Below are positions 1 through 64,000 of a stretch of 64,000 bases of DNA, one piece after another. The stretch is from Nitrososphaerota archaeon. GTDB lineage: Archaea > Thermoproteota > Nitrososphaeria > Nitrososphaerales > Gagatemarchaeaceae. The notes under the pieces are model-generated. The model saw nothing but the letters and a program-made list of their open reading frames with translations, did not search any database and was not told the origin of the DNA. The translations under genes and the position numbers were made by a program. Location of the stretch: the NCBI GenBank assembly GCA_016200045.1, contig JACQFN010000002.1, positions 62,001-126,000 on the forward strand, written 5' to 3'. The stretch's first letter is position 1, and the number at the start of each line of letters is the position of its first letter.

Positions 1-64
1 TCTCGGCCGACTTGAAGAAGAACCCCCTCTGCTGGGCGAGCCTCATCGCGTCTTCGAATTTCAT
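1..64 (-). CDS. glyS: Glycyl-tRNA synthetase, N-terminal fragment
   Basis: Only the first 21 codons lie in the window and the gene runs off the left edge. The minus strand from an ATG at 64 reads MKFEDAMRLAQQRGFFFK. The A-x-x-R-G-F-F pattern is typical of the first helix of archaeal/eukaryotic-type class II glycyl-tRNA synthetase, just before its IYGG...GFYDYGP segment. The enzyme charges tRNA-Gly in the cytoplasm. The call rests on this short match only. Confidence 0.6.
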   Translation of the reverse strand, partial: MKFEDAMRLAQQRGFFFKSAE

Positions 65-210
65 GTGCGCTTGCGAGCCCCGTCACTCGGCCATAAATGC
101 TGTTTGAGGAGCCAAACGGCCGCCTACAGAGCGTCGGAGCAGCGAAGCTTCAAGTACGAACCCGAGGTCGAGTGCCGGTTTTGCGTCTATAGGCACGAAC
201 CGTCGTCCCC

Positions 211-1455
211 TTAGCCTGTGACTTCGTCCTGATTCTCGCTCCCTGTTTCAGTCTTTGCCGCACCTCTCGGTGGCGCGGGCTCTGGGACCAGCGAGAACGC
301 CCTCCACCCTGCCTTGACCACGAAAGCGGACAGGAAGGTCGTTATCAGCGTGACCACCCCTATCAGGGGAAGGAGGGCAGTGCTGGCCGGTTGCACGTCT
401 GCTCCCCCCTTTGCCACGACAAGACCCACCTCACCGCCGGAGGCGGACAGTCCGAACGCAGTCCGCAGCGAGACCGAGCTTCCGTATTTCACGGCCCTGG
501 CCGAGCTGAGCACTGTGAATAGCTTCATCGAAATCGAGATCAGCGAAAGAATCACGGCAGGGATGATGAAGACCGGGATCAGGGTCACGTCCATCAGCGC
601 ACCCATGGATACGAAGAAGAGGGCCGCGAACATGTCCCTGAGAGGGGTCGCAAGAATCTTGAGGGTCTCGTGGTAGCTGGACCTGGCCACGAGGACCCCC
701 GCGAGGAAGGCGCCGGTTGCGACCGAGATGCCGATCACAGTGGCGACTATCGACAGGCCGAACGCGATCGCCAGCATGACGAGGATCAGGAGCTCGTCGT
801 TCCGGTAGTCGCCGACCAGGTTGATCGCCCGCGGAACAACCCTCGAGCCAAGGACGAGAGTCCCGATTATGAAGAAGAGGGCCAATCCAAGCGACCAGGC
901 CAAGTCGAAAGGCTCCAGGGTCCCGACCGAGACGACGGACTGCAGTATGGCAAGGAACGACAGCACAATGACGTCTTCCACTATCGACACGGAAATGATC
1001 AGGGCGGAAGCTTCATGGTCGATGAGCTCCATCTCACTGAGAAACTTCGAGGCGACGACCGTGCTCGTCACCGTGATGGCGAGCGCTATGAACAGGCTGT
1101 CGAACAAGGTGAAACTGAGGAACGTCGTCACCGCCAGCGCCACTACAAAGGTCCCGGCCACCTTGAACGACGCCATCGTGAGGACCTTGCGGAGGGTTCC
1201 CTCCAGCCGGTCGGCAGGAAACTCGAGCCCCACGACGAAGAGGAGCATCGCCACTCCGACCTGGGCCAGAGAATTGACGACCGGCAAGTCCAGGATGATG
1301 GCGCCCGGCCAAGTGCTCGGGCCTAGTATTATTCCAGCGAGGAGGTAGCCTATTATCAGCGGTTGCTTCAGCTTGTGGAACAGGATTGCCATCAGGCCTG
1401 AGACGATCATGATCACGGCCAGGTCCTGGATCAGCTGGTAGGCCTGAATCGCCAA
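211..1455 (-). CDS. CPA2-type cation/proton antiporter
   Basis: This 414-residue protein is almost entirely hydrophobic, with about a dozen membrane segments, and carries hallmarks of the Na+/H+ exchanger (PF00999, KefB/CPA2) fold: GYLLAGIILGP near residue 40 and ATGAFLAGVLVARS near residue 250. The family exchanges Na+ or K+ for H+ across the membrane and supports pH and salt homeostasis. There is no C-terminal TrkA-N or RCK domain, so it is the short membrane-only form; the tail after the last helix is about 30 polar residues. The TTG start is supported by a TATA-like box 23 bases upstream, implying a leaderless message. Ion specificity cannot be read from sequence. Confidence 0.9.
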   Translation of the reverse strand: MAIQAYQLIQDLAVIMIVSGLMAILFHKLKQPLIIGYLLAGIILGPSTWPGAIILDLPVVNSLAQVGVAMLLFVVGLEFPADRLEGTLRKVLTMASFKVAGTFVVALAVTTFLSFTLFDSLFIALAITVTSTVVASKFLSEMELIDHEASALIISVSIVEDVIVLSFLAILQSVVSVGTLEPFDLAWSLGLALFFIIGTLVLGSRVVPRAINLVGDYRNDELLILVMLAIAFGLSIVATVIGISVATGAFLAGVLVARSSYHETLKILATPLRDMFAALFFVSMGALMDVTLIPVFIIPAVILSLISISMKLFTVLSSARAVKYGSSVSLRTAFGLSASGGEVGLVVAKGGADVQPASTALLPLIGVVTLITTFLSAFVVKAGWRAFSLVPEPAPPRGAAKTETGSENQDEVTG

Positions 1456-1477
1456 CGGGAAGGTAGCGAAATGCGTG

Positions 1478-1484
1478 ATTATAA
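1478..1484 (-). promoter_or_regulatory. TATA-like box of the antiporter gene
   Basis: The minus strand reads TTATAAT about 23 bases before the TTG start of the antiporter gene. With the usual archaeal TATA-to-start distance of 24-27 bases, transcription would begin at or next to the start codon. This is a motif-and-distance inference. Confidence 0.55.
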
Positions 1485-1521
1485 TTCATCCGCGCAAGCC
1501 GGTTTCCCGTCGGGCTTGGGG

Positions 1522-1911
1522 TTACCTGTCTACGACGAACTTGTACCCGTAGATTATCTGCCCTGACTCTCCGTCCACCTTCATCCTCCTTACCGTCGCC
1601 TTTACCCTTGCGCCGGTCTTCACCGATTCGTCCGGGGAATCGACGACCTGGCTCAGCACCCGGGCGCCGTTCTTCAGCTCGACGACCGCAAGGTAGAACG
1701 GGGCCTGCGCCTCAAAGCCCGGGAGGGGTTCGTGCAGTCGAGTGTATGTGACGATCTTGCCGCTCTTGGGCATCTCCTTGTCAACTATCTTCTCCGACCC
1801 GCATCCCCTGCACCTGTATACGGGAGGGAAGAACTCGTCACCGCAGTTCTGACACCTGCTCCCTATCAGCCTGTAGTATCTGTCGCGGTTCCTCCAGTAC
1901 TCTATTGCCAA
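1522..1911 (-). CDS. DUF35 OB-fold/zinc-ribbon partner of HMG-CoA synthase-thiolase
   Basis: A 129-residue protein with an N-terminal zinc ribbon (Cys20, 23, 34, 37: CQNC and CRGC) followed by an OB-fold rich in strands. This is the DUF35 architecture. In archaea it bridges thiolase and HMG-CoA synthase in a complex that channels acetoacetyl-CoA (established for this family in methanogens). The TTG start directly follows the TAG stop of the thiolase gene, so the two are translationally linked. Order HMGCS-thiolase-DUF35 on one strand matches the classic archaeal mevalonate-entry operon. Confidence 0.93.
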   Translation of the reverse strand: MAIEYWRNRDRYYRLIGSRCQNCGDEFFPPVYRCRGCGSEKIVDKEMPKSGKIVTYTRLHEPLPGFEAQAPFYLAVVELKNGARVLSQVVDSPDESVKTGARVKATVRRMKVDGESGQIIYGYKFVVDR

Positions 1912-3075
1912 CTATGACGCCCTCCCCAGGACCTGAATTGCGCTCGTCGTGTCCACCCCTCCCACGTTCTGGGTGACTGCATACTCTACCCCCTCCACCT
2001 GGTTCAGCCCTGCCTGGCCGGTAAGCTGCATGAACGCCTCGACCACCTGATATACCCCGGTCGCGCCCACAGGGTGGCCGCGAGCCTTCAGCCCCCCGAA
2101 GGTGTTGATCGGCATCGAGCTCCCCTGGTCGTACTTCCCTTCCTTCGCGTCCCTTGCCCCCATCCCTCTCTTTGAGAACCCCATCGCCTCCAGCGAAAGC
2201 GCTCCCACAACCGAGAACGCGTCGTGCACCTCGGCGAGGCTGACCTTCTTGGGCGAGAGCCCAGCATCGCTCATCGCCTTCCCGAAGGCTGACTTCGTGG
2301 CTCCGAACTCCAGCATGTCCTTCCGCTCGTAGACGCTGAACTCGGCGGTCGCCACCCTGCTCGCAAGGACCTCTGCCATCCTCCTCTTGGATCCTGCCGC
2401 CCGCCTCTCCCCGGTCAGGAGGACCGCTGCGGCACCGTCTCCGACGGGTGCACAGTCGAAGAGCCTCAACGGGTCTGCCACCATGCTTGAGCGGCTGACC
2501 ACCTCGGGGGATATCGCCTTCCTGAACTGCGCGTGTTCCGCGGTGACCGCGTTCTTGTGGTCGAGAACCGGTATAGAGCTCAACTCGTCCCTGGACACCC
2601 CCAGATGCTCCATGTAGTACCGTGCTAGCAGGCCGTTGAGGGCGGCGAAGGTCGCCCCGACGAACTGGGTGTAGTCTGCCGACTCCGCCATCGCAAGCGC
2701 CTTCGACGTCTCTTCGGGCTCGAGGTCCCTCATCTTCTCCACGCCAACGACGAGGGCGGACTCGATCGCCCCCGACCTTATCAGGGAGGTCGCCAGGTTG
2801 ACCGCCGAGCCTCCCGAGGAGCACGCGGACTCGACCTTGAAGGCGGGCGTCCCTGCCAGCCCGAGCGCGCTCGCCACCATCGCCCCAAGATGCTCCTGCG
2901 ATGAACCGACCGCGCTGAACATGTTTCCTACGAATATGTGCTCAGGCTTCACCTTCGGGGCTCCCTTGATGGCCCCTCTTGCAGCTTCGACCGAAAGGTC
3001 GAGGATGGACTTGCTCCAGTGGTCTCCGACCTTTGTGAGCCCTGCTGAGGCAATGTACACCTTTGACTTTCCCAA
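1912..3075 (-). CDS. Acetyl-CoA C-acetyltransferase (thiolase)
   Basis: The 387-residue protein has the thiolase nucleophile Cys85 in VESACSSGGS and the catalytic His in the C-terminal GHPVGATG motif. It condenses two acetyl-CoA to acetoacetyl-CoA for the next enzyme of the mevalonate route to isoprenoid lipids. The C-terminal second-cysteine region reads QNVGG, as in archaeal SCP-x-like thiolases rather than the bacterial CxGGG form. It lies between the HMG-CoA synthase and DUF35 genes, with an 8-base gap upstream and no gap downstream, which fits a single operon and a physical complex. Confidence 0.93.
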   Translation of the reverse strand: MGKSKVYIASAGLTKVGDHWSKSILDLSVEAARGAIKGAPKVKPEHIFVGNMFSAVGSSQEHLGAMVASALGLAGTPAFKVESACSSGGSAVNLATSLIRSGAIESALVVGVEKMRDLEPEETSKALAMAESADYTQFVGATFAALNGLLARYYMEHLGVSRDELSSIPVLDHKNAVTAEHAQFRKAISPEVVSRSSMVADPLRLFDCAPVGDGAAAVLLTGERRAAGSKRRMAEVLASRVATAEFSVYERKDMLEFGATKSAFGKAMSDAGLSPKKVSLAEVHDAFSVVGALSLEAMGFSKRGMGARDAKEGKYDQGSSMPINTFGGLKARGHPVGATGVYQVVEAFMQLTGQAGLNQVEGVEYAVTQNVGGVDTTSAIQVLGRAS

Positions 3076-3083
3076 ACGTTCGC

Positions 3084-4127
3084 CTACTTCTGGAGCTTGT
3101 CCCTGAACTTGCTGTAGGTTGAGTAATCGATCTTCGAGGTTCGGCTCATGATCGACTTTACGGTCGGGTTGACCCCGCGAGTCCTCGTGATCCCGTCGGT
3201 GACCTCGATGCAGAACGCGTCGGAGCCTGCGCCGGAGCCGAAGCTCGCGAGCAGTATCTTGTCCCCTGGGGACGCTTCGTCGAGAACGGCGGCCAGCCCG
3301 ATCGGTGAGCTCCCCGCGTACGTGTTCCCGATCGTCGGGTTGAGGAGCCCAGTCTTGATCTGCTCCATCGTGAACCCCAGCCTCGTCGCTACCTCTACTG
3401 GGAACCTCGGGTTGGGCTGGTGGAAGACGGCGTACTTGAAGTCAGACGGGACGTGCCCGGTTTCCTTGAAGAGGGTCCTGACCGAGTTCTCGATGTGATA
3501 GAAGTAGGCGGGCTCGCCGGTGAACCTCGACAGGTGCCTGGGGTAACGCTCGTGGGCCCTTCGCCAGAAGTCCCCCGTGTCCGACACGAATGAGGTGCTG
3601 CAGTCGATCACCCCTATCGCCTTCTTGTCCTTCCTGCCTATGACGTATGCGGCCCCTCCGCTGGCGGCGGTGTACTCCAAATCGTCTCCCGGCCTCCCCT
3701 GCGCGGTGTCCATCCCGATCGCGAGGCCTGCGTCTATCATCCCGGACCCGACAAGTCCGGTGATGACCTGAATCGCCTCGGTCCCGGCCTTGCAGGCGAA
3801 CTCGAGGTCGGCGGCCAAGGTGTGATGCTGTCCCAGAGCCTGGGCGACAATCGTGCTCGTCGGTTTGACCGCGTACGGCTTTGATTCTGTCCCGACGAAA
3901 ACCGCCCCCAGCTCCTTCGTCTCTGACATCTTCATGGCCAGCCTGGCAGCCTCGAGGGCCATGGTCACGGTGTCCTCGTCCATCGACGCGACCGCCTTCT
4001 CGACGTTTGGTCCGGACCCTCCGCCCTTCCATACCCTGGCGATCTCGGTGGTGGGGAGGCGGTAGTAGGGGAGGTAAGCGCCGTAACCCCTGATGGCGGC
4101 CCTTTCCTTGCTCTGCATCAGGTGCAA
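3084..4127 (-). CDS. mvaS: Hydroxymethylglutaryl-CoA synthase
   Basis: This 347-residue enzyme has the HMG-CoA synthase triad in expected spacing: Glu81 (FVGTES), Cys112 (EFACKAGT) and His236 (VFHQPNP). It joins acetyl-CoA and acetoacetyl-CoA to HMG-CoA, the committed step of archaeal lipid isoprenoid synthesis. Length is normal for the archaeal family. It is the first gene of the HMGCS-thiolase-DUF35 operon. The start used here begins MHLMQSKER; the second ATG, three codons on, fits the family N-terminus equally well. A TATA-like CTTTATG lies about 35 bases upstream of the first start. Confidence 0.95.
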   Translation of the reverse strand: MHLMQSKERAAIRGYGAYLPYYRLPTTEIARVWKGGGSGPNVEKAVASMDEDTVTMALEAARLAMKMSETKELGAVFVGTESKPYAVKPTSTIVAQALGQHHTLAADLEFACKAGTEAIQVITGLVGSGMIDAGLAIGMDTAQGRPGDDLEYTAASGGAAYVIGRKDKKAIGVIDCSTSFVSDTGDFWRRAHERYPRHLSRFTGEPAYFYHIENSVRTLFKETGHVPSDFKYAVFHQPNPRFPVEVATRLGFTMEQIKTGLLNPTIGNTYAGSSPIGLAAVLDEASPGDKILLASFGSGAGSDAFCIEVTDGITRTRGVNPTVKSIMSRTSKIDYSTYSKFRDKLQK

Positions 4128-4174
4128 GAATAATTCAACCGAGCCCGCTTCATCCGATACATAAAGAATTAGCC

Positions 4175-4215
4175 AGATAAGGGTTGTCGGGTTAGGCAGT
4201 TGCCGAACCCTATCT
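4175..4215. other. Nested inverted repeats between rpoP and the HMGCS gene
   Basis: GGGTTAGGCA-GT-TGCCGAACCC (4189-4210) forms a nearly perfect hairpin. The same right arm, extended as AACCCTATCT, can instead pair with AGATAAGGGTT at 4175-4185, giving two mutually exclusive folds. The element sits 3' of rpoP and just upstream of the HMGCS promoter, so it could end rpoP transcripts or influence the downstream operon. Pairing is seen in the sequence; function is not established. Confidence 0.45.
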
Positions 4216-4251
4216 GAATGCCTTCGGTTTCGGAGAAATTACTGCCTTCGA

Positions 4252-4440
4252 TCAGACGGCCTTGATCTGCTTCACTACGGCGGGCCGAGCCTTCCTGAAC
4301 ACCCTGTATCCGCATATGCACTTTACCTCCGGTAGCTTGGACAGCTCCTCCTGAGTGGTCCGAGTCCCGCATCTCACGCACTCGTATACCGCGCCTGCGA
4401 AGACCTTTGCAGGCTGTTCCTTGGGTGCTTCAATCGACAA
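4252..4440 (-). CDS. rpoP: DNA-directed RNA polymerase subunit P (Rpb12-like)
   Basis: The 62-residue protein matches the Rpb12/RpoP zinc-ribbon pattern: YECVRCGTRT, then LSKLPEVKCICGYRVFRKARP. This subunit anchors the Rpo3/Rpo10 assembly platform of archaeal RNA polymerase. The second metal knuckle is written C-I-C here, one residue tighter than the C-x-x-C most often seen, which is worth noting but still supplies two cysteines. The start is TTG; an A/T-rich stretch about 26 bases upstream could be its TATA box. The usual L37Ae neighbour is absent. Confidence 0.92.
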   Translation of the reverse strand: MSIEAPKEQPAKVFAGAVYECVRCGTRTTQEELSKLPEVKCICGYRVFRKARPAVVKQIKAV

Positions 4441-4518
4441 GATGTGTTCGCACCTTCCTCCATGTATTTCTGTTTTTCCGCTGTCGGAATCGGTCCTGCT
4501 CCTTCCGAGAACCGGCCA

Positions 4519-5271
4519 TCAACCCTTCCGCCATTCCAGACGAGGTGGGAAGATTGCCATGACGAGCACTTTGAAGAAGAATCTGAGCACCGCTCCAAGC
4601 CCAAGCTTCGACCTTCCAGCAATCCTTCGTTGAAACACGAAGGGGACCTCCACGATCTTCCCCTGACCCTTGAGTAGGCAAAGGGCAGCCACCTGGAATT
4701 CGAACCCCGTTGCGGGGAGTTTTGCCGATGAGAGCCTGCCCGCCGCTGCTTTCGAGAACGCCCTATACCCGGATGTTGCGTCCCTGACCGGTAGCCTAAG
4801 CATGGTCTTGGCATACGCATTCGCCCCCTTGCTGACGACCCTCCTGGCCAGCCCCCAGCCCCCGACCCCTCCGCCAGGTACGTACCTCGAAGCTATTGCC
4901 ACGTCCGCCCCTGACGCTACGGCCCCCATGAGGTCACTCAGGGTCTCCGGAGGGTGCTGGAGGTCTGCGTCCATTTCGACTATGACCTCCGGGTCGAAGT
5001 TGGCAAGCGCGTGTGCGATGCCTTCCTGGTAGGCGCTCCCTATTCCTCTCTTCTCTTTTCTGCTCAGGAGATGAATCCACTTCTCCCTGGAAGAGATGGC
5101 AAGAACGGACTCTCCGGTCCCGTCCGGGCTAGAGTCATCCACGAAGAGGATGTCCAGCCCGGTAATCCCTGTCTGTCTTATCCCCTCTATCAGTTGGACG
5201 ACGTTGTCACTTTCGTTATAGGTCGGGATGACTACGCAGACCCGCGGCCCTGGAGGCAGGTCGGGGTTCAC
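4519..5271 (-). CDS. Dolichol-phosphate mannosyltransferase-like GT2 glycosyltransferase
   Basis: This 250-residue GT2 enzyme shows VCVVIPTYNES at the N-terminus, the nucleotide/metal segment FVDDSSPDGT and DADLQHPPE (D-x-D equivalent), all as in DPM1-like enzymes. The family moves mannose or glucose from GDP/UDP onto dolichyl phosphate, feeding lipid-linked sugars to membrane GT-C enzymes. There is no C-terminal membrane domain, as in the short soluble DPM1 class. Its GTG start directly abuts the stop of the upstream aminotransferase gene, so both are in one operon, consistent with glycan assembly. Confidence 0.88.
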   Translation of the reverse strand: MNPDLPPGPRVCVVIPTYNESDNVVQLIEGIRQTGITGLDILFVDDSSPDGTGESVLAISSREKWIHLLSRKEKRGIGSAYQEGIAHALANFDPEVIVEMDADLQHPPETLSDLMGAVASGADVAIASRYVPGGGVGGWGLARRVVSKGANAYAKTMLRLPVRDATSGYRAFSKAAAGRLSSAKLPATGFEFQVAALCLLKGQGKIVEVPFVFQRRIAGRSKLGLGAVLRFFFKVLVMAIFPPRLEWRKG

Positions 5272-6405
5272 CTAGAGGATGCCTTTCGCGGCTTTGATGA
5301 ACTCGTCAGAGATGCGGCCCATGTCTTCGGAGGTGAGCCTGGGATGAACCGGGAGCGAGAGCACGTGGCTGCTCGATGCCTCCGTCCTCCCTAGGCTTTT
5401 CTTGGAGTACCCGAGCCGCTGATAGAGTGGGGTCTTGTGGACCGGCGTCTTGAAGTACACGGCAGCCCCGATCCCGGCTGCGTTGAGCCTCTTCATGATT
5501 CTGTCCCTCCCCTTCCTCAGATAGAGAGTGTAGAGGTAGAAGACGTGCGTCCTGTCGTCTGACACCTGTGTAAATCTCGCGCCGTCCACCCGCCCGAGGG
5601 ATCCGTTGAGGGCGGCTGCGTTCCGCCGCCGGGACTTCAGGAACCCAGAGAGCCTGTCCATCTGCACCGACGCGACCGCAGCCCCGAGCTCCGGGAGCCT
5701 GTAGTTGAACCCGAGGTGCCTTGAGTCGTAGCCGTGCAGCATTCCGTGGTTCCGCACCAGTCGGAGCCGGTCGGCAAGCTCGTCGCTCTGCGTCGATATG
5801 GCCCCTCCCTCCCCCGAGGTTGCGACCTTGGTTCCGTACAGGCTGAAGCAACCGGCGTCCGAGAGAGTCCCCGTCTGCCTCCCCTTGTACTCGGCCCCCA
5901 GTGACTCGGCCGCGTCTTCGATGACGTGAATCGACCGCGGAGCCGCGGTCTCGCGAACCTCGTCCATGTCGGCTGGGAACCCGTAGATGTGCACCGGAAT
6001 GACCGCCCTCGTCCTGCTCGTCACCGCCCGCTTGAATTTCCCGGGGTCGATGTTGTAGTCCTCCTTGATGTCGACGAACACAGGCCTTGCCCCGCACGCG
6101 AGTACGACGTTCGCGGTAGCGACGAAGGTGAACGAAGGAAGGACGACCTCGTCCCCCTCTTTTATCCCGAGCGCCAGCAGCACCGAATGCAGCGCAGCTG
6201 TCCCTGAGTTGACAGCGATGACGTGCTTCGCCTTCAGCAGCTTCCCCGCCTTCGACTCGAACTCCCGTACCATGGGCCCTCCCCCGTACGACGAGTCGGT
6301 CAGCCGGCCTGACTCGACCACCCGTTCGACGGCCCTCTTCTCGGCTTCCCCGATGTTCGGAAGGTTGATCGGCAGGAACTCCATGCCCACCCACCCGCCG
6401 CGCAA
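5272..6405 (-). CDS. DegT/DnrJ/EryC1/StrS-type PLP sugar aminotransferase
   Basis: A 377-residue type I PLP enzyme with NSGTAALH, the EDAAESLG segment (Asp binding the pyridine nitrogen) and the Schiff-base Lys193 in SLYGTKVATSGEGGAI. The family transaminates nucleotide-linked keto-sugars for surface polysaccharides or glycoproteins. The downstream neighbour is a DPM-like transferase and a divergent GT-C-like gene lies next door, so a role in N-glycan or S-layer sugar synthesis is likely. The true start may be the internal ATG giving MEFLPINLP, seven codons on, which matches the usual family N-terminus better. Confidence 0.9.
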   Translation of the reverse strand: MRGGWVGMEFLPINLPNIGEAEKRAVERVVESGRLTDSSYGGGPMVREFESKAGKLLKAKHVIAVNSGTAALHSVLLALGIKEGDEVVLPSFTFVATANVVLACGARPVFVDIKEDYNIDPGKFKRAVTSRTRAVIPVHIYGFPADMDEVRETAAPRSIHVIEDAAESLGAEYKGRQTGTLSDAGCFSLYGTKVATSGEGGAISTQSDELADRLRLVRNHGMLHGYDSRHLGFNYRLPELGAAVASVQMDRLSGFLKSRRRNAAALNGSLGRVDGARFTQVSDDRTHVFYLYTLYLRKGRDRIMKRLNAAGIGAAVYFKTPVHKTPLYQRLGYSKKSLGRTEASSSHVLSLPVHPRLTSEDMGRISDEFIKAAKGIL

Positions 6406-6411
6406 GAGTAT

Positions 6412-7440
6412 TTGAGATTCACACGCAGGGGCAGGTCTTCGGAGATGACCTGGGGGAGCGGAAGGACCTTCGCGCTCGCGGCTGCAGCAGCCCTGTTGGT
6501 CCGCCTCGCACTTCTGTCTTACGGTTTCAGATACATCCCGGACATCTCGTACTATGACCAGCAGGCTGTCGCTGCCCTGGCGTCTGGGTCAGACCCATAC
6601 GGGTACTCGTATTCGGTCCCGCCTCAGCTCCTGACCCCCGGGGCGGAGAACGTCTTCGCCTACCTCCCAGGCGTCCTGTTGATGCTCTTTCCATTCGGAG
6701 TGCTCACGGACGTTAGGCTTGGGCTAGTGGCATGCGACTTCATCATAGCCTCCTGCCTTGCATACTCCGGGGGGAGGAAGGGCCTACTCGCGTCCGTGGT
6801 CTTTCTGTTCTCCCCCCTCGTCCCCTTCTTCTCCACATGGTATCCAAACAACGCGCTCGTCGCCATGGCCTTCGTTGCGATGTCATCGGTGCTGTCGGGT
6901 AGGGGGAGGGCGACGACCTCTGCGGCCCTTCTCGGCCTGGCCCTTGCGTCCAATCAATTCGTTCTGCTGGCATATCCCTTCTTGGCCTACCGGGGGCTCG
7001 TGTCCCGCCGCCTCGGAGAACTGGCTGTTGCCCTAGGGGTCGCGGGACTCGTGGTTCTCCCTTTCGTGGCTTGGGACCCTGCTGCATTCTGGGGAAACGT
7101 GGTCGCCTTTCCCCTCACGAGACCCCCGACACCGCTGGTAGTCCCTGAGGCGTTCGGGTACAACGTGAACCTGACGCTTGGCGGAATAGTCTTCACTCTG
7201 TCCGGGTATGTCTTGCCGCTCTGGCTGAAAGGAGTCCTGATGTCCCTCCCTCTCGTTCTCCTTCTCAGGAGGTCTCGTAGGCATGGGTCGGAGTACCTGA
7301 ACGCTGCAATCTATCTCGCGGTAGCGGTCTTCATCATCCCCAACACTCTCTCTTGGTGGTACCTTGAACTTCCTTACTTGCTGCTCCTGATTTGGCTCGC
7401 CCGCAAGGGGCCCGAAACGGAGACGGCCTTGAACCCTTAA
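6412..7440 (+). CDS. Polytopic GT-C-like glycosyltransferase (mannosyltransferase type)
   Basis: This 342-residue membrane protein has about nine hydrophobic helices. After the first helix it carries a periplasm-facing acidic site (IPDISYYD) and a segment with GSDPYGY...FAYLPG, as in GT-C enzymes of the DUF2029/GT87 and related groups that use polyprenyl-phosphate sugars. Such an enzyme would use the product of the neighbouring DPM-like transferase. It is divergent from the DegT gene with almost no intergenic space. The exact family is not certain; the fold class is inferred from helix layout and the loop motif. Confidence 0.6.
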   Translation: MRFTRRGRSSEMTWGSGRTFALAAAAALLVRLALLSYGFRYIPDISYYDQQAVAALASGSDPYGYSYSVPPQLLTPGAENVFAYLPGVLLMLFPFGVLTDVRLGLVACDFIIASCLAYSGGRKGLLASVVFLFSPLVPFFSTWYPNNALVAMAFVAMSSVLSGRGRATTSAALLGLALASNQFVLLAYPFLAYRGLVSRRLGELAVALGVAGLVVLPFVAWDPAAFWGNVVAFPLTRPPTPLVVPEAFGYNVNLTLGGIVFTLSGYVLPLWLKGVLMSLPLVLLLRRSRRHGSEYLNAAIYLAVAVFIIPNTLSWWYLELPYLLLLIWLARKGPETETALNP

Positions 7441-7467
7441 AGCGGTCGGTGCTTCGACAGGTCCGAG

Positions 7468-8001
7468 TTGGCCGGAGAGGGGCCCGAGCGCAATACGAGG
7501 CGCATGTTCGCAGTCTTCGCCTGGCTTTCGTTCGCAACAATCGTCACTCTGATCATCTACGGGGTCTACGAGTCATGGGTCCATCCGGGGCAGGCAGTCG
7601 GGCAGGTGTGGGTGGACGTGTACTGGCCTTTCCCCCCCTATTTCGCGCAGCCGGTCACCTACTTCAGCGTGGCCTGCATCACGCTCTTCTACAGCGGGCT
7701 CAGGCTCTGGGAACAGAGGATTTCTCGCTGGCCTAGGCCCATCCTGTCGTTTCTTCAGCTCTTCGGGTTCGTCGTAGCGTTCTCCTCGGCGTACGAAGTG
7801 ATCTACAACTTCATCTTCTGGGGCGCTACGTACGCGGTCGCGGCCCTCGAGCTCGATACTTCGATACCGGACCTGCTCACCAGCAACTATCCGGTCCCCT
7901 GGAGTTTCGTGTTTGCCACCAGGGCCTTCGCCGCCCTCTTCGTAATATCCGGATACTCGGTATACTTCCTCAGAAGGATGAGCGGCTCCAGGCTGATCTA
8001 G
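7468..8001 (+). CDS. Membrane protein of unknown function, four helices
   Basis: I do not recognise this 177-residue protein. It has four clear hydrophobic segments (about residues 15-35, 60-80, 92-118 and 145-165), with an aromatic-rich loop YWPFPPYFAQP between the first two. It starts at TTG 27 bases after the GT-C-like gene on the same strand, suggesting co-transcription. Its stop overlaps the stop of the convergent next gene at CTAG. There are no catalytic-looking residues; a small structural or accessory membrane protein is as far as the sequence goes. Confidence 0.65.
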   Translation: MAGEGPERNTRRMFAVFAWLSFATIVTLIIYGVYESWVHPGQAVGQVWVDVYWPFPPYFAQPVTYFSVACITLFYSGLRLWEQRISRWPRPILSFLQLFGFVVAFSSAYEVIYNFIFWGATYAVAALELDTSIPDLLTSNYPVPWSFVFATRAFAALFVISGYSVYFLRRMSGSRLI

Positions 8002-8354
8002 ACGGGCTTCGGCTTCGGTGACCCTGACCACAGCAGAGCCAGGTGGACGACCGCGAATACCGCGAATAGTCCGAGAGACACCTCCGCGACCGTCGCGAAG
8101 GCCCCTCCCAGCCAGGGGAACGACGCGTAGACCTGGTAGGCGCAGAGAAGGAACCCGAGGACCGCCGACGATTTCACCAAGGCCCAGGTCAACCTCATGC
8201 CAGGCCTAATGCGGAGCAATAATCCGCTGAGGATGCACGCTAAGACAGGCCAGAGAAGCAGCGCACTGACGACGAACGCCACCACAAGCCAGACGATTCC
8301 GACAGCGATGAAAGCATAGGAGAGGTTCTCCTTCAGGAGGTCTGCTACACGCAT
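7998..8354 (-). CDS. Small membrane protein of unknown function
   Basis: An unrecognised 118-residue protein with four predicted membrane segments separated by short basic loops (for example LLLRIRPGMR) and ending in the polar tail SGSPKPKPV. The ATG start and 4-base convergent overlap of stops at CTAG support it as a real gene. There are no motifs that point to a function. Confidence 0.6.
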   Translation of the reverse strand: MRVADLLKENLSYAFIAVGIVWLVVAFVVSALLLWPVLACILSGLLLRIRPGMRLTWALVKSSAVLGFLLCAYQVYASFPWLGGAFATVAEVSLGLFAVFAVVHLALLWSGSPKPKPV

Positions 8355-8554
8355 CTTGCCTGCCGCCCTCTGTTGGCAATATAAATGGTGTCTGTGGTCG
8401 CTCTCTCAACTTCTCGAATCCTCGTTTTCTCCTGGCGTCAGGAAACGGGCCGCAGGATATTCCGCCCTAAGTTCGAGACAGACAAGCATGCCGGGCAAGG
8501 CCCGCCAGTCTAACGGACCCCCCAGCCAAGATTGATTGTTCACGCTAGCCTTAT

Positions 8555-11119
8555 TTGGTCAGCGACGAGGTGCGTATGCGGAATTTTCTGATGCAGACCT
8601 TTGCCGGTAAGGAACTCTCGAAGAAGCTCGAAGAACTGACTGCACCGACGTCAGAGCTTGATGAGGGGCTCCTCGCCTCGGCCTTCTACGACGGTGACAG
8701 GAGGGTCGCGGTGCTGAAGTTCTACGACCCGAAGGAGCAGAGGTTCCGGCTCTGGAGAGACGATACAGGCCACAAGCCCTACTGCTATACCCGGCTCCCG
8801 ATGGAGGAGCTTGGCGCCGTCAGGGCGAGGAAGGATGTCATCGAGATAGTCGAGGAAGAAAGGCGGGACCTGCTGAACGACTCTGTCGTGAAACTGAGGA
8901 AGATTATCACGACCGACCCCCTCGCGATAGGAGGAGGGAACGACAGCATCAGAGACCAGGTGAAGGCGTGGGAGGCCGACATCAAGTACTACGAGAATTA
9001 CGCATACGACCGCGGCCTTCGGATGGGGACCTACTACAGGGTCGCGGGTGGGAAGGTGGTCCCGTCGAAGCACGAAGTCCCCGCCAGGGTCGCGAGTTCT
9101 CTCGAAGAGATTCTGAAGAAGAACCAGCCGGAGTTCATTCCATACCTGATGGAGTCGGCGGAGCTCTTGGGGGAACCTCTCTGCGAATTCAAGAGGGTCG
9201 CGCTCGACATCGAGGTGGACAACGAGGCCGGGAGGCTGCCTGACCCGGAGGACCCCAGACAGCGGGTCATAGCGGTTTCGTTCTTCAACGACCGAGAAAA
9301 GCTGGTCTACGTCCTGAAGGCGGGGAAAGCGACCGAGGGGCTGGACGGGAGAGACTACGGGGTCGTGACTTTCGACGACGAGCAGGAGCTGCTGAAGGCG
9401 GTCCTTTCGAAGATAATGGACTACCCGGTCATAGTCACGTTCAACGGCGATGACTTCGACCTGAGGTACCTCAAGCACCGGGCCGAGAAGCTTGGGATAC
9501 CCGAATGGGAGAACCCGATCCAGCTCGAGAGGGTCGCTGCGTCGCTGAAGCACGGGGTCCACATCGACCTCTATCAGTTCTTCCGCAACAGGTCCATCCA
9601 GGTCTACGCGTTCGGCAACAGGTACACCGAACATACCTTGAACGGGATATCGGAGGCCCTGTTGGACAAGTCCAAGGTAGAGTTCGAAGGGCAGATCGGG
9701 GACCTCCCGCTGGACAAGCTCGCCGAATACTGCCTCAACGACTCCCAGCTAACGTTCGAGTTGACGTCAATGTCCGGCTCCGTGGTGATGAAGCTCCTGT
9801 TGGTCATCTCAAGGATAGGGAAGATGCCGGTCAACGACGTGTCGAGGCTAGGCGTCTCGAACTGGATACGAAGTATGCTGTTCTCCGAGCACCGCAGGCT
9901 GGGAGCCCTGATACCGAGGCAGGACGAGCTCGCGGAAAAGGGTGGAGCCTCGTCGGCGGCTGTAATCAAGGGAAAGAAGTACAAGGGGGGACTTGTGATT
10001 GAGCCGAAGCCGGGAGTCTTCTTCGATGTCTCCGTTCTTGATTTTGCTAGCCTTTACCCCAGCCTGATCAAGGTTCACAACCTGTCCTATGAGACCGTCG
10101 ACTGTCCTCACGAAGAATGCAAGAACAATGTTGTCCCGGACACGACCACGTGGGTGTGCACCAAGAGAAGAGGGATTGCAAGCCTTGTGACCGGTTCCCT
10201 GAGAGATCTTAGAGTCAGTCACTACAAGCCCCTGGCAAGAGACCCTACTCTGTCAAAGGAGGAGCGAGAGCTCTACAATGTTGTCTCGCAGGGTTTGAAA
10301 GTCTTCCTGAACGCAACGTACGGCACCTTTGGGTTCGAGACGTTCGCCTTCTACTGCCTTCCAGTTGCGGAAGCAACCGCAGCGCTCGGGAGGGACGCAA
10401 TAACCCGGACCATCAAGAAGTGTGAGACCTCTGGGATAGACGTTCTCTACGGGGACACGGACTCGATTTTCCTGCAGAACCTTTCGAGGGAGCAGGTCAG
10501 CGCCGTCTCCCGCTGGGCAGAGGCTGAGCTAGGAATCGAGCTCGACCTCGACAAGACATACCGGTACGTGGCGTTCAGCAGCAGGAAGAAGAACTACTTC
10601 GGGGTCCTCCCGGACGGGACTGTCGACATAAGAGGTTTGACCGGCAAAAAATCTCAGACCCCCCCTTTCCTCAAGGATACGTTCTACAAGGCCCTGGCCA
10701 TCCTGAGCCAGGTCCAGACCGAGGGAGACTTCGAGAGGGCGAAGTCTGATACGAAGGCCCTGCTCGCCGGGATGATCGATAGCCTGAAGAAGAGACAGGT
10801 CCCTGTGGAGGAGCTCGCGTTCAATGTCATGATGAGCAAGCCCACTGAGAGGTACGGCGGGACGACCCCACAGCACGTCAGGGCGGCCAAGCTCTTGGAG
10901 GACAGGGGGAGGGAGATCAGGGCCGGGGAGATCATCTCTTTCGTGAAGACCAAGAACCCTCCTTACGTGAAGCCGGTCGACCTTGCGAAGGTGGAGGAGG
11001 TGGACGCGGACAAGTACATCGAGTACGCCCACTCAATGTTCGACCAGATGCTCGACGCCCTCGACTTCAGCTTCGACGAGCTGATGGGGGCGACCACCCT
11101 GGACCTGTTCTGGTCCTAG
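8555..11119 (+). CDS. polB: Family B DNA polymerase with 3'-5' exonuclease
   Basis: The 854-residue protein carries all expected motifs: Exo I ALDIEVDNE (about residue 217), Exo II TFNGDDFDLRYL (about 300), Exo III YCLND (about 395), motif A DFASLYPS (about 497), motif B KVFLNATYG (about 587) and motif C YGDTDS (about 635). Between A and B sits a Cys-rich insert, CPHEEC...WVC, typical of crenarchaeal/thaumarchaeal PolB1. It is a replicative or repair polymerase with proofreading. The TTG start gives MVSDEVRMRNF; an internal ATG nine codons in is the alternative. The stretch encoding motifs A-C is visibly less GC-rich than its flanks. Its stop overlaps the convergent MscS stop at CTAG. Confidence 0.96.
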   Translation: MVSDEVRMRNFLMQTFAGKELSKKLEELTAPTSELDEGLLASAFYDGDRRVAVLKFYDPKEQRFRLWRDDTGHKPYCYTRLPMEELGAVRARKDVIEIVEEERRDLLNDSVVKLRKIITTDPLAIGGGNDSIRDQVKAWEADIKYYENYAYDRGLRMGTYYRVAGGKVVPSKHEVPARVASSLEEILKKNQPEFIPYLMESAELLGEPLCEFKRVALDIEVDNEAGRLPDPEDPRQRVIAVSFFNDREKLVYVLKAGKATEGLDGRDYGVVTFDDEQELLKAVLSKIMDYPVIVTFNGDDFDLRYLKHRAEKLGIPEWENPIQLERVAASLKHGVHIDLYQFFRNRSIQVYAFGNRYTEHTLNGISEALLDKSKVEFEGQIGDLPLDKLAEYCLNDSQLTFELTSMSGSVVMKLLLVISRIGKMPVNDVSRLGVSNWIRSMLFSEHRRLGALIPRQDELAEKGGASSAAVIKGKKYKGGLVIEPKPGVFFDVSVLDFASLYPSLIKVHNLSYETVDCPHEECKNNVVPDTTTWVCTKRRGIASLVTGSLRDLRVSHYKPLARDPTLSKEERELYNVVSQGLKVFLNATYGTFGFETFAFYCLPVAEATAALGRDAITRTIKKCETSGIDVLYGDTDSIFLQNLSREQVSAVSRWAEAELGIELDLDKTYRYVAFSSRKKNYFGVLPDGTVDIRGLTGKKSQTPPFLKDTFYKALAILSQVQTEGDFERAKSDTKALLAGMIDSLKKRQVPVEELAFNVMMSKPTERYGGTTPQHVRAAKLLEDRGREIRAGEIISFVKTKNPPYVKPVDLAKVEEVDADKYIEYAHSMFDQMLDALDFSFDELMGATTLDLFWS

Positions 11120-11706
11120 AGCTGTAGCTTCTTCTCCAGCCTCGCCTTCGCAGTGTAGTTCACTATCGGGCCTGAAGCTAAGTTGCTGTTTCCTATCACC
11201 GTGATCGAGCCGTCACCTCTCTTCACCCACGTCGTCCTCAGCGACAGCTTGACCACCGCTCCCCTGACCGGGCCGAACTCGACATCGTCCCCTAGCCGAA
11301 GCACTCCGTCCCTGAACATCAGCACCCCCGCGATGATGTTTGACAGCGTGTTCTGGAGCGCCAGCGTGACGGCGAGACCTCCGATCCCGGAGATGGTGAG
11401 AGTGGAGAGCTCGGAGGAGAGCCCCGTGACGCCGGCGACGGCAGCGACCGCGGCCACGACCATTGTCAGCAAGAGCCACTGGTCAACCGCCCTCGAAACG
11501 GACTTCGACGCGCCGGCCTTCGTAGCGACCCGGCGAAACACTCGGGTGAACAGAATCCCGAAGAGAAAGATCGCGGCCACCGCCGCCGCGGCCTCCGCGA
11601 CGGTCAGCAGCAGGGGCCTGGCGACAGGCGCTGAAGAAGCCGTGGTCGCCGCAGCCTGCAGCGCCGCGCTCGCGATTCCCTTCGCTGTGCCCAGAAGTCC
11701 GAGCAT
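11116..11706 (-). CDS. Minimal MscS-type mechanosensitive channel
   Basis: At 196 residues this is shorter than E. coli MscS (286), keeping the pore helix GGLAVTLALQNTLSNIIAG and the following beta-domain start (LRLGDDVEFG...) but only part of the cytoplasmic vestibule. Three hydrophobic helices precede it. The family opens under membrane tension to release solutes during hypo-osmotic shock. The C-terminal alpha/beta domain is missing, so assembly may differ from canonical MscS. It is convergent with polB. Confidence 0.85.
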   Translation of the reverse strand: MLGLLGTAKGIASAALQAAATTASSAPVARPLLLTVAEAAAAVAAIFLFGILFTRVFRRVATKAGASKSVSRAVDQWLLLTMVVAAVAAVAGVTGLSSELSTLTISGIGGLAVTLALQNTLSNIIAGVLMFRDGVLRLGDDVEFGPVRGAVVKLSLRTTWVKRGDGSITVIGNSNLASGPIVNYTAKARLEKKLQL

Positions 11707-11797
11707 GATGCTCGCAACGACAACCGGTCTGGAAAAACGTTTTCATCTTCTCCAACGACTTTATTACCACAGGACCTGGCCTGAGGCGTAGTCGGAA

Positions 11798-12262
11798 TTG
11801 GCGGCGCCCGAAACGAAGTTCTCCAACGCCGGCAGGATGATTGTCGCGTCGGTCGCGCACACTGGCCCGTACCAGGGAATCGGGGCGGAGATGAAGGACC
11901 TGAAGGCGTGGATCGACTCCAGGGGGATTGACCAGGCCGGGTACCCGTTCTGCCTCTATTACGACAACCCTACGGAGACCCCTGCCGAGGAACTGAGAAG
12001 CGAGGCGTGCATACCGGTGTCCAAGGCCTTCGAGCAAGAGGGCAAGTTCCAGATGAAGGAGATCGCCGAGGTCCTGGTCGCCGAGACTCGGCACCAGGGG
12101 CCCCCCGAACAGTTCGCGATGACCTACGGGCCGTTCCTAGAGTCCCTCCTGAACGGGGGTTACCAGATTCTGGGGCCGGCGAGGGAGTACTACATGACAG
12201 TGAGCGACGCGACAGGCCCGGGTGCGGGCTTCCTAATCCAACAGCCAGTGGCGAAGAAGTGA
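11798..12262 (+). CDS. GyrI-like/AraC effector-binding domain protein
   Basis: The 154-residue protein matches the stand-alone GyrI-like (SOUL/BmrR-type) ligand-binding fold: VASVAHTGPYQGIGAEMKDL at the N-terminus, YYDNPTETPAEELRSEACIPV in the middle and FLIQQPV at the end. Such proteins bind small cationic or amphipathic ligands, either as sensors or as hydrolases. No DNA-binding domain is present. It is followed after 43 bases by the N-carbamoylputrescine amidohydrolase gene, so a link to polyamine metabolism is plausible but not shown. Confidence 0.8.
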   Translation: MAAPETKFSNAGRMIVASVAHTGPYQGIGAEMKDLKAWIDSRGIDQAGYPFCLYYDNPTETPAEELRSEACIPVSKAFEQEGKFQMKEIAEVLVAETRHQGPPEQFAMTYGPFLESLLNGGYQILGPAREYYMTVSDATGPGAGFLIQQPVAKK

Positions 12263-12305
12263 TCAGTCTTCGAGGCGCGGCGGAACCGGTGAACGTGGAG
12301 ACATC

Positions 12306-13151
12306 TTGCGAAACACCGTCGTGAAGGTAGGTGCCGTTCAGATGTCAGCCTCGGACAGCATCGACCACAACCTGACGAAGGCGGGCCGGATGGTCGGCGA
12401 CGCTGCCAAAAAGGGGGCCGAAATCGTCTGCCTTCCTGAGCTGTTCGCGTGGCGCTACTTCCCGTCCCGGCGGGGGGCGAAGCCTGTCCCGGAGAGGATT
12501 CCGGGAAAGGTCACGGAAGCCCTGTCGTCGATGGCGAAGAGAAACGGAGTAGTGCTCGTGGGGGGCTCGGTCTTCGAGCGGGGAAGAGACGGACGCAACT
12601 ACAACACGTGCATCGTCTTCGACGAGGAAGGAGAGGCGATGTCGAAGTACCGCAAGGTGCACATACCGCAGGACGACCACTACTACGAGCAGGACTACTT
12701 CGAAGCGGGTAAGAGGTACGTTGTCGCGAAGACCCGGCGAGGGACCCTCGGGACCCTTGTCTGCTTCGACCAGTGGTACCCGGAACCTGCAAGAATTGAG
12801 AAGCTGATGGGCGCTGAAATCCTGTTCTATCCTACTGCAATCGGGAAAGTGAACGGGATAGAAGAATCGGAAGGGGACTGGGGGCTGGCGTGGGAGGGGG
12901 TCCAGGTCGGGCACGCGATATCCAACAGCCTGGTCGTATGCGCGGTCAACCGGGCGGGCACGGAAGGAGGCACGACGTTCTGGGGAGGCTCGTTCGTCTG
13001 CGACCAGTTCGGAAGGGTCCTCCACAGGGCAGGGGGAGGGGAGGAGACTTTCGTGGTCCCCTGCGACCTTGCGCTGGGCGACCAGGTGGAAGGCGGGTGG
13101 GGTTTTCTCCGCAACAGGAAGAAGGGGACCTATTCCAAGATTGTCAGGTGA
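12306..13151 (+). CDS. aguB: N-carbamoylputrescine amidohydrolase (nitrilase superfamily)
   Basis: A 281-residue carbon-nitrogen hydrolase with the Glu45-Lys117-Cys153 triad in LPELFAWRYF, KYRKVHIPQD and LVCFDQWYPE. The DQWYPE context after Cys is typical of AguB, which releases ammonia and CO2 from N-carbamoylputrescine to give putrescine. Adjacency to an agmatine deiminase gene supports this over a generic nitrilase. It starts at TTG. The downstream aguA reading frame overlaps its end, so the two are probably translated from one message. Confidence 0.9.
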   Translation: MRNTVVKVGAVQMSASDSIDHNLTKAGRMVGDAAKKGAEIVCLPELFAWRYFPSRRGAKPVPERIPGKVTEALSSMAKRNGVVLVGGSVFERGRDGRNYNTCIVFDEEGEAMSKYRKVHIPQDDHYYEQDYFEAGKRYVVAKTRRGTLGTLVCFDQWYPEPARIEKLMGAEILFYPTAIGKVNGIEESEGDWGLAWEGVQVGHAISNSLVVCAVNRAGTEGGTTFWGGSFVCDQFGRVLHRAGGGEETFVVPCDLALGDQVEGGWGFLRNRKKGTYSKIVR

Positions 13152-14178
13152 CCTGGGGGAGGACCCTTCTGCCGCCGGGTACCGGATGCCCGCCGAGTGG
13201 GAGGAGCACCGGGCTACGTGGGTGTCGTGGCCCAAGAACCCGGACACGTTCCAGGGTGACGTGCTGAGACAGACCGAGGAAGCGTACTCTCGGATGGTCG
13301 GAGCGCTGGCCGAAGGGGAAGAGGTCAGGGTAATGGTCGACGACGAGTCGACCGAAGCCAGGGCCAAGAGCCAGGTTGCAACGAACGGAAACGTCGTTTT
13401 CCACCGGGTGAGGACGGTCGACGTCTGGGTGAGAGACTACGGCCCGCTGTACTTGGTGGGGAAGGATGTTGCGCTCACGAAGTGGGTGTTCAACGCGTGG
13501 GGGCGGAAGTACGAAGACCTCCTTCCAGATAACGATGCTGGCGAATTCATGGCTGAGTCGGAGGGTCTGAGGGTCTTCCGGCCCGGAATGGTCCTTGAAG
13601 GGGGGTCGATTGACGTGGACGGAGGAGGGACCCTGCTCACCACGGAGCAGTGCCTCATGAACCCCAACCGGAACCCAGGGCTCCCCAAGCTGGCGATAGA
13701 AGAAAAGCTGAGGGCCAATCTCGGGGCGACGAGGGTCGTCTGGCTGGAGGGCGGGATAGATGGAGACGACACCGACGGACACGTGGACGACGTAGCAAGG
13801 TTCGTCGGCCCCGCCAAGGTAGTTGTTTCGGTGGAGTCCGACCCGAGCGACGCAAACCACTCGGCGCTCGAGCGGAACCGGGCCATCCTGGACGGCGCCA
13901 TTACTTCTGAGGGGCAACAAATTGAGGTGATTCCGCTCCCCATGCCCCCCAGGGTCGATTCCGCCGGGGGGAGGCTCCCCGTGAGCCACGCGAACTTCTA
14001 CATCGGGAATTCGGTAGTCCTGGTCCCCACGTTCGGGGGGGGGAGCGACAGAAAGGCGGTCTCGACACTCGCCGGCCTGTTTCCAGATAGGGAGGTCCTT
14101 GGCATCGACTGCAGGGCCTTGGCGCACGGGTTGGGGACAATCCACTGCGTGACCCAACAGGTCCCCGCTGACCCGTGA
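13141..14178 (+). CDS. aguA: Agmatine deiminase (PPAD family)
   Basis: The protein shows GYRMPAEWEEH at the N-terminus, VRDYGPLY, LEGGSIDVDGGG, DDTDGHVDD and the C-terminal catalytic cysteine in GTIHCVTQQVP, the signature set of agmatine deiminase. It converts agmatine to N-carbamoylputrescine. The ORF track starts upstream inside aguB; I prefer TTG at 13141, because the conserved GYRMPAE motif normally follows a short N-terminal leader; ATG at 13186 would cut just into it. Together with aguB this gives a two-step agmatine-to-putrescine route. Confidence 0.92.
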   Translation: MSGDLGEDPSAAGYRMPAEWEEHRATWVSWPKNPDTFQGDVLRQTEEAYSRMVGALAEGEEVRVMVDDESTEARAKSQVATNGNVVFHRVRTVDVWVRDYGPLYLVGKDVALTKWVFNAWGRKYEDLLPDNDAGEFMAESEGLRVFRPGMVLEGGSIDVDGGGTLLTTEQCLMNPNRNPGLPKLAIEEKLRANLGATRVVWLEGGIDGDDTDGHVDDVARFVGPAKVVVSVESDPSDANHSALERNRAILDGAITSEGQQIEVIPLPMPPRVDSAGGRLPVSHANFYIGNSVVLVPTFGGGSDRKAVSTLAGLFPDREVLGIDCRALAHGLGTIHCVTQQVPADP

Positions 14179-14184
14179 CTGTGG

Positions 14185-15861
14185 CTACTCGAACTTCGCC
14201 GACTTCTCCTTGACGTCGGCTATGAATTCGCCCGGCATTACCCCGAACTGCTGCTTGCCGTCCCTGGTCCTGACCGAGACCGTCTTCGCTCCTTCCTCCT
14301 TCGCTCCGACGACCAAAACGAACGGGATCTTCTGGACCTGGGCGTTCCTCACTTTGGAGTTGAGGGTCCCTGACTCGAAGTCTCCGTCTGCCCTTATTCC
14401 CGCTTCCACGAGCTCCCCGAGCACCTTCGAAGCGTAGCCTCTGTTGTCGTCGGTAAGGGGGATGAGTCGGGCCTGGACGGGGGAGAGCCACACGGGGAGC
14501 CGCCCCTGGTAGTGCTCGAGCAGGACCCCGATGAACCTCTCCAGTGTCCCGAAGATGGCCCTGTGGACGGTCACGACCTCGTGCTCCTTGCCGTCGTGGC
14601 CCGTGTAAGTCAGCCCGAATCGCTTGGGGAGCTGGTAGTCCAGCTGTATGGTCGTGCACTGCCACTTGCGCCCGACCGAGTCCTTCACGTCCACGTCGAT
14701 CTTGGGCCCGTAGAACGTCCCGTCCTTCTCCATTATCGTGTACTGAAGGCCCTTCGCTGCAAGTGCATCCTTCAGGACCCCGGTCGCTTCGTCCCACTCC
14801 TCCTTTGCGCCGGCGTGCTCGTCCGGCATCGTCGAGATGCGGACCTCGAACTCGAACCTGAATATGGCATACATCTTCTGCATCAGATCCAACAACTCCC
14901 CTATCATTGCTGGGGCCTGCTCGCGTGTCACGAAGATGTGGGCGTCGTCCTGGGATAGCTTCTTGACCCTGAACAGCCCGCTCGCTACCCCGCTTAGCTC
15001 GTTCCTGTGGAGGGCGTCGAAGCAGGCGACTCGCAGCGGGAGGTCGCGGAATGACCACTTCCTGGATTTGTAATAGAGCATGGTCGATGGGCAGTTCATC
15101 GGCTTGAGAGCGTACTCCTCTTCCCCCATCTGGGTGACGAACATGTTGTCCCGGTAGAAGTCCCAGTGGCCGCTCACCTTCCAGAGCGCGGAGTTGGCAA
15201 GAAGGGGGGTGCTCAGCTCGACATACCCGGCCTTCGCCTCTTCGCGCCTGATCAGGTCGGTGAGTGCCTCCCACACCTTCAGTCCCTTGTCGTGCCAGAA
15301 GGCCATCCCTGGTGAGGTCTCCTGGAAGCTGAAGAGGTCGAGCCTTTCGCCGATCACCCTGTGGTCAGTTTCAGGCAAGCTTCCGAAGTCGCTCTTCTTC
15401 AGGCGAGATCGGACCTCACCTTCAGACTGCTCGCGCTTCTTCCCAGCCGGGGTCTCCCCCCGGGCATCATGAGCGTAGCTCCTTGACATCTCCGCGAGGG
15501 GGTGCCCCTTCACCTTGACCTGGAGGGCCTTCGTCCATCCGAAGGGGGACCTCATTGTGCCCAACCCAACTGCCTTCGACTCCGCCTCCATGGCGTCCAA
15601 CAGCTTCAGGGCCTCGTGTGGCCGCGCAAGGTTCTGGCTGATGTGGGCGAAGGGATAGATCATCACCCTGTTGGTCCCAAGCTTCTGAAGGAATTCCTTC
15701 GCCTCATGGACCGCCTTTCTTGCCAGGTCTGCGTCGTCCCCCTCTTCGAAGGCGGTGAACAGGACCACCAGGTCTTCCTCTCGGACCAGGCCGGGCTTTG
15801 CCTCCTCAGCCCCGGTTATCTCCTTCTTGACCGGGTTGTATTCGATGAAGTCGACGTGCAT
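14185..15861 (-). CDS. thrS: Threonyl-tRNA synthetase, archaeal type
   Basis: The 558-residue enzyme starts with the archaeal D-aminoacyl-deacylase-like editing domain (MHVDFIEY...; about 1-145). The class II core follows, with the zinc ligands of ThrRS in MNCPSTM, DDAHIF and TVHRAIFG, motif 2 around DALHRNELSG and motif 3 near LEHYQGRLPVW. An anticodon-binding domain closes it. Editing and aminoacylation are on one chain, unlike the split ThrRS pair of some Crenarchaeota. The linker after the editing domain is short, making the protein somewhat smaller than most archaeal ThrRS. Confidence 0.96.
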   Translation of the reverse strand: MHVDFIEYNPVKKEITGAEEAKPGLVREEDLVVLFTAFEEGDDADLARKAVHEAKEFLQKLGTNRVMIYPFAHISQNLARPHEALKLLDAMEAESKAVGLGTMRSPFGWTKALQVKVKGHPLAEMSRSYAHDARGETPAGKKREQSEGEVRSRLKKSDFGSLPETDHRVIGERLDLFSFQETSPGMAFWHDKGLKVWEALTDLIRREEAKAGYVELSTPLLANSALWKVSGHWDFYRDNMFVTQMGEEEYALKPMNCPSTMLYYKSRKWSFRDLPLRVACFDALHRNELSGVASGLFRVKKLSQDDAHIFVTREQAPAMIGELLDLMQKMYAIFRFEFEVRISTMPDEHAGAKEEWDEATGVLKDALAAKGLQYTIMEKDGTFYGPKIDVDVKDSVGRKWQCTTIQLDYQLPKRFGLTYTGHDGKEHEVVTVHRAIFGTLERFIGVLLEHYQGRLPVWLSPVQARLIPLTDDNRGYASKVLGELVEAGIRADGDFESGTLNSKVRNAQVQKIPFVLVVGAKEEGAKTVSVRTRDGKQQFGVMPGEFIADVKEKSAKFE

Positions 15862-15892
15862 CTGCAGGATCTTCAGGCGCCTCCCCTCCAGG

Positions 15893-16096
15893 CTACCAGC
15901 GCGACCGCTCCAAGGACTTCGACTTCTTCGTGGCCTTCTTCCACGCCTTGTAGTGGTCGTGGCACAGGTAGACCCTCCTTCCGTCGCCCCCTACGCTTAG
16001 CCCGCTCCCTGATACGTCCCCCCTGCTCAGAGACCGGACTGCCTTGTTCTGACATCCCGACGCGTCGCAACCGACACCCTTGTCCACTTTGCCCAA
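15893..16096 (-). CDS. Small putative zinc-binding protein
   Basis: Not a family I can name. Four metal-type ligands are arranged as C-x4-C (CDASGC) and C-x-x-H (CHDHYK), with a basic C-terminus rich in Lys. The track begins at ATG 16123, but that ATG lies inside the TATA-like CATATATAATG shared with the divergent gene; a box there would place transcription near the TTG at 16096, which I use. It ends 31 bases before the thrS start on the same strand. A nucleic-acid-binding role is a guess from charge and cysteines. Confidence 0.6.
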   Translation of the reverse strand: MGKVDKGVGCDASGCQNKAVRSLSRGDVSGSGLSVGGDGRRVYLCHDHYKAWKKATKKSKSLERSRW

Positions 16097-16120
16097 TTTT
16101 ACCCCCTGAACCCACTTCAG

Positions 16121-16131
16121 CATATATAATG
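16121..16131. promoter_or_regulatory. Shared divergent TATA element
   Basis: CATATATAATG is close to symmetric. On the plus strand it lies about 28 bases before the GTG start of the CDP-alcohol transferase gene. On the minus strand it lies about 28 bases before a TTG start of the zinc-finger gene. One TBP site could therefore serve both directions. This comes from motif and spacing. Confidence 0.55.
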
Positions 16132-16153
16132 TTGCACGGGACGAGAGGTCTCG

Positions 16154-16732
16154 GTGCTAGACAGATTTCGCGAAAGGCTCAAGGGATACTTCTACACGAT
16201 AGGGACTGCATTCGCGCAGGTCGGGCTCTCCCCCACATTCTGGACGTTTGTAGGCGTGGCCCTGGCCCTCGGTGCCGCAGCCGCGTACTTTTCCTCGGGG
16301 ACGGTGGGGCAGTTCATGGGGGGCCTGCTACTGCTTAGCTCGGGGTTCTTCGACGTCGTCGACGGGGCTGTGGCGAAGGCTACGGGGAAGGTCTCCCGCT
16401 CCGGAGCGTTCCTCGACTCGACCCTGGACCGGGTGGCCGAGGTCGCGGTGTTCATCGGGATATTGGGAGGGAAGTACTCGGACCCCACACTGGTCCTTTC
16501 CGCAGCTAGCTTCAGCCTCCTCGTCAGCTACACACGGGCGAGGGCCGAGTCCCTCGGGACCAGCCTTGCTGGTGTCGGGATAGGGGAGCGGGCCGAGAGG
16601 CTCCTGGTGGTCGGGTTGTCGTCTCTCGTCGGCCGGGTCGATGCGGGGGTGGCGATAGTGGTCGTCCTGGCAGGTTTTACTTTCGTCGAAAGGGCGTACC
16701 GCGGGGCCAGGGCCATGAGACGTTCTGCCTAA
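16154..16732 (+). CDS. CDP-alcohol phosphatidyltransferase family (archaetidylinositol phosphate synthase-like)
   Basis: This 192-residue membrane enzyme contains the full CDP-alcohol motif DVVDGAVAKATGKVSRSGAF followed by LDSTLDR (D-G-x2-A-x8-G-x3-D-x3-D). The family transfers a CDP-activated archaetidyl group to an alcohol such as inositol-phosphate or serine to make polar lipid headgroups. About six membrane segments are visible. Headgroup specificity cannot be decided; archaetidylinositol phosphate synthase is the common archaeal form of this length. The GTG start follows a strong TATA by about 28 bases. Its TAA overlaps the convergent PadR-like stop. Confidence 0.85.
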   Translation: MLDRFRERLKGYFYTIGTAFAQVGLSPTFWTFVGVALALGAAAAYFSSGTVGQFMGGLLLLSSGFFDVVDGAVAKATGKVSRSGAFLDSTLDRVAEVAVFIGILGGKYSDPTLVLSAASFSLLVSYTRARAESLGTSLAGVGIGERAERLLVVGLSSLVGRVDAGVAIVVVLAGFTFVERAYRGARAMRRSA

Positions 16733-17025
16733 AGCGCCTTCCTCGTGTCCTCCAGGAGCTTCAGGCCTCTTTCCAGTTCCTCCGACCCCCAGGGAGTTAT
16801 TTCGTAGGCGGACCGGAACACGTCAGACGATTTACGTACCAGCCCCTCCTTCCGAAGCCTGTAGAGCACAGTGTAGAAGGTGATGGCGGCAGGGGTGAAG
16901 CCGTGCTTCCCGCCTACACGGGACCTTAGTTCACCCGGGGTGGCCTTTCCATGTCTGAGTTCAGAAAGGATGTACAGCCAGAGGTTCCCCCGAGTCATCG
17001 ATTCCCTCAGATGGGCGAACGCCAA
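16729..17025 (-). CDS. PadR-like winged-helix transcription regulator
   Basis: A 98-residue winged-helix protein: NLWLYILSELRHGKATPGEL, then TFYTVLYRLRKEGLVRKSS and AYEITPWGSEEL, the PadR pattern in which the third helix contacts DNA and the wing carries the YxITxxG motif. The usual C-terminal dimerisation helix is short (LERGLKLLEDTRKAL). The start is TTG; an internal ATG (MTRGNLW) is possible. It lies between the lipid gene and the divergent cyclophilin gene and may control either. Confidence 0.8.
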   Translation of the reverse strand: MAFAHLRESMTRGNLWLYILSELRHGKATPGELRSRVGGKHGFTPAAITFYTVLYRLRKEGLVRKSSDVFRSAYEITPWGSEELERGLKLLEDTRKAL

Positions 17026-17089
17026 CGTTACTTGGAGGCCCTGTCCTACTGATGAACGTTGTCAGGCCGGCAGTTCGACCGAATCCTAT

Positions 17090-17779
17090 TTGAAGCCCCC
17101 TCGTCGTCGCACCCCGCAAGCATTGAAGAAGCCCGGAGGCAAGAAGAAGCAGGGAATAGAATCCTGGAAGATAGTCGCCGTCGCGCTATCGGTACTTGTC
17201 ATAGTAGCCGCGGGCTGGTATGTTTACAACCTGAGCTCGGCCAAGCCGCGGGTGGTCTATGCCAGGTTCGAGACGAGCCAGGGCTCATTTGACGTAGAGC
17301 TCTTCCCCGACTCCGCTCCCAGGACGGTCGCGAACTTCATCACCCTGGCGAATTCCGGCTTCTACGACAACCTAGTGTGGCACAGGATAGTGAAAGGCTT
17401 CGTGATTCAGACTGGAGATTCCAACACTCGTGGCGGGGACAACGTTACCAGGAGCGCATGGGGGGGAGGAAGCTCCACCCCCCAGGTGCCGTTCGAGTAT
17501 GACCCATCCCTGCACAACTACGCCGGGTACCTTGCCATGGCCAGCACCGGTCCGCAGGTTGGCGGCCGGTCCCAGTTCTACATCAACCTCGACGATTCTA
17601 ACGCGAACTCTCTAGACCAGAGCTACGCCGTGTTCGGCAAGGTCCTTAACGAAAGTGGGATAGCGGTCGTAAACGCACTCGCCGACGTGGAGGTCTATCA
17701 GTCGGACCCATACCTAGACCAGCCGGTCGACATCTCACAGGCGATGCTCATCAGCGTGCGAATAATCCCGGGTCCCTAA
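17090..17779 (+). CDS. Membrane-anchored cyclophilin-type peptidyl-prolyl isomerase
   Basis: A basic N-terminus and one helix (IVAVALSVLVIVAAGWYVY) precede a bacterial/archaeal-type short cyclophilin domain: FETSQGSFDVELFPDSAP, FHR-equivalent WHRIVKGFVIQTGD, and SQFYINL. It probably folds exported proteins on the outer face of the membrane. The track ORF extends much further upstream and overlaps the divergent PadR gene; the only near canonical start is TTG at 17090, which gives a short cationic leader before the anchor. A Ser/Asn-rich loop (DSNANSLDQ) is present in the catalytic domain. Confidence 0.88.
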   Translation: MKPPRRRTPQALKKPGGKKKQGIESWKIVAVALSVLVIVAAGWYVYNLSSAKPRVVYARFETSQGSFDVELFPDSAPRTVANFITLANSGFYDNLVWHRIVKGFVIQTGDSNTRGGDNVTRSAWGGGSSTPQVPFEYDPSLHNYAGYLAMASTGPQVGGRSQFYINLDDSNANSLDQSYAVFGKVLNESGIAVVNALADVEVYQSDPYLDQPVDISQAMLISVRIIPGP

Positions 17780-17807
17780 GAAACAGGTCCGGCGAACTCT
17801 CGAGCGC

Positions 17808-18083
17808 CTACCAGTTGCGCCTTTCGCTGCGGGCCCGCACCTTGACGATGCCGTAGTGCACGCTGCAGCTGATGCAATAGTACCTCACGGTCGTGGGGGA
17901 GGCGATGTACGCCCCTGCCGCCCTCAGCTCTCTCGCCAGGGTAGGCTCGACTAGCGAAAGCCGGGTAGTCACCTTCTTCGCCTTATCCCTGGGGACGGTG
18001 GCCCCGCAGTTGCTGCAGTGGATGATGCTGCTGCTCCCCTTCCCTCCCTTGGAGCGGCCGCGACTCTTTCTCTTCTTGGACAA
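17808..18083 (-). CDS. rps26e: 30S ribosomal protein S26e
   Basis: From a TTG start the product reads SKKRKSRGRSKGGKG..., with the S26e zinc knuckles HCSNCGATVPRDKA and YYCISCSVHYG, and a basic tail. Length is 91 residues, normal for S26e. The longer track ORF adds an unrelated upstream extension. S26e is found in eukaryotes and TACK-type archaea, so it is a lineage clue. A TATA-like stretch (minus CTTAAAGAG) lies about 30 bases upstream, giving a short leader. Confidence 0.93.
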   Translation of the reverse strand: MSKKRKSRGRSKGGKGSSSIIHCSNCGATVPRDKAKKVTTRLSLVEPTLARELRAAGAYIASPTTVRYYCISCSVHYGIVKVRARSERRNW

Positions 18084-18236
18084 GGTTTCTGTGCGCCTCG
18101 CTTCTCGGACCCTCTTTAAGTCTATGGCCCTCTTTTTTTTGAAACAGGTCGGCAAGGGTCGCGCCCGGCAATGCGGCTTGCGGAGCCTCTGCCATTCTAA
18201 GCAGCTTAAGAGAACCACTTCTCTCGGCTCAGGCGC

Positions 18237-19139
18237 TTGAAGGTCCTCGTGGCCGGGTTCATCACCATCGACAGCATCCAGCTCCCGGTCAGGCGGATCA
18301 CCTCCGTCGGGGGGCCCCCGTGCTACGCCGGGCTGATCTGCTCGAGGTTCGGTCTCGAAGTCACCCCGCTAACCAAGGTCGGGACCGACTTCCCTGACGA
18401 GCAGGCGATGTGGCTCTCCAGGAACGGGATCGCCATAGGCGCCGGGGACCGGAGCCTCTCGAAACCCACGACCAGGTTCGGGATCGAGAGGAGCGGGGAG
18501 GCCAGGACGCTGACCCTCCTTTCCCGGTGCGAGGACATCTCCAAGAGGCAACTGAAGGATGTAAGATACGATGCTTCGCTCGTGAGCCCGATAGCGGGGG
18601 AGGTTTCACCAGAGCTTCTGACAGAGGTCTCCGCCCGCTCCGACTTCACCTTTCTCGACCCGCAGGGATTCGTTAGGCGCTTCGACAGCGCCGGGAGGGC
18701 GGCGATAGGTGAGCTCGTGGACAAGAGCATACTTCCAAAGGTTGACGCCTTGAAGATGGACAGGGAGGAAGCCGCTGCGCTTACTGGGAAGTCGGTCCCA
18801 AAGGAGGCCCTGCAGAGCCTTGCGTCCATCGGAGTTCGGAAGGCCCTCGTCACTTCGGGGTCGGGGACGTGCCACGTCCTCGACGGCGGGAGGATTTACT
18901 CTGTGTCTGTCCCTCAGGTCCAGGTGGTCGACAGCACTGGGGCCGGAGACATCATGGCAGGGACGATCGTAGCCATCTACCTGAAGACCAGAGACTTCCT
19001 GTGGAGCGCCTGCTTCGGCATAGCCGCTTCGTCTCTCTCGCTCCACCTCATCGCGCTGGCGAAGGTCGACCTTCCGATGACAGTCGACGAGCAGGCGAAA
19101 CGGCTCTATTCGCTCGCGAACCCGGTCGCCGCCGTCTAG
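18237..19139 (+). CDS. PfkB/ribokinase-family sugar kinase
   Basis: The 300-residue protein carries the N-terminal GG motif (ITSVGGPPCYAG) and the C-terminal anion-hole/catalytic motif DSTGAGDIMAGTIVA of PfkB kinases. The family phosphorylates sugars, nucleosides or inositol with ATP. The substrate is not readable; short archaeal members include inositol and nucleoside kinases. It starts at TTG about 30 bases after a TATA-like GCTTAAGAG. Its stop overlaps the convergent proS stop at CTAG. Confidence 0.88.
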   Translation: MKVLVAGFITIDSIQLPVRRITSVGGPPCYAGLICSRFGLEVTPLTKVGTDFPDEQAMWLSRNGIAIGAGDRSLSKPTTRFGIERSGEARTLTLLSRCEDISKRQLKDVRYDASLVSPIAGEVSPELLTEVSARSDFTFLDPQGFVRRFDSAGRAAIGELVDKSILPKVDALKMDREEAAALTGKSVPKEALQSLASIGVRKALVTSGSGTCHVLDGGRIYSVSVPQVQVVDSTGAGDIMAGTIVAIYLKTRDFLWSACFGIAASSLSLHLIALAKVDLPMTVDEQAKRLYSLANPVAAV

Positions 19140-20581
19140 TACGACTTCGCGAAGTTCGCGACAGTCTTGGCGGGCTCCCCGCAGAATATGCACCGCCCCT
19201 TCGGCGTTCCCTGGCCCAAGGGCATGTTGAGGATCTTGCCCCCCGTCGACTTCCTGAGGTCGTCTTCGCAATCCTTTCTGCCGCACCAGAGGATCCTGTA
19301 GATTCCCCCTTTTTCCTTCAGGCCGGATTCAAGTTCTCTTAGGCTGGATGCCTCCCTCGTGTTCTCGGCGAGGAAGCCCTTCGCCTTCTGGAAGAGCGCC
19401 TTCCCGATTTCGTCCAATTCCATTTTCGCCTCCCCGACTATCTCAGAGAGCTTGACACTCCGCTTGGTCCCGCTGTCGCGCCTGACAAGAACTGCCTGTG
19501 ACGCCTTCAGGTCTCGAGGGCCGATCTCAACCCTGAGGGGGACCCCCTTCAGCTCCCATTCGTTGAACTTCCGACCGGGGGTCAGGTGATCCCTCTCGTC
19601 CAGACGTACCCTCAGGGACGCGCCGAGCCGCTCGGCGACCTTCCTCGCCTCTGCCAGGACCTCCTCTTTGTTCTCGTCGTTGACTATGGGCACGACCACG
19701 ACCTGGGTCTGGGCGACCATTGGGGGAAGCACCGCGCCCCTGTCGTCCCCGTGGACGGCCAGCATCACCCCGAGCACCCTCGTCGAGATGGCCCAGGTAT
19801 TCTGCCATGCGAACTGCTTCTCCCCTTTTTCGTCGACGAACACGATCTCGAAGGCCTTCGAGAACCTCTGGCCGTCCGAATGGAAGTCGGGCCCCTGTAT
19901 CGCCTTCCCGTCGGGAAGCAGGTATTCAATGCTGTAGCTGGCCTCGGCCCCGGCGAACTTTTCCTGGTCCGTCTTCCGCCCGACGTATCCGGGAAGAGAG
20001 AGATATTCTTCGGTGACCATCTTGTATATCCCCAAAATCTCGTCCTTCTCGTCGTCCGCCGCTTCCTTCGTAGCGAAGAGCGTGTGCCCCTCGTTCCAGA
20101 GGAATTCCCTCGAACGGAGGAAGGGGGTCGGGTGACTGAACTCCCACCTGACCACGTTGTTCCACTGGTTGAGCTTCAGGGGGAGGTCCCGCCACGACCT
20201 AATCCACCTCGACACCACCTCGTACATGACGGTCTCTGAGGTCGGCCTTATGGCGAGCCGCTCTTCCAGCTTTGAATTGCCCGCTTCGGTGACCCATGCC
20301 ACCTCAGGTGAGAACCCCTCCACGTGCTCGGCCTCCTTTTTCAGCAGCCTCTCCGGGATGAACAGCGGGAAGTACGTGTTCTGGACCCCGAGCTTCCTGA
20401 ACTCGGCGTCAGTCGCCTTCTGGACGGACTCCCAGAGTGCGTACCCTGAAGGCCTGAAGACCATGCACCCTGACACAGGCCCGTAGTCTGCTATCTCTGA
20501 CCTCAGGATGACCTGGGTGTACCATTCGTCGAAGTTCTCCGATTTCTTCGCGGTCATTCCCTCGGTCTTGGGAGAGGACAT
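19136..20581 (-). CDS. proS: Prolyl-tRNA synthetase, archaeal/eukaryotic type
   Basis: This 481-residue class II synthetase has the type-3 (archaeal) ProRS order: N-terminal KSENFDEWYTQVILR, motif 2 within FSHPTPFLRSREFLWNEGH, the anticodon-binding domain, and a C-terminal zinc domain (CGRKDCEDD ... CIFCGEPAK) ending in the typical FAKSY. It charges tRNA-Pro and has no inserted bacterial editing domain. The ATG start agrees with the family. Confidence 0.96.
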   Translation of the reverse strand: MSSPKTEGMTAKKSENFDEWYTQVILRSEIADYGPVSGCMVFRPSGYALWESVQKATDAEFRKLGVQNTYFPLFIPERLLKKEAEHVEGFSPEVAWVTEAGNSKLEERLAIRPTSETVMYEVVSRWIRSWRDLPLKLNQWNNVVRWEFSHPTPFLRSREFLWNEGHTLFATKEAADDEKDEILGIYKMVTEEYLSLPGYVGRKTDQEKFAGAEASYSIEYLLPDGKAIQGPDFHSDGQRFSKAFEIVFVDEKGEKQFAWQNTWAISTRVLGVMLAVHGDDRGAVLPPMVAQTQVVVVPIVNDENKEEVLAEARKVAERLGASLRVRLDERDHLTPGRKFNEWELKGVPLRVEIGPRDLKASQAVLVRRDSGTKRSVKLSEIVGEAKMELDEIGKALFQKAKGFLAENTREASSLRELESGLKEKGGIYRILWCGRKDCEDDLRKSTGGKILNMPLGQGTPKGRCIFCGEPAKTVANFAKSY

Positions 20582-20678
20582 GTAACGGCACGCGGAGCTC
20601 GTGGTCTCTTAAAGAACGTGCCCCCTCATAGACGACCCAGTGAGCGGCCGGTGTCTTTCTCGGGCCCGATGCCGCACG

Positions 20679-21281
20679 CTAGAGAAAAGATGTGACTGCT
20701 ATGAAGGTCCCGAGGACGAGGAAAATTGCGACGGAGACGTACCTGATCCTCCTAGGCGTGAGCATCTTCCCGAGTCTGTTCCCGAGGGCAGTCTCAGCCC
20801 CGGTGGCGGCTATCAGCCCCACGCAAGTGGCCGAGAACACCAGCAGCGGCTCGGAATACTGTGCGACGAACACAATCGTCAGGACCATGGTCGCGTCACC
20901 TGCCAGGTCGAGGAGGGCGAGGGTCCCGACCATCAGAAGGAATGCCCTGAGCCCCCCCTTCGCCTTCGCGAGCTTCTCTTCCTCCTCCTCGATGATCCCC
21001 TTCCCGATTATCCCCCTCGCCTCCCAAAGGGCGTAGGCGATCATCACCCCTCCCCCGGCGAGTTTGATCCAGCGGACATCCACGAAGGCCACGGCGACGC
21101 TTCCGACCGTCACGTTCACCACTGTCGTGAGCACGAAGGCGGTGGACCCGGCCAGGAACACGGTCAGTGTGCGGTTTCGGGTCGCAAGGGCCAGGAGAAG
21201 TAGGGCATCCTTGTCGGTCAGCTCGGCGACGAACATCGCGAAGGCGATGGTCGCGAAGGTGGTTGCGAATGCGTCGGTCAT
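20679..21281 (-). CDS. UPF0016/GDT1-like cation transporter
   Basis: A 200-residue protein of six membrane segments built as two repeats of three helices, as in GDT1/TMEM165/MntX. The first repeat keeps an ExxDK-type motif (AELTDKDALLLLALATR); the second has LDLAGDATMVLTI where the canonical E-x-G-D-K-T would sit, so the glutamate is lost or shifted. GDT1 proteins exchange Mn2+ or Ca2+ for H+. The altered motif makes ion choice uncertain. An acidic loop IIEEEEEKLAKAKG separates the repeats, as usual. Confidence 0.7.
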   Translation of the reverse strand: MTDAFATTFATIAFAMFVAELTDKDALLLLALATRNRTLTVFLAGSTAFVLTTVVNVTVGSVAVAFVDVRWIKLAGGGVMIAYALWEARGIIGKGIIEEEEEKLAKAKGGLRAFLLMVGTLALLDLAGDATMVLTIVFVAQYSEPLLVFSATCVGLIAATGAETALGNRLGKMLTPRRIRYVSVAIFLVLGTFIAVTSFL

Positions 21282-21330
21282 TCCTTCGACCTTTTTCTCG
21301 TCGGCGAGTTTCTCATGAATCTTTAGCCGA

Positions 21331-21942
21331 CTATTCTTTCGAGACCGGCTTCTTGGAATTCATGAAGAACAGGGCCAGGCCGACCAGGACAAGCAGAAAC
21401 GCGGCCCCGAGCCCTAGGGCAGCGCTCCTCCTCGCGAGCTCGTATACTGCGACAGGGACCAGGAGCATGGCGAGGATCCCGAGGATCTTCCGGTTCCTGG
21501 CAGGACCGAGGTCGAGTTTCGCGGTAATCAGATAGCTCAGAAGGTACATCATCGCCGGAAAGACGAGGGCGTACCTGCCCACGATCAGATCGTTTGCGGC
21601 GCTGGAGATGTGTGTGAACTGGTTCGCGTACCAGACAGAGACCAGCGCCAGGACCAGGCTCGCAAGCGCCATCTTCTGCAGATTGTCTCCCAGCGACTCG
21701 AGCTTCGCCTTCCTCTCGGGGCCTCCGACAGAGGTTTCGTCGACGATCAGGCCCAGTATCACCGCCACCGTGCCTATCACGAAGACGTACGGGTCCCTGG
21801 TGACCTCGAGGTAGACTGACTGCGGGAGGTAGAGAGAGACCCCTGCCTTTGCCCACAGATATATCGCGTATACCCCGCTGACCGCGAACGGGGCAAGGTA
21901 CAGGAGGGCGGAGAGGTCCCCCGAGTATCCCCTTTTACTCAT
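21331..21942 (-). CDS. Membrane protein of unknown function, coupled to trmI
   Basis: An unrecognised 203-residue protein with six likely membrane helices and a basic C-terminus (MNSKKPVSKE). Its ATG overlaps the TGA of trmI in ATGA, which indicates translational coupling. There are no conserved catalytic residues that I can identify. Alternating hydrophobic pairs and short loops suggest a small integral membrane protein rather than a transporter with known motifs. Confidence 0.65.
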   Translation of the reverse strand: MSKRGYSGDLSALLYLAPFAVSGVYAIYLWAKAGVSLYLPQSVYLEVTRDPYVFVIGTVAVILGLIVDETSVGGPERKAKLESLGDNLQKMALASLVLALVSVWYANQFTHISSAANDLIVGRYALVFPAMMYLLSYLITAKLDLGPARNRKILGILAMLLVPVAVYELARRSAALGLGAAFLLVLVGLALFFMNSKKPVSKE

Positions 21943-22880
21943 GGTTCGCGGTCCGCGAAGAAAGTGGGCTTAAAACTGTTCTCAATCGAGGAGGAATTGT
22001 CCGGGGGAGGAGTCGACAGATCCGGGTCAGGTTCTCGGTCACCTTCGGCTTCCCTCTTGACAGACTTCCTCCCGAAGGTAAGGTATGCGGTGTGCCCGAC
22101 CATCATGTTGGACGGGCGTGTCATCCCGACCCTCGCCTCGAGGTTCCTCGTGAGCACCTCCACAGACTCGATCGCGACGAACCCCTGCTCCTTCATCTTG
22201 GCTACCAGTTTCTCCGCCTGGTTGGTGGTGGGGGTGACCGCTACCATCGGGGCGGAAGGCTTCAGGCTCGCCTTCATGCTGGCCACGACCTCCCAGGGGT
22301 CCCCGACGTCAAGCACACCCGCATCCATCCCTTTCACGTCGAACCCGAGCCTCGAATCGCCGGACCTGAACGACACCCATTCTCCGAGCCCTGTTCTCTC
22401 GATGTTGCGCCTGGCGACCTCTTGGAACTCGGGCCTGATCTCGTAAGTGTAGACCCTCCCCGCGGGCCTGACGAGGTAGGCCAGCAGAGCGGTCGTCGCA
22501 CCGCTCCCAGTCCCGGTCTCGACCACCTTCGAGCCGGAGTGCACCCCCAGCCTAACCACCATCAGGCCGAGGTCCTTCGGATAGATCACCTGGGTCCTCC
22601 TGGAAAGCTTCATGATCATGTCTTCGATCGTGGGCCTCAGTATCGTGAGCTCGTCACCGAGGGTCGTCGTTGCGGTAATCCCGTATTCCATGCCGACCAG
22701 TGCGGATACGTCCAGGATTCCCAGGTGAGTGTGGAGCTTCGGAGTGTCCTTGGGCCTGACGAGCCACCTCCTCCTGCGGTCCCTGTAGACGAGGACGTAC
22801 CCTTCCTCAGTGATCCGTTCGTCGCCAGAAGAAGCCTCAGACGTATTCGTCTCTAGCACGGCCAGGGTCAGGCCCTCCAC
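21939..22880 (-). CDS. trmI: tRNA (adenine-N1)-methyltransferase TrmI
   Basis: The Rossmann methyltransferase core shows VETGTGSGATTALLA (SAM motif I) and YTYEIRPEFQEVARRN, preceded by the small beta-barrel domain typical of TrmI/Trm61 (YVLVYRDRRRRWLV, then TRRTQVIYPKDLG-like). Archaeal TrmI methylates A57/A58 in the T-loop as a homotetramer. A C-terminal extension of about 50 polar residues follows the core, beyond the usual end. The start used (GTG 22880) overlaps endA by 13 bases; GTG 22859 is the alternative. The neighbour is another tRNA enzyme, endA. Confidence 0.92.
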   Translation of the reverse strand: MEGLTLAVLETNTSEASSGDERITEEGYVLVYRDRRRRWLVRPKDTPKLHTHLGILDVSALVGMEYGITATTTLGDELTILRPTIEDMIMKLSRRTQVIYPKDLGLMVVRLGVHSGSKVVETGTGSGATTALLAYLVRPAGRVYTYEIRPEFQEVARRNIERTGLGEWVSFRSGDSRLGFDVKGMDAGVLDVGDPWEVVASMKASLKPSAPMVAVTPTTNQAEKLVAKMKEQGFVAIESVEVLTRNLEARVGMTRPSNMMVGHTAYLTFGRKSVKREAEGDREPDPDLSTPPPDNSSSIENSFKPTFFADREP

Positions 22881-23422
22881 CAGTCGTACCTCAGGAACTC
22901 GACCGAGCTCTTTTCCTTGTCCGGGATGGCGATGATGAACTGCTTTCTCACCGTGGTGGCAAGCCGTCCAGACCTGACCATCGAGGTCGCCGTGATCTTG
23001 GAGTCAGGGGGCATCACCTGGATGATGTACGGTGCATGGTCTATCCCGGGCCCGTGCTCGTAGACAGCGAAGTCAGACCCGAACTTGATGCCGGGGGTCA
23101 CGACATACCCGGCCTCTCTGAGCTTGCGGTAGACCAGGAACTTCTCCCGGAAGTCGGGATATGACGCCTCGCACACCTCTCTAAGCAGCTTCGGCGAAAG
23201 CTCCCCGGCCTCCCGGTCGGTCACTGTGAGGGCCTTCCTGGTGACCAGGTAATAGCACTCCATTAGGTCGAGGACGAGTGGCGCGTCGAACTCGAAGTCC
23301 TTGGGCTTCGGAATCCCCAGGGGCTTCCCGTAGTATCCCTCCTTGAACAGTCGGCGGGAGGAGTCGATGTCCCAGACCACGACCCTGTTCTCGAAGAGCA
23401 TCCCCTTCGGCCTCTTCGGCAA
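22868..23422 (-). CDS. endA: tRNA-splicing endonuclease
   Basis: The 184-residue protein has the splicing-endonuclease triad Tyr121 (SDFAVYEHG), His129 (IDHAPYI) and Lys160 (TVRKQFIIAI). Its size fits the one-domain archaeal subunit that works as a homotetramer or, in some TACK archaea, with a second subunit. It removes introns at bulge-helix-bulge sites of pre-tRNA. The TTG start lies two bases after the DUF47 stop, and trmI overlaps its end. Confidence 0.95.
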   Translation of the reverse strand: MPKRPKGMLFENRVVVWDIDSSRRLFKEGYYGKPLGIPKPKDFEFDAPLVLDLMECYYLVTRKALTVTDREAGELSPKLLREVCEASYPDFREKFLVYRKLREAGYVVTPGIKFGSDFAVYEHGPGIDHAPYIIQVMPPDSKITATSMVRSGRLATTVRKQFIIAIPDKEKSSVEFLRYDWWRA

Positions 23423-23424
23423 GG

Positions 23425-24090
23425 TTAGAGCCCCAGTGCGAGAATTGTGCTGGCGTCGGCGGCGTCAAGCATCGCGTCGGCGCAGTCCTCGATCCCTTCG
23501 AGTAGCTCCTTGACTATGATGAGCTCCTTCACGTTCGTTGCGGTCTTCATGGTGGTAGCGACAGCCTCTCGGTAGCTCCGGTCGATCGAGGATTCTATCT
23601 TTTGAACCTGCGCGGCCATCTGAATTGCCTGGTCGGGGTTCAGGGAAAGAGCGCGGACGCTTTCGCTAAGCTTGGATATCCCGTCAATCAGGAGCCCGAG
23701 GAGATGGAGTATCGCCTCCCTGTACTTCTTGTTCTTCGCCGAGGTCCTCGGAACCTGAGACATCTTGAACGCGACCCCGTTTATGTGACCGAAGATGTCC
23801 TCCACTGAGAAGGCAGCGCGGAGGAGGTCTTCCTTGTTGACCAAAAGCGTTCCGACTTGGGAAAGCTCCCTTATCAGAGCGCTCCGGAGCATGACCACGT
23901 CCTCCTCGGCCTTCTTGACCTTCTCCAGAGACGATGCGACCCCAGTCCTGTCTCCCTTCATGAGGGCGTTATACTCGTCGAGCAGGACCCTTGCGGCGTC
24001 CAGGACCCTCCTCATCTCGTCCTGAAGGACGACGACCGTCCTTCTTCTCGCTTGAAGCTCGCTCTCCGGACCTGACACAATCGCTCCCAT
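23425..24090 (-). CDS. DUF47 PhoU-like protein
   Basis: This all-helical 221-residue protein matches DUF47 (PhoU-like, Pit accessory) proteins: long amphipathic helices, EDIFGHINGVAFKM in the middle and VKELLEGIEDCADAMLDAAD near the end, where the E/D-x-x-x-D pattern binds metal. Members accompany inorganic phosphate transporters, but none is adjacent here; instead it heads an operon with endA and trmI. ATG 24090 sits about 24 bases from a TATA-like CTTATAT, so the message is probably leaderless. TTG 24093 is the track start. Confidence 0.85.
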   Translation of the reverse strand: MGAIVSGPESELQARRRTVVVLQDEMRRVLDAARVLLDEYNALMKGDRTGVASSLEKVKKAEEDVVMLRSALIRELSQVGTLLVNKEDLLRAAFSVEDIFGHINGVAFKMSQVPRTSAKNKKYREAILHLLGLLIDGISKLSESVRALSLNPDQAIQMAAQVQKIESSIDRSYREAVATTMKTATNVKELIIVKELLEGIEDCADAMLDAADASTILALGL

Positions 24091-24110
24091 CAAGGCTTGA
24101 GGACCTCAAG

Positions 24111-24117
24111 ATATAAG
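24111..24117 (-). promoter_or_regulatory. TATA-like box of the DUF47-endA-trmI operon
   Basis: The minus strand reads CTTATAT about 24 bases before the DUF47 ATG. The genes that follow are joined by gaps of a few bases or overlaps, so this is the likely promoter for the four-gene run down to the membrane protein. Confidence 0.5.
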
Positions 24118-24194
24118 ACTGGGAATGCGAAAATTGCAATTATTGCAGACTCTCCGAGACGCCCTCGGCGGACGATCGACCGCAGCTGGAAGTG

Positions 24195-25097
24195 CTACTT
24201 GTCGGATTGCTTCCCGTAGTCCCGAAGCGGGGCGATGAGGCTCGTGAACTCCAGCGGGAAGATGTACTTGGTCGACGGGCTGGCTCCCAGCGCCTTCAGC
24301 GTGTCAAGGTACTGTAGGACCATCGTCTTTGAATCTATGCCCTTGGCCGCCGAAAATATCTGGTTCAGGGCGCCCGCGTAGCCTTCCGCCCGGAGCACTG
24401 CTGCCTGCCTGTCCCCCTCGGCCCTAAGGATGTTGGACTTCTTTTCGCCTTCGGCGACGAGGATCGAAGCCTCCCTCTTTCCGTCCGCCTCCGTGACGGT
24501 TGCCCTCCTCGTCCTTTCAGCGGACATCTGGCGGACCATCGCCTCCTGCACGTCCTGTGGCGGCCGAATCTCCCTGATCTCCACGTTGGTCACCTTAATC
24601 CCCCACCTCTCGGTCACCTCGTCCAGCTTCGATCTGAGCACCTGGTTGATCTGTTCCCTCTTGGCCAGGAGCTCGTCGAGGGGGATGTCGCCGACGACCG
24701 CCCTGAGCGTCGTGGTGGCAATCCCTATGGACGCACCCTCGAAGTTCTGAACCTGCACCACGCTCTGTGTCGCCTCGGTCACCTTGTAATAGATCAGGAA
24801 GTCGATGTCGGTGGGCGCGTTGTCCTTCGTGATGCACGTCTGGTGGGGGACTTCGAGGTATCTCTCCCTGAGGTCGATCTTGTTCACCCTGTTGACGAAC
24901 GGGAAGATGAACACGACCCCGGGGCCTTTCGCCCCGACGAGCCTCCCGAGCCTGAATACCACGAGCCTTTCGTATTCCCGGATGATCTTGATAGTAGCCG
25001 CTATGAGCCCGAGGACCACGATGATGATGAGCGCGTAGAGGACATACCCGGTTATCTCGCCTGTCGTCTGAAGGACCACACCAAGAACAGGATTCAA
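24195..25097 (-). CDS. Stomatin/SPFH-domain protein (slipin)
   Basis: A 300-residue protein with one N-terminal membrane helix (VLYALIIIVVLGLIAATIKI), then the SPFH domain (IREYERLVVFRLGRL...PGVVFIFPFV) and a charged coiled coil (ADGKREASILVAEGEKKSN, repeated AEG/RAEG). Slipins form membrane-bound rings or oligomers. The start overlaps the end of the NfeD-type protease gene; archaeal stomatins are cleaved near the C-terminus by that protease in Pyrococcus. The C-terminal hydrophobic segment TKYIFPLEFTSLIAPL resembles such a cleavage region. Confidence 0.95.
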   Translation of the reverse strand: MNPVLGVVLQTTGEITGYVLYALIIIVVLGLIAATIKIIREYERLVVFRLGRLVGAKGPGVVFIFPFVNRVNKIDLRERYLEVPHQTCITKDNAPTDIDFLIYYKVTEATQSVVQVQNFEGASIGIATTTLRAVVGDIPLDELLAKREQINQVLRSKLDEVTERWGIKVTNVEIREIRPPQDVQEAMVRQMSAERTRRATVTEADGKREASILVAEGEKKSNILRAEGDRQAAVLRAEGYAGALNQIFSAAKGIDSKTMVLQYLDTLKALGASPSTKYIFPLEFTSLIAPLRDYGKQSDK

Positions 25098-26425
25098 TTC
25101 TGCTTTTCTACGACGAGCTCGAGTCCCTTCACTTCTTTAACCTTTACAGCGTCTCCTTTCTTCAACTCCTGGACCGAGGTGACAGTCCACTGCTCTGCTC
25201 CGACCGTCGCAACCCCCTTCCCGCCCGGGACAAAGTCGGTCTCCATCCTCCCGACCTTTCCGACCGCCTGGGACGGGTCGTTGACCTTCGGGCGCTTCAT
25301 GAGTCCCTCCCGTATTGAACGAAGATACAAGCTGGCCACCACGATCCCTACTCCGAGTGCGGTAAGGAGGGCGTAGGAAATTACGGGGACTCCTGTGAAG
25401 TTCACGGGAGGAAGAGATGGGTTCGAGGGAGAGCTCGGCGGGAACTGGAAGACCAGGAGGAACCCGACTATGAAAATGATGACACCGATGACCGCGCTGA
25501 CGCCGTGCTGGGTCTTCACTTCAAGGAAGATGAAGGCCGCTCCTATGATCATCAGAAGCACGGCCAGCGGGGAAGCGCCGAACGCGCCGAGCCCGAACAA
25601 GGCCAGCGCGATGAGGACCCCCCCTACCACCGTGAGGACGAGGGTCGGATGGTATATGTCGGCCAATATCGCGAAGACCCCGATAAGGAAGAGGAGTCCG
25701 GAGACGTTCGGGTCGCTCAGGACGGATATGACGGTCGAACGGACTCCCGGCGTGTCTATGGGGGTGGAAGCTGGGACCCCGAGCTCCTGGAGGGCGCCTT
25801 CGAGAGAGGTGGAGTTGACGCTGCCGTCGACCACGTGGTACCTTACGGCTTCGAGGTCGGTGTAGGAAACTCCTTGGGTGACCATCAGCCTAGTCGCACT
25901 GTAGTTCCTGCCGTTGCTTTCCGTCAGGGTCTGCATGTACGAAGCGAACGCCGAGATGTCCTTCCTGAGAGTGCTGTTCTCCTCCCCGGTCGGAATCCCC
26001 GAGACTATGGGAGTTGCAGAGCCGATCGTCGTGCCGTGTGCCATGTAGATCCGGTTCGACGCCTGGGCGATGTATGAGCCTGCCGAAAAGGCGAAGCCTC
26101 CCGGAGGTGCGACGAGAGTGATGAAGGTCCCTCCCCATGACCGGTAGTCTGAGATGGTGCCTATCATCGACTCCATGCTACCCCCGTCCCCGCCGTTCGT
26201 CTGCAGGACGAACACCATGTTCCCCTCGCACGCAGCCTTCGCGTTGGAGACCGCCGACGACAGGAAGTCCGCGGAACCGGGGTCGATGTCAGCCTTGAGG
26301 GAGGCTACATAGTAGCCGGGGCCGGGTCCGCACGAAGCATGTACAGGCCCGCTCAGGACGAAAGCGGCCTGAGCGAGGAGCCCGGCCAGAAGACCGAGCG
26401 CGAGGGTAACCCTCAGGACTTTCAA
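25094..26425 (-). CDS. NfeD-family membrane serine protease (stomatin protease)
   Basis: A signal peptide (about 1-25) leads into a ClpP-like protease domain with Ser114 in FAFSAGSYIA and Lys155 in STLRKDISAF, the Ser-Lys dyad positions of Pyrococcus PH1510. Several membrane helices and a C-terminal NfeD OB-fold (from about residue 370) follow. It overlaps the stomatin gene by 4 bases, the conserved pair found across prokaryotes. The TTG start has a TATA-like CTATTTATC about 27 bases upstream. It is likely to cut stomatin at the membrane. Confidence 0.94.
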   Translation of the reverse strand: MKVLRVTLALGLLAGLLAQAAFVLSGPVHASCGPGPGYYVASLKADIDPGSADFLSSAVSNAKAACEGNMVFVLQTNGGDGGSMESMIGTISDYRSWGGTFITLVAPPGGFAFSAGSYIAQASNRIYMAHGTTIGSATPIVSGIPTGEENSTLRKDISAFASYMQTLTESNGRNYSATRLMVTQGVSYTDLEAVRYHVVDGSVNSTSLEGALQELGVPASTPIDTPGVRSTVISVLSDPNVSGLLFLIGVFAILADIYHPTLVLTVVGGVLIALALFGLGAFGASPLAVLLMIIGAAFIFLEVKTQHGVSAVIGVIIFIVGFLLVFQFPPSSPSNPSLPPVNFTGVPVISYALLTALGVGIVVASLYLRSIREGLMKRPKVNDPSQAVGKVGRMETDFVPGGKGVATVGAEQWTVTSVQELKKGDAVKVKEVKGLELVVEKQN

Positions 26426-26449
26426 GTGGTGGTCGCCCTTCGTTCCGGG

Positions 26450-26457
26450 ATAAATAG
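26450..26457 (-). promoter_or_regulatory. TATA-like box of the NfeD-stomatin operon
   Basis: CTATTTATC on the minus strand lies about 27 bases before the NfeD start codon, the expected distance for a leaderless or near-leaderless transcript. Confidence 0.5.
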
Positions 26458-26501
26458 TGTTGCGCGCTGTTCTTCGCAGGGAACGGAGACCCCGGGGCCG
26501 T

Positions 26502-28265
26502 TCATCGTGGGCCGGCGACCTTCTTCAGCTGTCCGTTGTACATTCCGAGTATCTCGGCCACGGTGGTCGCGTCCTCCCCCCTCTTGTCATCTCTCACCTT
26601 GCCGGTGAACTTCGGGAAGCGGAGCGAGAGGCCTGCCCCGGGCCTGACCCTCCCGATAGCCGCGGTGTGGATGGGGGAAAGTGTCAGCTCGGAGGCGATG
26701 ACCTCGATCACCAGGTGCGGGCGGAACCACACGTCCGGTTCCATCTTCGCCTCCACATCTGCCGGTCTGACCTTGCTTCCGTAGGGTTTCAACAGCTTCG
26801 GAATCCTAGACAGGTCCTCGTCGGTGAAACCCGTTCCGACCTTGGCGACACTCGTGTAGAGCGCGCGTTCCTGGTCGTAGGCCGCGAGCAGGTAAGTGCC
26901 ATAGCTTCCGGTCCTCCGCCCCTTTCCGTGAAACGCACCAATGACTGCGAGGTCCATGGTGTCGGCTAGCTCGCTCCGATACTCTCGCTTCAGCTTGATC
27001 CACGCAAACTCCCTAGCGCCTGCGCGGTAGGGGGACCCTGGGTCTTTGACGACCAGTCCCTCGCACCCGTTCGATATCGCCTCCTCCATGAAATCCTCGA
27101 TTTCTTGGGGTCTGGAAGACCCCAGAGACGGCACGAGCCTGGTCCTCTCGGTATTCTTGACCACCCGGGACAAGGCCTTCCTCCTCGCAGAATAGGCCTC
27201 GCCGGTCACGTCTTTCGTCCCTTCCAGAAGGACGTCGAAGAAGTTGAGGGCTATCGGATACTGAGCCATCGCCTCTTCGACGCCGTACTTCCGCCTCCTG
27301 TGCATGAGCTCTTGGAACGGGAGGTATTCACCCGTGTCCGGGTTTACGGCCACGACCTCCGCCTCCAGGATCGCGGCGTCGGGGGCTATGTTCTCCTGCA
27401 CCAGCCGGACTGCGTCCGGATAGTGCGACGTTATCACTTCCAGCCTTCGGGAAAACAGGACTACGGTCTTGCCGTCCTTGTGAATCTGCAGACGCTCCCC
27501 GTCGAGCTTGTATTCGGCCGCGACCTTCTTCTCTCCCATCTTCTTCATGATCGCCTCTGCCGAATCGAGTCTCTCCGCGAGCATCGGCCTTATCGGGACC
27601 CCTACCTTCACCCTTATCCTCTGGATACCCGCAGCCCCCTTCGACGCCACGGTCTGGACCACGAAACCGAGGTCGGGATGGATGTTGTACGCCCTTTCCA
27701 CCTTCGGCCTCTCCTTCCGGTCCCCGAGAAAGGCGAGCGCGGCTGCGTCCAAGACGGTGTAGTCTGCGAGCCCCAGCCTGAGTACCCCGGTCACGGTCCG
27801 CATAATGTACTTGGCCTCCAACGGGGAGGCGTCGTTGAGAAGGCTCACGATCTCTTTCTGCTTCGACTCGACAGAGCCCTCCCCGGAGTGGCGTGCGACC
27901 TTCATCAGAGAATCGTAAACGCGTCTGAGGGTCAACTGTTCGGAGTAGAGCGTGCCTTGGGACCTCCTGCCGAGGAGGAGTTCCGCCGCGGAGCCGATGT
28001 CTCCCTCCTTCACGTATATTTCGCGGGCCTTCTCCGCCGTGGCGCCGCTTGCCGCTGACAGAGCTCGGAGGGCCATCTTCTCCGCGACCCCCAGCTCGAC
28101 CCCTTCGTAGTCGGGCCTCAGTTTCCCTTGGGTGAGGTATACGAAGCATGGAATCTCGTCCATGGGGACCTTTCTCAGAAACTCGGCCAGGACCCCAGTC
28201 ATTTGGTTCCTGGAGGAGATCGATTCAATCTTGGAATAGCACTCAGCGACCTTGGAGAATTCCAT
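26502..28265 (-). CDS. lig: ATP-dependent DNA ligase
   Basis: The protein has the nucleotidyltransferase motif I EYKLDGERLQIH with the adenylated lysine about residue 253, an N-terminal DNA-binding domain (1-220) and a C-terminal OB-fold, the standard archaeal replicative ligase of about 590 residues. It seals Okazaki fragments. The track start is TTG (MAMEFSK); ATG two codons on (MEFSKVAEC) is used because it lies about 29 bases from a TATA-like CTTTAAG. Confidence 0.96.
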   Translation of the reverse strand: MEFSKVAECYSKIESISSRNQMTGVLAEFLRKVPMDEIPCFVYLTQGKLRPDYEGVELGVAEKMALRALSAASGATAEKAREIYVKEGDIGSAAELLLGRRSQGTLYSEQLTLRRVYDSLMKVARHSGEGSVESKQKEIVSLLNDASPLEAKYIMRTVTGVLRLGLADYTVLDAAALAFLGDRKERPKVERAYNIHPDLGFVVQTVASKGAAGIQRIRVKVGVPIRPMLAERLDSAEAIMKKMGEKKVAAEYKLDGERLQIHKDGKTVVLFSRRLEVITSHYPDAVRLVQENIAPDAAILEAEVVAVNPDTGEYLPFQELMHRRRKYGVEEAMAQYPIALNFFDVLLEGTKDVTGEAYSARRKALSRVVKNTERTRLVPSLGSSRPQEIEDFMEEAISNGCEGLVVKDPGSPYRAGAREFAWIKLKREYRSELADTMDLAVIGAFHGKGRRTGSYGTYLLAAYDQERALYTSVAKVGTGFTDEDLSRIPKLLKPYGSKVRPADVEAKMEPDVWFRPHLVIEVIASELTLSPIHTAAIGRVRPGAGLSLRFPKFTGKVRDDKRGEDATTVAEILGMYNGQLKKVAGPR

Positions 28266-28439
28266 TGCCAATCCAGATTCGGCCTGCCGCCTTAAAGCCC
28301 TCTGGGGTCGTATGGGTCGGATGTTGAACCATTTCTGAGAGCATGGTCCGAGTCACCCCTCTCTCCCAGGACGGACTCCCGCAGGTCGACAGTCGGAAAA
28401 CCTTAACTCTGAATCCAAGGCGGCCGTAAGGGAAGCTAC

Positions 28440-28778
28440 ATGGGCGGGACAAAGAAGAAGTCGCTGGCTTCAATGGAGAAGCAGCAGGAGTCTGCCGACG
28501 AACAGAAAGACGCGGCCCAGCCCAAGGGGAAGAAGGCGAAGGAACAGAAAGCAGCGCCGCAACAGCAGAAGAAGCTGGCGTTCCTCCCCCCGAAGATGAC
28601 GGACGCGGAGATGGTGAAGGCGCTCGCACCGCTGAAGGCCATCACAGTATACACGGCATCGAGGGCGCTGGGAGTAAACGCGTCGATAGCCTCGAATGTC
28701 CTCAGGGGCCTCGAATCGAAGCAGATGCTGAAGCGCAGCGGAGGGTTCAGCGGGCACGCGGTCTGGGCAGTTCCCTAG
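28440..28778 (+). CDS. rps25e: 30S ribosomal protein S25e
   Basis: The 112-residue protein starts MGGTKKK like other archaeal S25e, has a Lys/Gln/Ala-rich linker and a winged helix (MVKALAPLKAITVYTASRALG ... SNVLRGLESKQMLKRS). S25e is found in TACK archaea and eukaryotes. The linker (about residues 15-45) is unusually long and low in complexity. It is monocistronic and divergent from the ligase gene; CCTTAACTC upstream may be its TATA. Confidence 0.93.
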   Translation: MGGTKKKSLASMEKQQESADEQKDAAQPKGKKAKEQKAAPQQQKKLAFLPPKMTDAEMVKALAPLKAITVYTASRALGVNASIASNVLRGLESKQMLKRSGGFSGHAVWAVP

Positions 28779-28811
28779 ATCACGACGCCAGGAATCACGC
28801 TTGCTTGCAGG

Positions 28812-29225
28812 CTAAGGACTCTGGGGTTTTGCCGCGGTCTGCAGCAGGGTAATCACGTCCCCGGGCCGAATGTTTTCGAGGACCTCGATCCCTGACTCGA
28901 CCTTGCCGATTGGGTTCAGCGGCCTGTCGCTCGAAGCAGATTTCAGGAAGAAGCACAGGAGCGAGCCCGACGCAAGGAACGCGACGTCCCCCCGCTCGAA
29001 CGTGCTCCTCGGCTTTTCCACTCCGACCTTCAGCGTCGTGAACATCGTCACCATCTGCGCCTGTCCGGTCGCGCGGCCCTGAATTGGAAGCTCCCTCGCT
29101 AGGGCGTTGACCGTCAGCGGGGCCAGGTGGCGGAAGACAGAGACCTTCGCTTCGCCTTTGTCCCTGACCTTCGCCGTGCAGTCGAGTTTTGAAACCGAGC
29201 CTGCGCCGTCATCCGGGGATGACAT
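28812..29225 (-). CDS. Cyclophilin-like fold protein (PF04126 type)
   Basis: The 137-residue protein follows the pattern of the TM1367/DUF369 cyclophilin-like family: APLTVNALARELPIQG, then GDVAFLASGSLLCFFL, then NPIGKVESGIEVLENIRPGD. The family has the cyclophilin barrel but no shown isomerase activity. The first about 15 residues are probably disordered. It is convergent with rps25e and divergent from rpoK, with a possible TATA (GCATAATAG, minus) about 28 bases upstream. Confidence 0.75.
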   Translation of the reverse strand: MSSPDDGAGSVSKLDCTAKVRDKGEAKVSVFRHLAPLTVNALARELPIQGRATGQAQMVTMFTTLKVGVEKPRSTFERGDVAFLASGSLLCFFLKSASSDRPLNPIGKVESGIEVLENIRPGDVITLLQTAAKPQSP

Positions 29226-29327
29226 ATGTCCCGCCCCTGGCGGATGCCCTATTATGCACTTCCGCGATTTGGTCGGAAAACCTTATCAGACGACCGAAGC
29301 GGGCGAGGTCAAATCTGAGGCTCTGTT

Positions 29328-29618
29328 TTGGCTCCCGCAAAGACAGTGAAAAAGGCCAGGCAGCCTTCATTGACCACTTTTGAGGTGAAGATCGGCCCTC
29401 CAAAGCTGACAAGGTTCGAGAAGGCGAGGATAGTGGGAGCCCGGTCGCTGCAGATAGCGATGGGGGCGCCGGCGTTCATACCCCTGGAAGGGGCCTACCG
29501 CGGGCCGATAGACATCGCCACCGCGGAGCTCGAAAAGGACGCTCTCCCGATTTCCATCCGCCGCTCTCTTCCGAATTCGATAACCCAGGACATTCCGATA
29601 AAGGCGCTTATCAACTAG
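29328..29618 (+). CDS. rpoK: DNA-directed RNA polymerase subunit K (Rpb6-like)
   Basis: This 96-residue protein has the Rpb6/omega core LTRFEKARIVGARSLQIAMG followed by DIATAELEKDALPISIRRSLPN. It stabilises the clamp of archaeal RNA polymerase. An N-terminal Lys-rich tail precedes the core. The TTG start follows a CTTATCAG-type TATA by about 40 bases, leaving a short leader. The 2-hydroxyacid dehydrogenase gene begins 19 bases after it. Confidence 0.95.
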   Translation: MAPAKTVKKARQPSLTTFEVKIGPPKLTRFEKARIVGARSLQIAMGAPAFIPLEGAYRGPIDIATAELEKDALPISIRRSLPNSITQDIPIKALIN

Positions 29619-29637
29619 GCGGGTTCCTGGCGGGGCC

Positions 29638-30549
29638 GTGCGGACGGGAGTCCTCGTGACAGGGTCTGTCCCTGGCGAAGCGGCAGCCATCCTCTCCGGT
29701 TACGACGTCTACGAAGTTGGAGCTTCGGAAGACGTGGTCGGGAGTTGCGAGGTGCTCATGGCTTGGCCCTCGAGAGTGGAAGCCGGGCTGATCGGGAAGA
29801 TGACCAGTCTAAGAATGGTCCAGTCGCTCTCTGCAGGGGTCGACGCCCTGCCACTTGCCGCAATCCCCGATACTGTGGAGGTCTTTTCGAACGCAGGCGC
29901 CTATACCGAACCGGTGGCTGAGCACGCTTGGGGCCTCCTGCTGGGTCTCGCCAAGGGGGTGCAGACCAGGAAGCAGCGCACGATACCAAGGAAGCTGAGG
30001 GGGCGGACACTCCTGGTGGTGGGGGCAGGTGAGATAGGCTCCGAAGTGGCGATGCTCGGGAAGTCGCTCCAGATGAGAATCATAGGGGTCTCCCGGTCTT
30101 TCAAGAAACCGGAGCTCTACGACGCCCGTCATCATCCGTCGGACCTGAAGAACGTCATAGGGTCGGCGGACGCGGTCGTCCTCTCGCTCCCGCTTACGAA
30201 ACAGACCAGGGACCTCATCGACTACGACACCCTTGCGCGGTGCGGCCAGAACGTGCTCGTGGTGAACGTGGGCAGAGGGGAGACGGTCGTCGAGGAGGAC
30301 CTGATCCGTTGGCTCAAGGAAAGGCCCGGAAGCAGGTACGCGACCGATGTCTTCTGGAAGAGGGAAGGGAAGGAGGTGTTCGACACCCTTGCGTGGGAGC
30401 TCCCGAACTTCGGGGGGACACTCCACAACTCAGGGGTGCCGCTGGGCGAGACCCTGACAGTCCCGTTCGTGCGCGCTGCGCAAAACGTGCGGAGGTTCCT
30501 CGAGACGGGAGAAGCCGCAAACCGCGTCGACCTGGCCGATTATCTGTAG
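29638..30549 (+). CDS. D-isomer-specific 2-hydroxyacid dehydrogenase
   Basis: The NAD-binding motif is VVGAGEIGSEVAMLG (about 125-140), with the catalytic Arg in VNVGRGETV and the catalytic His in GTLHNSG near the C-terminus, as in phosphoglycerate or glyoxylate/hydroxypyruvate dehydrogenases. At 303 residues it lacks the regulatory C-terminal domain of SerA. The substrate is not determinable. It starts at GTG and is probably cotranscribed with rpoK. Confidence 0.87.
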   Translation: MRTGVLVTGSVPGEAAAILSGYDVYEVGASEDVVGSCEVLMAWPSRVEAGLIGKMTSLRMVQSLSAGVDALPLAAIPDTVEVFSNAGAYTEPVAEHAWGLLLGLAKGVQTRKQRTIPRKLRGRTLLVVGAGEIGSEVAMLGKSLQMRIIGVSRSFKKPELYDARHHPSDLKNVIGSADAVVLSLPLTKQTRDLIDYDTLARCGQNVLVVNVGRGETVVEEDLIRWLKERPGSRYATDVFWKREGKEVFDTLAWELPNFGGTLHNSGVPLGETLTVPFVRAAQNVRRFLETGEAANRVDLADYL

Positions 30550-30575
30550 TCTCGGGCCGTCCGGGCACTATAGCG

Positions 30576-30583
30576 TTATATAT
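30576..30583 (+). promoter_or_regulatory. TATA box of alba
   Basis: GTTATATATC is the strongest TATA-like element in the window and lies about 35 bases before the alba ATG, implying a leader of about 10 bases. This fits a highly expressed chromatin gene. Confidence 0.65.
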
Positions 30584-30614
30584 CTCGTGGCACGGCCGTG
30601 CCGAATACACACAC

Positions 30615-30983
30615 ATGCCTAAGAGAAAATCCGACTCAACGGAGACAGAGGAACACAACTCTGGAACACAGAGCACAGCGCAGATGCAGCAGGCCCCTGC
30701 ACCCATGCAGAGGACCTCTCCATCGAACCACATCTTCGTCGGCAAGAAGCCAGTGATGAGCTACGCGATGAGCGCCCTCATCCAGCTTACTCAAGCCGGT
30801 GAGATCGTGGTGAAGGCGAGAGGGATGGCCATCGGCAGGGCAGTCGACGTGGCGGAAATCGTCACCAAGAGGCTCGGCAACGGCCAGTTCCAAGTCAAGA
30901 ACATCGGCATCAACACCGAAGTTGTTGGCGAAGGCGCTGAGATGAGAAACGTCTCCTCGATCGAAATAGTCGTCGGCAAGTAG
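30615..30983 (+). CDS. alba: Chromatin protein Alba
   Basis: From the ATG after the TATA the product is 122 residues. The Alba core is clear: NHIFVGKKPVMSYAMSAL (paired lysines that contact DNA), then VVKARGMAIGRAVDVAEIV and SSIEIVVGK at the end. A Ser/Thr/Gln-rich N-terminal tail of about 35 residues precedes it, longer than in Sulfolobus Alba. It packages DNA or RNA as dimers, with acetylatable lysine in the first motif. The track ORF start far upstream is an out-of-gene extension. Confidence 0.95.
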   Translation: MPKRKSDSTETEEHNSGTQSTAQMQQAPAPMQRTSPSNHIFVGKKPVMSYAMSALIQLTQAGEIVVKARGMAIGRAVDVAEIVTKRLGNGQFQVKNIGINTEVVGEGAEMRNVSSIEIVVGK

Positions 30984-31021
30984 AAACAAAACCATCATTC
31001 GAGTCTGGAGGTCTGAACTCG

Positions 31022-31285
31022 CTAGCGTGAGCTGCGGACGTAGCCGCGGCAGAGCGCCAGTTTGGCCTCCCTGCTCATCTTTTTCAAGGAAGCCTCGCGC
31101 CTGAGCGCATCCAGGCGGCCCTTCAGCCTCTGGAGATAGACCATCTTGACGGGGGCTCTCCCCATGGTGTACCTCCCTCCCTTCCCACGGTTGTGTTCCT
31201 TCACTCTCCTCTCAGGGTCGGTCGTGTAACCTGTGTAGAGGGTGCCGTCTGAGCACCTGACGACGTACACGTAGTGGGAATTCAT
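31022..31285 (-). CDS. GIY-YIG nuclease domain protein (UPF0213 type)
   Basis: The 87-residue protein consists of a single GIY-YIG domain: YVYVVRCSDGTLYTGYTTD, then RRVKEHNRGKGGRYT, with the conserved Arg and the C-terminal glutamate (RREASLKKM). Such stand-alone domains may act in DNA repair, but their substrate is unknown. It is divergent from the following large membrane protein gene. The ATG start is normal for the family. Confidence 0.9.
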   Translation of the reverse strand: MNSHYVYVVRCSDGTLYTGYTTDPERRVKEHNRGKGGRYTMGRAPVKMVYLQRLKGRLDALRREASLKKMSREAKLALCRGYVRSSR

Positions 31286-31369
31286 CGCGTACCTTCACGC
31301 GAAGCCGCCTATTATCGTTCGAGGGACGGCAGGAAACAGATTACTTGCACCCTGATTGACGCACGGCCG

Positions 31370-33037
31370 ATGGGCCGGTGGGGCTGGGTCGGGTGGGGGG
31401 CCTCGTTTTCGATCTGTCTCGCTCCTGTCTACTTCGTGGAAAGACTCACTAACCTGTTTTTCCTGGACGGCAATCATCTCTACGGCACGATGTCGGGGCT
31501 TCGGACGGAACTGTTCGTGGCATCAATCCTATTAGCGGGCGTGGCATCCGGGGCGATACAGCGAAGCCTGCTGCGCGCCTCCTCGTCCGTGATCGCTGCG
31601 ATGGGAGCATTCTTCCTGTTCGTGTACTGGCTCTGCGACCCGAGGATATGCTACAGCACGGGGATCGACGGCCTTGAACCTCTGAGGATGGGCATCCTGC
31701 TGGGAGCAATCGGGGTCTGCGGGGCATCACTGGGGCTGGCCATCCGGCGACAGCCAGAACCTGTCCGGTCTAGAGTCCTCTCGGCTTTCTGCGCCCTACT
31801 GGCTGTCGGATTCTACCCGATGGTATTCACGATGGCAGGCACGAGGCTAATGGGAGACCTGCATCCCTGGGCACCCTTCGCCGTCATGTTGCTCCAGTCA
31901 TGGTGGACGGCTTCGACGGTTGCACGGTCCACGAGCCGTAGGACAGGCCTGGCGGTCACGATGGCAGGCTGGGCGGCGCTGGCGGCCATCTCCGCGGGCA
32001 TGGCTTCATGGTACTTGCAGGAGGTGGCCACTGGGTTCCTGCTCCTGTTCGTCGCCTCAATGCTCGGCGCCCTGTTCGGAGCACTGAGGGGCGGCGTAGG
32101 CGTCCGCAGAATTGCGGATGCGACCCGGTCGAGGGCTCCCGTCATCATAGCGGTGGGGCTCGTGCTCGTCATGACCGTCGGGATAATTCCCGACGCTGTG
32201 AACGGCCTCGAGCCAGACACGTCGGGAAGGTTCACGGGACCTGTCGTCGGGACCCCAGTCTACGCCGGCGGGTACATGGATTCCCCCCTGGGATATTCGC
32301 ACGGCGTCGCCGTCAACGTCAGCTTCGCGGGGACAGGCCTCGCAGCGATACAGCCCGACAATTTCATCGCGGCTGGGATCGGTGCGCACTCCCCAGGATG
32401 CTGCGTGGACGGGATCGACTACGGGTACAGGTTCGACCTTTACCTCTTCCACAACGGCACCATGGCGGCTGCGGCTTCCGCGTGGGAAATCTGCGACCAC
32501 AACGCGGCCTGCGGCGGGCACCCGTGGAAGTTCCTGATGTTCGATGAGGAGAAGAGCATCGGACGGTTCGACGGAATCACACCCGTCTACCTGAGGATGG
32601 TCTGGGTCGGAAGGACCGTGGTGTGGTCGTATGCGATAGGAACCGGCGGGGCCGCAAGCTTGTCGTCGTTCGTCTCACCGGATGCCGAGAACGCCTACTT
32701 CAACCTGGGAGCTCTCGGGGGGTTCTCCGCGTTCTGGAACCAGGGGGGGAGCTACTTTCTGCAATTCGGGGTTTCAAGCAGATACCCGATAGGAAACACA
32801 GGCTGGAAGGTGTACTTCGACTGCCCGGCGTTTCTTGCCTGGTCCGGCAGCGTCTACCCGGGTTGGACGTGTATCCAGCGAGCCAAGACATTGCAGGGGG
32901 ACCAGTCGTTCTGGAAAGCGCTCTGGAGGTGGGGAGAACCATACCCCAGCGTAGTCGAGCAGACGTACGGGAACTATGCGGTGTCCTTTTCCTACTCGCC
33001 CACTCGGACGATGCAGAGCTTCGAAAGGCTCTGGTAG
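31370..33037 (+). CDS. Large membrane protein with exported C-terminal domain, unknown function
   Basis: I do not recognise this protein of 555 residues. The first half has about eight membrane helices; the second half (from about residue 290) is a hydrophilic, Gly/Trp/Tyr-rich domain with several Cys (CCVDGIDYG, CDHNAACGG, FDCPAF, WTC) that could form disulfides outside the cell. Strand-rich sequence suggests a beta-sandwich. ATG 31370 (MGRWGWVGW) is preferred to the track start, which lies inside the divergent gene. It is not in an obvious operon. Confidence 0.65.
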   Translation: MGRWGWVGWGASFSICLAPVYFVERLTNLFFLDGNHLYGTMSGLRTELFVASILLAGVASGAIQRSLLRASSSVIAAMGAFFLFVYWLCDPRICYSTGIDGLEPLRMGILLGAIGVCGASLGLAIRRQPEPVRSRVLSAFCALLAVGFYPMVFTMAGTRLMGDLHPWAPFAVMLLQSWWTASTVARSTSRRTGLAVTMAGWAALAAISAGMASWYLQEVATGFLLLFVASMLGALFGALRGGVGVRRIADATRSRAPVIIAVGLVLVMTVGIIPDAVNGLEPDTSGRFTGPVVGTPVYAGGYMDSPLGYSHGVAVNVSFAGTGLAAIQPDNFIAAGIGAHSPGCCVDGIDYGYRFDLYLFHNGTMAAAASAWEICDHNAACGGHPWKFLMFDEEKSIGRFDGITPVYLRMVWVGRTVVWSYAIGTGGAASLSSFVSPDAENAYFNLGALGGFSAFWNQGGSYFLQFGVSSRYPIGNTGWKVYFDCPAFLAWSGSVYPGWTCIQRAKTLQGDQSFWKALWRWGEPYPSVVEQTYGNYAVSFSYSPTRTMQSFERLW

Positions 33038-33109
33038 GAATTCGGCGGGACGGCAATGCACAGCGGGAGCATCGCCGACGTGCACCAGGAGCGAAGAAAA
33101 CGGGATAAT

Positions 33110-33119
33110 CTTTTTAAGC
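33110..33119 (+). promoter_or_regulatory. TATA-like box of the PLP decarboxylase gene
   Basis: CTTTTTAAGC lies about 35 bases before the chosen TTG start of the decarboxylase gene. It supports a start well downstream of the ORF-track start, which would lie upstream of this promoter. Confidence 0.5.
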
Positions 33120-33149
33120 GATTTTTCTACGGGACTCGTTAACAAAAAG

Positions 33150-34469
33150 TTGGTTGGTACACGTACCCAACCCGTCTCACGCGAGGGGGTTGCTTCGCCG
33201 AAATTCGCCGATGCGGATCTCCAAAGCCTAGCGGAAAAGTACGGAACCCCATACTTCCTGATAGACGAGCTGACCCTCAGGGGGAAAGTGGGGGAGGTCG
33301 AGCGGGGGTTCGCCGACTTCAAGGGCCTCTTTAGGGTCGCGTACTCCGTCAAGGCGAACTTCAACCCGTCCGTGATACGGGCGTTTGCGAGCGAGGGGAT
33401 CATGTTCGACCTTACCGCCCCGAGTGAGCTTCACTTCATACTCAAGTGCGGAGGGTCACCCGAGAGCGTAATCTATACCAGCATCACGGAGACGTACGCA
33501 GAATACGAGACCGTCCTGCAGAGCGGGGTGCGGAAGGTGGTGGTTGCGAGCTACAACGGCCTTCTGAACCTCGCGGAAGCGGCGGCGAAGACCGGGAAGA
33601 CAGTCAGCACGATGATCAGGGTAAATCCCGAGGTGCACGTGCACGCCGAGCTGAGAGGTTCGATGGGGCACGGCAAGTTCGGGCTGCGGTTCGAAGGGCC
33701 CAGCACCGACACCGCGTTTCAGGCACTGAAGAAGGTCCTGTCGACGCGCTATCTGAAGTTTGAAGGCTTCCATTTCCACCTGGGGAGCCAGATCGAGGAC
33801 CCGTCGTGCTACGGCGAGGCCTTAGACAAGCTCGAAGGGTTCATCCTCGACTCCAGGAAACGACTGGGTCACTTCGATGTGAACACGATCGACATCGGCG
33901 GAGGACTCCCGTCATCGTACGGGAAGAGGGTCCAGACCCCGAAGGACCTCGGGGGCAGGCTGGTGGGTAAGCTCAACAGCCTCATCGAAAGCATAGGCAG
34001 TCGATACACGCTGGTCGCCGAGAGCGGAAGGTACCTGACAGCAGAATCGACGGTCCTCGTATCGAGGGTGGTCAACGTCAAGAACTTCGGGGAGACGAAG
34101 TACGTCTATGTGGACGCAGGATACCACCTCCTCCCTGACGCAGCACTGCTGAGGCACGAGTATCCGGTCGAAGTCGTCCCTGCGGGGAAGCTGAACGGGC
34201 ACAAGACGGTACTGGTCGGAAGGCTCTGCGACCCCTTGGACATATTCCCGACATCGAGCAGGTCCAGGCTCGCTGGCGCGGAGGTTGGCAAGCTGGTGGT
34301 GTTCAGGGAAGTGGGCGCCTATTCTATCGTGATGAACATGCCCTTCCACAGCCAGCCGAGGCCCTATGTCCTGATGCGGGACGGGAAGGGCGCCTATGCC
34401 GTGGCGCGCAAGGGCCAGGATGTGGAGACTCTGTTCATGGATGAGGGGGGCGACTGCCTCCCGAACTGA
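33150..34469 (+). CDS. Fold-type III PLP decarboxylase (LysA/ornithine decarboxylase family)
   Basis: The protein has the PLP lysine in AYSVKANFNPS, FHFHLGSQI, the phosphate loop IDIGGGLPSSYG, AESGRYL (usually EPGRxL) and the dimer-site GRLCDPLDIF with GAYS. These define the alanine-racemase-fold decarboxylases that act on meso-diaminopimelate, ornithine, arginine or carboxynorspermidine. Diaminopimelate decarboxylase is possible but the altered EPGR motif and lack of lysine genes nearby leave it open; a polyamine role is an alternative, given aguA/aguB elsewhere. The TTG start is chosen from the TATA position. Confidence 0.8.
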   Translation: MVGTRTQPVSREGVASPKFADADLQSLAEKYGTPYFLIDELTLRGKVGEVERGFADFKGLFRVAYSVKANFNPSVIRAFASEGIMFDLTAPSELHFILKCGGSPESVIYTSITETYAEYETVLQSGVRKVVVASYNGLLNLAEAAAKTGKTVSTMIRVNPEVHVHAELRGSMGHGKFGLRFEGPSTDTAFQALKKVLSTRYLKFEGFHFHLGSQIEDPSCYGEALDKLEGFILDSRKRLGHFDVNTIDIGGGLPSSYGKRVQTPKDLGGRLVGKLNSLIESIGSRYTLVAESGRYLTAESTVLVSRVVNVKNFGETKYVYVDAGYHLLPDAALLRHEYPVEVVPAGKLNGHKTVLVGRLCDPLDIFPTSSRSRLAGAEVGKLVVFREVGAYSIVMNMPFHSQPRPYVLMRDGKGAYAVARKGQDVETLFMDEGGDCLPN

Positions 34470-34511
34470 AATACCCCCGCTTCCCCGTAGAAGGCTTCCC
34501 GTCGTAGTGAA

Positions 34512-35075
34512 TTGGCAGCGCAAGACTTCGCGACCAGAGACGGCAGGGTAGTCCGGCTGCGCCCGCTCAGGAACTCGGACCTTGATTCGCTATTCGTATT
34601 CGCGAACAAGCTAGCGGAAGAAAAACGAGTCAACCCCGACCTCGGGGTGGTCTCTTTCGACCGCAGGATGACGCGGGAAAGCGAACAGGAGTTCCTCGAC
34701 GAGACCATACGAGACTGCAGGACCAGGAACGGAGTCAGCGTAGCCGCCTTTGCTGGCGGAAAGATGGTCGGCAACTGCGACGTCACCCGCAGGAGGTTCA
34801 AGGACGTGAGGCACACTGGAACCCTTGGAATAGTGATACTGTCCGAGTATCGCGGGGTGGGGCTCGGCGAGGCCATGATCCGGAGGGCCCTGTCCGAGGC
34901 AAAGTCGCTCGGAGTCTGGCTGGTCGAGCTGGATGTCTTCTCGACTAACCGGCGGGCGAGGGCGCTCTACAGGAAGATGGGATTCAGGAAGTCGGGGGCC
35001 GTTCCTATGAAGATCAAGAGGAACGGGGTGTTCACCGATTCCGTGAACATGTACGCTCGACTTGACGTCCACTGA
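34512..35075 (+). CDS. GNAT-family acetyltransferase
   Basis: A 187-residue N-acetyltransferase: VRLRPLRNSDLDSLFVF at the start, the acetyl-CoA loop STEYRGVGLGEAMI-like (SEYRGVGLGEAMIRRAL), and ALYRKMGFRKSG at the end, as in Rim-type and PA4866-type enzymes. The acceptor may be a protein N-terminus, an amino acid or an antibiotic-like amine. The TTG start lies 42 bases after the decarboxylase gene on the same strand, so the two may be cotranscribed. Confidence 0.88.
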   Translation: MAAQDFATRDGRVVRLRPLRNSDLDSLFVFANKLAEEKRVNPDLGVVSFDRRMTRESEQEFLDETIRDCRTRNGVSVAAFAGGKMVGNCDVTRRRFKDVRHTGTLGIVILSEYRGVGLGEAMIRRALSEAKSLGVWLVELDVFSTNRRARALYRKMGFRKSGAVPMKIKRNGVFTDSVNMYARLDVH

Positions 35076-35179
35076 TACAACGCGGACGGGACGTGAGGGT
35101 CCCCAGATGACGTTTGAGGCCGTGGCGGGGCCTACGCCATTAAGAAGTGCCTCTGGTCACTGAAGACCTCCAGAGAGCC

Positions 35180-36433
35180 TCAGGAAGAACGTGAACCGGG
35201 AGCCGGCCCCTGCCGCAAGAAAGCGCCCAGGACTTCCCTGCCCATCAGTTGACCCAGAGAGCCCTTTCGCGCGTTCCTCTCGGTGAAACGCATACCGTCT
35301 CCTTTGCCGCCTCGCCTCAGCATCAGGGGAACGGGGTCGGCCGAGTGCCTCTTCAGGGTGCAGGGAGTGGAATGGTCGCAGGAAACCCCCAGACCGAGCC
35401 CGTCGGAAATGGATGCCACCTTAGAAAAGAAGTCGCGGTCTATCGACTCGATGCTCCTCTTCTTCCCGACCGCATCCCCTTCGTGCCCGAATTCGTCGGG
35501 GCCCTTGATGTGGACGTAGACAAGCCTACCCTCCTTCAATTCCCTGGCGAACTGAGCGGCCTTGAGGGCCACGTCGTTCCTGTCCGCCACCGTAACCATC
35601 TTCATGCCCAGGAGCTTCGCGATCCCGACCTCTGCGGGCATTTCGACGAGGGCAGTCCCCGTCACACCGTACCGCTCCTTGAACGGTCTGAGGTCCGGCA
35701 GATGGTCTCCTGCGTCCCGGAGGAGGATGGAGTTGGCCGGTAGCCTCCCTGAACGGATCCGGTCGGCATTGACCCGGCTCGACGAAAGCAGCCTGAGCGC
35801 CTTTTCGGTGAACTCGTTGACGATGGCAGCCGCCCTCTTCGCGCCCGGAGATTCTCCCTCCGGTAGACACTTCATGATCACGTCCTCCTTTCCGGTCTCT
35901 TTCGCCGCACCGAAACCTCCGACCTTCGCATATGCAGGGTCGGTGTTGGATATCTCGGCGCTCAGGGGCGCTTCTCCCCTGATGAGGAGGACTCCCCTGT
36001 AGGCCACGGTACTCTTGAACTCGAACGTCGCCCCCTTTAACCTGATCCCGTTGACCTCCTCCGCGATTGCGCGGGCCTCAACGTCCGTCAGGTTCCTCCC
36101 GGCCCTCCTATCGATTATCTTCCGCCCCGAAACAGAGGCGAGGTTGGCTCTCAGCGCCAGGTCTCCGTCGCGTACGAGCATCCCCGAGCCCACCGCCTCG
36201 ACTACACCTCTCCCCGGGTACCCCTTTCCGAACGAGTACCCGAGCATGTTGAACACCGCGATGTCCGACTCGGGAGCCACCCCCTTCTTCACCGTGACGA
36301 CCGTTCCGAGCCTGGAGCCCCCGGCCAGCAGGTCCAGGTGCGGGGTGTACGCCGCCTCAAGCGGAGTGGTGTAGTTCAGGCTCGGGTGCGGGAGGTCTCC
36401 GCAGCCGTCGAGGAGGACGTATCCGAGTTTCAA
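35180..36433 (-). CDS. apgM: Cofactor-independent phosphoglycerate mutase, archaeal type
   Basis: The 417-residue alkaline-phosphatase-fold protein has LDGCGDLPHP (metal Asp), the nucleophile region GVAPESDIAVFNMLGY, GRGVVEAVGSG and the C-terminal metal sites HIKGPDEFGHEGD and SCDHSTPC. It interconverts 3- and 2-phosphoglycerate in glycolysis and gluconeogenesis. The start is TTG. It is divergent from the GalT-like gene and shares a short promoter region with it. Confidence 0.93.
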   Translation of the reverse strand: MKLGYVLLDGCGDLPHPSLNYTTPLEAAYTPHLDLLAGGSRLGTVVTVKKGVAPESDIAVFNMLGYSFGKGYPGRGVVEAVGSGMLVRDGDLALRANLASVSGRKIIDRRAGRNLTDVEARAIAEEVNGIRLKGATFEFKSTVAYRGVLLIRGEAPLSAEISNTDPAYAKVGGFGAAKETGKEDVIMKCLPEGESPGAKRAAAIVNEFTEKALRLLSSSRVNADRIRSGRLPANSILLRDAGDHLPDLRPFKERYGVTGTALVEMPAEVGIAKLLGMKMVTVADRNDVALKAAQFARELKEGRLVYVHIKGPDEFGHEGDAVGKKRSIESIDRDFFSKVASISDGLGLGVSCDHSTPCTLKRHSADPVPLMLRRGGKGDGMRFTERNARKGSLGQLMGREVLGAFLRQGPAPGSRSS

Positions 36434-36490
36434 CTTCCCCGCAGCGGCTGGGGGGGACTGATTATCTTTCTTTCTCCAAATCCTAATATC

Positions 36491-37549
36491 ATGACCGAGG
36501 GCGTGCCAGCCCGCATGGTCGAGATCCGCAAGGACTACTTCACAGATAAGCTCTCGATAATCCTTCCAGACAGGGGCCTGAAACCAGGACAGGTCATCCC
36601 CCAGAAGCAGGAGAAGTGCAACTACTGCTCCGGGAACGAGGACCTGACCCCTCCCGCGGACCTCGTGCTGGTGAAGAGGGGGGACACCCTGCTCAAGCAG
36701 ACAGATTCAGAAGGTGACGTGGTCAAGAACTGGTCGGTCAGGATCTTTCCTGCCAAGAACCCGCTCGTCACCCCCAACGCCCCGCCCTCTTACGGAGAGT
36801 CGCCTCACTACAGCGAGCCCGCCGTCGGGTACCACTACGTACTCGTCGCCACCCCGAAGCACGACCAGCCATTCTCGAAGATCGACACGGAGCAGTGGAC
36901 GAACATACTTGCGTCGCTACAGGACAAGGTGAGATGGCTCTATTCGCAGAAGGGGGTCAGCTACGTGCTGGTCTACGTCAACAGCGACGAGAAGGGTACC
37001 CCGACCACGATTCATCCCTCGATACAGATCGTCACCACCCCGAGGGTACCTCCGTCGGTAGAGGAAGAGGCAGAGATGGTGCAGGCGTCGCTGAACGACC
37101 TAGGCATCTGCCCGATGTGCCAGGTGGTGGGGACCGAGACGGGGGGACCCCGGCAGATCCTCGCCACGGATTTCTTCATTTCTTTCGCCCCCTGGGTCTC
37201 CACGCACAGCTTCGAGTTCTGGATTTACCCGAAGAGGCACATGACGAGCATCTTGAAGCTCACACAGAAGGAGATGATGGACCTCGCGCTGATGCTGAGG
37301 TCGACCCTGGGGGGGATGGCCAAGGCGCTCGGCACTCAGGAGTTCATAATGGTGTTCCACAGCTCGTCTGAGAAGAAGACCACGAAGCAGATCCACTGGC
37401 ACATCGAGGTGTACTCCCGGAAGCCCCAGTGGACCGGCCTTGAGCTCGGCGGTGGGATCTACGCCAACGAAACGCCGCCGGAGTCGGCCGCCCAGCTACT
37501 CGGGGCGAACGCGAGGAAGGAGCTGGCCCAGCTCGTGGGCATCAAGTAG
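36491..37549 (+). CDS. Galactose-1-phosphate uridylyltransferase-like HIT-superfamily enzyme
   Basis: The protein has two zinc-type Cys pairs (CNYC near residue 39 and CPMC in the middle) and two HIT-like sites: IHPSIQI in place of the GalT HPHxQ loop, and IHWHIEVY near the C-terminus. The architecture is that of GalT, which moves UMP between UDP-glucose and hexose-1-phosphate. The HPHxQ nucleophile motif is altered (only the first His and the Gln remain), so catalysis may use the other site. ATG 36491 is chosen; the track ORF extends upstream over the promoter. Its stop abuts the PGI/PMI stop. Confidence 0.8.
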   Translation: MTEGVPARMVEIRKDYFTDKLSIILPDRGLKPGQVIPQKQEKCNYCSGNEDLTPPADLVLVKRGDTLLKQTDSEGDVVKNWSVRIFPAKNPLVTPNAPPSYGESPHYSEPAVGYHYVLVATPKHDQPFSKIDTEQWTNILASLQDKVRWLYSQKGVSYVLVYVNSDEKGTPTTIHPSIQIVTTPRVPPSVEEEAEMVQASLNDLGICPMCQVVGTETGGPRQILATDFFISFAPWVSTHSFEFWIYPKRHMTSILKLTQKEMMDLALMLRSTLGGMAKALGTQEFIMVFHSSSEKKTTKQIHWHIEVYSRKPQWTGLELGGGIYANETPPESAAQLLGANARKELAQLVGIK

Positions 37550-38572
37550 TCAGAACTTCTTTAGCCGCTCGATCAGGCGGACCGGGAACGGGTCCCTCCC
37601 GAGGCCGATTGCCACATAGTAGGAGACCATATCAAGGATGTAGACCATCGTGACGATCTCCGACAGGCTAGACTTTCCTCTCCCCCTGACCTCTGCTGGG
37701 GACTTCCCCGCCTTGGCGAGCAGCCTGGACATCGCGTCGGTCCTGGCAGCGTCCCTCTTGTCCTCCTCTGAATGCCTGAGAAAGACTGGGCGGAAATCGA
37801 CAGACGGGTCCTCCCAGGACTCAACGTCGTTGTGGAATGCGTCAGGAATGATGTCGAAGTGGGCATGCTTCTTCGCATTTTCGTTCAGGACGTTCTTGAA
37901 CCTGATCCCGACCCCTCTCGTCACCCTCGAGCCGTAGATCACCGGGGTCCCGTTCATAAGCCGCAGAGCAAGAGCCTTCGATGGGTTGGTACTGGCGGGG
38001 GAGTCGACACCGATGTCCTTCCAGGTCGAATTCATCTCGCTGAAGCTCTCTCGCGCGTCCTCCGCGCACCTGAGGCCCATTCCATCGTTGAGGAGAGAGA
38101 GGCAGGCGAACACCATGAAGGGGAGGTTGTACCGCGGCGCAAGGACTCTGGGCATCGCCACGTGCGGAACTTTGCGCTTCTTCGCCTCCGCCTGAAGGGT
38201 CCCGCCCGACGACATCGAGACAACGGTCGCGCCCCTCGCGACGGCTTCTTTCATCATCCTGATTGTCTCCTCAGTCTGGCCTGAGACGGAGCAGGCGATC
38301 GCAAGAGCGTCGCCGAGGTCCCCTGGGGGGAGCTGCCCCTTGAACACGGATAGCTGAGCTCGGCCCCGCCCGGCCAGCCAACTCGCGAGTATGTCCCCGC
38401 CCGCTGCCGAGCCCCCCATTCCCATGACGAAGGCCCTGCGGAATTCGAGGCGCCGAAGGTCCGCCTTCGACCCGAACCCCATACGGGCCATCTTCGGCCA
38501 CTCAGCGTACGCGCTGTAGACGCCTCTGCGGTCCGTTTTCAGCATTTGCGCTCTTGAAAATGGGTCTGCCAA
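37550..38572 (-). CDS. Bifunctional phosphoglucose/phosphomannose isomerase
   Basis: The SIS-domain protein (340 residues) shows MGMGGSAAGGDIL, SVSGQTEETI (usually SYSGNTEE) and PRYNLPFM, followed by IIPDAFHNDVESWED, matching the archaeal PGI/PMI family. It links fructose-6-phosphate with glucose-6-phosphate and mannose-6-phosphate, feeding nucleotide-sugar synthesis. The nucleotide-sugar operon lies next to it on the same strand. ATG start. Confidence 0.9.
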   Translation of the reverse strand: MADPFSRAQMLKTDRRGVYSAYAEWPKMARMGFGSKADLRRLEFRRAFVMGMGGSAAGGDILASWLAGRGRAQLSVFKGQLPPGDLGDALAIACSVSGQTEETIRMMKEAVARGATVVSMSSGGTLQAEAKKRKVPHVAMPRVLAPRYNLPFMVFACLSLLNDGMGLRCAEDARESFSEMNSTWKDIGVDSPASTNPSKALALRLMNGTPVIYGSRVTRGVGIRFKNVLNENAKKHAHFDIIPDAFHNDVESWEDPSVDFRPVFLRHSEEDKRDAARTDAMSRLLAKAGKSPAEVRGRGKSSLSEIVTMVYILDMVSYYVAIGLGRDPFPVRLIERLKKF

Positions 38573-38683
38573 GGCGTGTCGCTCGTTTGTGAAGGCGACG
38601 GGCGACCGTGCCTCGCTTTAAGCTCGACTACGTGGTGAACGCGAACTGGCCCGAAAGCGATCCCGGCGGCAACCCGGGGGCCC

Positions 38684-39928
38684 TCAACGGATGCTCCCCT
38701 TCTTGACCCGCGCGGCCCGCCTCTCCTTGGACGTGCCGCGGAACGATAGTCTGACGAGCTTTTCCTGCTTCCTGGTAAGGGCGAGTCCCCGTCTCTCCAT
38801 CATCCTCCTCTGAGTTTCAAGGACGGATTCGAGGTAAAGCTCGACCAGCTTGCCTGCGTCGCCGTCGTAGAAGGTGAAGCTGGGAACGTTTTCCCGGGCG
38901 AGGCCTGTCACTTGGCTCCCGGTCCCCACAGTCTTTCCGGCAAACACCAGAGCCCCTATCGAGACCTTGGTCATGTCGCCTAAGGCAGGACCCAGCTTCA
39001 GCATCCCGGAGTCAACCCGCTCCTTTCCTGTGTCGACCCTGACGTTGCCGTAGGTGTTCTTCAAGTTGCTGAACGTGCTCCCCGCGCCAAGGTTGACCCA
39101 CTCCCCCACGTACGCATCGCCCACGTAGCCGTGGTGGGCCTTGTTGGTGAAGGGCGAGATTATCGAGTCCTCGACCTGCCCGCCGATCTTGCACCCACCG
39201 AACACTGACGTCCCCCCGCCTATCAGGGCGGAGTAGAGCTTGACCTTGGGCCCGACATAGCAGGGTCCCATCAGTCTGGAGAAGCTTTCGACCGAGGCGC
39301 CTCTGTCGACCACGATCGGGCCGATCCTCCCGTCTAGGGTCACATGCTTCTCCACTTCGGCGTCTCCGTGAATCCGGAGGTTGGAGCGAGGCCCCTTCAC
39401 CTCGACCTCGCTCGGCACCGCAAGGGGGTCTTCGAATGTCTCGGCCTGTTCGGCGACGGCGATGCCGTTGTTCTCGACGAGGCTCCAGAATCCCGAAAAC
39501 AGCATCCCCGGAGGGGCGGCCATCCTCTCCACCCCCTTTGTCGCAGAAGCTCCCCGCCTTGCGGTAAGGATCCCGGGCTCCAGGCGTGATGCGTTGAACC
39601 TCCCTGCGACGAGGCTGAGCCCCGAATAGCATGCGAACTGTGCCTTTCTCGCCGTCAGCGAAAGGAGCGTCTTCCCCGGCCTTGCCCGGGCGTTCACGAA
39701 GAGCGCCTGGCCCGGGATGTCGTCGTTGTACTCCCTTCCAATCTCCTCCTTGGTCGACTCAGCCAGCTGCTCCCTCCCCCAAAGCGAAGCCTCCCCCGCC
39801 TCCGTCGTGTTCTCCAAGGTCGATTCCAGCAGGGTCTTGGTCCCCCATCGGAGGCGGCTGGTGTGCCTCATCAGCGCGGGAGGGCCGAAGGACTCCCATC
39901 CCTCGTCCTCGAACAAGACCACTTTCAG
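38684..39928 (-). CDS. GlmU-like sugar nucleotidyltransferase with left-handed beta-helix domain
   Basis: The N-terminus KVVLFEDEGWESFGPPALMR matches the NTP_transf_4 family (GlmU-related). A left-handed beta-helix follows from about residue 200, with hexad repeats such as IVVDRGASVESFSRL and SALIGGGTSVFGG, then a basic tail RAARVKKGSIR. It probably acetylates or nucleotidylates an amino sugar phosphate. The expected first residues M-K-V-V-L-F begin with CTG at 39928, two bases after the preceding stop; the nearest canonical start, GTG at 39922, is the alternative. The track ORF runs on through the upstream gene in another frame. Confidence 0.82.
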   Translation of the reverse strand: MKVVLFEDEGWESFGPPALMRHTSRLRWGTKTLLESTLENTTEAGEASLWGREQLAESTKEEIGREYNDDIPGQALFVNARARPGKTLLSLTARKAQFACYSGLSLVAGRFNASRLEPGILTARRGASATKGVERMAAPPGMLFSGFWSLVENNGIAVAEQAETFEDPLAVPSEVEVKGPRSNLRIHGDAEVEKHVTLDGRIGPIVVDRGASVESFSRLMGPCYVGPKVKLYSALIGGGTSVFGGCKIGGQVEDSIISPFTNKAHHGYVGDAYVGEWVNLGAGSTFSNLKNTYGNVRVDTGKERVDSGMLKLGPALGDMTKVSIGALVFAGKTVGTGSQVTGLARENVPSFTFYDGDAGKLVELYLESVLETQRRMMERRGLALTRKQEKLVRLSFRGTSKERRAARVKKGSIR

Positions 39929-39930
39929 GG

Positions 39931-40635
39931 CTAGACCACCTTCCCGATTTTCTTCATGAACTGCTCGTTCGCGTCCTTGTAGGACTTCCTGTCCCCGATG
40001 TCCAGAAACTCCCCCTTCACCCTGATGGCGTACAACCGTGACCCCGACTTCTTGGCATGCTCGAAGGTCTCGCGCATCCCCCACATCTTCCTCGAAGGGA
40101 TGAAGCGGAGGAAGCTCTTCTCCATGACGTAGCACCCAACGTTGATGAAGCCCGATATCGTCGGCTTCTCCTTCCACTCCGTGAGCCGGCCCAGCCTGTC
40201 CGTTTCCATGAATCCGTACTTCATCTCCGTGCTGTAATTCATCAGGACCATCGTGGCCTCCGCCTTCTTCTTCTCGTGGAACGAAAGCGCCTTGCGGAGG
40301 TCGAACTGCAAGAGGGCGTCCCCGTATAGGCAGACGAACCGGTCGCGGATCTTCGCTTCAGCCGCCTTCAGCTGCCCAGCGGTCCCCAGCGGGTGGGGGG
40401 ACGTCGCGTACTCGACCGTCATGTCCCACTCTGACCCGTCCCCGAAGTATTCCTGGACCATCTTCCCAAGGTACCCGGTCGATATCACGACGTCGTCGAC
40501 CCCGTTGTGCTTCAGCCAGTCGAGTATGTGTTCCAGTATCGGTTTGGGGCCGACCGGGAGCATCGGCTTCGGGAGAAGAAAGGTGTAGGGCCTCAGCCTG
40601 GTCCCGAAACCTCCCGCCAAGACTACCGCTTGTAT
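39931..40635 (-). CDS. Nucleoside-diphosphate-sugar pyrophosphorylase
   Basis: The NTP-transferase signature is AGGFGTRLRPYTFLLPKPML; GTAGQLKAA, the metal DALLQFD region and FINVGCYVM follow, as in glucose-1-phosphate thymidylyl- or mannose-1-phosphate guanylyltransferases. It is shorter (about 234 residues) than GlmU-type enzymes. The track start is TTG at 40620, which would remove most of the first beta strand. In-frame codons upstream read ATA CAA GCG GTA GTC, giving the expected M-x-A-V-V-L-A-G-G if ATA is the start, four bases after the previous stop. No ATG/GTG/TTG exists further upstream before the end of the previous gene. Confidence 0.88.
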   Translation of the reverse strand: MQAVVLAGGFGTRLRPYTFLLPKPMLPVGPKPILEHILDWLKHNGVDDVVISTGYLGKMVQEYFGDGSEWDMTVEYATSPHPLGTAGQLKAAEAKIRDRFVCLYGDALLQFDLRKALSFHEKKKAEATMVLMNYSTEMKYGFMETDRLGRLTEWKEKPTISGFINVGCYVMEKSFLRFIPSRKMWGMRETFEHAKKSGSRLYAIRVKGEFLDIGDRKSYKDANEQFMKKIGKVV

Positions 40636-40639
40636 GTGT

Positions 40640-41359
40640 TTACTCTGACTCAGGAAACTGTCGCCTGGGGCCGAAGCTCGCCAACTCGTCCTTATACGCT
40701 TCGTCAGTCCCAGAGAGAATGCACGGGTCGACGACCAGCCCCCTGACCCCCTGCCCCACGACCTTTGCGATGTCGGAAGATGTCAGTCTCTTTTGGGTCC
40801 TCAGAAGTACGGGGCTGGATGATAGGGCGCAGATCACCCCGACCGTCGCATAGTCGAGGGTGCTGAAAGGGGTCCCCCGGCCCTGAGGCGGGACCGTAGC
40901 CATGTCGATGGCTTGGACCCCGTCCATCTGAGACAGCTGTTTCACCTGTTCGAGGATGTAGCCCGTCGAGATCGCGGCGAGCTTCTTCAGCCTCGTGTCG
41001 GAAAGGAGGAACATCGGCATCTGGTGGGCGTACATCTCGACGAACCCGAACTGGCTCGACATGATGCGCTCCCAGTACTCCTCCGTCATCACCTTCCCTC
41101 CTCCGATGGATATGCCGCATGGTATCGAAAGGGTCGAGATGACGTCGTTGATGTAGACGTCGTGGAGGTCGTAGCTCCCGAAGTGGCTAGGATGGGAACC
41201 CTCGTCCCCGTCTATGTTGAGCAGGACGGCGTCGGCCCCGGCCTCCTCGGCCTGGACCGCCAGGGAGGTGCTGTTCTTCGGGAGGCTGGCGATCATTGAA
41301 TAGAGTCCGTCGCGCGGCATCACTTCGAAAGTCCTGCGGAGCTGCGGCGCTGCCTCCAA
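40640..41359 (-). CDS. TIM-barrel protein of unknown specificity
   Basis: The 239-residue protein shows alternating strands and helices with IASLPKNSTSLAVQAEEAG, DAVLLNIDGDEG, PCGISIGGG, QAIDMATVPP and RGLVVDPCILSG, the layout of a (beta/alpha)8 barrel with a C-terminal phosphate-binding pattern. I cannot assign a family; phosphosugar epimerases or indole-glycerol-type barrels are possible. It is the first gene of a tight operon with two sugar nucleotidyltransferases, so a sugar-phosphate substrate is likely. The start is TTG. Confidence 0.65.
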   Translation of the reverse strand: MEAAPQLRRTFEVMPRDGLYSMIASLPKNSTSLAVQAEEAGADAVLLNIDGDEGSHPSHFGSYDLHDVYINDVISTLSIPCGISIGGGKVMTEEYWERIMSSQFGFVEMYAHQMPMFLLSDTRLKKLAAISTGYILEQVKQLSQMDGVQAIDMATVPPQGRGTPFSTLDYATVGVICALSSSPVLLRTQKRLTSSDIAKVVGQGVRGLVVDPCILSGTDEAYKDELASFGPRRQFPESE

Positions 41360-41492
41360 CGTGTTCGGCGTGTAAGTGCCCTCCCCACCTTAGAAGCGGG
41401 GTGCTCAAATGTGGATGACGATGATATGAATTCTAGTTAACGGGTGAGCTCCTTCGAAACGAGTCTAGGGTCCAGAAGAGAGGTGTTGAGCG

Positions 41493-42377
41493 CTACGTCC
41501 CGGGGACCCAGACCGTGATTCCAAGTATGAGGAATATCAGGGTCAGATACGGGCTGGTGAACTTGAAGAGGGTCCAGGCTGTCTCGCGCCTGCCGTCGAT
41601 GGCAAGCTTCGCGCTGTAGGTCAGGACTATGGCCCCCAGCGCCGTTGCCGACAACGCGTAGTAGATGCTCGGGCTGAAGAAGACCAGAGCAAAAGAGAAG
41701 ACGGCGAGCAGTGCGCTCGTTCCTGCCACGCAGATCGACGCTATTCTTTCTCCGAAGACGACCGGGAGCATCGGAATCTTCGCCGCTTCGTAGTCGGCCT
41801 TGCTGAATATCGCAAGGCTCCAGATGTGCGTGGGTATCCATACTATCACCAAGGCAGACATGTAAGCGGCTATCGGGGTCACGGTATTGGCCGCGGCGGA
41901 GTACCCCACGAGGACGGGCATCCCCCCGGAGATTCCCCCGAGAATGATGTTGAGCCAACTCCGCCTCTTGAGAAGAAGCGAGTAAACCACTACGTTGTCG
42001 ACAAGGCCCACCAACATGAAGGCAGAGGAAAGCGGGTTCAGCAGGAAGAACGGGATAGCGACCGAGAGGGTCGCCATCGTAAGCCCGAATGCCAAAGCGT
42101 TGCGGGGGGCGATCTCCCCACTCGGGATGGCACGCTTCATGGTCCGTTTCATGATGCCGTCGATGTCCCTGTCATGGTAGTTCGTCAACACGTCGGCGGA
42201 GGCGCTGCCGAGGGTCAGGGCTGTGACGCAGATGACGATCGGAACGGTGGCCACCACCGTGCCGGGGGTCTCCTTGTATCCGACAAGCATGGCGATGAAC
42301 CCAGTGAAGACCAGCAGCCCCCAGATCCTCGGCTTGGTAAGCCGCCAATAGTTCGAAATGGTCCTCTGAAGAGGCAA
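41493..42377 (-). CDS. ctaB: Protoheme IX farnesyltransferase (heme O synthase)
   Basis: A UbiA-family prenyltransferase of about 294 residues and nine helices. The first aspartate-rich motif is NYHDRDIDGIMKRTMKRAIP and the CtaB-type signature LKRRSWLNIILGGISGGMP, together with THIWSLAIFSKADY, points to heme O synthase. It supplies heme O/A to terminal oxidases, implying oxygen respiration. TTG 42377 is chosen because a TATA (minus GTTTTATG) lies about 26 bases upstream; the track ORF adds a non-family leader. Confidence 0.92.
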   Translation of the reverse strand: MPLQRTISNYWRLTKPRIWGLLVFTGFIAMLVGYKETPGTVVATVPIVICVTALTLGSASADVLTNYHDRDIDGIMKRTMKRAIPSGEIAPRNALAFGLTMATLSVAIPFFLLNPLSSAFMLVGLVDNVVVYSLLLKRRSWLNIILGGISGGMPVLVGYSAAANTVTPIAAYMSALVIVWIPTHIWSLAIFSKADYEAAKIPMLPVVFGERIASICVAGTSALLAVFSFALVFFSPSIYYALSATALGAIVLTYSAKLAIDGRRETAWTLFKFTSPYLTLIFLILGITVWVPGT

Positions 42378-42400
42378 TCGGCCGCGCTGTCTGAGTCGCG

Positions 42401-42408
42401 CATAAAAC
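42401..42408 (-). promoter_or_regulatory. TATA-like box of ctaB
   Basis: The minus strand reads GTTTTATG 26 bases before the TTG start of ctaB. It sets the start and implies a leaderless message. Confidence 0.5.
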
Positions 42409-42502
42409 GCTATTGCTGGGTACCCGCTTGGCCCATTCGAAGGACGGGAGGGCGGAAGAAGGAGTTGGGGCAAGACAAGTCGCCGTGCGAGTCAGGAACG
42501 GG

Positions 42503-42519
42503 TCGAGCCGGAGGCTCGA
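42503..42519. other. Perfect hairpin in the ctaB-tatA intergenic region
   Basis: TCGAGCC-GGA-GGCTCGA is a 7-base-pair stem with a 3-base loop. It lies in the 270-base space between two divergent genes, ctaB and tatA, beyond both promoters. No terminator-like T-run follows. It may be an operator or simply structure; I see no other gene in this gap. Confidence 0.4.
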
Positions 42520-42609
42520 ACCGGATGGCGAAGGCACCCCCAGGCCATGAATCGTGGAATGAAAGCGGACCATCCGAGTGTTGGACGAAGTCCGAATTAC
42601 CTCTAACCC

Positions 42610-42618
42610 TTTAAATAA
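42610..42618 (+). promoter_or_regulatory. TATA box of the tat operon
   Basis: TTTAAATAA lies about 34 bases before the tatA ATG. It is a clear archaeal TATA-like element and implies a short leader. Confidence 0.6.
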
Positions 42619-42647
42619 AGGACACAGGTTCGCAAGATTGGAAAGAT

Positions 42648-42947
42648 ATGGCGTTCGACGCGCTTGAGATAATAGTCATCGGAGTCATACTGGTGGTGAT
42701 TTTCCTCTGGGGACCGTCCAAGATCCCAGAGCTCGCCCGGGCGCTCGGGAGGGCGAAGAAGGAGTTCGACACAGCTTCAAAAGAGGTCGGGAGCTCCCTG
42801 TCAATGGACTCGGGCCCTCAGCCGGCGGCACCTAAAACCGGGGATCAGGTCCTGGTGGAGACAGCAAGAGAAATGGGAATCAGCACGGAAGGAAAGACCA
42901 GAGAGCAGATTTCACGAGAGATCGTGGAAAAGTCCGGCAAGAAGTAG
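42648..42947 (+). CDS. tatA: Twin-arginine translocase subunit TatA
   Basis: The 99-residue protein has one N-terminal membrane helix (EIIVIGVILVVIFLWGPSKI) followed by the conserved amphipathic helix ELARALGRAKKEFD and a polar tail. TatA assembles the pore that carries folded proteins with RR signals across the membrane. A Pro/Gln/Ala spacer and a C-terminal helix resembling a SAP-like fold (REMGISTEGKTREQISREIV) extend it. tatC follows 49 bases later. Confidence 0.95.
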   Translation: MAFDALEIIVIGVILVVIFLWGPSKIPELARALGRAKKEFDTASKEVGSSLSMDSGPQPAAPKTGDQVLVETAREMGISTEGKTREQISREIVEKSGKK

Positions 42948-42996
42948 GTCTCCGACGGAACCGTTATCTTACACGTAGATTCCGGCGGTCATCGTT

Positions 42997-43860
42997 TTGT
43001 CTGGGGGGTTGAGGCTCGCGGAGCATCTAGACGAGCTCCGCAGGCGGATGAAAGTCGTCTTCATCAGCCTGATCGTGGCGGTCCTTCTGGTCTTGCTCCT
43101 CCCCCTGAGGCCGTGGGAACTTTTCAGCCTCACGACTATCTATTACGCCACGCCCGTCTCGCTGTTCCTGCAGGGTGTGGTCCACGATACCCTTCCGGCA
43201 GGCTGGGCGCTCATCCCGCTCACGGTGGGCGCACCCCTGGAAGTGCTGCTGTACGCTTCGCTGATTCTGGGCCTGGCTGTCGACATGCCCGTGATCTCGT
43301 ACGAGGCCTACCGGTTCGTGGACCCTGCACTCAAGCCCGAGGAGAAGGCGACGATCTATCCCGTGATCATTTCTGCCACGGTCCTCTTCCTGGTGGGGAT
43401 TCTGTTCGGCTACTTCGTCCTCGCGAGGTTCATTTTCGTCGCCATGGCCCCGTTCTACACCGCTGTCGGGCTGACCCCCCCGTATTACATCGCCGTCTCG
43501 GACTACTACTCGATCGTCTTCCTCAGCGTCCTGTTCAGCGGTGGAGCGTTCACGAGTCCGGTCTTCGTCTTCCTTCTCATCAAGTTCGGGGTGGTTTCGC
43601 CGAGGTTCTTCCGTAAGAACAGGGTGCTCATCTGGGGGGTCGCATATGCTGTCACGGCCTTCGTCACCCCGGACGGCGGCCCGATCCTCGACCTGATACT
43701 CTTCGTACCGGTGATCGTCCTCCTCGAAGCCGCTGTCTTGATCGGGAAGAGATATGCACCTGCTCCGACCGAGAGCCGCCTGCCCAGATGCAGGTTCTGC
43801 GCAGGGGAAATCGGGCTCCCTGCGCTTTTCTGCCCCAACTGCGGGAAGGGCCTTGCCTGA
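42997..43860 (+). CDS. tatC: Twin-arginine translocase subunit TatC with C-terminal zinc ribbon
   Basis: TatC (287 residues) has the receptor motif LAEHLDELRRRM, six membrane helices and the conserved SYEAYRFVDPALKPEEK loop. An additional C-terminal segment contains two cysteine pairs, CRFC and CPNC, forming a likely cytoplasmic zinc ribbon not found in standard TatC. It recognises twin-arginine signal peptides. The TTG start gives MSGGLRLAEHL. Confidence 0.93.
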   Translation: MSGGLRLAEHLDELRRRMKVVFISLIVAVLLVLLLPLRPWELFSLTTIYYATPVSLFLQGVVHDTLPAGWALIPLTVGAPLEVLLYASLILGLAVDMPVISYEAYRFVDPALKPEEKATIYPVIISATVLFLVGILFGYFVLARFIFVAMAPFYTAVGLTPPYYIAVSDYYSIVFLSVLFSGGAFTSPVFVFLLIKFGVVSPRFFRKNRVLIWGVAYAVTAFVTPDGGPILDLILFVPVIVLLEAAVLIGKRYAPAPTESRLPRCRFCAGEIGLPALFCPNCGKGLA

Positions 43861-43869
43861 GCGGGGACC

Positions 43870-44043
43870 CTACTTCTTTCCTGGCTTCCTCTTGGCCTTT
43901 CGGAGGGCTATGTCGAAGTCAGATACGAGTATCTCTATCTCGTCCCCTTCCTCCCACCCGAACCCCTCAAGAATGGGCTTCGGGATTGTCAACTTTACGC
44001 TGTTTCCCGTCTTGCCGAGTCTGACCCTGAACAACAGGGGCAC
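43870..44043 (-). CDS. AbrB/SpoVT-type swapped-hairpin DNA-binding protein
   Basis: Below the ORF-track length limit. From GTG the product is 57 residues: a first strand LFRVRLGKTGNSVKLTIPKP and then GFGWEEGDEIEILVSD, the AbrB fold in which two chains intertwine to bind DNA. The C-terminus is basic. Such archaeal proteins act as transcription factors or as antitoxins. It converges on tatC, nine bases from its stop, and has two inverted repeats upstream that may be its operators. Confidence 0.8.
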   Translation of the reverse strand: MPLLFRVRLGKTGNSVKLTIPKPILEGFGWEEGDEIEILVSDFDIALRKAKRKPGKK

Positions 44044-44074
44044 GCGGCGGCCGAGTAATGACGGCCGTATAGAC

Positions 44075-44111
44075 CTTCGTTTTGTGAACGAAGAGTTGAC
44101 AATTAGTCAAC
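44075..44111. promoter_or_regulatory. Two adjacent inverted repeats upstream of the AbrB-like gene
   Basis: CTTCGTT-TTGTG-AACGAAG (44075-44093) and GTTGAC-AATTA-GTCAAC (44095-44111) are perfect inverted repeats separated by one base. Each has a 5-base spacer. They lie just upstream of the AbrB-like gene and before a divergent 34-codon ORF. Autoregulation by the AbrB-like protein is the natural hypothesis. Confidence 0.5.
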
Positions 44112-44162
44112 ACCCTCAACCCTGAGGTCGTAAGTATCTAGGTAATTATCCCCGTAATCGGC

Positions 44163-44267
44163 ATGGGTTCAGGCGGGAGAACTGTCGTTTTGTCACAGAA
44201 AATTAGTTGGAAGGACTTCGGCGTGCGTCTGGACGACCTCGAAGAAAAGCTCGACGATAGCATCTAG
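44163..44267 (+). CDS. Possible 34-residue protein
   Basis: An ATG-started small frame encodes an N-terminal Gly/Ser segment and an acidic helix (FGVRLDDLEEKLDDS). It is divergent from the AbrB-like gene, and an A/T-rich TAAGTATCTA lies about 28 bases before the ATG. There is no homology I can name. It could be a small partner protein or chance. Confidence 0.35.
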   Translation: MGSGGRTVVLSQKISWKDFGVRLDDLEEKLDDSI

Positions 44268-44378
44268 CTACTGTTCGGACGAAGGCGGTCAGCTCGGGCG
44301 CGGGGCATAGACATGCTACCTGCCTCGTATCTGACAGAGGGGCTTATCTAGGGGCGTCCGCATTCATAGTCGTCTGAT

Positions 44379-44876
44379 TTGGCTGGAACCACGACCAACA
44401 GGCGGGCCCTTGCATCCGCGAAGGAGTTCGACGCCATCTTCAAGATGGTGAAGGCCGCGGTGGAAGGGTCGCTGGGAGAACACCGGGCGGGTCTGACCCT
44501 CGTCCTGGGAGACATCCCGAACAATGTGGGCGCCTACCATGAGATGGGGTCGAACGCCATCGTGATGAACAGGAACGTCCTCAGGGTGGTCGAGAGGCTT
44601 TCGAAATCCCGTTCCAGGCGAAACTCCTACGTCTTCATGATTCTCCTGCACGAGTACCTTCACAGCCTCGGGTACACGGACGACCGCAAGGTCAGGACCC
44701 TGGGGAAGAATATCGCGTCGGAGTACCTAGGGGGGAGGCACATTGCCGGAGAAATGGCGGTAAAGCCGCTCGACTCGTTCTTTCCGGGCTTCGGCAGGTA
44801 CTCGTCCTTCAGGGACAATCGAGAATACGAAACCGTGAGGAGGTTCGACTCGTCGAGCACTCCTTACATCGCGTGA
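44379..44876 (+). CDS. Putative HExxH zinc metallopeptidase
   Basis: The 165-residue protein has a zincin-type helix FMILLHEYLHSLGYTDD, giving H-E-x-x-H, and a preceding strand that ends NAIVMNRNVLR. The third ligand may be the downstream Asp or His (HIAGEM). Size is that of minimal metallopeptidases. I cannot name the family. It starts at TTG. No signal peptide is seen, so it acts in the cytoplasm. Confidence 0.65.
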   Translation: MAGTTTNRRALASAKEFDAIFKMVKAAVEGSLGEHRAGLTLVLGDIPNNVGAYHEMGSNAIVMNRNVLRVVERLSKSRSRRNSYVFMILLHEYLHSLGYTDDRKVRTLGKNIASEYLGGRHIAGEMAVKPLDSFFPGFGRYSSFRDNREYETVRRFDSSSTPYIA

Positions 44877-44921
44877 CTTCCCAAGTCTTATAACAAGTCC
44901 GCCGACGGGGCGGCAGTCGCG

Positions 44922-46559
44922 TTGAAACGGAGGTTCGCGATAATCGGCGGGCTTGGCGTCCTCGCCGTCACCTACGCTTACGCCTATTTCTTCTCTGGGT
45001 ACCCTGAAGCCAAGGAGCTCCCCCTCCTAACCCTCTACACCCTTGCTCGCATCTCCATTGTCTTCCTTATCGCGACCGGGTTCGGAGTCGCCGTCGGGGT
45101 CCTGGCCGGCACGAACCGCACGGTAGGGAGGGTCATCATCCCTGTCTTCGACGTTCTTCAGAGCATCCCCGTCCTCGGGTACTTCCCCTTGCTCCTCGTG
45201 ACCCTGGTCCTCGCATTTCCCGGCCTGGTCGGGAGAGAGCTTGGGTCCATGGTCATGCTTTTCACTGCCATGGAGTGGAGCATCTTCTTCGGGGTGGTAG
45301 GAGCGATCAAAGGGGTCCCCTACACCGTCCAAGAGGCCGCAAGAGGCTTCGGGCTGAAGGGAAGGTCGTACTTTAGGAACATAATCGCGCCCGCAATCGT
45401 CCCCGCTCTGCTTTCTGCCTCAACGCTAGCGTGGAACGACGGATGGACCTTCGACGTGGTCTCGGAGTTCGCCTCGTACGGCAACGTCCAATACGCTGTG
45501 AGTGGGTTAGGGTCTTTCATCGAACGTGCGAGCTCGGGGTTGTACCCGGACCTCGCCGCGGCGTGGCTGGGGCTTCTGGTCATGGGGGAGGTCGTGATAA
45601 TCACGAACCAGCTAATCTGGCACCCACTCTCCGACAAGGTCGCCAAACACAGCGCCCACCTAGGGCTCCACGTGCCGGAGAGGATCTTTCATCCGTTCAG
45701 GGCCGCTGCCGGGCAGAGGAGGCGAGTATTCGGCCTCAGGTTCAGGGTCGAACTCCTGAACCGGGCCCGCGTAAAGTACGGATTCAGCACCAAGCTGATG
45801 GCAGGCGTATTCCTCGCAGGGCTGGCAATCATCGCGGGGACGTTCACGCTCTCCGACGTAGTTCCTGAGTTTTCGGTGGTGGGGGATGCCCTCGAAGGGC
45901 TGAACCTGGCAGCCTTGCCAATCGACGCTTTGCTTACGCTGGCGAGAATGACTGTGGTGTATCTCGGATGCCTTCTACTTTCACTGGCGGTCGCCCTCTA
46001 CGTAACTCAGAGAAGGTCCGCAACGAAATACTTCTATGCGGTCTATGACGTCGGGAGGGCGGTCCCTTACCTCGCGCTATTTCCGCCTCTTTTCGCAACC
46101 CTGGTCGCATTTCTCCCTGGCGGGGTTGGCCTGGAGATCTCCTCGTTCTTCCTGTTGTTCATGGGGATGATATGGTACATCCTGTTCAACGTCGTGACCG
46201 CCGCTACCTTTCTGCCGACCGAACTGAAGGAGGTCTCCGCGGTCTTCGGCCTCAGGGGATGGGCAATGGTCCGCCACGTCATGATGCCGGCGATACTTCC
46301 GGCGATCATCACCGGGAGCATCCTTGCGTGGGGTGGCGGGTGGAATGTGGTGATCTACTCGGAGTACGCCAAGGTCGGAGGGAAGGTCTATTCGATGCCG
46401 GGGCTCGGATCACTGCTCGACCAGGCCGCCTCCAGCGGAAACTCGGCATTGGTCGTGGTCTACCTCTTCATGATTTCGGGGATCGTGATACTCCTCGGGC
46501 GTCTCGTCTGGAGGCGCCTGCTTAACAAGGTCGAGAAAAGGGGGCTGGAGTTATCCTGA
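44922..46559 (+). CDS. ABC transporter permease with two fused NitT/TauT-type domains
   Basis: This 545-residue protein consists of two complete permease domains in tandem (about 1-265 and 285-545). Each has an EAA loop: EAARGFGLKGRSYFRNIIAP and EVSAVFGLRGWAMVRHVMMP. They are clearly diverged, so this is not a recent duplication. The domain type is BPD_transp_1 of the nitrate/sulfonate/bicarbonate (NitT/TauT) group. The ATPase gene follows with a 4-base overlap if it starts at CTG. No periplasmic binding protein gene is nearby. The substrate is unknown. Confidence 0.9.
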   Translation: MKRRFAIIGGLGVLAVTYAYAYFFSGYPEAKELPLLTLYTLARISIVFLIATGFGVAVGVLAGTNRTVGRVIIPVFDVLQSIPVLGYFPLLLVTLVLAFPGLVGRELGSMVMLFTAMEWSIFFGVVGAIKGVPYTVQEAARGFGLKGRSYFRNIIAPAIVPALLSASTLAWNDGWTFDVVSEFASYGNVQYAVSGLGSFIERASSGLYPDLAAAWLGLLVMGEVVIITNQLIWHPLSDKVAKHSAHLGLHVPERIFHPFRAAAGQRRRVFGLRFRVELLNRARVKYGFSTKLMAGVFLAGLAIIAGTFTLSDVVPEFSVVGDALEGLNLAALPIDALLTLARMTVVYLGCLLLSLAVALYVTQRRSATKYFYAVYDVGRAVPYLALFPPLFATLVAFLPGGVGLEISSFFLLFMGMIWYILFNVVTAATFLPTELKEVSAVFGLRGWAMVRHVMMPAILPAIITGSILAWGGGWNVVIYSEYAKVGGKVYSMPGLGSLLDQAASSGNSALVVVYLFMISGIVILLGRLVWRRLLNKVEKRGLELS

Positions 46560-47326
46560 CGCCGATCCTTGAGGTGAGAGACGTGTCGAAGTCTTACACG
46601 AATGGTGGCACGGTCCTCGCCTTGAAGGAGGTAAATTTCGAAGTAGGCAAGGACGAATTCGTCTGCATCATCGGACCCTCCGGGTGCGGGAAGTCCACTC
46701 TTCTAAGAATCATCGCGGGACTGGACCAGTCCTTCTCGGGCCAGGTCCTCTTTCAAGGTAACCGCATTTCCCGTCCGTCCTCAAGGATAACGATGGTATT
46801 CCAGACCTTTGCCCTACTTCCATGGAAGACGACCCTCGAGAACGTCCAGATTCCGCTTGAAGTGAACGACGTGGGAAGGGCGGAGGCAAGAGAACGCGCG
46901 TTGAGGTACCTTACGATGGTCCACCTAAACGGGTTCGAGGACGCCTATCCCCACGACCTCTCCGGAGGAATGAAGCAGCGGGTCGGACTCGCACGGGCCC
47001 TGGCGCTTAACCCGGACGTCCTGCTTCTCGACGAGCCGTTCTCGTCGCTCGACGAACTTACCGCGAAGGACCTAAGGGTGCAGCTTCTGAAGATACTCAG
47101 CGACCCCACTCTTCCGACCAATGACTTCCTCATGATCACCCACAACGTCGAAGAAGCGGTGATGATGGCCGACAGAGTAGTCGTCCTATCTCCCAGGCCT
47201 GGCAGAGTATTGGGGGAGCTACGCGTTGACGTTCCTAGGCCTCGGTTCGAGCATCTCCGCGACCCAAAGTTCTTCGATACGGTCGACAGGCTGATGGAAA
47301 TGCTTTCTTCGGATCCAAGCGCCTAG
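46556..47326 (+). CDS. ABC transporter ATPase, NitT/TauT type
   Basis: Walker A is GPSGCGKSTLLRI, the signature LSGGMKQRVGLARAL, and Walker B LLLDEPFSSLD, as in SsuB/TauB ATPases. It powers the adjacent fused permease. The track begins at GTG 46574, which would remove the first conserved strand. The in-frame codons CTG-ACG-CCG-ATC-CTT-GAG give xTPILEVRDVSKSY, the normal family N-terminus, and that CTG overlaps the permease TGA as CTGA. I therefore favour the CTG start. Its stop overlaps the convergent amidohydrolase stop. Confidence 0.93.
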   Translation: MTPILEVRDVSKSYTNGGTVLALKEVNFEVGKDEFVCIIGPSGCGKSTLLRIIAGLDQSFSGQVLFQGNRISRPSSRITMVFQTFALLPWKTTLENVQIPLEVNDVGRAEARERALRYLTMVHLNGFEDAYPHDLSGGMKQRVGLARALALNPDVLLLDEPFSSLDELTAKDLRVQLLKILSDPTLPTNDFLMITHNVEEAVMMADRVVVLSPRPGRVLGELRVDVPRPRFEHLRDPKFFDTVDRLMEMLSSDPSA

Positions 47327-48858
47327 GACTGCTGCGTCCCTTCGTAGGAGTAGACTATCCTGCCTTCGACTATGGTCGCCGCAATCCCCACCTTCCTAAG
47401 CATGGCGGGGTGAAGCCCTTCGACGTCCGCGTCGAACAGGGTGAAGCTCCCGGGCATCCCGACCTCAACCAATCCGGGGAGCTCGTCCAGCCCTGCTAGT
47501 GCGGCGGCGGTCGTGTAAAGTGACGCAGCTCTTTCCAGGTCGAGAAACCGCCCGGAAAAGGAAGCAGTCATCGAGGCCCACATCCCCAGAACAGGGCTTG
47601 CGCTCTCGACGGGGGAATCCGAGCTCCCTGAGACCATGATCCCTTCGTCGAGCATGTCGGCGAAGGGGTACAGGTCCCTTACCCGCTCCTCGCCCAGCCT
47701 CTTATCCGCCCAGGCGTCGGACACGGCGAACATCGGCTGGACCGTTGCCAATATCGAGTGCCTGACCATGTCGGACCTGAGGTCCCTCGGAAGGAGGCTC
47801 GCGTGCTCTACCCTGTGCCTGCTCGGGTTCCGGGCGCCGCAAACTGTTCCGAGAGCGGCTACGGACTGTTCGACCGCCCTGTCGCCAATAGCATGAATCA
47901 CTATCTGATATCCGGCGGAATCGCATTGATCTACGAGCTTTGCGAGCTCCTCGTCGGTGTGTCTCAGTATCCCCGAGTTTTCGGGCATGTCCGAATAGGG
48001 CTCCCTCAGCGCGGCGGTCCTCGCCCCAAGAGAGCCGTCCGCGTAGATTTTCACTCCGTTGATCCTGACCCTTTCATCACCCGCGGGGAACCATTCTCTC
48101 TCTGAAACGAGAGAGACCGCCTCGGGAGGAACGTACACTCTGTGCCTGAGGAGAAGGTCCTCCTCGCCCCGTGCGACTGCGAGGGCTTCTAACTCTTCCC
48201 TGAACCCCTCGGTGGAAAGTATGGTGTGAACGGTCGTGAGGCCCATCCTCGAAGCCTCAAACTCGAAAGCGGATAGGTCAGCCCTTGCCGTTTCTGGGGT
48301 CCTCCCAGGAGTGAGCCTATACGCCTCGTCAAGGGCTCCCTCCCGCACCACTCCGGTGAGGTCGCCGGCGGCACTCCTGTCGTATTCCATTCCGGTCCTG
48401 CCCCAAAGGTTCAGAGCCGATATCGCCGAGCTGTTGAGGAGCCCGACGTGGCCGCAAACCCTGGTGAGAAGGACCGGGTTGTCTGGACTGACGTCATCGA
48501 TGTCCAGCCTGCTCGGCATCCTGCCTTCCGACATGGCCTCCTGGTCCCATCCTCTACCGAAGACCCAGCTCCCGGGCCCGGCCTTGCGGACCGCGGAAGA
48601 GAGCCGCATCCGGATCCCGGTGATGTTGCCGGTCCCCCGAAGGTCCAGTATCCTCCTGGAGCGTCCGAACTCGAACGGGTGGCAGTGCGCGTCTGTTAGG
48701 CCGGGGAGCAGCGATGCCCCCCCGGCGTCGATTCTCATGGCCCCGTCCGGAGCGGACAGATCCGTGCCTGATGAGACCTCCGAGACCTTTCCTCCTTCCA
48801 TAAGGACAGAGCCCGGCGTCTTCCCCCAGATCCTACAGTTTTCTATCAGGAGCCCCAA
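47323..48858 (-). CDS. Amidohydrolase family 3 (YtcJ-like) metal-dependent hydrolase
   Basis: The 511-residue enzyme has GLTDAHCHPFEFG (metal His pair), VRINGVKIYADGSLG, IHAIGDRAVEQ and a C-terminal composite beta-sandwich strand, the PF07969 pattern. Members hydrolyse N-acylated or formamide substrates; specificity is unknown. It is convergent with the ABC ATPase gene and overlaps the F420 gene cofC by 13 bases on the same strand. Confidence 0.87.
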   Translation of the reverse strand: MGLLIENCRIWGKTPGSVLMEGGKVSEVSSGTDLSAPDGAMRIDAGGASLLPGLTDAHCHPFEFGRSRRILDLRGTGNITGIRMRLSSAVRKAGPGSWVFGRGWDQEAMSEGRMPSRLDIDDVSPDNPVLLTRVCGHVGLLNSSAISALNLWGRTGMEYDRSAAGDLTGVVREGALDEAYRLTPGRTPETARADLSAFEFEASRMGLTTVHTILSTEGFREELEALAVARGEEDLLLRHRVYVPPEAVSLVSEREWFPAGDERVRINGVKIYADGSLGARTAALREPYSDMPENSGILRHTDEELAKLVDQCDSAGYQIVIHAIGDRAVEQSVAALGTVCGARNPSRHRVEHASLLPRDLRSDMVRHSILATVQPMFAVSDAWADKRLGEERVRDLYPFADMLDEGIMVSGSSDSPVESASPVLGMWASMTASFSGRFLDLERAASLYTTAAALAGLDELPGLVEVGMPGSFTLFDADVEGLHPAMLRKVGIAATIVEGRIVYSYEGTQQS

Positions 48859-49487
48859 TCTGCCAAAGCCTTCCTTGCAAACTTCGCGGCTTCGGTATTA
48901 ATCCGCTCCTTTGCCAGGGCTTGGAGGTCTCCGGGCGAGTCAACGTCGAAGACGACGCCCCTCCGTGCAAGCACTGCGACTTTCATTGGAAACTTCGCGG
49001 CGCCGGCGAGGTGGTTCCAGAAGCTGTTCCTGTCGTAGCTCAGGATCGACCCTGCGTTTCTGCGGAACCCAAGTGCGTTGGTGCCGTTGAAAGAGGACGA
49101 CGGGCAAATGACAGTGAACCCGCCTGAGAGTGCCGAGAGCAGTGCGGACACGTCGTCGGCGTCCAACAACGGGAGGTCGGAAGGTAGCACGAGGAAACTG
49201 TCCCGATTCATGAGCGCGGACATTCCCTTCCTCACGGCGGAGTCGACGCCAGAGTCGGCCCCTTCAGCAACCCACCCCACCTTCGCGTCCCTCGAAATCT
49301 CTCTGGCGTTCGGGTCGGAACCTACCACGTAGACGTCCCGCTCAACTGCGGCGTCATCCATCACCCGGAGAAGGCCCGACAGGAGGAGCTCGCCGAAGAG
49401 TGCCGCGCGCTCCGCTCCGAGTAAGGGCGTCAGCCTGGACTTGCGGCCAACTGTCTTGTACGGGATGATAACTGCCGGACGAGTCAA
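48846..49487 (-). CDS. cofC: 2-phospho-L-lactate guanylyltransferase
   Basis: The protein (213 residues) fits CofC: VIIPYKTVGRKSRLTPLL at the N-terminus, PSDLPLLDADDV in the metal-binding region and FDVDSPGDLQALA near the end. It activates phospholactate (or PEP) with GTP for F420 side-chain assembly. The TTG start overlaps the cofD stop as TTGA; the track ORF extends upstream into cofD. It follows cofE and cofD in one operon. Confidence 0.93.
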   Translation of the reverse strand: MTRPAVIIPYKTVGRKSRLTPLLGAERAALFGELLLSGLLRVMDDAAVERDVYVVGSDPNAREISRDAKVGWVAEGADSGVDSAVRKGMSALMNRDSFLVLPSDLPLLDADDVSALLSALSGGFTVICPSSSFNGTNALGFRRNAGSILSYDRNSFWNHLAGAAKFPMKVAVLARRGVVFDVDSPGDLQALAKERINTEAAKFARKALADWGS

Positions 49488-50398
49488 GCCGAGAGCACGA
49501 CCTTGGCCAGGCGCTTCTCGCCAGCCGGACCCTCCATCCCGATGTCGTCGAGCAAGCATTTCACTCCGAGGCGGGAGATTTCGGGGACAAGGCGTTTGTC
49601 CGACCGGTCAATGACCATCGCGTCCAGGAAACCCGCATGCATCTTCGCTACGCCGAGGGAATCGGGACGGACCCCGACCGCCTTCATGAGCTTCCCTGCG
49701 GGACCGCTGAAAGGACCAGAGCCCTTCATCGGAGTGACGGCGATGATGGTCCCGCGAGTCTCGGCGAGGCTCCTCTTCATTCCCGGTAGCGCTAGCATCG
49801 GTCCTATGCTGGTGACCGGGTTGGCCGGACATACGACGACCTTGTCCGCATCCTTGATCGCGGACCTTACCTCCGACGTAATCCGGGCCTTGGAGGCTCC
49901 TGGGTACTCAACACCTGCGACCTTCGGCCGTCCGCGGCGCATGACCCAAAACTCCTGGAGGTGCATAGCCCCTTCAGTTGTCCTGATCCGCGTTTCAACG
50001 TCGGAGTCTGTCGCCGGGAGGAGGCACTGGCGGACGTGAAGCCTTCTGCAGAGTTCTTTTGTTATCCACGTGAGCGACATCCCCGACCGGAGGAACTCTG
50101 TTCGGAGCATGTGAGTAGCGAGGTCCATGTCCCCCAGTGCGAACCACCCGTCCCCGCCGAGGCGGCCGTACTGTTCCAGGCCGTGGAAAGAGTCGCCTTC
50201 GATCCCCCACCCCTTCTTCCTGTCGGCGATTCCCGCAAGCGCGTACATCGCTATGTCGACGTCGGGGCAGACGTACAGCCCGCGGAGCCAGATGTTGTCC
50301 CCCACGTTGGCGACCACCGTCAGGTCGGCGCCTGCGCTGACGAGCCCCCTGAGCAGCTTCGCAGAGCCCGTCCCCCCTGCCAGGGCGGTGACCTTCAA
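49484..50398 (-). CDS. cofD: 2-phospho-L-lactate transferase (F420 biosynthesis)
   Basis: The protein begins KVTALAGGTGSAKLLRGL, the CofD signature, and has NVGDNIWLRGLYVCPDVD and KVVVCPANPVTSIGP. It joins the phospholactyl (or phosphoenolpyruvyl) group to Fo, giving F420-0. TTG 50398 is used; the track ORF adds residues inside cofE. Together with cofE and cofC this gives all steps after Fo. Confidence 0.96.
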   Translation of the reverse strand: MKVTALAGGTGSAKLLRGLVSAGADLTVVANVGDNIWLRGLYVCPDVDIAMYALAGIADRKKGWGIEGDSFHGLEQYGRLGGDGWFALGDMDLATHMLRTEFLRSGMSLTWITKELCRRLHVRQCLLPATDSDVETRIRTTEGAMHLQEFWVMRRGRPKVAGVEYPGASKARITSEVRSAIKDADKVVVCPANPVTSIGPMLALPGMKRSLAETRGTIIAVTPMKGSGPFSGPAGKLMKAVGVRPDSLGVAKMHAGFLDAMVIDRSDKRLVPEISRLGVKCLLDDIGMEGPAGEKRLAKVVLSA

Positions 50399-50402
50399 GA
50401 TT

Positions 50403-51152
50403 TCACCTGAAGAGGTCCCGTTCCCGCTCCATGACGATCGACTTCGCACCGGCCTCGCCCCGGCGATATCGTGCTCCCCTAACTATCGTCACGGGTATCC
50501 GCTCTAGCTTTCCGGAGACGAGCTCGGAGGCCGAGGCAATTTCGTCGACGACTGCCGGCTCTGTTACTCTCAGCTCGTACCCGAACTCGTCCTTCATCCC
50601 CCTGTACGAGACGAGAGGCAGGATCCCCGAACAGCCCAAGGCGACGTCGGTCTGACCCTTCCTCCAGGGTCGGCCGAAGGTGTCCGTCACGACAACTGCA
50701 ATCCTCTTGCGAGCGTGAGCTTCCAGGCTTCGCCTTATCTTCCGGGCGCTAGCGTCGGCATTGACTGGGAGCAGTGCGGCGTAGCCTTCCTCGACGTTGG
50801 ACCTGTCGATCCCAGAGTTCGCGCAGACGAACCCCTGCCTTGTCTCCGTTATGACGACCCCATGGCCCTCCCTCACGACTCTCACGGACTCTCTTAGTAT
50901 TAGCTCGGCCAGCCGCGGGTCCTTGCCCTGCCTTGACGCAAGCGCCTTCGCCCTCTTGCCGGGGGTCACGCCCTCCAGCCTGACGACTCGGCCTTCTGCC
51001 TTCGACACGACTTTCTGCTTGATAACGACGACGTCCCCATCAATGAGACGAAGACCCTGCTTCTCCATTGCGGTCAGCAGGACGGCGGACAGGTCAGCAC
51101 CTTCCCCGACCTCTGGAATCCCCCTGACCGGAATGACCTGAAGACCCTCCAA
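50403..51152 (-). CDS. cofE: Coenzyme F420-0:L-glutamate ligase
   Basis: The 249-residue protein shows the CofE motifs VIPVRGIPEVGEG, DVVVIKQKVVSKAEG, GFVCANSGIDRSN and VVVTDTFGRPWRKGQTDVA. It adds the gamma-linked glutamates to F420-0 using GTP. It is the first gene of the cofE-cofD-cofC operon; Fo synthase genes are not in the window. The start is TTG. No FMN-reductase-like C-terminal domain (as in bacterial FbiB) is fused. Confidence 0.96.
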   Translation of the reverse strand: MEGLQVIPVRGIPEVGEGADLSAVLLTAMEKQGLRLIDGDVVVIKQKVVSKAEGRVVRLEGVTPGKRAKALASRQGKDPRLAELILRESVRVVREGHGVVITETRQGFVCANSGIDRSNVEEGYAALLPVNADASARKIRRSLEAHARKRIAVVVTDTFGRPWRKGQTDVALGCSGILPLVSYRGMKDEFGYELRVTEPAVVDEIASASELVSGKLERIPVTIVRGARYRRGEAGAKSIVMERERDLFR

Positions 51153-51239
51153 TTGTCGTCAGGTCGCGGCCTAAAACCGCCGCGATAAATCCTCTCAGGG
51201 TCAGGATTTAATACGCGAGAACGGGGCTCGGTCAAAGGC

Positions 51240-52289
51240 TTGCCAACGGAGAAGGATGTACTTGCCGCGCTATCCACAGTGTCCGACCCCGAACTCGGGC
51301 GGGACATAGTCTCCCTCCACATGGTGGAAGGGGTAGCCATAGAGGGGGAGACCGTGAGTTTCACACTTAACCTGACCACGCCTGCCTGTCCCCTCAGGGA
51401 CAGGATCGAGCAAGGCGCGAGGGCGGCCGTCGCAGGGGTCCGCGGCGTGAAGGAGGTCAAGATGAAGACTTCTTCGAACGTGTTTGCGACGCGGGACTTC
51501 GCCGGGGGCGGCATGCTGCAGGGAGTGAAGAACATCATTGCGGTGGCAAGCGGCAAGGGAGGGGTCGGGAAGTCAACCATCGCCGTCAACCTTGCCGTTG
51601 CGCTCGCCCAGTCGGGAGCGAAGGTCGGGATACTTGACGCGGACATCTACGGTCCGAACATACCGCTGATGATGGGGGTCCGAGAAACGCCTGAAGTCAA
51701 GGATAGCGTGATAGTTCCCCCCGTCGCTCACGGGGTGAGGGTGGCCTCGCTCGGGTTCTTCTACGGGGACGAGAAGGCCGTCATCTGGAGGGGGCCTATG
51801 GTCGCGGGGGCGGTCAGGCAGCTGCTCACTCAGGTGCAGTGGGGGGAGCTGGATTACCTCGTGGTGGATCTGCCACCGGGTACCGGGGATGCCTCATTGA
51901 CGCTGGCTCAGACTGTCCCCCTCGGGGGCGTGGTGATAGTATCGACCCCGCAGGTATCGGCTACTTCGATCGCCGCGAAGGCCCTGGCGATGTTCAGGCG
52001 GCTGAACGTCCCGATCCTCGGAGTTGTGGAGAACATGAGCTATTTCGTGTGCCCTCACTGCGGAGAAAAGACCTACGTGTTCTCCCAGGGGGGAGGCGCG
52101 AAGATAGCCAAGGACCTGAACGTCGACTTCCTAGGGGAGATCCCGCTCGACGTCCAGGTAAGGGAGCAGTCAGACAAGGGGGTCCCGGCGGTGGCCATTG
52201 AGTCGAAGCAGGCGGTTCCCTTCAGGGAACTTGCGTTCAGGGTCGCGGGGATGGTCAGCATCGTGGCCTATGCCCGGATGAAGAAATGA
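51240..52289 (+). CDS. Mrp/ApbC P-loop ATPase with MIP18 domain (Fe-S carrier)
   Basis: The N-terminal MIP18/DUF59 domain (1-80) precedes a Mrp/NBP35 ATPase: P-loop ASGKGGVGKSTIAVN (104-118), DADIYGPNIP, LPPGTGDASLT and the CxxC in YFVCPHCGEKT that binds the bridging iron-sulfur cluster. It delivers Fe-S clusters to apo-proteins. The TTG start is normal here. A small 36-residue gene overlaps its TGA in ATGA. Confidence 0.95.
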   Translation: MPTEKDVLAALSTVSDPELGRDIVSLHMVEGVAIEGETVSFTLNLTTPACPLRDRIEQGARAAVAGVRGVKEVKMKTSSNVFATRDFAGGGMLQGVKNIIAVASGKGGVGKSTIAVNLAVALAQSGAKVGILDADIYGPNIPLMMGVRETPEVKDSVIVPPVAHGVRVASLGFFYGDEKAVIWRGPMVAGAVRQLLTQVQWGELDYLVVDLPPGTGDASLTLAQTVPLGGVVIVSTPQVSATSIAAKALAMFRRLNVPILGVVENMSYFVCPHCGEKTYVFSQGGGAKIAKDLNVDFLGEIPLDVQVREQSDKGVPAVAIESKQAVPFRELAFRVAGMVSIVAYARMKK

Positions 52290-52396
52290 GCACCGAGGAA
52301 GACAAACTGGCACGAAGGGTCGAGCAGAAGAAGAAGGCCCGAAAGCGAAGGCGCGGGCCCTACCGCAAGTCCTGGAGCCCCCCGAAAGGCGCCTAG
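52286..52396 (+). CDS. Small basic protein translationally coupled to Mrp
   Basis: This 36-codon frame is below the track limit. It starts at an ATG that overlaps the Mrp stop in ATGA, and its TAG overlaps the convergent RidA stop in CTAG, so both ends are fixed by gene-overlap geometry common in this window. The product is very basic (KKKARKRRRGPYRKSW), like a nucleic-acid or ribosome-binding tail. I do not recognise it. Confidence 0.6.
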   Translation: MSTEEDKLARRVEQKKKARKRRRGPYRKSWSPPKGA

Positions 52397-52764
52397 CGGA
52401 CGGCCATCGCGTCGATTTCGACCCTCGCACCTCGGGGGAGGGCCGCGGCCTGGACAGTCGTTCGGGCAGGATATGGTGCCGAGAAGTGCTTCGAGTATTC
52501 GGCGTTCATCTCCTGGTACTCGGCAAGGTCAGTGAGGAAGACGCTCGTCCTGACGACGTGTTGGAGCCCGAGGCCAGCCGCCTTTAGTACCTCCCCAAGG
52601 TTCGCGATAGCCCTGCCGGTCTGGGCCGCAATCCCCACTTCCAGGTTTCCGGTTGCAGGGTCTGTCCCGATCTGACCGGCGCAATAGACCGCTCCGGCGT
52701 CGATCGCCTGGGAATAGGGTCCGGCGGGAGGGGGAGCCTCCTTGGAGTTGACCTCGCGCTTCAC
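52393..52764 (-). CDS. ridA: RidA-family reactive-intermediate deaminase
   Basis: The 123-residue protein shows PAGPYSQAIDAGAVYCAGQI at the N-terminus and GARVEIDAMAV with the catalytic Arg at the C-terminus, the full RidA/YjgF signature. It removes 2-aminoacrylate and related enamines formed by PLP enzymes. It ends convergent with the small gene after mrp. Confidence 0.95.
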   Translation of the reverse strand: MKREVNSKEAPPPAGPYSQAIDAGAVYCAGQIGTDPATGNLEVGIAAQTGRAIANLGEVLKAAGLGLQHVVRTSVFLTDLAEYQEMNAEYSKHFSAPYPARTTVQAAALPRGARVEIDAMAVR

Positions 52765-52813
52765 AGGCAGGGTCGAGTCTTCGGCTCGTCTTAAGCCGTT
52801 CTCTGGGCCGACG

Positions 52814-53212
52814 TCATTTCCGCCCCAGGGCCTTCAGAATCATAGGATAGATTTCAGACTCGTCGTCATACTCGATCGTCACCTTGTCCTGCATGTGACT
52901 GAGCATCGTGGAGACGACCCGCCCTCTCTTCGACACCAGGATGACCTTCACGCCTGCCTTGTGGGCGGCCATGATCTCCAGTCCCACCCCGATGCTCGGC
53001 TCGTTGACGTCCGCGATCACGGCATCGCTCTCCTCGACCGCTCGCCGGTCTCTTTCGAAGACGTCAATCCCGGTTGGCGAGGCGCTCTCGAGGAGTCCAA
53101 GGACCCAAGGGGAGGAAACCTCGTTCCCCGAGTCTGTAATCGCCTTGGCCATAAGTACTGCCCTCTCGCGGGACCTGTTTAGAACCAGGGGAACGGAGAG
53201 ATAGACCTTCAA
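52814..53212 (-). CDS. Nucleoside 2-deoxyribosyltransferase-like hydrolase (DNPH1 type)
   Basis: The 132-residue protein matches the PF05014 family: MKVYLSVPLV, then ERDRRAVEESDAVIADVNEP and SIGVGLEIMAAHKAGVKVI, with the catalytic Glu in GLEI and Asp in ADVNEP. DNPH1/Rcl proteins split deoxynucleoside monophosphates; other members transfer deoxyribose. The exact substrate is open. Starts at ATG. Confidence 0.85.
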   Translation of the reverse strand: MKVYLSVPLVLNRSRERAVLMAKAITDSGNEVSSPWVLGLLESASPTGIDVFERDRRAVEESDAVIADVNEPSIGVGLEIMAAHKAGVKVILVSKRGRVVSTMLSHMQDKVTIEYDDESEIYPMILKALGRK

Positions 53213-53239
53213 ATCCTTCAGGAGAAATGTGCGCGTCGT

Positions 53240-53437
53240 TTATGCCTTGCCGCTGAAGAGGTTCACTATCGGTAGTTTTGCCTGTTTGTGGTCGCACTTC
53301 TGAGGGCTGTGCGCATAGCAGTAGGTGGCGCCGCAGACATGGCACTTGTAGAAGAAGCCGGACCCCAAGGTACGGCCGCAATAGCCGCAGACCGAAGAGG
53401 CCTTCTGCGCCGGTCCCTGAAAGACCGTACGGCTCAT
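53240..53437 (-). CDS. AN1-type zinc finger protein
   Basis: The 65-residue protein contains CGYCGRTLG, CHVCGATYCYAHSPQKCDH, eight metal ligands in the spacing of the AN1 zinc finger known in archaea. It may act in protein quality control or RNA binding, as proposed for other AN1 proteins, but this is not established for archaea. A TATA-like CTTAATAG on the minus strand lies about 25 bases before the ATG. Confidence 0.85.
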   Translation of the reverse strand: MSRTVFQGPAQKASSVCGYCGRTLGSGFFYKCHVCGATYCYAHSPQKCDHKQAKLPIVNLFSGKA

Positions 53438-53563
53438 GTACCATTAATTGAGACGGTCGCTATTAAGCGAATATGAAGAATTTACAACAAGATTGGTAGG
53501 ACAGCCCTGAAACTGTTATTGGTCACTCTTCACTTTTCTCCTAATGAAAAGTGAATTGCAACC

Positions 53564-54046
53564 CTACTTCTTGTAGCCGACGGTTCTCAGGAAGCGGTGC
53601 CGCTCCTTCTTGTCTGACCGGGTCTCCGACCCTTTCGGGGACACGCCGTCGACGATTCCGAGGATCGCCCTCCCCTTCCCTACCTTTGCAAGAATGACGG
53701 TAACGTCGTTCGAGGTCGCGCAGTAGACCCCGACCACCTCCTGGACTGACCTCACCCTGTCCAAGACGTTTATGGGAAATGAGCCCCGTAGTACTATCAC
53801 GAAGCAGTGCCCTGCCCCTATGTCGGATGCGAGCCTGACAGCCATGGCGGTCGAGTCTCCGTCGGTCCCGTCTGACCTCACGAGCGCTTTCCCTGAAGCT
53901 TCGCAGAAAGCTATCCCGAACTTTATTCCCGGGGATGAGGTCGCGAGGGCCTCGTAGAGGTCTTCGACAGTCTTGATGAAGTGACTCTGGCCGATGATGA
54001 TCTGGTATCCTTCGGGTACTGAAATCTCGAGCTCTGCGAATTCCAC
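53564..54046 (-). CDS. Adenosine-specific kinase-like protein
   Basis: From the GTG start the 160-residue protein reads EFAELEISVPEGYQIIIGQ, SHFIKTVEDLYEALATSSPG, GIKFGIAFCEASGKALVRS, RGRAILGIVDGVSPKG-like and ends in a Lys-rich tail, matching the PF04008 family. The family was described as an adenosine-specific kinase (PAE2307). The track start adds an implausible N-terminal extension; GTG 54046 fits the family. It is divergent from the secretion ATPase gene. Confidence 0.87.
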   Translation of the reverse strand: MEFAELEISVPEGYQIIIGQSHFIKTVEDLYEALATSSPGIKFGIAFCEASGKALVRSDGTDGDSTAMAVRLASDIGAGHCFVIVLRGSFPINVLDRVRSVQEVVGVYCATSNDVTVILAKVGKGRAILGIVDGVSPKGSETRSDKKERHRFLRTVGYKK

Positions 54047-54107
54047 GCCAGGCCGGGGTCTCGGGAAGTGAAAACCCTTTGCTTCGACGAGCCGGCTGTG
54101 GTGCGCG

Positions 54108-54116
54108 TTATTAACG
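54108..54116 (+). promoter_or_regulatory. TATA-like box of the secretion ATPase-TadC operon
   Basis: GTTATTAAC lies about 24 bases before the ATG of the secretion ATPase gene, suggesting a leaderless message for the two pilus-assembly genes. Confidence 0.5.
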
Positions 54117-54135
54117 GGCTCGAGGTACTCCCCCA

Positions 54136-55614
54136 ATGTCCCACGGGGCCAACATGGTCGGTCAAGCGCCGACCCAACGGAGTCGGAGCGCAATTTCGCG
54201 TCTGGAGGCGACCTCCGCCGCAAGGGTCGGTGGCACTGTCCTGGACAGCTACAGGGTCCCGGCCGGAGGCGGTCCGGACTCTTCCGCCGAAGTCATCGTG
54301 GCGGAGGAGCAAGCGACGGGGAGGTACCACGTGCTCCTCCCTCCCCTCGACCAGGGCGAAGCTGAGGCGCTCGCCCTCCTTCGCGACAACCTGCTCTACG
54401 TCGTCCCTCCGGACGCGACTGGGACCTCCGAGGAGATCGTGAAGCAGTACCTCACTCCCACCGCTGAGAGGACGGGGGTGGCCCCGGTCGTGAGGGCGGC
54501 CGAGAGGAAGCTGCTCTACCACCTGCTCCGCGAGTTCGCTGGCTACTGGGAACTGGACACCTTCATGCGGGACGACAGGATTGAGGAGATCTCGGTGACA
54601 CGTCATGACAGGCCTGTCAGGCTGCTTCACCGAGGGTTCAGCGAATACATGTTCATGGAAACGAACGTCACGTTCAGCAGCGAGGCCAGGCTCCAGGGTT
54701 TGATCCGAAGGCTGGCGCAGTTCGGGGGGACGACCGTGTCTCTCGCTCAGCCCTCCCTTGAGGTGACCCTGCAAGGGGTGTCAGACACCAGGATCACGGC
54801 GACCCTCGGGGACGAGATATCCCGGCCGGGCTCGACCCTGGCGATAAGGAAGCAGAGAGAGCATCCGTTGACCCTCGCCCATCTCGCCTCCCCCGAGGAG
54901 CCGGGGATCAGGTCGGCCAAGGCGGCACCGTCCGAGGATGCCGTCCCTCCCTACGAAGAATCGCACGTCCATAAGACGCTGTCAGTACTCATGGCCGCAT
55001 ACTTCTGGCTGCTCCTGGAGAGGACTACCAACGTCCTCATCGCGGGGGAGACGAACTCAGGGAAGACCACCCTGATGAACGCCATACTCGCCCTCATCAA
55101 CCCGAGGACGAAGATAGTCACGGCCGAGGATGTCCTCGAGATCAATCTCCCCGACCACCTGCACTGGCAGAGACTGAAGACAAGGTCCTATCGCGCAGGG
55201 CTTTCCCCTTCGAACGGGACCTACGAGTACGACCTTTCCGACCTGCTCAAGCTTTCGCTCAGGTTCTCCCCGACCGTCCTGAGTCTCGGGGAGATGAGGG
55301 GGGAGGAATCCGAGACCGTGGCCGCCGCCATCACCCTGGGGACCTCGACGATGACCACTGTGCATGCCGAGAGCGCCGAACGGTGCGTCCAGCGGCTGAC
55401 GACGACCCCCGCTGAAGTGGTCGACAGGAGCTACCGCCTCGCCGAAATCGCAAGGGGACTCGGGTGGAGCCCTTCCAAGCTTCAGGCCAAGCTCACCATG
55501 CGCGCAGCGTACGTGGCACGGACGATAGGGGGAGGGAACTTCTCGCCCCAGGCTCTCTCCGAGATGGTCAGGGACTTCTCGGTCACGGACCTGTCTCCGC
55601 ACCGGGAGGGGTGA
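54136..55614 (+). CDS. Type II/IV secretion (pilus) ATPase, GspE/ArlI-like
   Basis: The 492-residue ATPase has the P-loop IAGETNSGKTTLM (303-313), Walker B VLSLGEMRGEES and the His box MTTVHAES, with a 230-residue N-terminal domain. It belongs to the archaeal FlaI/TadA-type group that powers pilus assembly on the cytoplasmic face. No arlH, arlF or arlG genes accompany it, so this is a pilus rather than an archaellum. Its TGA overlaps the next gene's GTG in GTGA. The C-terminal tail MRAAYVARTIGGGNFSPQ is normal for the group. Confidence 0.94.
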   Translation: MSHGANMVGQAPTQRSRSAISRLEATSAARVGGTVLDSYRVPAGGGPDSSAEVIVAEEQATGRYHVLLPPLDQGEAEALALLRDNLLYVVPPDATGTSEEIVKQYLTPTAERTGVAPVVRAAERKLLYHLLREFAGYWELDTFMRDDRIEEISVTRHDRPVRLLHRGFSEYMFMETNVTFSSEARLQGLIRRLAQFGGTTVSLAQPSLEVTLQGVSDTRITATLGDEISRPGSTLAIRKQREHPLTLAHLASPEEPGIRSAKAAPSEDAVPPYEESHVHKTLSVLMAAYFWLLLERTTNVLIAGETNSGKTTLMNAILALINPRTKIVTAEDVLEINLPDHLHWQRLKTRSYRAGLSPSNGTYEYDLSDLLKLSLRFSPTVLSLGEMRGEESETVAAAITLGTSTMTTVHAESAERCVQRLTTTPAEVVDRSYRLAEIARGLGWSPSKLQAKLTMRAAYVARTIGGGNFSPQALSEMVRDFSVTDLSPHREG

Positions 55615-57278
55615 CGTCTTCGGAGCATCGCGGTCCCGAAGTCCGGTCGCGGGGTTGGGGGTCCCTCTCCGCCATCACCAGGTGGAGGACGCGGAGGCTC
55701 GCCGCGCTGGCGTCAAGGGCAGGGACTATCGAAGACCCGGTCGCGATTGCGAGGCGTTCCGCCATGGCATCCTGCCTGGCAGCATTGGTGGTTCTGCCGA
55801 TCTCTGCATTCCTTGGGTCGGCCGTCTCGCCCTACTTCTTCGCGCTTGGGGCCCTCCCCGCCGTCGTCCTCTTCCTCCCCGAACTCAGGCTCAGAGACTC
55901 TTGCTCGAAACGGAAGGAGGGAGTCGAACGGGCCCTTCCGTTCTTTTCGATACTGGTCAACGTGATGGCGGGGGCAGGTATGCCCCTTTATTCCATCTTC
56001 GAGGAGGTCTCCAAGACGGATTTCTTTGAAGCGGTCAGGAAGGAAGCGCTCTGGGTAAGACGAGATGTGACAGTATTCGGGATGGACCCGAACCGGGCCT
56101 TCGAGAGGCTGGCCGCGTCCCACCCCTCGAACAAGTTTGCGACATTCCTGTTCGGATACACGAGCAAGGTGAGGAGCGGAGGGGACATGGTGGTGTACCT
56201 GACGGGCCAGAGCGCTTCGATGATCAGGGAGCTGGAGGAGGGCTGGTCGAGGTACTCCGACCGCGCCGGCATAGTCGGGAGCCTGATGGTCACCGTCTTC
56301 GGGGTCCTGCCTCTGCTCCTCCTCGTGGTGAGCATATTTTCGCCTGCGGCCTCGATGGTCGGCCTCCTCGTCTTCACCGGGGTGGCGGTCCCGCTGTTCA
56401 CCCTGGCGCTCATCACCATGGCCGGAAGGATGCAGCCATCTGGGGAGGTGGTCCTCCGCGGAAGGGCAGCGAGGGGCCTGCTCGCAGGGACGGCCGGGGT
56501 CGCGGTGGGGTACCTTGCCGGGTCTGCCTGGGTCGGAGCCGCGCTGGCCATATCCGGCTTCTTCGTTGTCCACGGCCTGTCGGTAAGGGAAGCCCTGAGA
56601 GAGAACAGGGAGGTGGAAGCCGCCCTCCCCGAGTTCATGAAGGACGTCCTAGAACTGAAGAGGCAGGAATACGGGCTGGCCAAGGGTCTGATGAACATGG
56701 CAGAAAAGAACAGATACAACGCTTCCTTCGACCGCATGCTGCTCGGGATCGCCTCTCAGCTGAGGGCGGGGACTCCCCTCGAGGACGTCAGGGTCTCGTC
56801 CAGGTCCACGCTTGCGAGGATGACCTTCTTCCTGTTGGGGAAGATGGCTCACACGGGCGGGGGTACCGTCGACACGGTATTCCAGATGTCGCTCCACACG
56901 GGGGCGGTCGTGGAGGCTCGACGCAAGGCGCGGGTCGAGATGCGCCCCTACCTCGTCCTGTCGTACGTGTCCCCGCTGATGCTGGCCTTCGGGGTGACCT
57001 TCGTCAGGGGAGTCCTTTCCTCGTTCGGAAAGTCGTTCAGCCCTGGTTCGTCCGCTTCAGTCTCCCCCCTGCAGATAGGCATCATCCCGCCCGCTCTGGG
57101 CCAGGTATCCGACCTGCTGATCGTCGTAAGCGCGGCTGCGCTCGGCCTGATCGGTGTCAAGATGACGGAGTTCACGGTCAGGGACACCCTGAGAGCGTCC
57201 GGGAATCTTTTCCTCGCTGTGGGCGCCATAATCGTGCTCTCGGGTCCGACTGTAGGGTTCCTCTTTCCGACGGGGTAG
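55611..57278 (+). CDS. TadC/ArlJ-like pilus platform membrane protein
   Basis: Starting at the GTG that overlaps the ATPase stop, the 555-residue protein has two T2SF-like cytoplasmic repeats: ERALPFFSILVNVMAGAGMP and LPEFMKDVLELKRQEYGLAKG, each followed by membrane helices. This is the double GspF domain of ArlJ/TadC proteins that anchor pilus assembly. The track ORF begins upstream inside the ATPase gene in another frame. About eight helices are visible, with basic loops between. Confidence 0.9.
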   Translation: MTSSEHRGPEVRSRGWGSLSAITRWRTRRLAALASRAGTIEDPVAIARRSAMASCLAALVVLPISAFLGSAVSPYFFALGALPAVVLFLPELRLRDSCSKRKEGVERALPFFSILVNVMAGAGMPLYSIFEEVSKTDFFEAVRKEALWVRRDVTVFGMDPNRAFERLAASHPSNKFATFLFGYTSKVRSGGDMVVYLTGQSASMIRELEEGWSRYSDRAGIVGSLMVTVFGVLPLLLLVVSIFSPAASMVGLLVFTGVAVPLFTLALITMAGRMQPSGEVVLRGRAARGLLAGTAGVAVGYLAGSAWVGAALAISGFFVVHGLSVREALRENREVEAALPEFMKDVLELKRQEYGLAKGLMNMAEKNRYNASFDRMLLGIASQLRAGTPLEDVRVSSRSTLARMTFFLLGKMAHTGGGTVDTVFQMSLHTGAVVEARRKARVEMRPYLVLSYVSPLMLAFGVTFVRGVLSSFGKSFSPGSSASVSPLQIGIIPPALGQVSDLLIVVSAAALGLIGVKMTEFTVRDTLRASGNLFLAVGAIIVLSGPTVGFLFPTG

Positions 57279-57295
57279 ACTGTGGCAGGTTGGGG

Positions 57296-57304
57296 GTTAT
57301 ATCG
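57296..57304 (+). promoter_or_regulatory. TATA-like box of the pilin operon
   Basis: GTTATATCG lies about 25 bases before the first pilin ATG, so pilins can be transcribed independently from the assembly genes, which would allow a higher level of subunits. Confidence 0.5.
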
Positions 57305-57324
57305 TCGGCAGCTCTTTCGGTCCG

Positions 57325-57852
57325 ATGAAAATACTCCATTCACGCAAAGCAATCTCCCAGAGCATGGACCTGTTCATCATCATCGCGGCAGTGCTAGGGA
57401 TCGGCGGGGTGGTGACGGCAGCCACCTACGGTCTTGTAAGCAGCGGAGCCTCGTCAACCACCGCAGAGATCCTCGCTTCGACGCTGACGGGAGGGCCTCC
57501 CTCCGGCGGGGGTACGTTCACCCTCTCGCTGACCATCAAGAACGTCGGGACCACCCCTGTAACCCTTTCCGCAACCAGCCCGATCAACGTGACGATCACC
57601 GGGGTCAAGGGCGTGGCATCTTCGTCGTGCACCCAGTCGGGGTCCCTCACGTGGGGTTCGGCGCACTGTCTGCTCCCAGCCTCGCTGGTCGACTGGGTCG
57701 TCACCTCCGGGACCGTGACTCCCGGGCAACAGGTCTCCCTCATCGCGACAATGACAACGACCGGGACTAACCCTGTAGTCTCTGGCGGGTCCTACGCAGT
57801 CAACGTGCTGTTCGGGGCGTCTTCGACCTCGGTCAAGCTGAACGCTCAATGA
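57325..57852 (+). CDS. Class III signal pilin-like protein 1
   Basis: A 175-residue protein whose N-terminus MKILHSRKAISQS precedes a 22-residue hydrophobic helix (MDLFIIIAAVLGIGG). The SRKA/I site fits an archaeal prepilin peptidase cut, leaving a short basic leader. The remainder is Ser/Thr/Gly-rich and strand-like, typical of pilin heads. One pair of cysteines (SSCTQ, AHCLL) could form a disulfide. It is the first of four pilin genes joined by overlaps. Confidence 0.8.
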   Translation: MKILHSRKAISQSMDLFIIIAAVLGIGGVVTAATYGLVSSGASSTTAEILASTLTGGPPSGGGTFTLSLTIKNVGTTPVTLSATSPINVTITGVKGVASSSCTQSGSLTWGSAHCLLPASLVDWVVTSGTVTPGQQVSLIATMTTTGTNPVVSGGSYAVNVLFGASSTSVKLNAQ

Positions 57853-58346
57853 CCGCTAACGGGAAGGAGCCCCTCCCTCATTTTTCGCGGCGGAGAATGG
57901 GGGTGAGCGAGCTCTATGCGTCTCTGCTGATGCTAGGAGCAACCCTGTCGCTAGGCTCGTTCATCACCGCGGCTGCGGTAGGCCAATTCGGGCTCGCCAC
58001 GTCCTCGTCCGCGGCGTCGTCGCTCGTGGAACAGAGGTCGTCGGGGAAGCTCATGGCCTTCGTCTACGCGACCACCGCCACCCCGGGTCCCTGTCCGCAG
58101 TACGCCGGGTCTCCGGAAGGAAGCACCCTGGTCTTCGCAGTCTTCGACTACGGGTCGTCAGCCTTCACCCCGATGATTATCTCAGTGAACGGGACCATCT
58201 ACACGGGAGCGTTCCCGAGTGCCCAGCCGGGAGGCCTTGCGACCTACCAGGTCACCCTCACGCCGGCGGGGACCTGCGTCCACACTTCAGGGCAGACCGT
58301 CATGCTCTCCGACCCTTCGGGGGATGAATTCGAGTTTGAGACGTAA
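57849..58346 (+). CDS. Class III signal pilin-like protein 2
   Basis: ATG overlaps the stop of pilin 1 in ATGA. The leader ends RRRMG and is followed by VSELYASLLMLGATLSLG, a hydrophobic helix as in archaeal pilins. The 165-residue product has two cysteines in the head (PGPCPQ and AGTCVH). It is a likely minor or structural subunit of the same pilus. Confidence 0.78.
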   Translation: MTANGKEPLPHFSRRRMGVSELYASLLMLGATLSLGSFITAAAVGQFGLATSSSAASSLVEQRSSGKLMAFVYATTATPGPCPQYAGSPEGSTLVFAVFDYGSSAFTPMIISVNGTIYTGAFPSAQPGGLATYQVTLTPAGTCVHTSGQTVMLSDPSGDEFEFET

Positions 58347-58815
58347 AGGGGTCTCGACCTACATAGAGGTGTTCGTCCTGATCGGGATCGCGACAGGGGG
58401 GTCAGCGCTGGCCTATTCAGCGGTCGGGAGGCTTGGCGCGTCTTCGTCGGGACCCTCCTTCGGGGTGACAGACCAGACGATCAGGCAGGGGACGAACGCC
58501 GCCACCGAGAGGATGACAGTCACGAACACGGGCCAGACCGGCATCACGAGCTTCAAGGTCTATCCCGGGGTGGCGTCCGCGTACTGCGTTTCAGTCTCGA
58601 GCGTTTCCTCGGGTGCGGTCTTGTCGACGACCTGCCCGGCGACATCGAACGTCTTTCCAGTGGCGCTGTCGGTCAACCTGGACCCGGGGGCGTCGGTGGT
58701 GTTCGTCCTCTTCTTCCCAGGCGCAGCCGTCTTCCAGGTTGGGAGCGCCTATCCCGTGACGCTAGCAGCAGGGTCCGCGACCCTGGGAGGGCGGGCGGTG
58801 GCACTTCCCGCATGA
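58324..58815 (+). CDS. Class III signal pilin-like protein 3
   Basis: The product (163 residues from ATG 58324; TTG 58336 possible) begins MNSSLRRKG, then VSTYIEVFVLIGIATGGSAL, the class III signal layout with cleavage after RRKG. The head has two cysteines (SAYCVS and TTCPAT). The track ORF begins 105 bases upstream inside pilin 2 in another frame. It overlaps both neighbours. Confidence 0.77.
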   Translation: MNSSLRRKGVSTYIEVFVLIGIATGGSALAYSAVGRLGASSSGPSFGVTDQTIRQGTNAATERMTVTNTGQTGITSFKVYPGVASAYCVSVSSVSSGAVLSTTCPATSNVFPVALSVNLDPGASVVFVLFFPGAAVFQVGSAYPVTLAAGSATLGGRAVALPA

Positions 58816-59759
58816 ACCCTTTCGCCGGGCGGAGGGGGGTGGCATCGGTGATAGGGACCCTGTTCTTTGTCTTCGTGTTCATGATCGCGATCGGCGCACA
58901 GGCCTACATGTCCGGCCTGCAATCCCAGTCCTCCCAGGCCGCGGAGGCGGCTCAGAACGTGGTGGACAGGAAGGTGGCGGAGGCCCTGAGGTTCGACGGT
59001 GGCGGGACGTCCGTCACAGCGGTCAACACGGGCGGGAGCCTCGAGCGCTTCAGGTACGTGGTCCTCAGGTTCAACAACGGCAGCGCGTACGCACTCCAGA
59101 CGAGCGCGGCCGTCCCCCCGGGGAGCTCCGAGCCGGTGGCTCAGATGGTGCCGTCGGGGACTTGCGGGAAGATGCAGTGCTCGCAGAAGTACAACCTGAT
59201 CGCGACCGGGGCGGCTGCGGGCGCGGTGGGTGTGGTAACCTCGTTCGGGAACACCTATTGGTACTCCCCCACCGACCCGACTGTGTCCGGGGGCGTGGGA
59301 GCGTACTACTGGACCCTTTCGAGGCAGTCGACGTCCTCGACCAGCTTCGTCCCTCTGACAGGGCTGGCGTTCACCGGCACCGCGAATTCGTTCTACAGGG
59401 TCTACGTCAGACTCGGGTACTACCAGTCTGCCATCAACGACCCGGGGCTGTCCTTTGCTGCCTCCGGTCCCGCCGGTGCTTCGGTCTTCGCCTGCGGAGG
59501 AATGGAGTACCCGGACGTCGCTCCGCAGTGCACGAGTTCCTTCAACGCGCAGGTCGGGATGACGGTGTTCGGAGGCGACTCCGTCATAGGCGCCGACTAC
59601 TGCGTGGGAGCGACATACCCGTGCGTATACGGGGCCACGATAGACGTGGTGTTCGGCTCCAGCGGAGGGACGTTCCAGCTCGAATTCAAGACGGCGGGGG
59701 CGACCACCGGGAGCGTCATCGCGGGGTCGTCGATCACGGTTGCAGAAGGGGTGAACTAG
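58812..59759 (+). CDS. Class III signal pilin-like protein 4, large (possible tip adhesin)
   Basis: At 315 residues this is nearly twice the size of its pilin neighbours. The leader GRRG is followed by VASVIGTLFFVFVFMIAIGA. The large C-terminal domain is rich in Gly, Ser, Thr and aromatic residues, with cysteine pairs (TCGKMQC; FACGG, QCTSS; DYCVG, YPCVY). The ATG overlaps the previous TGA in ATGA. A minor tip pilin or adhesin is the natural guess. Its stop overlaps the convergent HerA-like stop. Confidence 0.75.
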   Translation: MNPFAGRRGVASVIGTLFFVFVFMIAIGAQAYMSGLQSQSSQAAEAAQNVVDRKVAEALRFDGGGTSVTAVNTGGSLERFRYVVLRFNNGSAYALQTSAAVPPGSSEPVAQMVPSGTCGKMQCSQKYNLIATGAAAGAVGVVTSFGNTYWYSPTDPTVSGGVGAYYWTLSRQSTSSTSFVPLTGLAFTGTANSFYRVYVRLGYYQSAINDPGLSFAASGPAGASVFACGGMEYPDVAPQCTSSFNAQVGMTVFGGDSVIGADYCVGATYPCVYGATIDVVFGSSGGTFQLEFKTAGATTGSVIAGSSITVAEGVN

Positions 59760-61222
59760 GACCTGACGTCCAACTCGACCGGCTCCGAGAAGAACCTCCT
59801 CGTGGTCCCGCTGGCGGGGGAATCGAAGGGGTCAACGCTCAGTATGACCGGGAGGTTGTTTACGGCGTGTCCCAGAAGCAGGCACGTCCGTGGCGGGAGA
59901 GTCCTTACGACCGCCTTCACCGTGTCGGTGTCCGCCATCGACGCCTGCGAGACCATAGAAAGGTCCGCGTCGTTGCTGAAATTGTAGAGGAAGATGTTGT
60001 CGACCTGCCTGTAGATCTTCTGGTCGATCGCGTCAGGCTGGTTGGTCACGAAGATGGTGAAGACCCCGAAGTGCCTCATCCTAGTGATCAGGTCCTCCCA
60101 GTAAGTGTCGCGGAGGTAGAGGTGCGCTTCTTCGGCGAATAGGAAGACCGGAGGGACTTTCCTGTGCTCGAGGAGCTCTACCATCTTCGACAGCACGAGC
60201 TCCACCACCATCCGCCGGTTCAGGGGGCTGACGCCGCTCAGGGAGATGACAAGGCACCCCCCCTCGCCCTCCCGCGAGAAGAATCCCTGAAGGTCGAACT
60301 GCCTCTCCTTCGAGTCGGTAAAGAGGCCGCAGGAGGCGAGGGTGTGGAAGCGCGCGAAGAGCGCGTCCCTCACGAACTCGTTGCACCTCCACTGGTGTAT
60401 TGCGGCCTCCAGGGAGGCGAGCGAGAGGTCGTTCCTCCCTTCGAGCTGGTCCCATATCTTCACGAACTCCCTTAGCGAGGTCCCGGGCATCTCGAGCGAG
60501 TGCGAAAGGAGGTTGGTGATCGACCGGAGACCGGCCGCCGCCAGGGAGAGCTTCATCTCCCTCCCCGGGCGCATCACCTTCACGAGCGGGAAGACCCCCG
60601 TCTTCTTCCCCTCCCCGTCAAGTCCTATTGAGCCGTACTCGTCGTTGAGGTCGAAGACGATGCTGTACGCCCCGTGCGTGAGGAGCCCCCTCAGCAGCAT
60701 CTTCGCCAGGTGAGACTTCCCCGACTCCTTTCCCCCTGTGATGACTGTTATCCTGCCGTCCAGGGCCTCGGCCGGAACGAAGAACTCTGACCCCGAATCC
60801 ACAGTCCCCACCTTGATACCCCTCCTGCCGAGGGGCGCGACCGAGTCGGCGAGGTCCTCGACCAGGAGCCTGGACACCCTGCAGTTGGTCCTCGAAGGCA
60901 TCCAGTCAGCCCTCGGCGAGAGCCTGCCGTTGGAGAGCGTCCCGCGGGCCTTGCAGACCAGTATCCGCATGTCCCTGATCAGGGTGGAGATGGCGGACAG
61001 GCCGGTGGGGTCTTCGGTCACCCCGTGGGCGGACGCAGAAAGGACTTCTTCCCTGGCGATCTCCTCTTCGATCCCCTCGACGTCGAGATAGCGCTCGTCG
61101 TAAACCTGGAGGACGAGGCTCCTCGACTCTTCGGAGGCGACAAGGTAGTCCCCCACCCCGGCGCGTTCTCGTGGTGATGCGATGACAAGGATGTCGTCTG
61201 ACTCCTTCTTCAGGACCTTCAG
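59756..61222 (-). CDS. HerA-like hexameric ATPase
   Basis: The P-loop is GGKESGKSHLAKM and Walker B is VFLFAEEAHLYL with the catalytic Glu; the C-terminal DUF87 region has IFVTNQPDAIDQK. HerA family ATPases translocate DNA and work with NurA, whose gene is directly upstream. The track start GTG 61156 lies inside the N-terminal HAS-barrel region. The frame continues upstream to CTG 61222 (KVLKKESDDILVIASP...), three bases after the NurA stop, so I use this CTG. It is a second HerA-type gene with a NurA, away from Mre11-Rad50 in this window. Confidence 0.85.
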   Translation of the reverse strand: MKVLKKESDDILVIASPRERAGVGDYLVASEESRSLVLQVYDERYLDVEGIEEEIAREEVLSASAHGVTEDPTGLSAISTLIRDMRILVCKARGTLSNGRLSPRADWMPSRTNCRVSRLLVEDLADSVAPLGRRGIKVGTVDSGSEFFVPAEALDGRITVITGGKESGKSHLAKMLLRGLLTHGAYSIVFDLNDEYGSIGLDGEGKKTGVFPLVKVMRPGREMKLSLAAAGLRSITNLLSHSLEMPGTSLREFVKIWDQLEGRNDLSLASLEAAIHQWRCNEFVRDALFARFHTLASCGLFTDSKERQFDLQGFFSREGEGGCLVISLSGVSPLNRRMVVELVLSKMVELLEHRKVPPVFLFAEEAHLYLRDTYWEDLITRMRHFGVFTIFVTNQPDAIDQKIYRQVDNIFLYNFSNDADLSMVSQASMADTDTVKAVVRTLPPRTCLLLGHAVNNLPVILSVDPFDSPASGTTRRFFSEPVELDVRS

Positions 61223-61225
61223 GTT

Positions 61226-62221
61226 TCAGGCCCCTCCCTTGAAGGTCCCCAACGCTATCGTGCGCAGGGTAAAGGTAGGGAGGCTCCTCAGCCGGAACTG
61301 TCTGGTGACGTAGGCCTTGATCGCCTGGTCGTCCGCCTTCGAGAACACCGACAGATGGTGAGCGACCTTCAGGGACTCGGGGTACCCGGCGGAGAAGGCA
61401 TCGTTCCAGAGGACCCGGCCGAGGACAGATTCAACGGTGTCATTCCTGCATGCGACGTCCAGCCTGAAGACGAGGCCGTCGGTCGCGAACTTCGCCAGTA
61501 GCGTGGCAACGTCCCCGTCTTCGAGTATGTGGTAGGAGGGGCGCGGCTCATGCGTGAGGGAGCCGAGGGCCGCCTCGTTGAATATCAGGTTGCTCGACTT
61601 CGAAAACCCGACCAGGCACCCTGCCTCTCCAAGCCTGCTCGGAAGAAATCGATTGAACTGTCCGAAGGGGTGCTTGAGGGAGCCGTCGGCCATGACCACC
61701 ATCCTCTCCCTGCTGCCGAGGAGAGCCTCCACCACCCTACTTTCCAGGGTGTTCCTGATGACCCGCTCTGCGATTGCGTGGTCGGACAGGACCATCCCGA
61801 GCTCGGCTCGGGAGAGTTGGGAGCCCAGGCCTGTCAGCCCCGCAGAGGAAGCGTAGACGAGAATGGGCCCAAGCCTGAAGAACTTCCGGACGGCACCTTC
61901 GAACGAGACCCCTACTGCGGTCCTCGCGGCGTAGAGCGCTCCCTCCGATGTCTCTCCGACAAGCACGCACGTCGAGTCCACGGACGCCACAGGCCGCCCT
62001 TCTTTGAGGGGAATTATGCACCCAGGGGCTTGCGATGCGTCCATGTCCTCGATGTACGGGTAGATGTCCTTCCCATACCGGCTGAAGATGAAGTTCCTGC
62101 CGGAGAGGTGCCTCTCCGCGCTCTGGGCCAGTTCGGCGAAGGACCGCCTGAGCTCGTTCACCAGAGGGTCCAGAAGGCCGGGTCCGTCTTCGTCGGGAAG
62201 GCTTAAAATACTGTTGGACAT
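61226..62221 (-). CDS. NurA-domain nuclease
   Basis: The 331-residue protein (ATG 62221) has the NurA catalytic aspartates in VASVDSTCVLVG (Asp82) and VVMADGSLKHP (Asp179), plus a lysine in VGFSKSSNL (about 208). NurA is a Mn-dependent 5'-3' and endonuclease that forms a complex with HerA in DNA end resection; here it is directly upstream of the HerA-like gene. The track start lies in the promoter region; ATG is preferred. Confidence 0.85.
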   Translation of the reverse strand: MSNSILSLPDEDGPGLLDPLVNELRRSFAELAQSAERHLSGRNFIFSRYGKDIYPYIEDMDASQAPGCIIPLKEGRPVASVDSTCVLVGETSEGALYAARTAVGVSFEGAVRKFFRLGPILVYASSAGLTGLGSQLSRAELGMVLSDHAIAERVIRNTLESRVVEALLGSRERMVVMADGSLKHPFGQFNRFLPSRLGEAGCLVGFSKSSNLIFNEAALGSLTHEPRPSYHILEDGDVATLLAKFATDGLVFRLDVACRNDTVESVLGRVLWNDAFSAGYPESLKVAHHLSVFSKADDQAIKAYVTRQFRLRSLPTFTLRTIALGTFKGGA

Positions 62222-62222
62222 C

Positions 62223-62276
62223 TTGGCCACCAACAGTAGGGCGCGGTGGATTAATAAGAGTTGCGCAAGTTGGCCA
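62223..62276. promoter_or_regulatory. Symmetric control region between nurA and the wHTH gene
   Basis: TTGGCCA occurs at 62223-62229 and again at 62270-62276. Between them lie a TATA-like TTAATAA (62251-62257) and the palindrome TTGCGCAA (62261-62268). The region separates divergent nurA and the first winged-helix gene, so it is a good operator candidate for one of the adjacent winged-helix proteins. Motifs are seen; binding is inferred. Confidence 0.5.
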
Positions 62277-62301
62277 ATAGCAATAGCCACGGGGGCGGCA
62301 T

Positions 62302-62709
62302 CTGACGAGCGACGCCGAAAAGCCCAAAGTCACTGTCAAGCTGAAGAGGGGTTCCTGGGAGATAGAGATCACTTCGCCCGAGGAAAGGGTGCAGCAGGCT
62401 GTGGAGAGCGTGCTTGCGGGGATGTCCTCGAAGGAGCCCGCGCTGGTCGACCAGCCCCTGTCGGAGGAGGACCCGCGGAGGTTCGAGACTTGCAGGGGGC
62501 TCCTCCAGACGATGTGGAGGGAGGGCTGGTTCGGTACCCCGCGGGCCCTGTCTGAGGTGCACGACGAGATGAGCAGGAGGGGGTTCCACTACGACCGGAC
62601 AGCGGTCGCCCACACCCTCGTCGACCTCGTGAGGGAGGGGACCCTCTTCAGGGACGGGAGCATGCGGAACTATCGCTACGTCCAGAAGCATCCGTTCAAG
62701 GGACAGTAG
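62302..62709 (+). CDS. Winged-helix protein A of a local three-member family
   Basis: The track starts at GTG 62389, but the frame is open upstream and encodes KVTVKLKRGSWEIEITSPEE, which aligns in pattern with the N-termini of the two neighbouring proteins. No ATG, GTG or TTG precedes it, so CTG 62302 is the likely start (135 residues). The C-terminal half is a winged helix: RALSEVHDEMSRRG, TAVAHTLVDLVREGTL. I do not recognise a family. It is divergent from nurA, across the symmetric control region. Confidence 0.7.
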   Translation: MTSDAEKPKVTVKLKRGSWEIEITSPEERVQQAVESVLAGMSSKEPALVDQPLSEEDPRRFETCRGLLQTMWREGWFGTPRALSEVHDEMSRRGFHYDRTAVAHTLVDLVREGTLFRDGSMRNYRYVQKHPFKGQ

Positions 62710-62724
62710 GCCATGTCGGCTGGC

Positions 62725-63234
62725 TCAGGCCGGCTTCAGCTTCTTGGTGAGGAGCTCGCTGAGACGGCTCACACCGAGGGTCGACACCCTGTACCTCCCC
62801 CCTCCCTCTCCGGCGACACGCTCCACCTGAGCCGATTTCGTGAGTTCGCTGAGGCGCGAGCTTATCGTCTTGGGGTTGAGGCCGGTCGTCGCTTCGACTT
62901 CGGAGACGCTGAGCGCGTCCGAGGAGGCCTTCGCGCTGAGCAGGGATATTCTAGCGGCGACAAGCTGCAGGACGATGACGTCCCTGTCGCTGAGCTTCTT
63001 GTCCTGGGTCCACACCCGCGGGCCCTCGGGGGTCACCCTGACGTAGTCCCTGAACATCTGAACGAGGTCGTTGAGGGAGAAGTTTACGCTGATGGCCCGC
63101 GCCAGGTCCATGTTCGGGACCACCTTGGAGACGAATTCGTGCAGCGAACGCATCACCACTTCCGGGGGCCCGGAGAACTCGACCCTGCTGTCTCCGTAGC
63201 TGACGGAAACCGAAAGGTTCTGGTCTGATGACAT
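62725..63234 (-). CDS. Winged-helix protein B of the local family
   Basis: A 169-residue protein with the shared N-terminal segment (VSVSYGDSRVEFSGPPEVVM), a middle helical part and a MarR-like winged helix (SVSEVEATTGLNPKTISSRL, VERVAGEGGGRYRVS). It is probably a DNA-binding regulator. ATG start; a minus-strand TATA CCAATAAAGG lies about 24 bases upstream. Confidence 0.8.
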   Translation of the reverse strand: MSSDQNLSVSVSYGDSRVEFSGPPEVVMRSLHEFVSKVVPNMDLARAISVNFSLNDLVQMFRDYVRVTPEGPRVWTQDKKLSDRDVIVLQLVAARISLLSAKASSDALSVSEVEATTGLNPKTISSRLSELTKSAQVERVAGEGGGRYRVSTLGVSRLSELLTKKLKPA

Positions 63235-63255
63235 GATATCGACGCCGCGACTGGC

Positions 63256-63265
63256 CTTTATTGGC
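63256..63265 (-). promoter_or_regulatory. TATA-like box of wHTH protein B
   Basis: The minus strand CCAATAAAGG is about 24 bases before the ATG of protein B; this implies a leaderless message. Confidence 0.45.
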
Positions 63266-63271
63266 GACTAA

Positions 63272-63766
63272 TTAGCTTGGCTCGGCCAAGGACGTCCAGG
63301 CCTCCTCGTCGCCGGGGCGGGGCGGGACGGCCATTACCCCTCCCGAAGTGTAGACGAACTCTCCGTCTTCCGCCTTGAACCTCCTCAGCCTAGCCGTCTT
63401 GGCGAGCCTCAGGAGGGCAACGGCGACCGACTGCTTCGGATAGTTGAGGCCGTAGGACTGGAGGGCGTCCCTCACGTCCGATAGCTTGCGCCTCTCCCTC
63501 CCCCAAGGCTCCGCGAAGAACTTCCCGATTACATCTGCGAGCGAATCGCCCTTGTCCAGATGGACGGATGGCACAGAAGAACCTCCGCCTTCGTATGAGA
63601 CCGCCCTCTCGGCATGCAGGGGTCCGGCCCCGTCGGGCGCCTTCCCGTTTGCTCCCGGGAGCTTCGAAGCGAGCTCAGGCACGAGGTCAATCGCCTCCCT
63701 GATGTGCTCTGGGTCCGACTCCACCTCTGCCTCGGCCTGCCCGAGCCTGACCCTGATCTTTGTCAT
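63272..63766 (-). CDS. Winged-helix protein C of the local family
   Basis: The 164-residue product starts with the shared N-terminal segment (KIRVRLGQAEAEVESDPEHI) and ends in a winged helix (LSDVRDALQSYGLNYPKQSV), with a low-complexity Gly/Ala/Pro linker between. The helix pattern around its HTH resembles protein A. No ligand-binding domain is apparent. ATG start; a TATA-like GGCTTATAACG lies about 32 bases upstream on the minus strand. Confidence 0.78.
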   Translation of the reverse strand: MTKIRVRLGQAEAEVESDPEHIREAIDLVPELASKLPGANGKAPDGAGPLHAERAVSYEGGGSSVPSVHLDKGDSLADVIGKFFAEPWGRERRKLSDVRDALQSYGLNYPKQSVAVALLRLAKTARLRRFKAEDGEFVYTSGGVMAVPPRPGDEEAWTSLAEPS

Positions 63767-63805
63767 GAAAGAGGACGACAGCGAAACGGTGTCCGCGTTA
63801 TAAGC

Positions 63806-64000
63806 CTAGAGGGGGAGCCTGAAGTCTTCCCTTACCGTCGTGAGGACTACGTGCGTGTTCGCCCTGTCTACGAAAGGCATGGCCATCAGCCCCTTGGTGA
63901 ACCGGCTCAGCTCTTCTCTGTCCCTGAACTTCGCTACCACGATCCCGTCGATCTCTCCCGTCACGTCGTAGACAGCGCAGACCCCCGGGAGCCTGGCAAT
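63806..64000 (-). CDS. Lrp/AsnC-type regulator, C-terminal part (truncated by window)
   Basis: The frame is open to the right edge, and 64 residues are visible. VYDVTGEIDGIVVAKFRDRE and FVDRANTHVVLTTVRED match the RAM ligand-binding domain of Lrp/AsnC transcription factors; the HTH would lie outside the window. The stop lies 40 bases before the ATG of wHTH protein C on the same strand. Confidence 0.85.
   Translation of the reverse strand: MARLPGVCAVYDVTGEIDGIVVAKFRDREELSRFTKGLMAMPFVDRANTHVVLTTVREDFRLPL

Follow-up and report, generated by a model that had tools for sequence, protein, structure and literature searches.

Conserved genes that lack ATG, GTG and TTG at the true start and are mis-annotated by gene finders are known from bacteria, where they are rare. 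Translation of infC starts at ATT, or at ATC in Streptomyces, and that of sigR at GTC (PMC5472188). CUG is a further natural start codon, as is proposed below for an archaeal genus; it accounts for about 0.024% of bacterial starts and has about 0.86% of the efficiency of AUG (PMC11497404). Across 36 surveyed genome triplets, 2 of 61,358 AUG starts had switched to CUG (PMC5622118), and the rates published for such switches are about 1e-5 to 1e-4. For archaea, Ribo-seq of Methanosarcina mazei gave CTG starts in 5% of 314 unannotated sORFs (PMC11456600). A search of the open-access literature found no account of an archaeal genus whose conserved genes recurrently start with CTG/ACG.

The window is a stretch of 64,000 nucleotides from a Nitrososphaerota archaeon (contig JACQFN010000002.1). 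Gene A, near its end, very probably has a non-canonical start upstream of GTG 62389, as one case of a genus-wide CTG/ACG habit; its product is most likely a small DNA-binding regulator. In this predicted role gene A resembles sigR, which encodes a transcription regulator (PMC5472188). For infC and sigR, single genes are concerned and codon-specific repression by IF3 was shown experimentally, whereas here several unrelated archaeal genes are proposed, by comparison of sequences, to start with CTG or ACG. The M. mazei cases share the archaeal CTG start but are short, unannotated reading frames of a euryarchaeon; here the genes are conserved and full-size, and ACG is found too. The features of gene A are as follows.

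62302-62709, plus strand: gene A, beta-hairpin/helix module and winged-helix protein (ORF translation, orthologs, AlphaFold2)
62284-62286, plus strand: TAG, in-frame stop that bounds gene A on the upstream side (sequence)
62302-62304, plus strand: CTG, start candidate of the first-pass annotation (sequence; CTG starts recur in the genus)
62305-62307, plus strand: ACG, ancestral start position by alignment to the starts of relatives
62329-62430, plus strand: conserved N-terminal module VTVKLKRGSWEIEITSPEERVQQAVESVLAGMSS, two strands and a helix (orthologs, codon differences, AlphaFold2)
62389-62391, plus strand: GTG at residue 30, the earliest canonical start in frame (sequence, model)
62491-62685, plus strand: predicted winged-helix DNA-binding domain, residues 64-128 (AlphaFold2; generic wHTH matches in the PDB)

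The frame of gene A is open from 62287 and ends at the stop TAG 62707-62709. The product is 135 aa long read from CTG and 134 aa read from ACG. The codons after the upstream TAG are CCA CGG GGG CGG CAT CTG ACG AGC GAC GCC GAA AAG CCC, followed by AAA GTC ACT GTC AAG. The first ATG, GTG or TTG is GTG 62389. Canonical codons are thus absent ahead of the conserved coding region, back to the in-frame stop; the first-pass annotation had described an open frame free of them from CTG 62302 to GTG 62389, and the sequence bears this out from TAG 62284-62286 onward.

Of 31 genus genomes, 22 carry an ortholog of gene A, as do 46 of 61 relatives, and the alignments run through the upstream segment. The named genome collection holds 80 loci related to gene A, from Thaumarchaeota/Nitrososphaeria and Bathyarchaeota/Bathyarchaeia. 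Genus orthologs are 66–83% identical to protein A, counted from about residue 3–8, and most alignments begin at residues 2–8 of the CTG-started form; identity to the G003 ortholog is 83%, upstream segment included. Codons were compared over 62329-62388 (20 codons) with five relatives. Synonymous and non-synonymous differences are 12:1 (G007), 8:3 (G003), 8:4 (G026), 8:5 (G005) and 5:6 (G012), with third codon positions changed most in all five comparisons. Coding conservation therefore reaches upstream of the first canonical start; by these comparisons the upstream codons are shown to be under purifying selection, and the segment is, on the same grounds, a genuine conserved part of the protein and not a chance open frame. 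Conservation of these codons among orthologs had been named beforehand as a check.

The AlphaFold2 model of protein A (60 sequences; mean pLDDT 77.5) has strands at residues 9–16 and 19–26, a helix at 27–43, then a disordered linker and a winged helix at 64–128, the last with pLDDT mostly above 90. Matches of the model in the PDB are MecI/BlaI, RTP, Zur and RosR folds, generic for wHTH, with E of 0.02–0.09 (best 0.02). The winged fold is common to these regulators and to protein A, but the N-terminal hairpin/helix module is not seen as part of their families. No significant sequence family and no Pfam match were found for protein A; the best ortholog scores 17.4 bits against MecI/BlaI (Penicillinase_R), below the gathering cut-off of 22.6. 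The role of protein A is most likely that of a DNA-binding regulator.

It is very unlikely that translation starts at GTG 62389 and that the upstream segment is an N-terminus which this species has lost or keeps as a vestige. No canonical codon precedes GTG 62389 in the frame, and GTG starts are common in the genus, but codon change upstream of it is mainly synonymous in G007 and G003, protein A keeps its high identity to G003 through the upstream codons, and orthologs start at the upstream position and not at 62389. In the predicted structure GTG 62389 falls within helix 27–43, so that a start there would remove the predicted hairpin and begin in mid-helix. Decay of gene A into a pseudogene that has lost its start codon is even less probable. 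A lost canonical start is typical of the first lesions in gene decay, but the frame is intact to its normal stop with mainly synonymous substitutions, the divergent promoter region is conserved, and such start losses recur in genes that stay intact. A start upstream of GTG 62389 is accordingly strongly supported, and by orthologs rather than by the in-window paralogs first offered for it. These paralogs and the divergent neighbours are as follows.

62725-63234, minus strand: gene B, wHTH-like, convergent with gene A, weakly alike in its module
63272-63766, minus strand: gene C, full-length homologue of gene A
61226-62221, minus strand: divergent NurA-like gene starting at ATG 62221 (profile/ORF evidence)
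59756-61222, minus strand: HerA-like ATPase (DUF87), N-terminus conserved from CTG 61222-61220, upstream of GTG 61156

The upstream segment had been said to match the N-termini of proteins B and C. The match to C stands at profile level (hhalign, full length, E 2.7e-12), and a paralogous family of A is found with C only. For B, profile comparison of the N-terminal module alone gives a probability of 1.9% and E 0.025, and the resemblance is suggestive only. BLASTP of A against B and of A against C finds no significant match. Many genomes of the order preserve the succession A-B-C and the convergent orientation of A relative to B and C. The region 54136-62221 contains genes for a T2SSE type IV pilus-like ATPase and a T2SSF membrane protein, pilin-like ORFs, and then the HerA-like and NurA-like genes; its layout recalls the pilus/DNA-exchange systems of Sulfolobales.

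Relatives usually start gene A at ATG, GTG or TTG, 10–12 codons ahead of KLKRG. ACG 62305 aligns without gaps to GTG (G003), ATG (G026), GTG (G005) and ATG (G012), so that orthologs start with ATG or GTG at its column, and the codons downstream concur: ATG AGC GAG GGC GAA AAG CCC in G026, ACG AGC GAC GCC GAA AAG CCC in gene A. In G007 the start column likewise holds ACG, with a GTG nine codons downstream as the canonical alternative. By this alignment, the ancestral start position of gene A is ACG 62305. CTG 62302 is the codon immediately before it and not the homologous start column. Length is equally compatible with CTG, 12 codons being found in many genus members. Initiation would thus occur either at ACG or at the preceding CTG; the module is the same in both cases and the product differs by one residue. 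The earlier choice of CTG as the best start is possible, as CTG starts recur in the genus, but is not established, because the start column of relatives is that of ACG 62305.

An error of sequencing or assembly, with a true ATG (or GTG) at 62305 and gene A an ordinary gene, is improbable to the same degree as translation from GTG 62389. ACG differs from ATG by one base, and the assembly probably contains an indel in at least one other place (C22, about 41.0–41.5 kb). Against such an error, a second gene of this genome has ACG for ATG at its start and a third has CTG, and independent assemblies of other species carry both codons in A, B, HerA and FixC. These other cases point to CTG, and less often ACG, as recurrent start codons of several genes in the genus (Gagatemarchaeaceae, Nitrososphaeria).

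Starts were surveyed by comparing 286 kb of this contig with G003 and G005, and other conserved genes without a canonical start were found. In trios canonical in at least two genomes, the start columns hold ATG 80, TTG 60, GTG 15, ACG 3 and CTG 2. By inspected alignments, CTG or ACG stands at the start of roughly 4–5 of about 150 compared genes of this genome, against the 0.024% of bacterial starts that are CUG (PMC11497404). The 95-aa HTH_45 (wHTH) protein has TAG followed directly by ACG GCC CAA TAT here and ATG in 16 other genus orthologs (L282–L297). The FixC-like FAD oxidoreductase gene (L245, 1568-3253, minus strand) has CTG directly after TGA, in the run CTG CCT GAG TTC GAC GTC ATC, immediately before the Rossmann strand. 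A third gene of this genome has CTG at its start directly after TAA. In G005, a small gene has ACG at the start where G003 has ATG AGT TTC, and CTG ACG ACG or ACG ACG stands where others carry ATG or TTG. The automatic list of start-less genes contained shadow ORFs and false cases. The false cases were removed: clusters 20 and 22, for which inspection found a canonical ATG; cluster 138, with an apparent frameshift; and cluster 158, with an ATG further upstream. A small gene downstream of FixC (L245, about 1014-1538, minus strand) seems, compared with G005, to be shifted in frame near a run of G, probably through an assembly indel.

Two genes were followed across species, which are related and not independent, mostly as uncultured MAGs and with starts assigned by comparison. 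The FixC start in 18 informative species is CTG in 7, ACG in 1, ATG in 1, TTG in 5, GTG in 2 and another codon in 2; an in-frame stop lies 0–4 codons upstream in five of the CTG/ACG species. The HerA-like neighbour was picked by position alone. Its start in 20 species is CTG in 6 (in one of which GTG follows two codons later), ACG in 1, GTG in 7, TTG in 1, ATG in 1, GCG in 3 and AGG in 1. Three of the CTG/ACG starts sit 0–1 codons behind an in-frame stop, for example TAG ACG and TAG GGT CTG; the more distant relative AcS1-27 (L039) also has TAG ACG at the HerA-like gene. The 22 N-terminal codons of the HerA-like gene differ by 175 synonymous and 96 non-synonymous changes (84/51/236 by codon position), and are, by this measure, under purifying selection. 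The start columns of both genes mix Leu, Val, Met and Thr, and their codons are mostly NTG or ACG. CTC, CTT and CTA are absent from them, CTC being the commonest CTN codon (0.43, against 0.37 for CTG). This pattern marks a start codon rather than a conserved residue. Because a few start columns contain GCG, AGG, CGA or TCG, which are neither CTG nor ACG, some of the assigned starts are uncertain. Fisher and binomial values, computed from tallies made by hand over related species, are given no weight.

Orthologs of gene B have CTG in G010 and G017 and ACG in G024. A locus of G010 (L005), of the same genus, matches L032 of Thaumarchaeota archaeon SubAcS15-57, which is placed in Ca. Subgagatemarchaeum of the family Gagatemarchaeaceae (PMC10640624); the window's genome is assigned to the family through this genus-mate. 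Beyond the family, ACG is found at the start of gene A orthologs in G055 (L030), where it lies behind GGTGAAG; in G049 (L119) and G062 (L147), two species of one genus between which it is conserved; and in G046 (L120), where GTT precedes it. In a further family (f2; L125, L126, L153 and L179), gene A is without a canonical start at the usual place; an ATG/GTG lies at the first strand in three members, and in L153 (G079) the promoter is followed by ATA codons only.

In the HerA, FixC and 95-aa wHTH genes, CTG or ACG might be merely a site of stop-coupled re-initiation, or be reached by readthrough of the stop, and so be no free-standing start; gene A would then need another account. This explanation is less likely than a free-standing start, yet is the most serious of the alternatives. 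The three starts lie directly or a few codons after a stop, the HerA-like start stands right behind the NurA-like stop and in its frame in this genome (TGA AAC CTG), and termination-reinitiation coupling is described as established in archaea (PMC6728339). Readthrough is not general, however, because in several species the HerA start is out of frame with the stop, and gene A has no codirectional gene upstream. It has its own upstream region, with the following elements.

62250-62257, plus strand: ATTAATAA, TATA-like element probably common to the divergent genes (sequence; kept in relatives)
62261-62277, plus strand: TTGCGCAAGTTGGCCAA, conserved operator-like motif between the TATA-like element and the start (alignment)
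62291-62298, plus strand: GGGGGCGG, G-rich stretch, putative weak Shine-Dalgarno-like element (aligns with AGGAGGG in G026)

The promoter and leader of gene A are conserved in nucleotide alignment with relatives. The 16S 3′ end was not found by pattern in this assembly. A special RNA hairpin at the start of gene A was considered and rejected, as folding is no stronger than that of shuffles (z about 0). The operator-like motif TTGCGCAnnTTGGCCAA occurs within 62214-62277, and a degenerate copy of it is present at the start of the NurA-like gene. Genus relatives conserve the motif, other families still show a recognisable form, and A, B or C could bind to it.

For gene A with its non-canonical start, an ancestral ATG or GTG at 62305 would have changed to ACG. 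The initiator tRNA-Met would begin the gene at this ACG or at the CTG just before, most likely pairing with one mismatch, at the first position of CTG or the second of ACG. With no codirectional gene upstream and a short leader after the TATA-like element, gene A would have to initiate on its own, from a leader carrying the putative G-rich Shine-Dalgarno-like stretch. The starts of HerA, FixC and the 95-aa gene are probably aided by re-initiation behind the upstream stop. CTG/ACG starts would sit beside a start repertoire already rich in TTG. Loss of the fidelity factor aIF1 (SUI1) as the cause was rejected; its gene is present in this genome and in most of the genus, and its absence is not the reason for CTG/ACG starts.

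The wider reading is favoured with less assurance than the start of gene A itself. The genus would use CTG/ACG starts routinely, in a few percent of genes, and keep them long at conserved positions, with initiation machinery less strict than that of the archaea studied so far; gene A, in which ACG recurs in other families, may even be tuned. Standard gene finders admit only ATG, GTG and TTG starts, so conserved proteins of this acid-soil lineage would be truncated or missed; canonical-only annotation of the FixC-like gene would drop its FAD-binding strand. Should CTG/ACG initiation be confirmed, the genus would offer a natural system for the evolution of start-codon fidelity in eukaryote-like ribosomes, and would raise the question of whether weak starts set protein levels.
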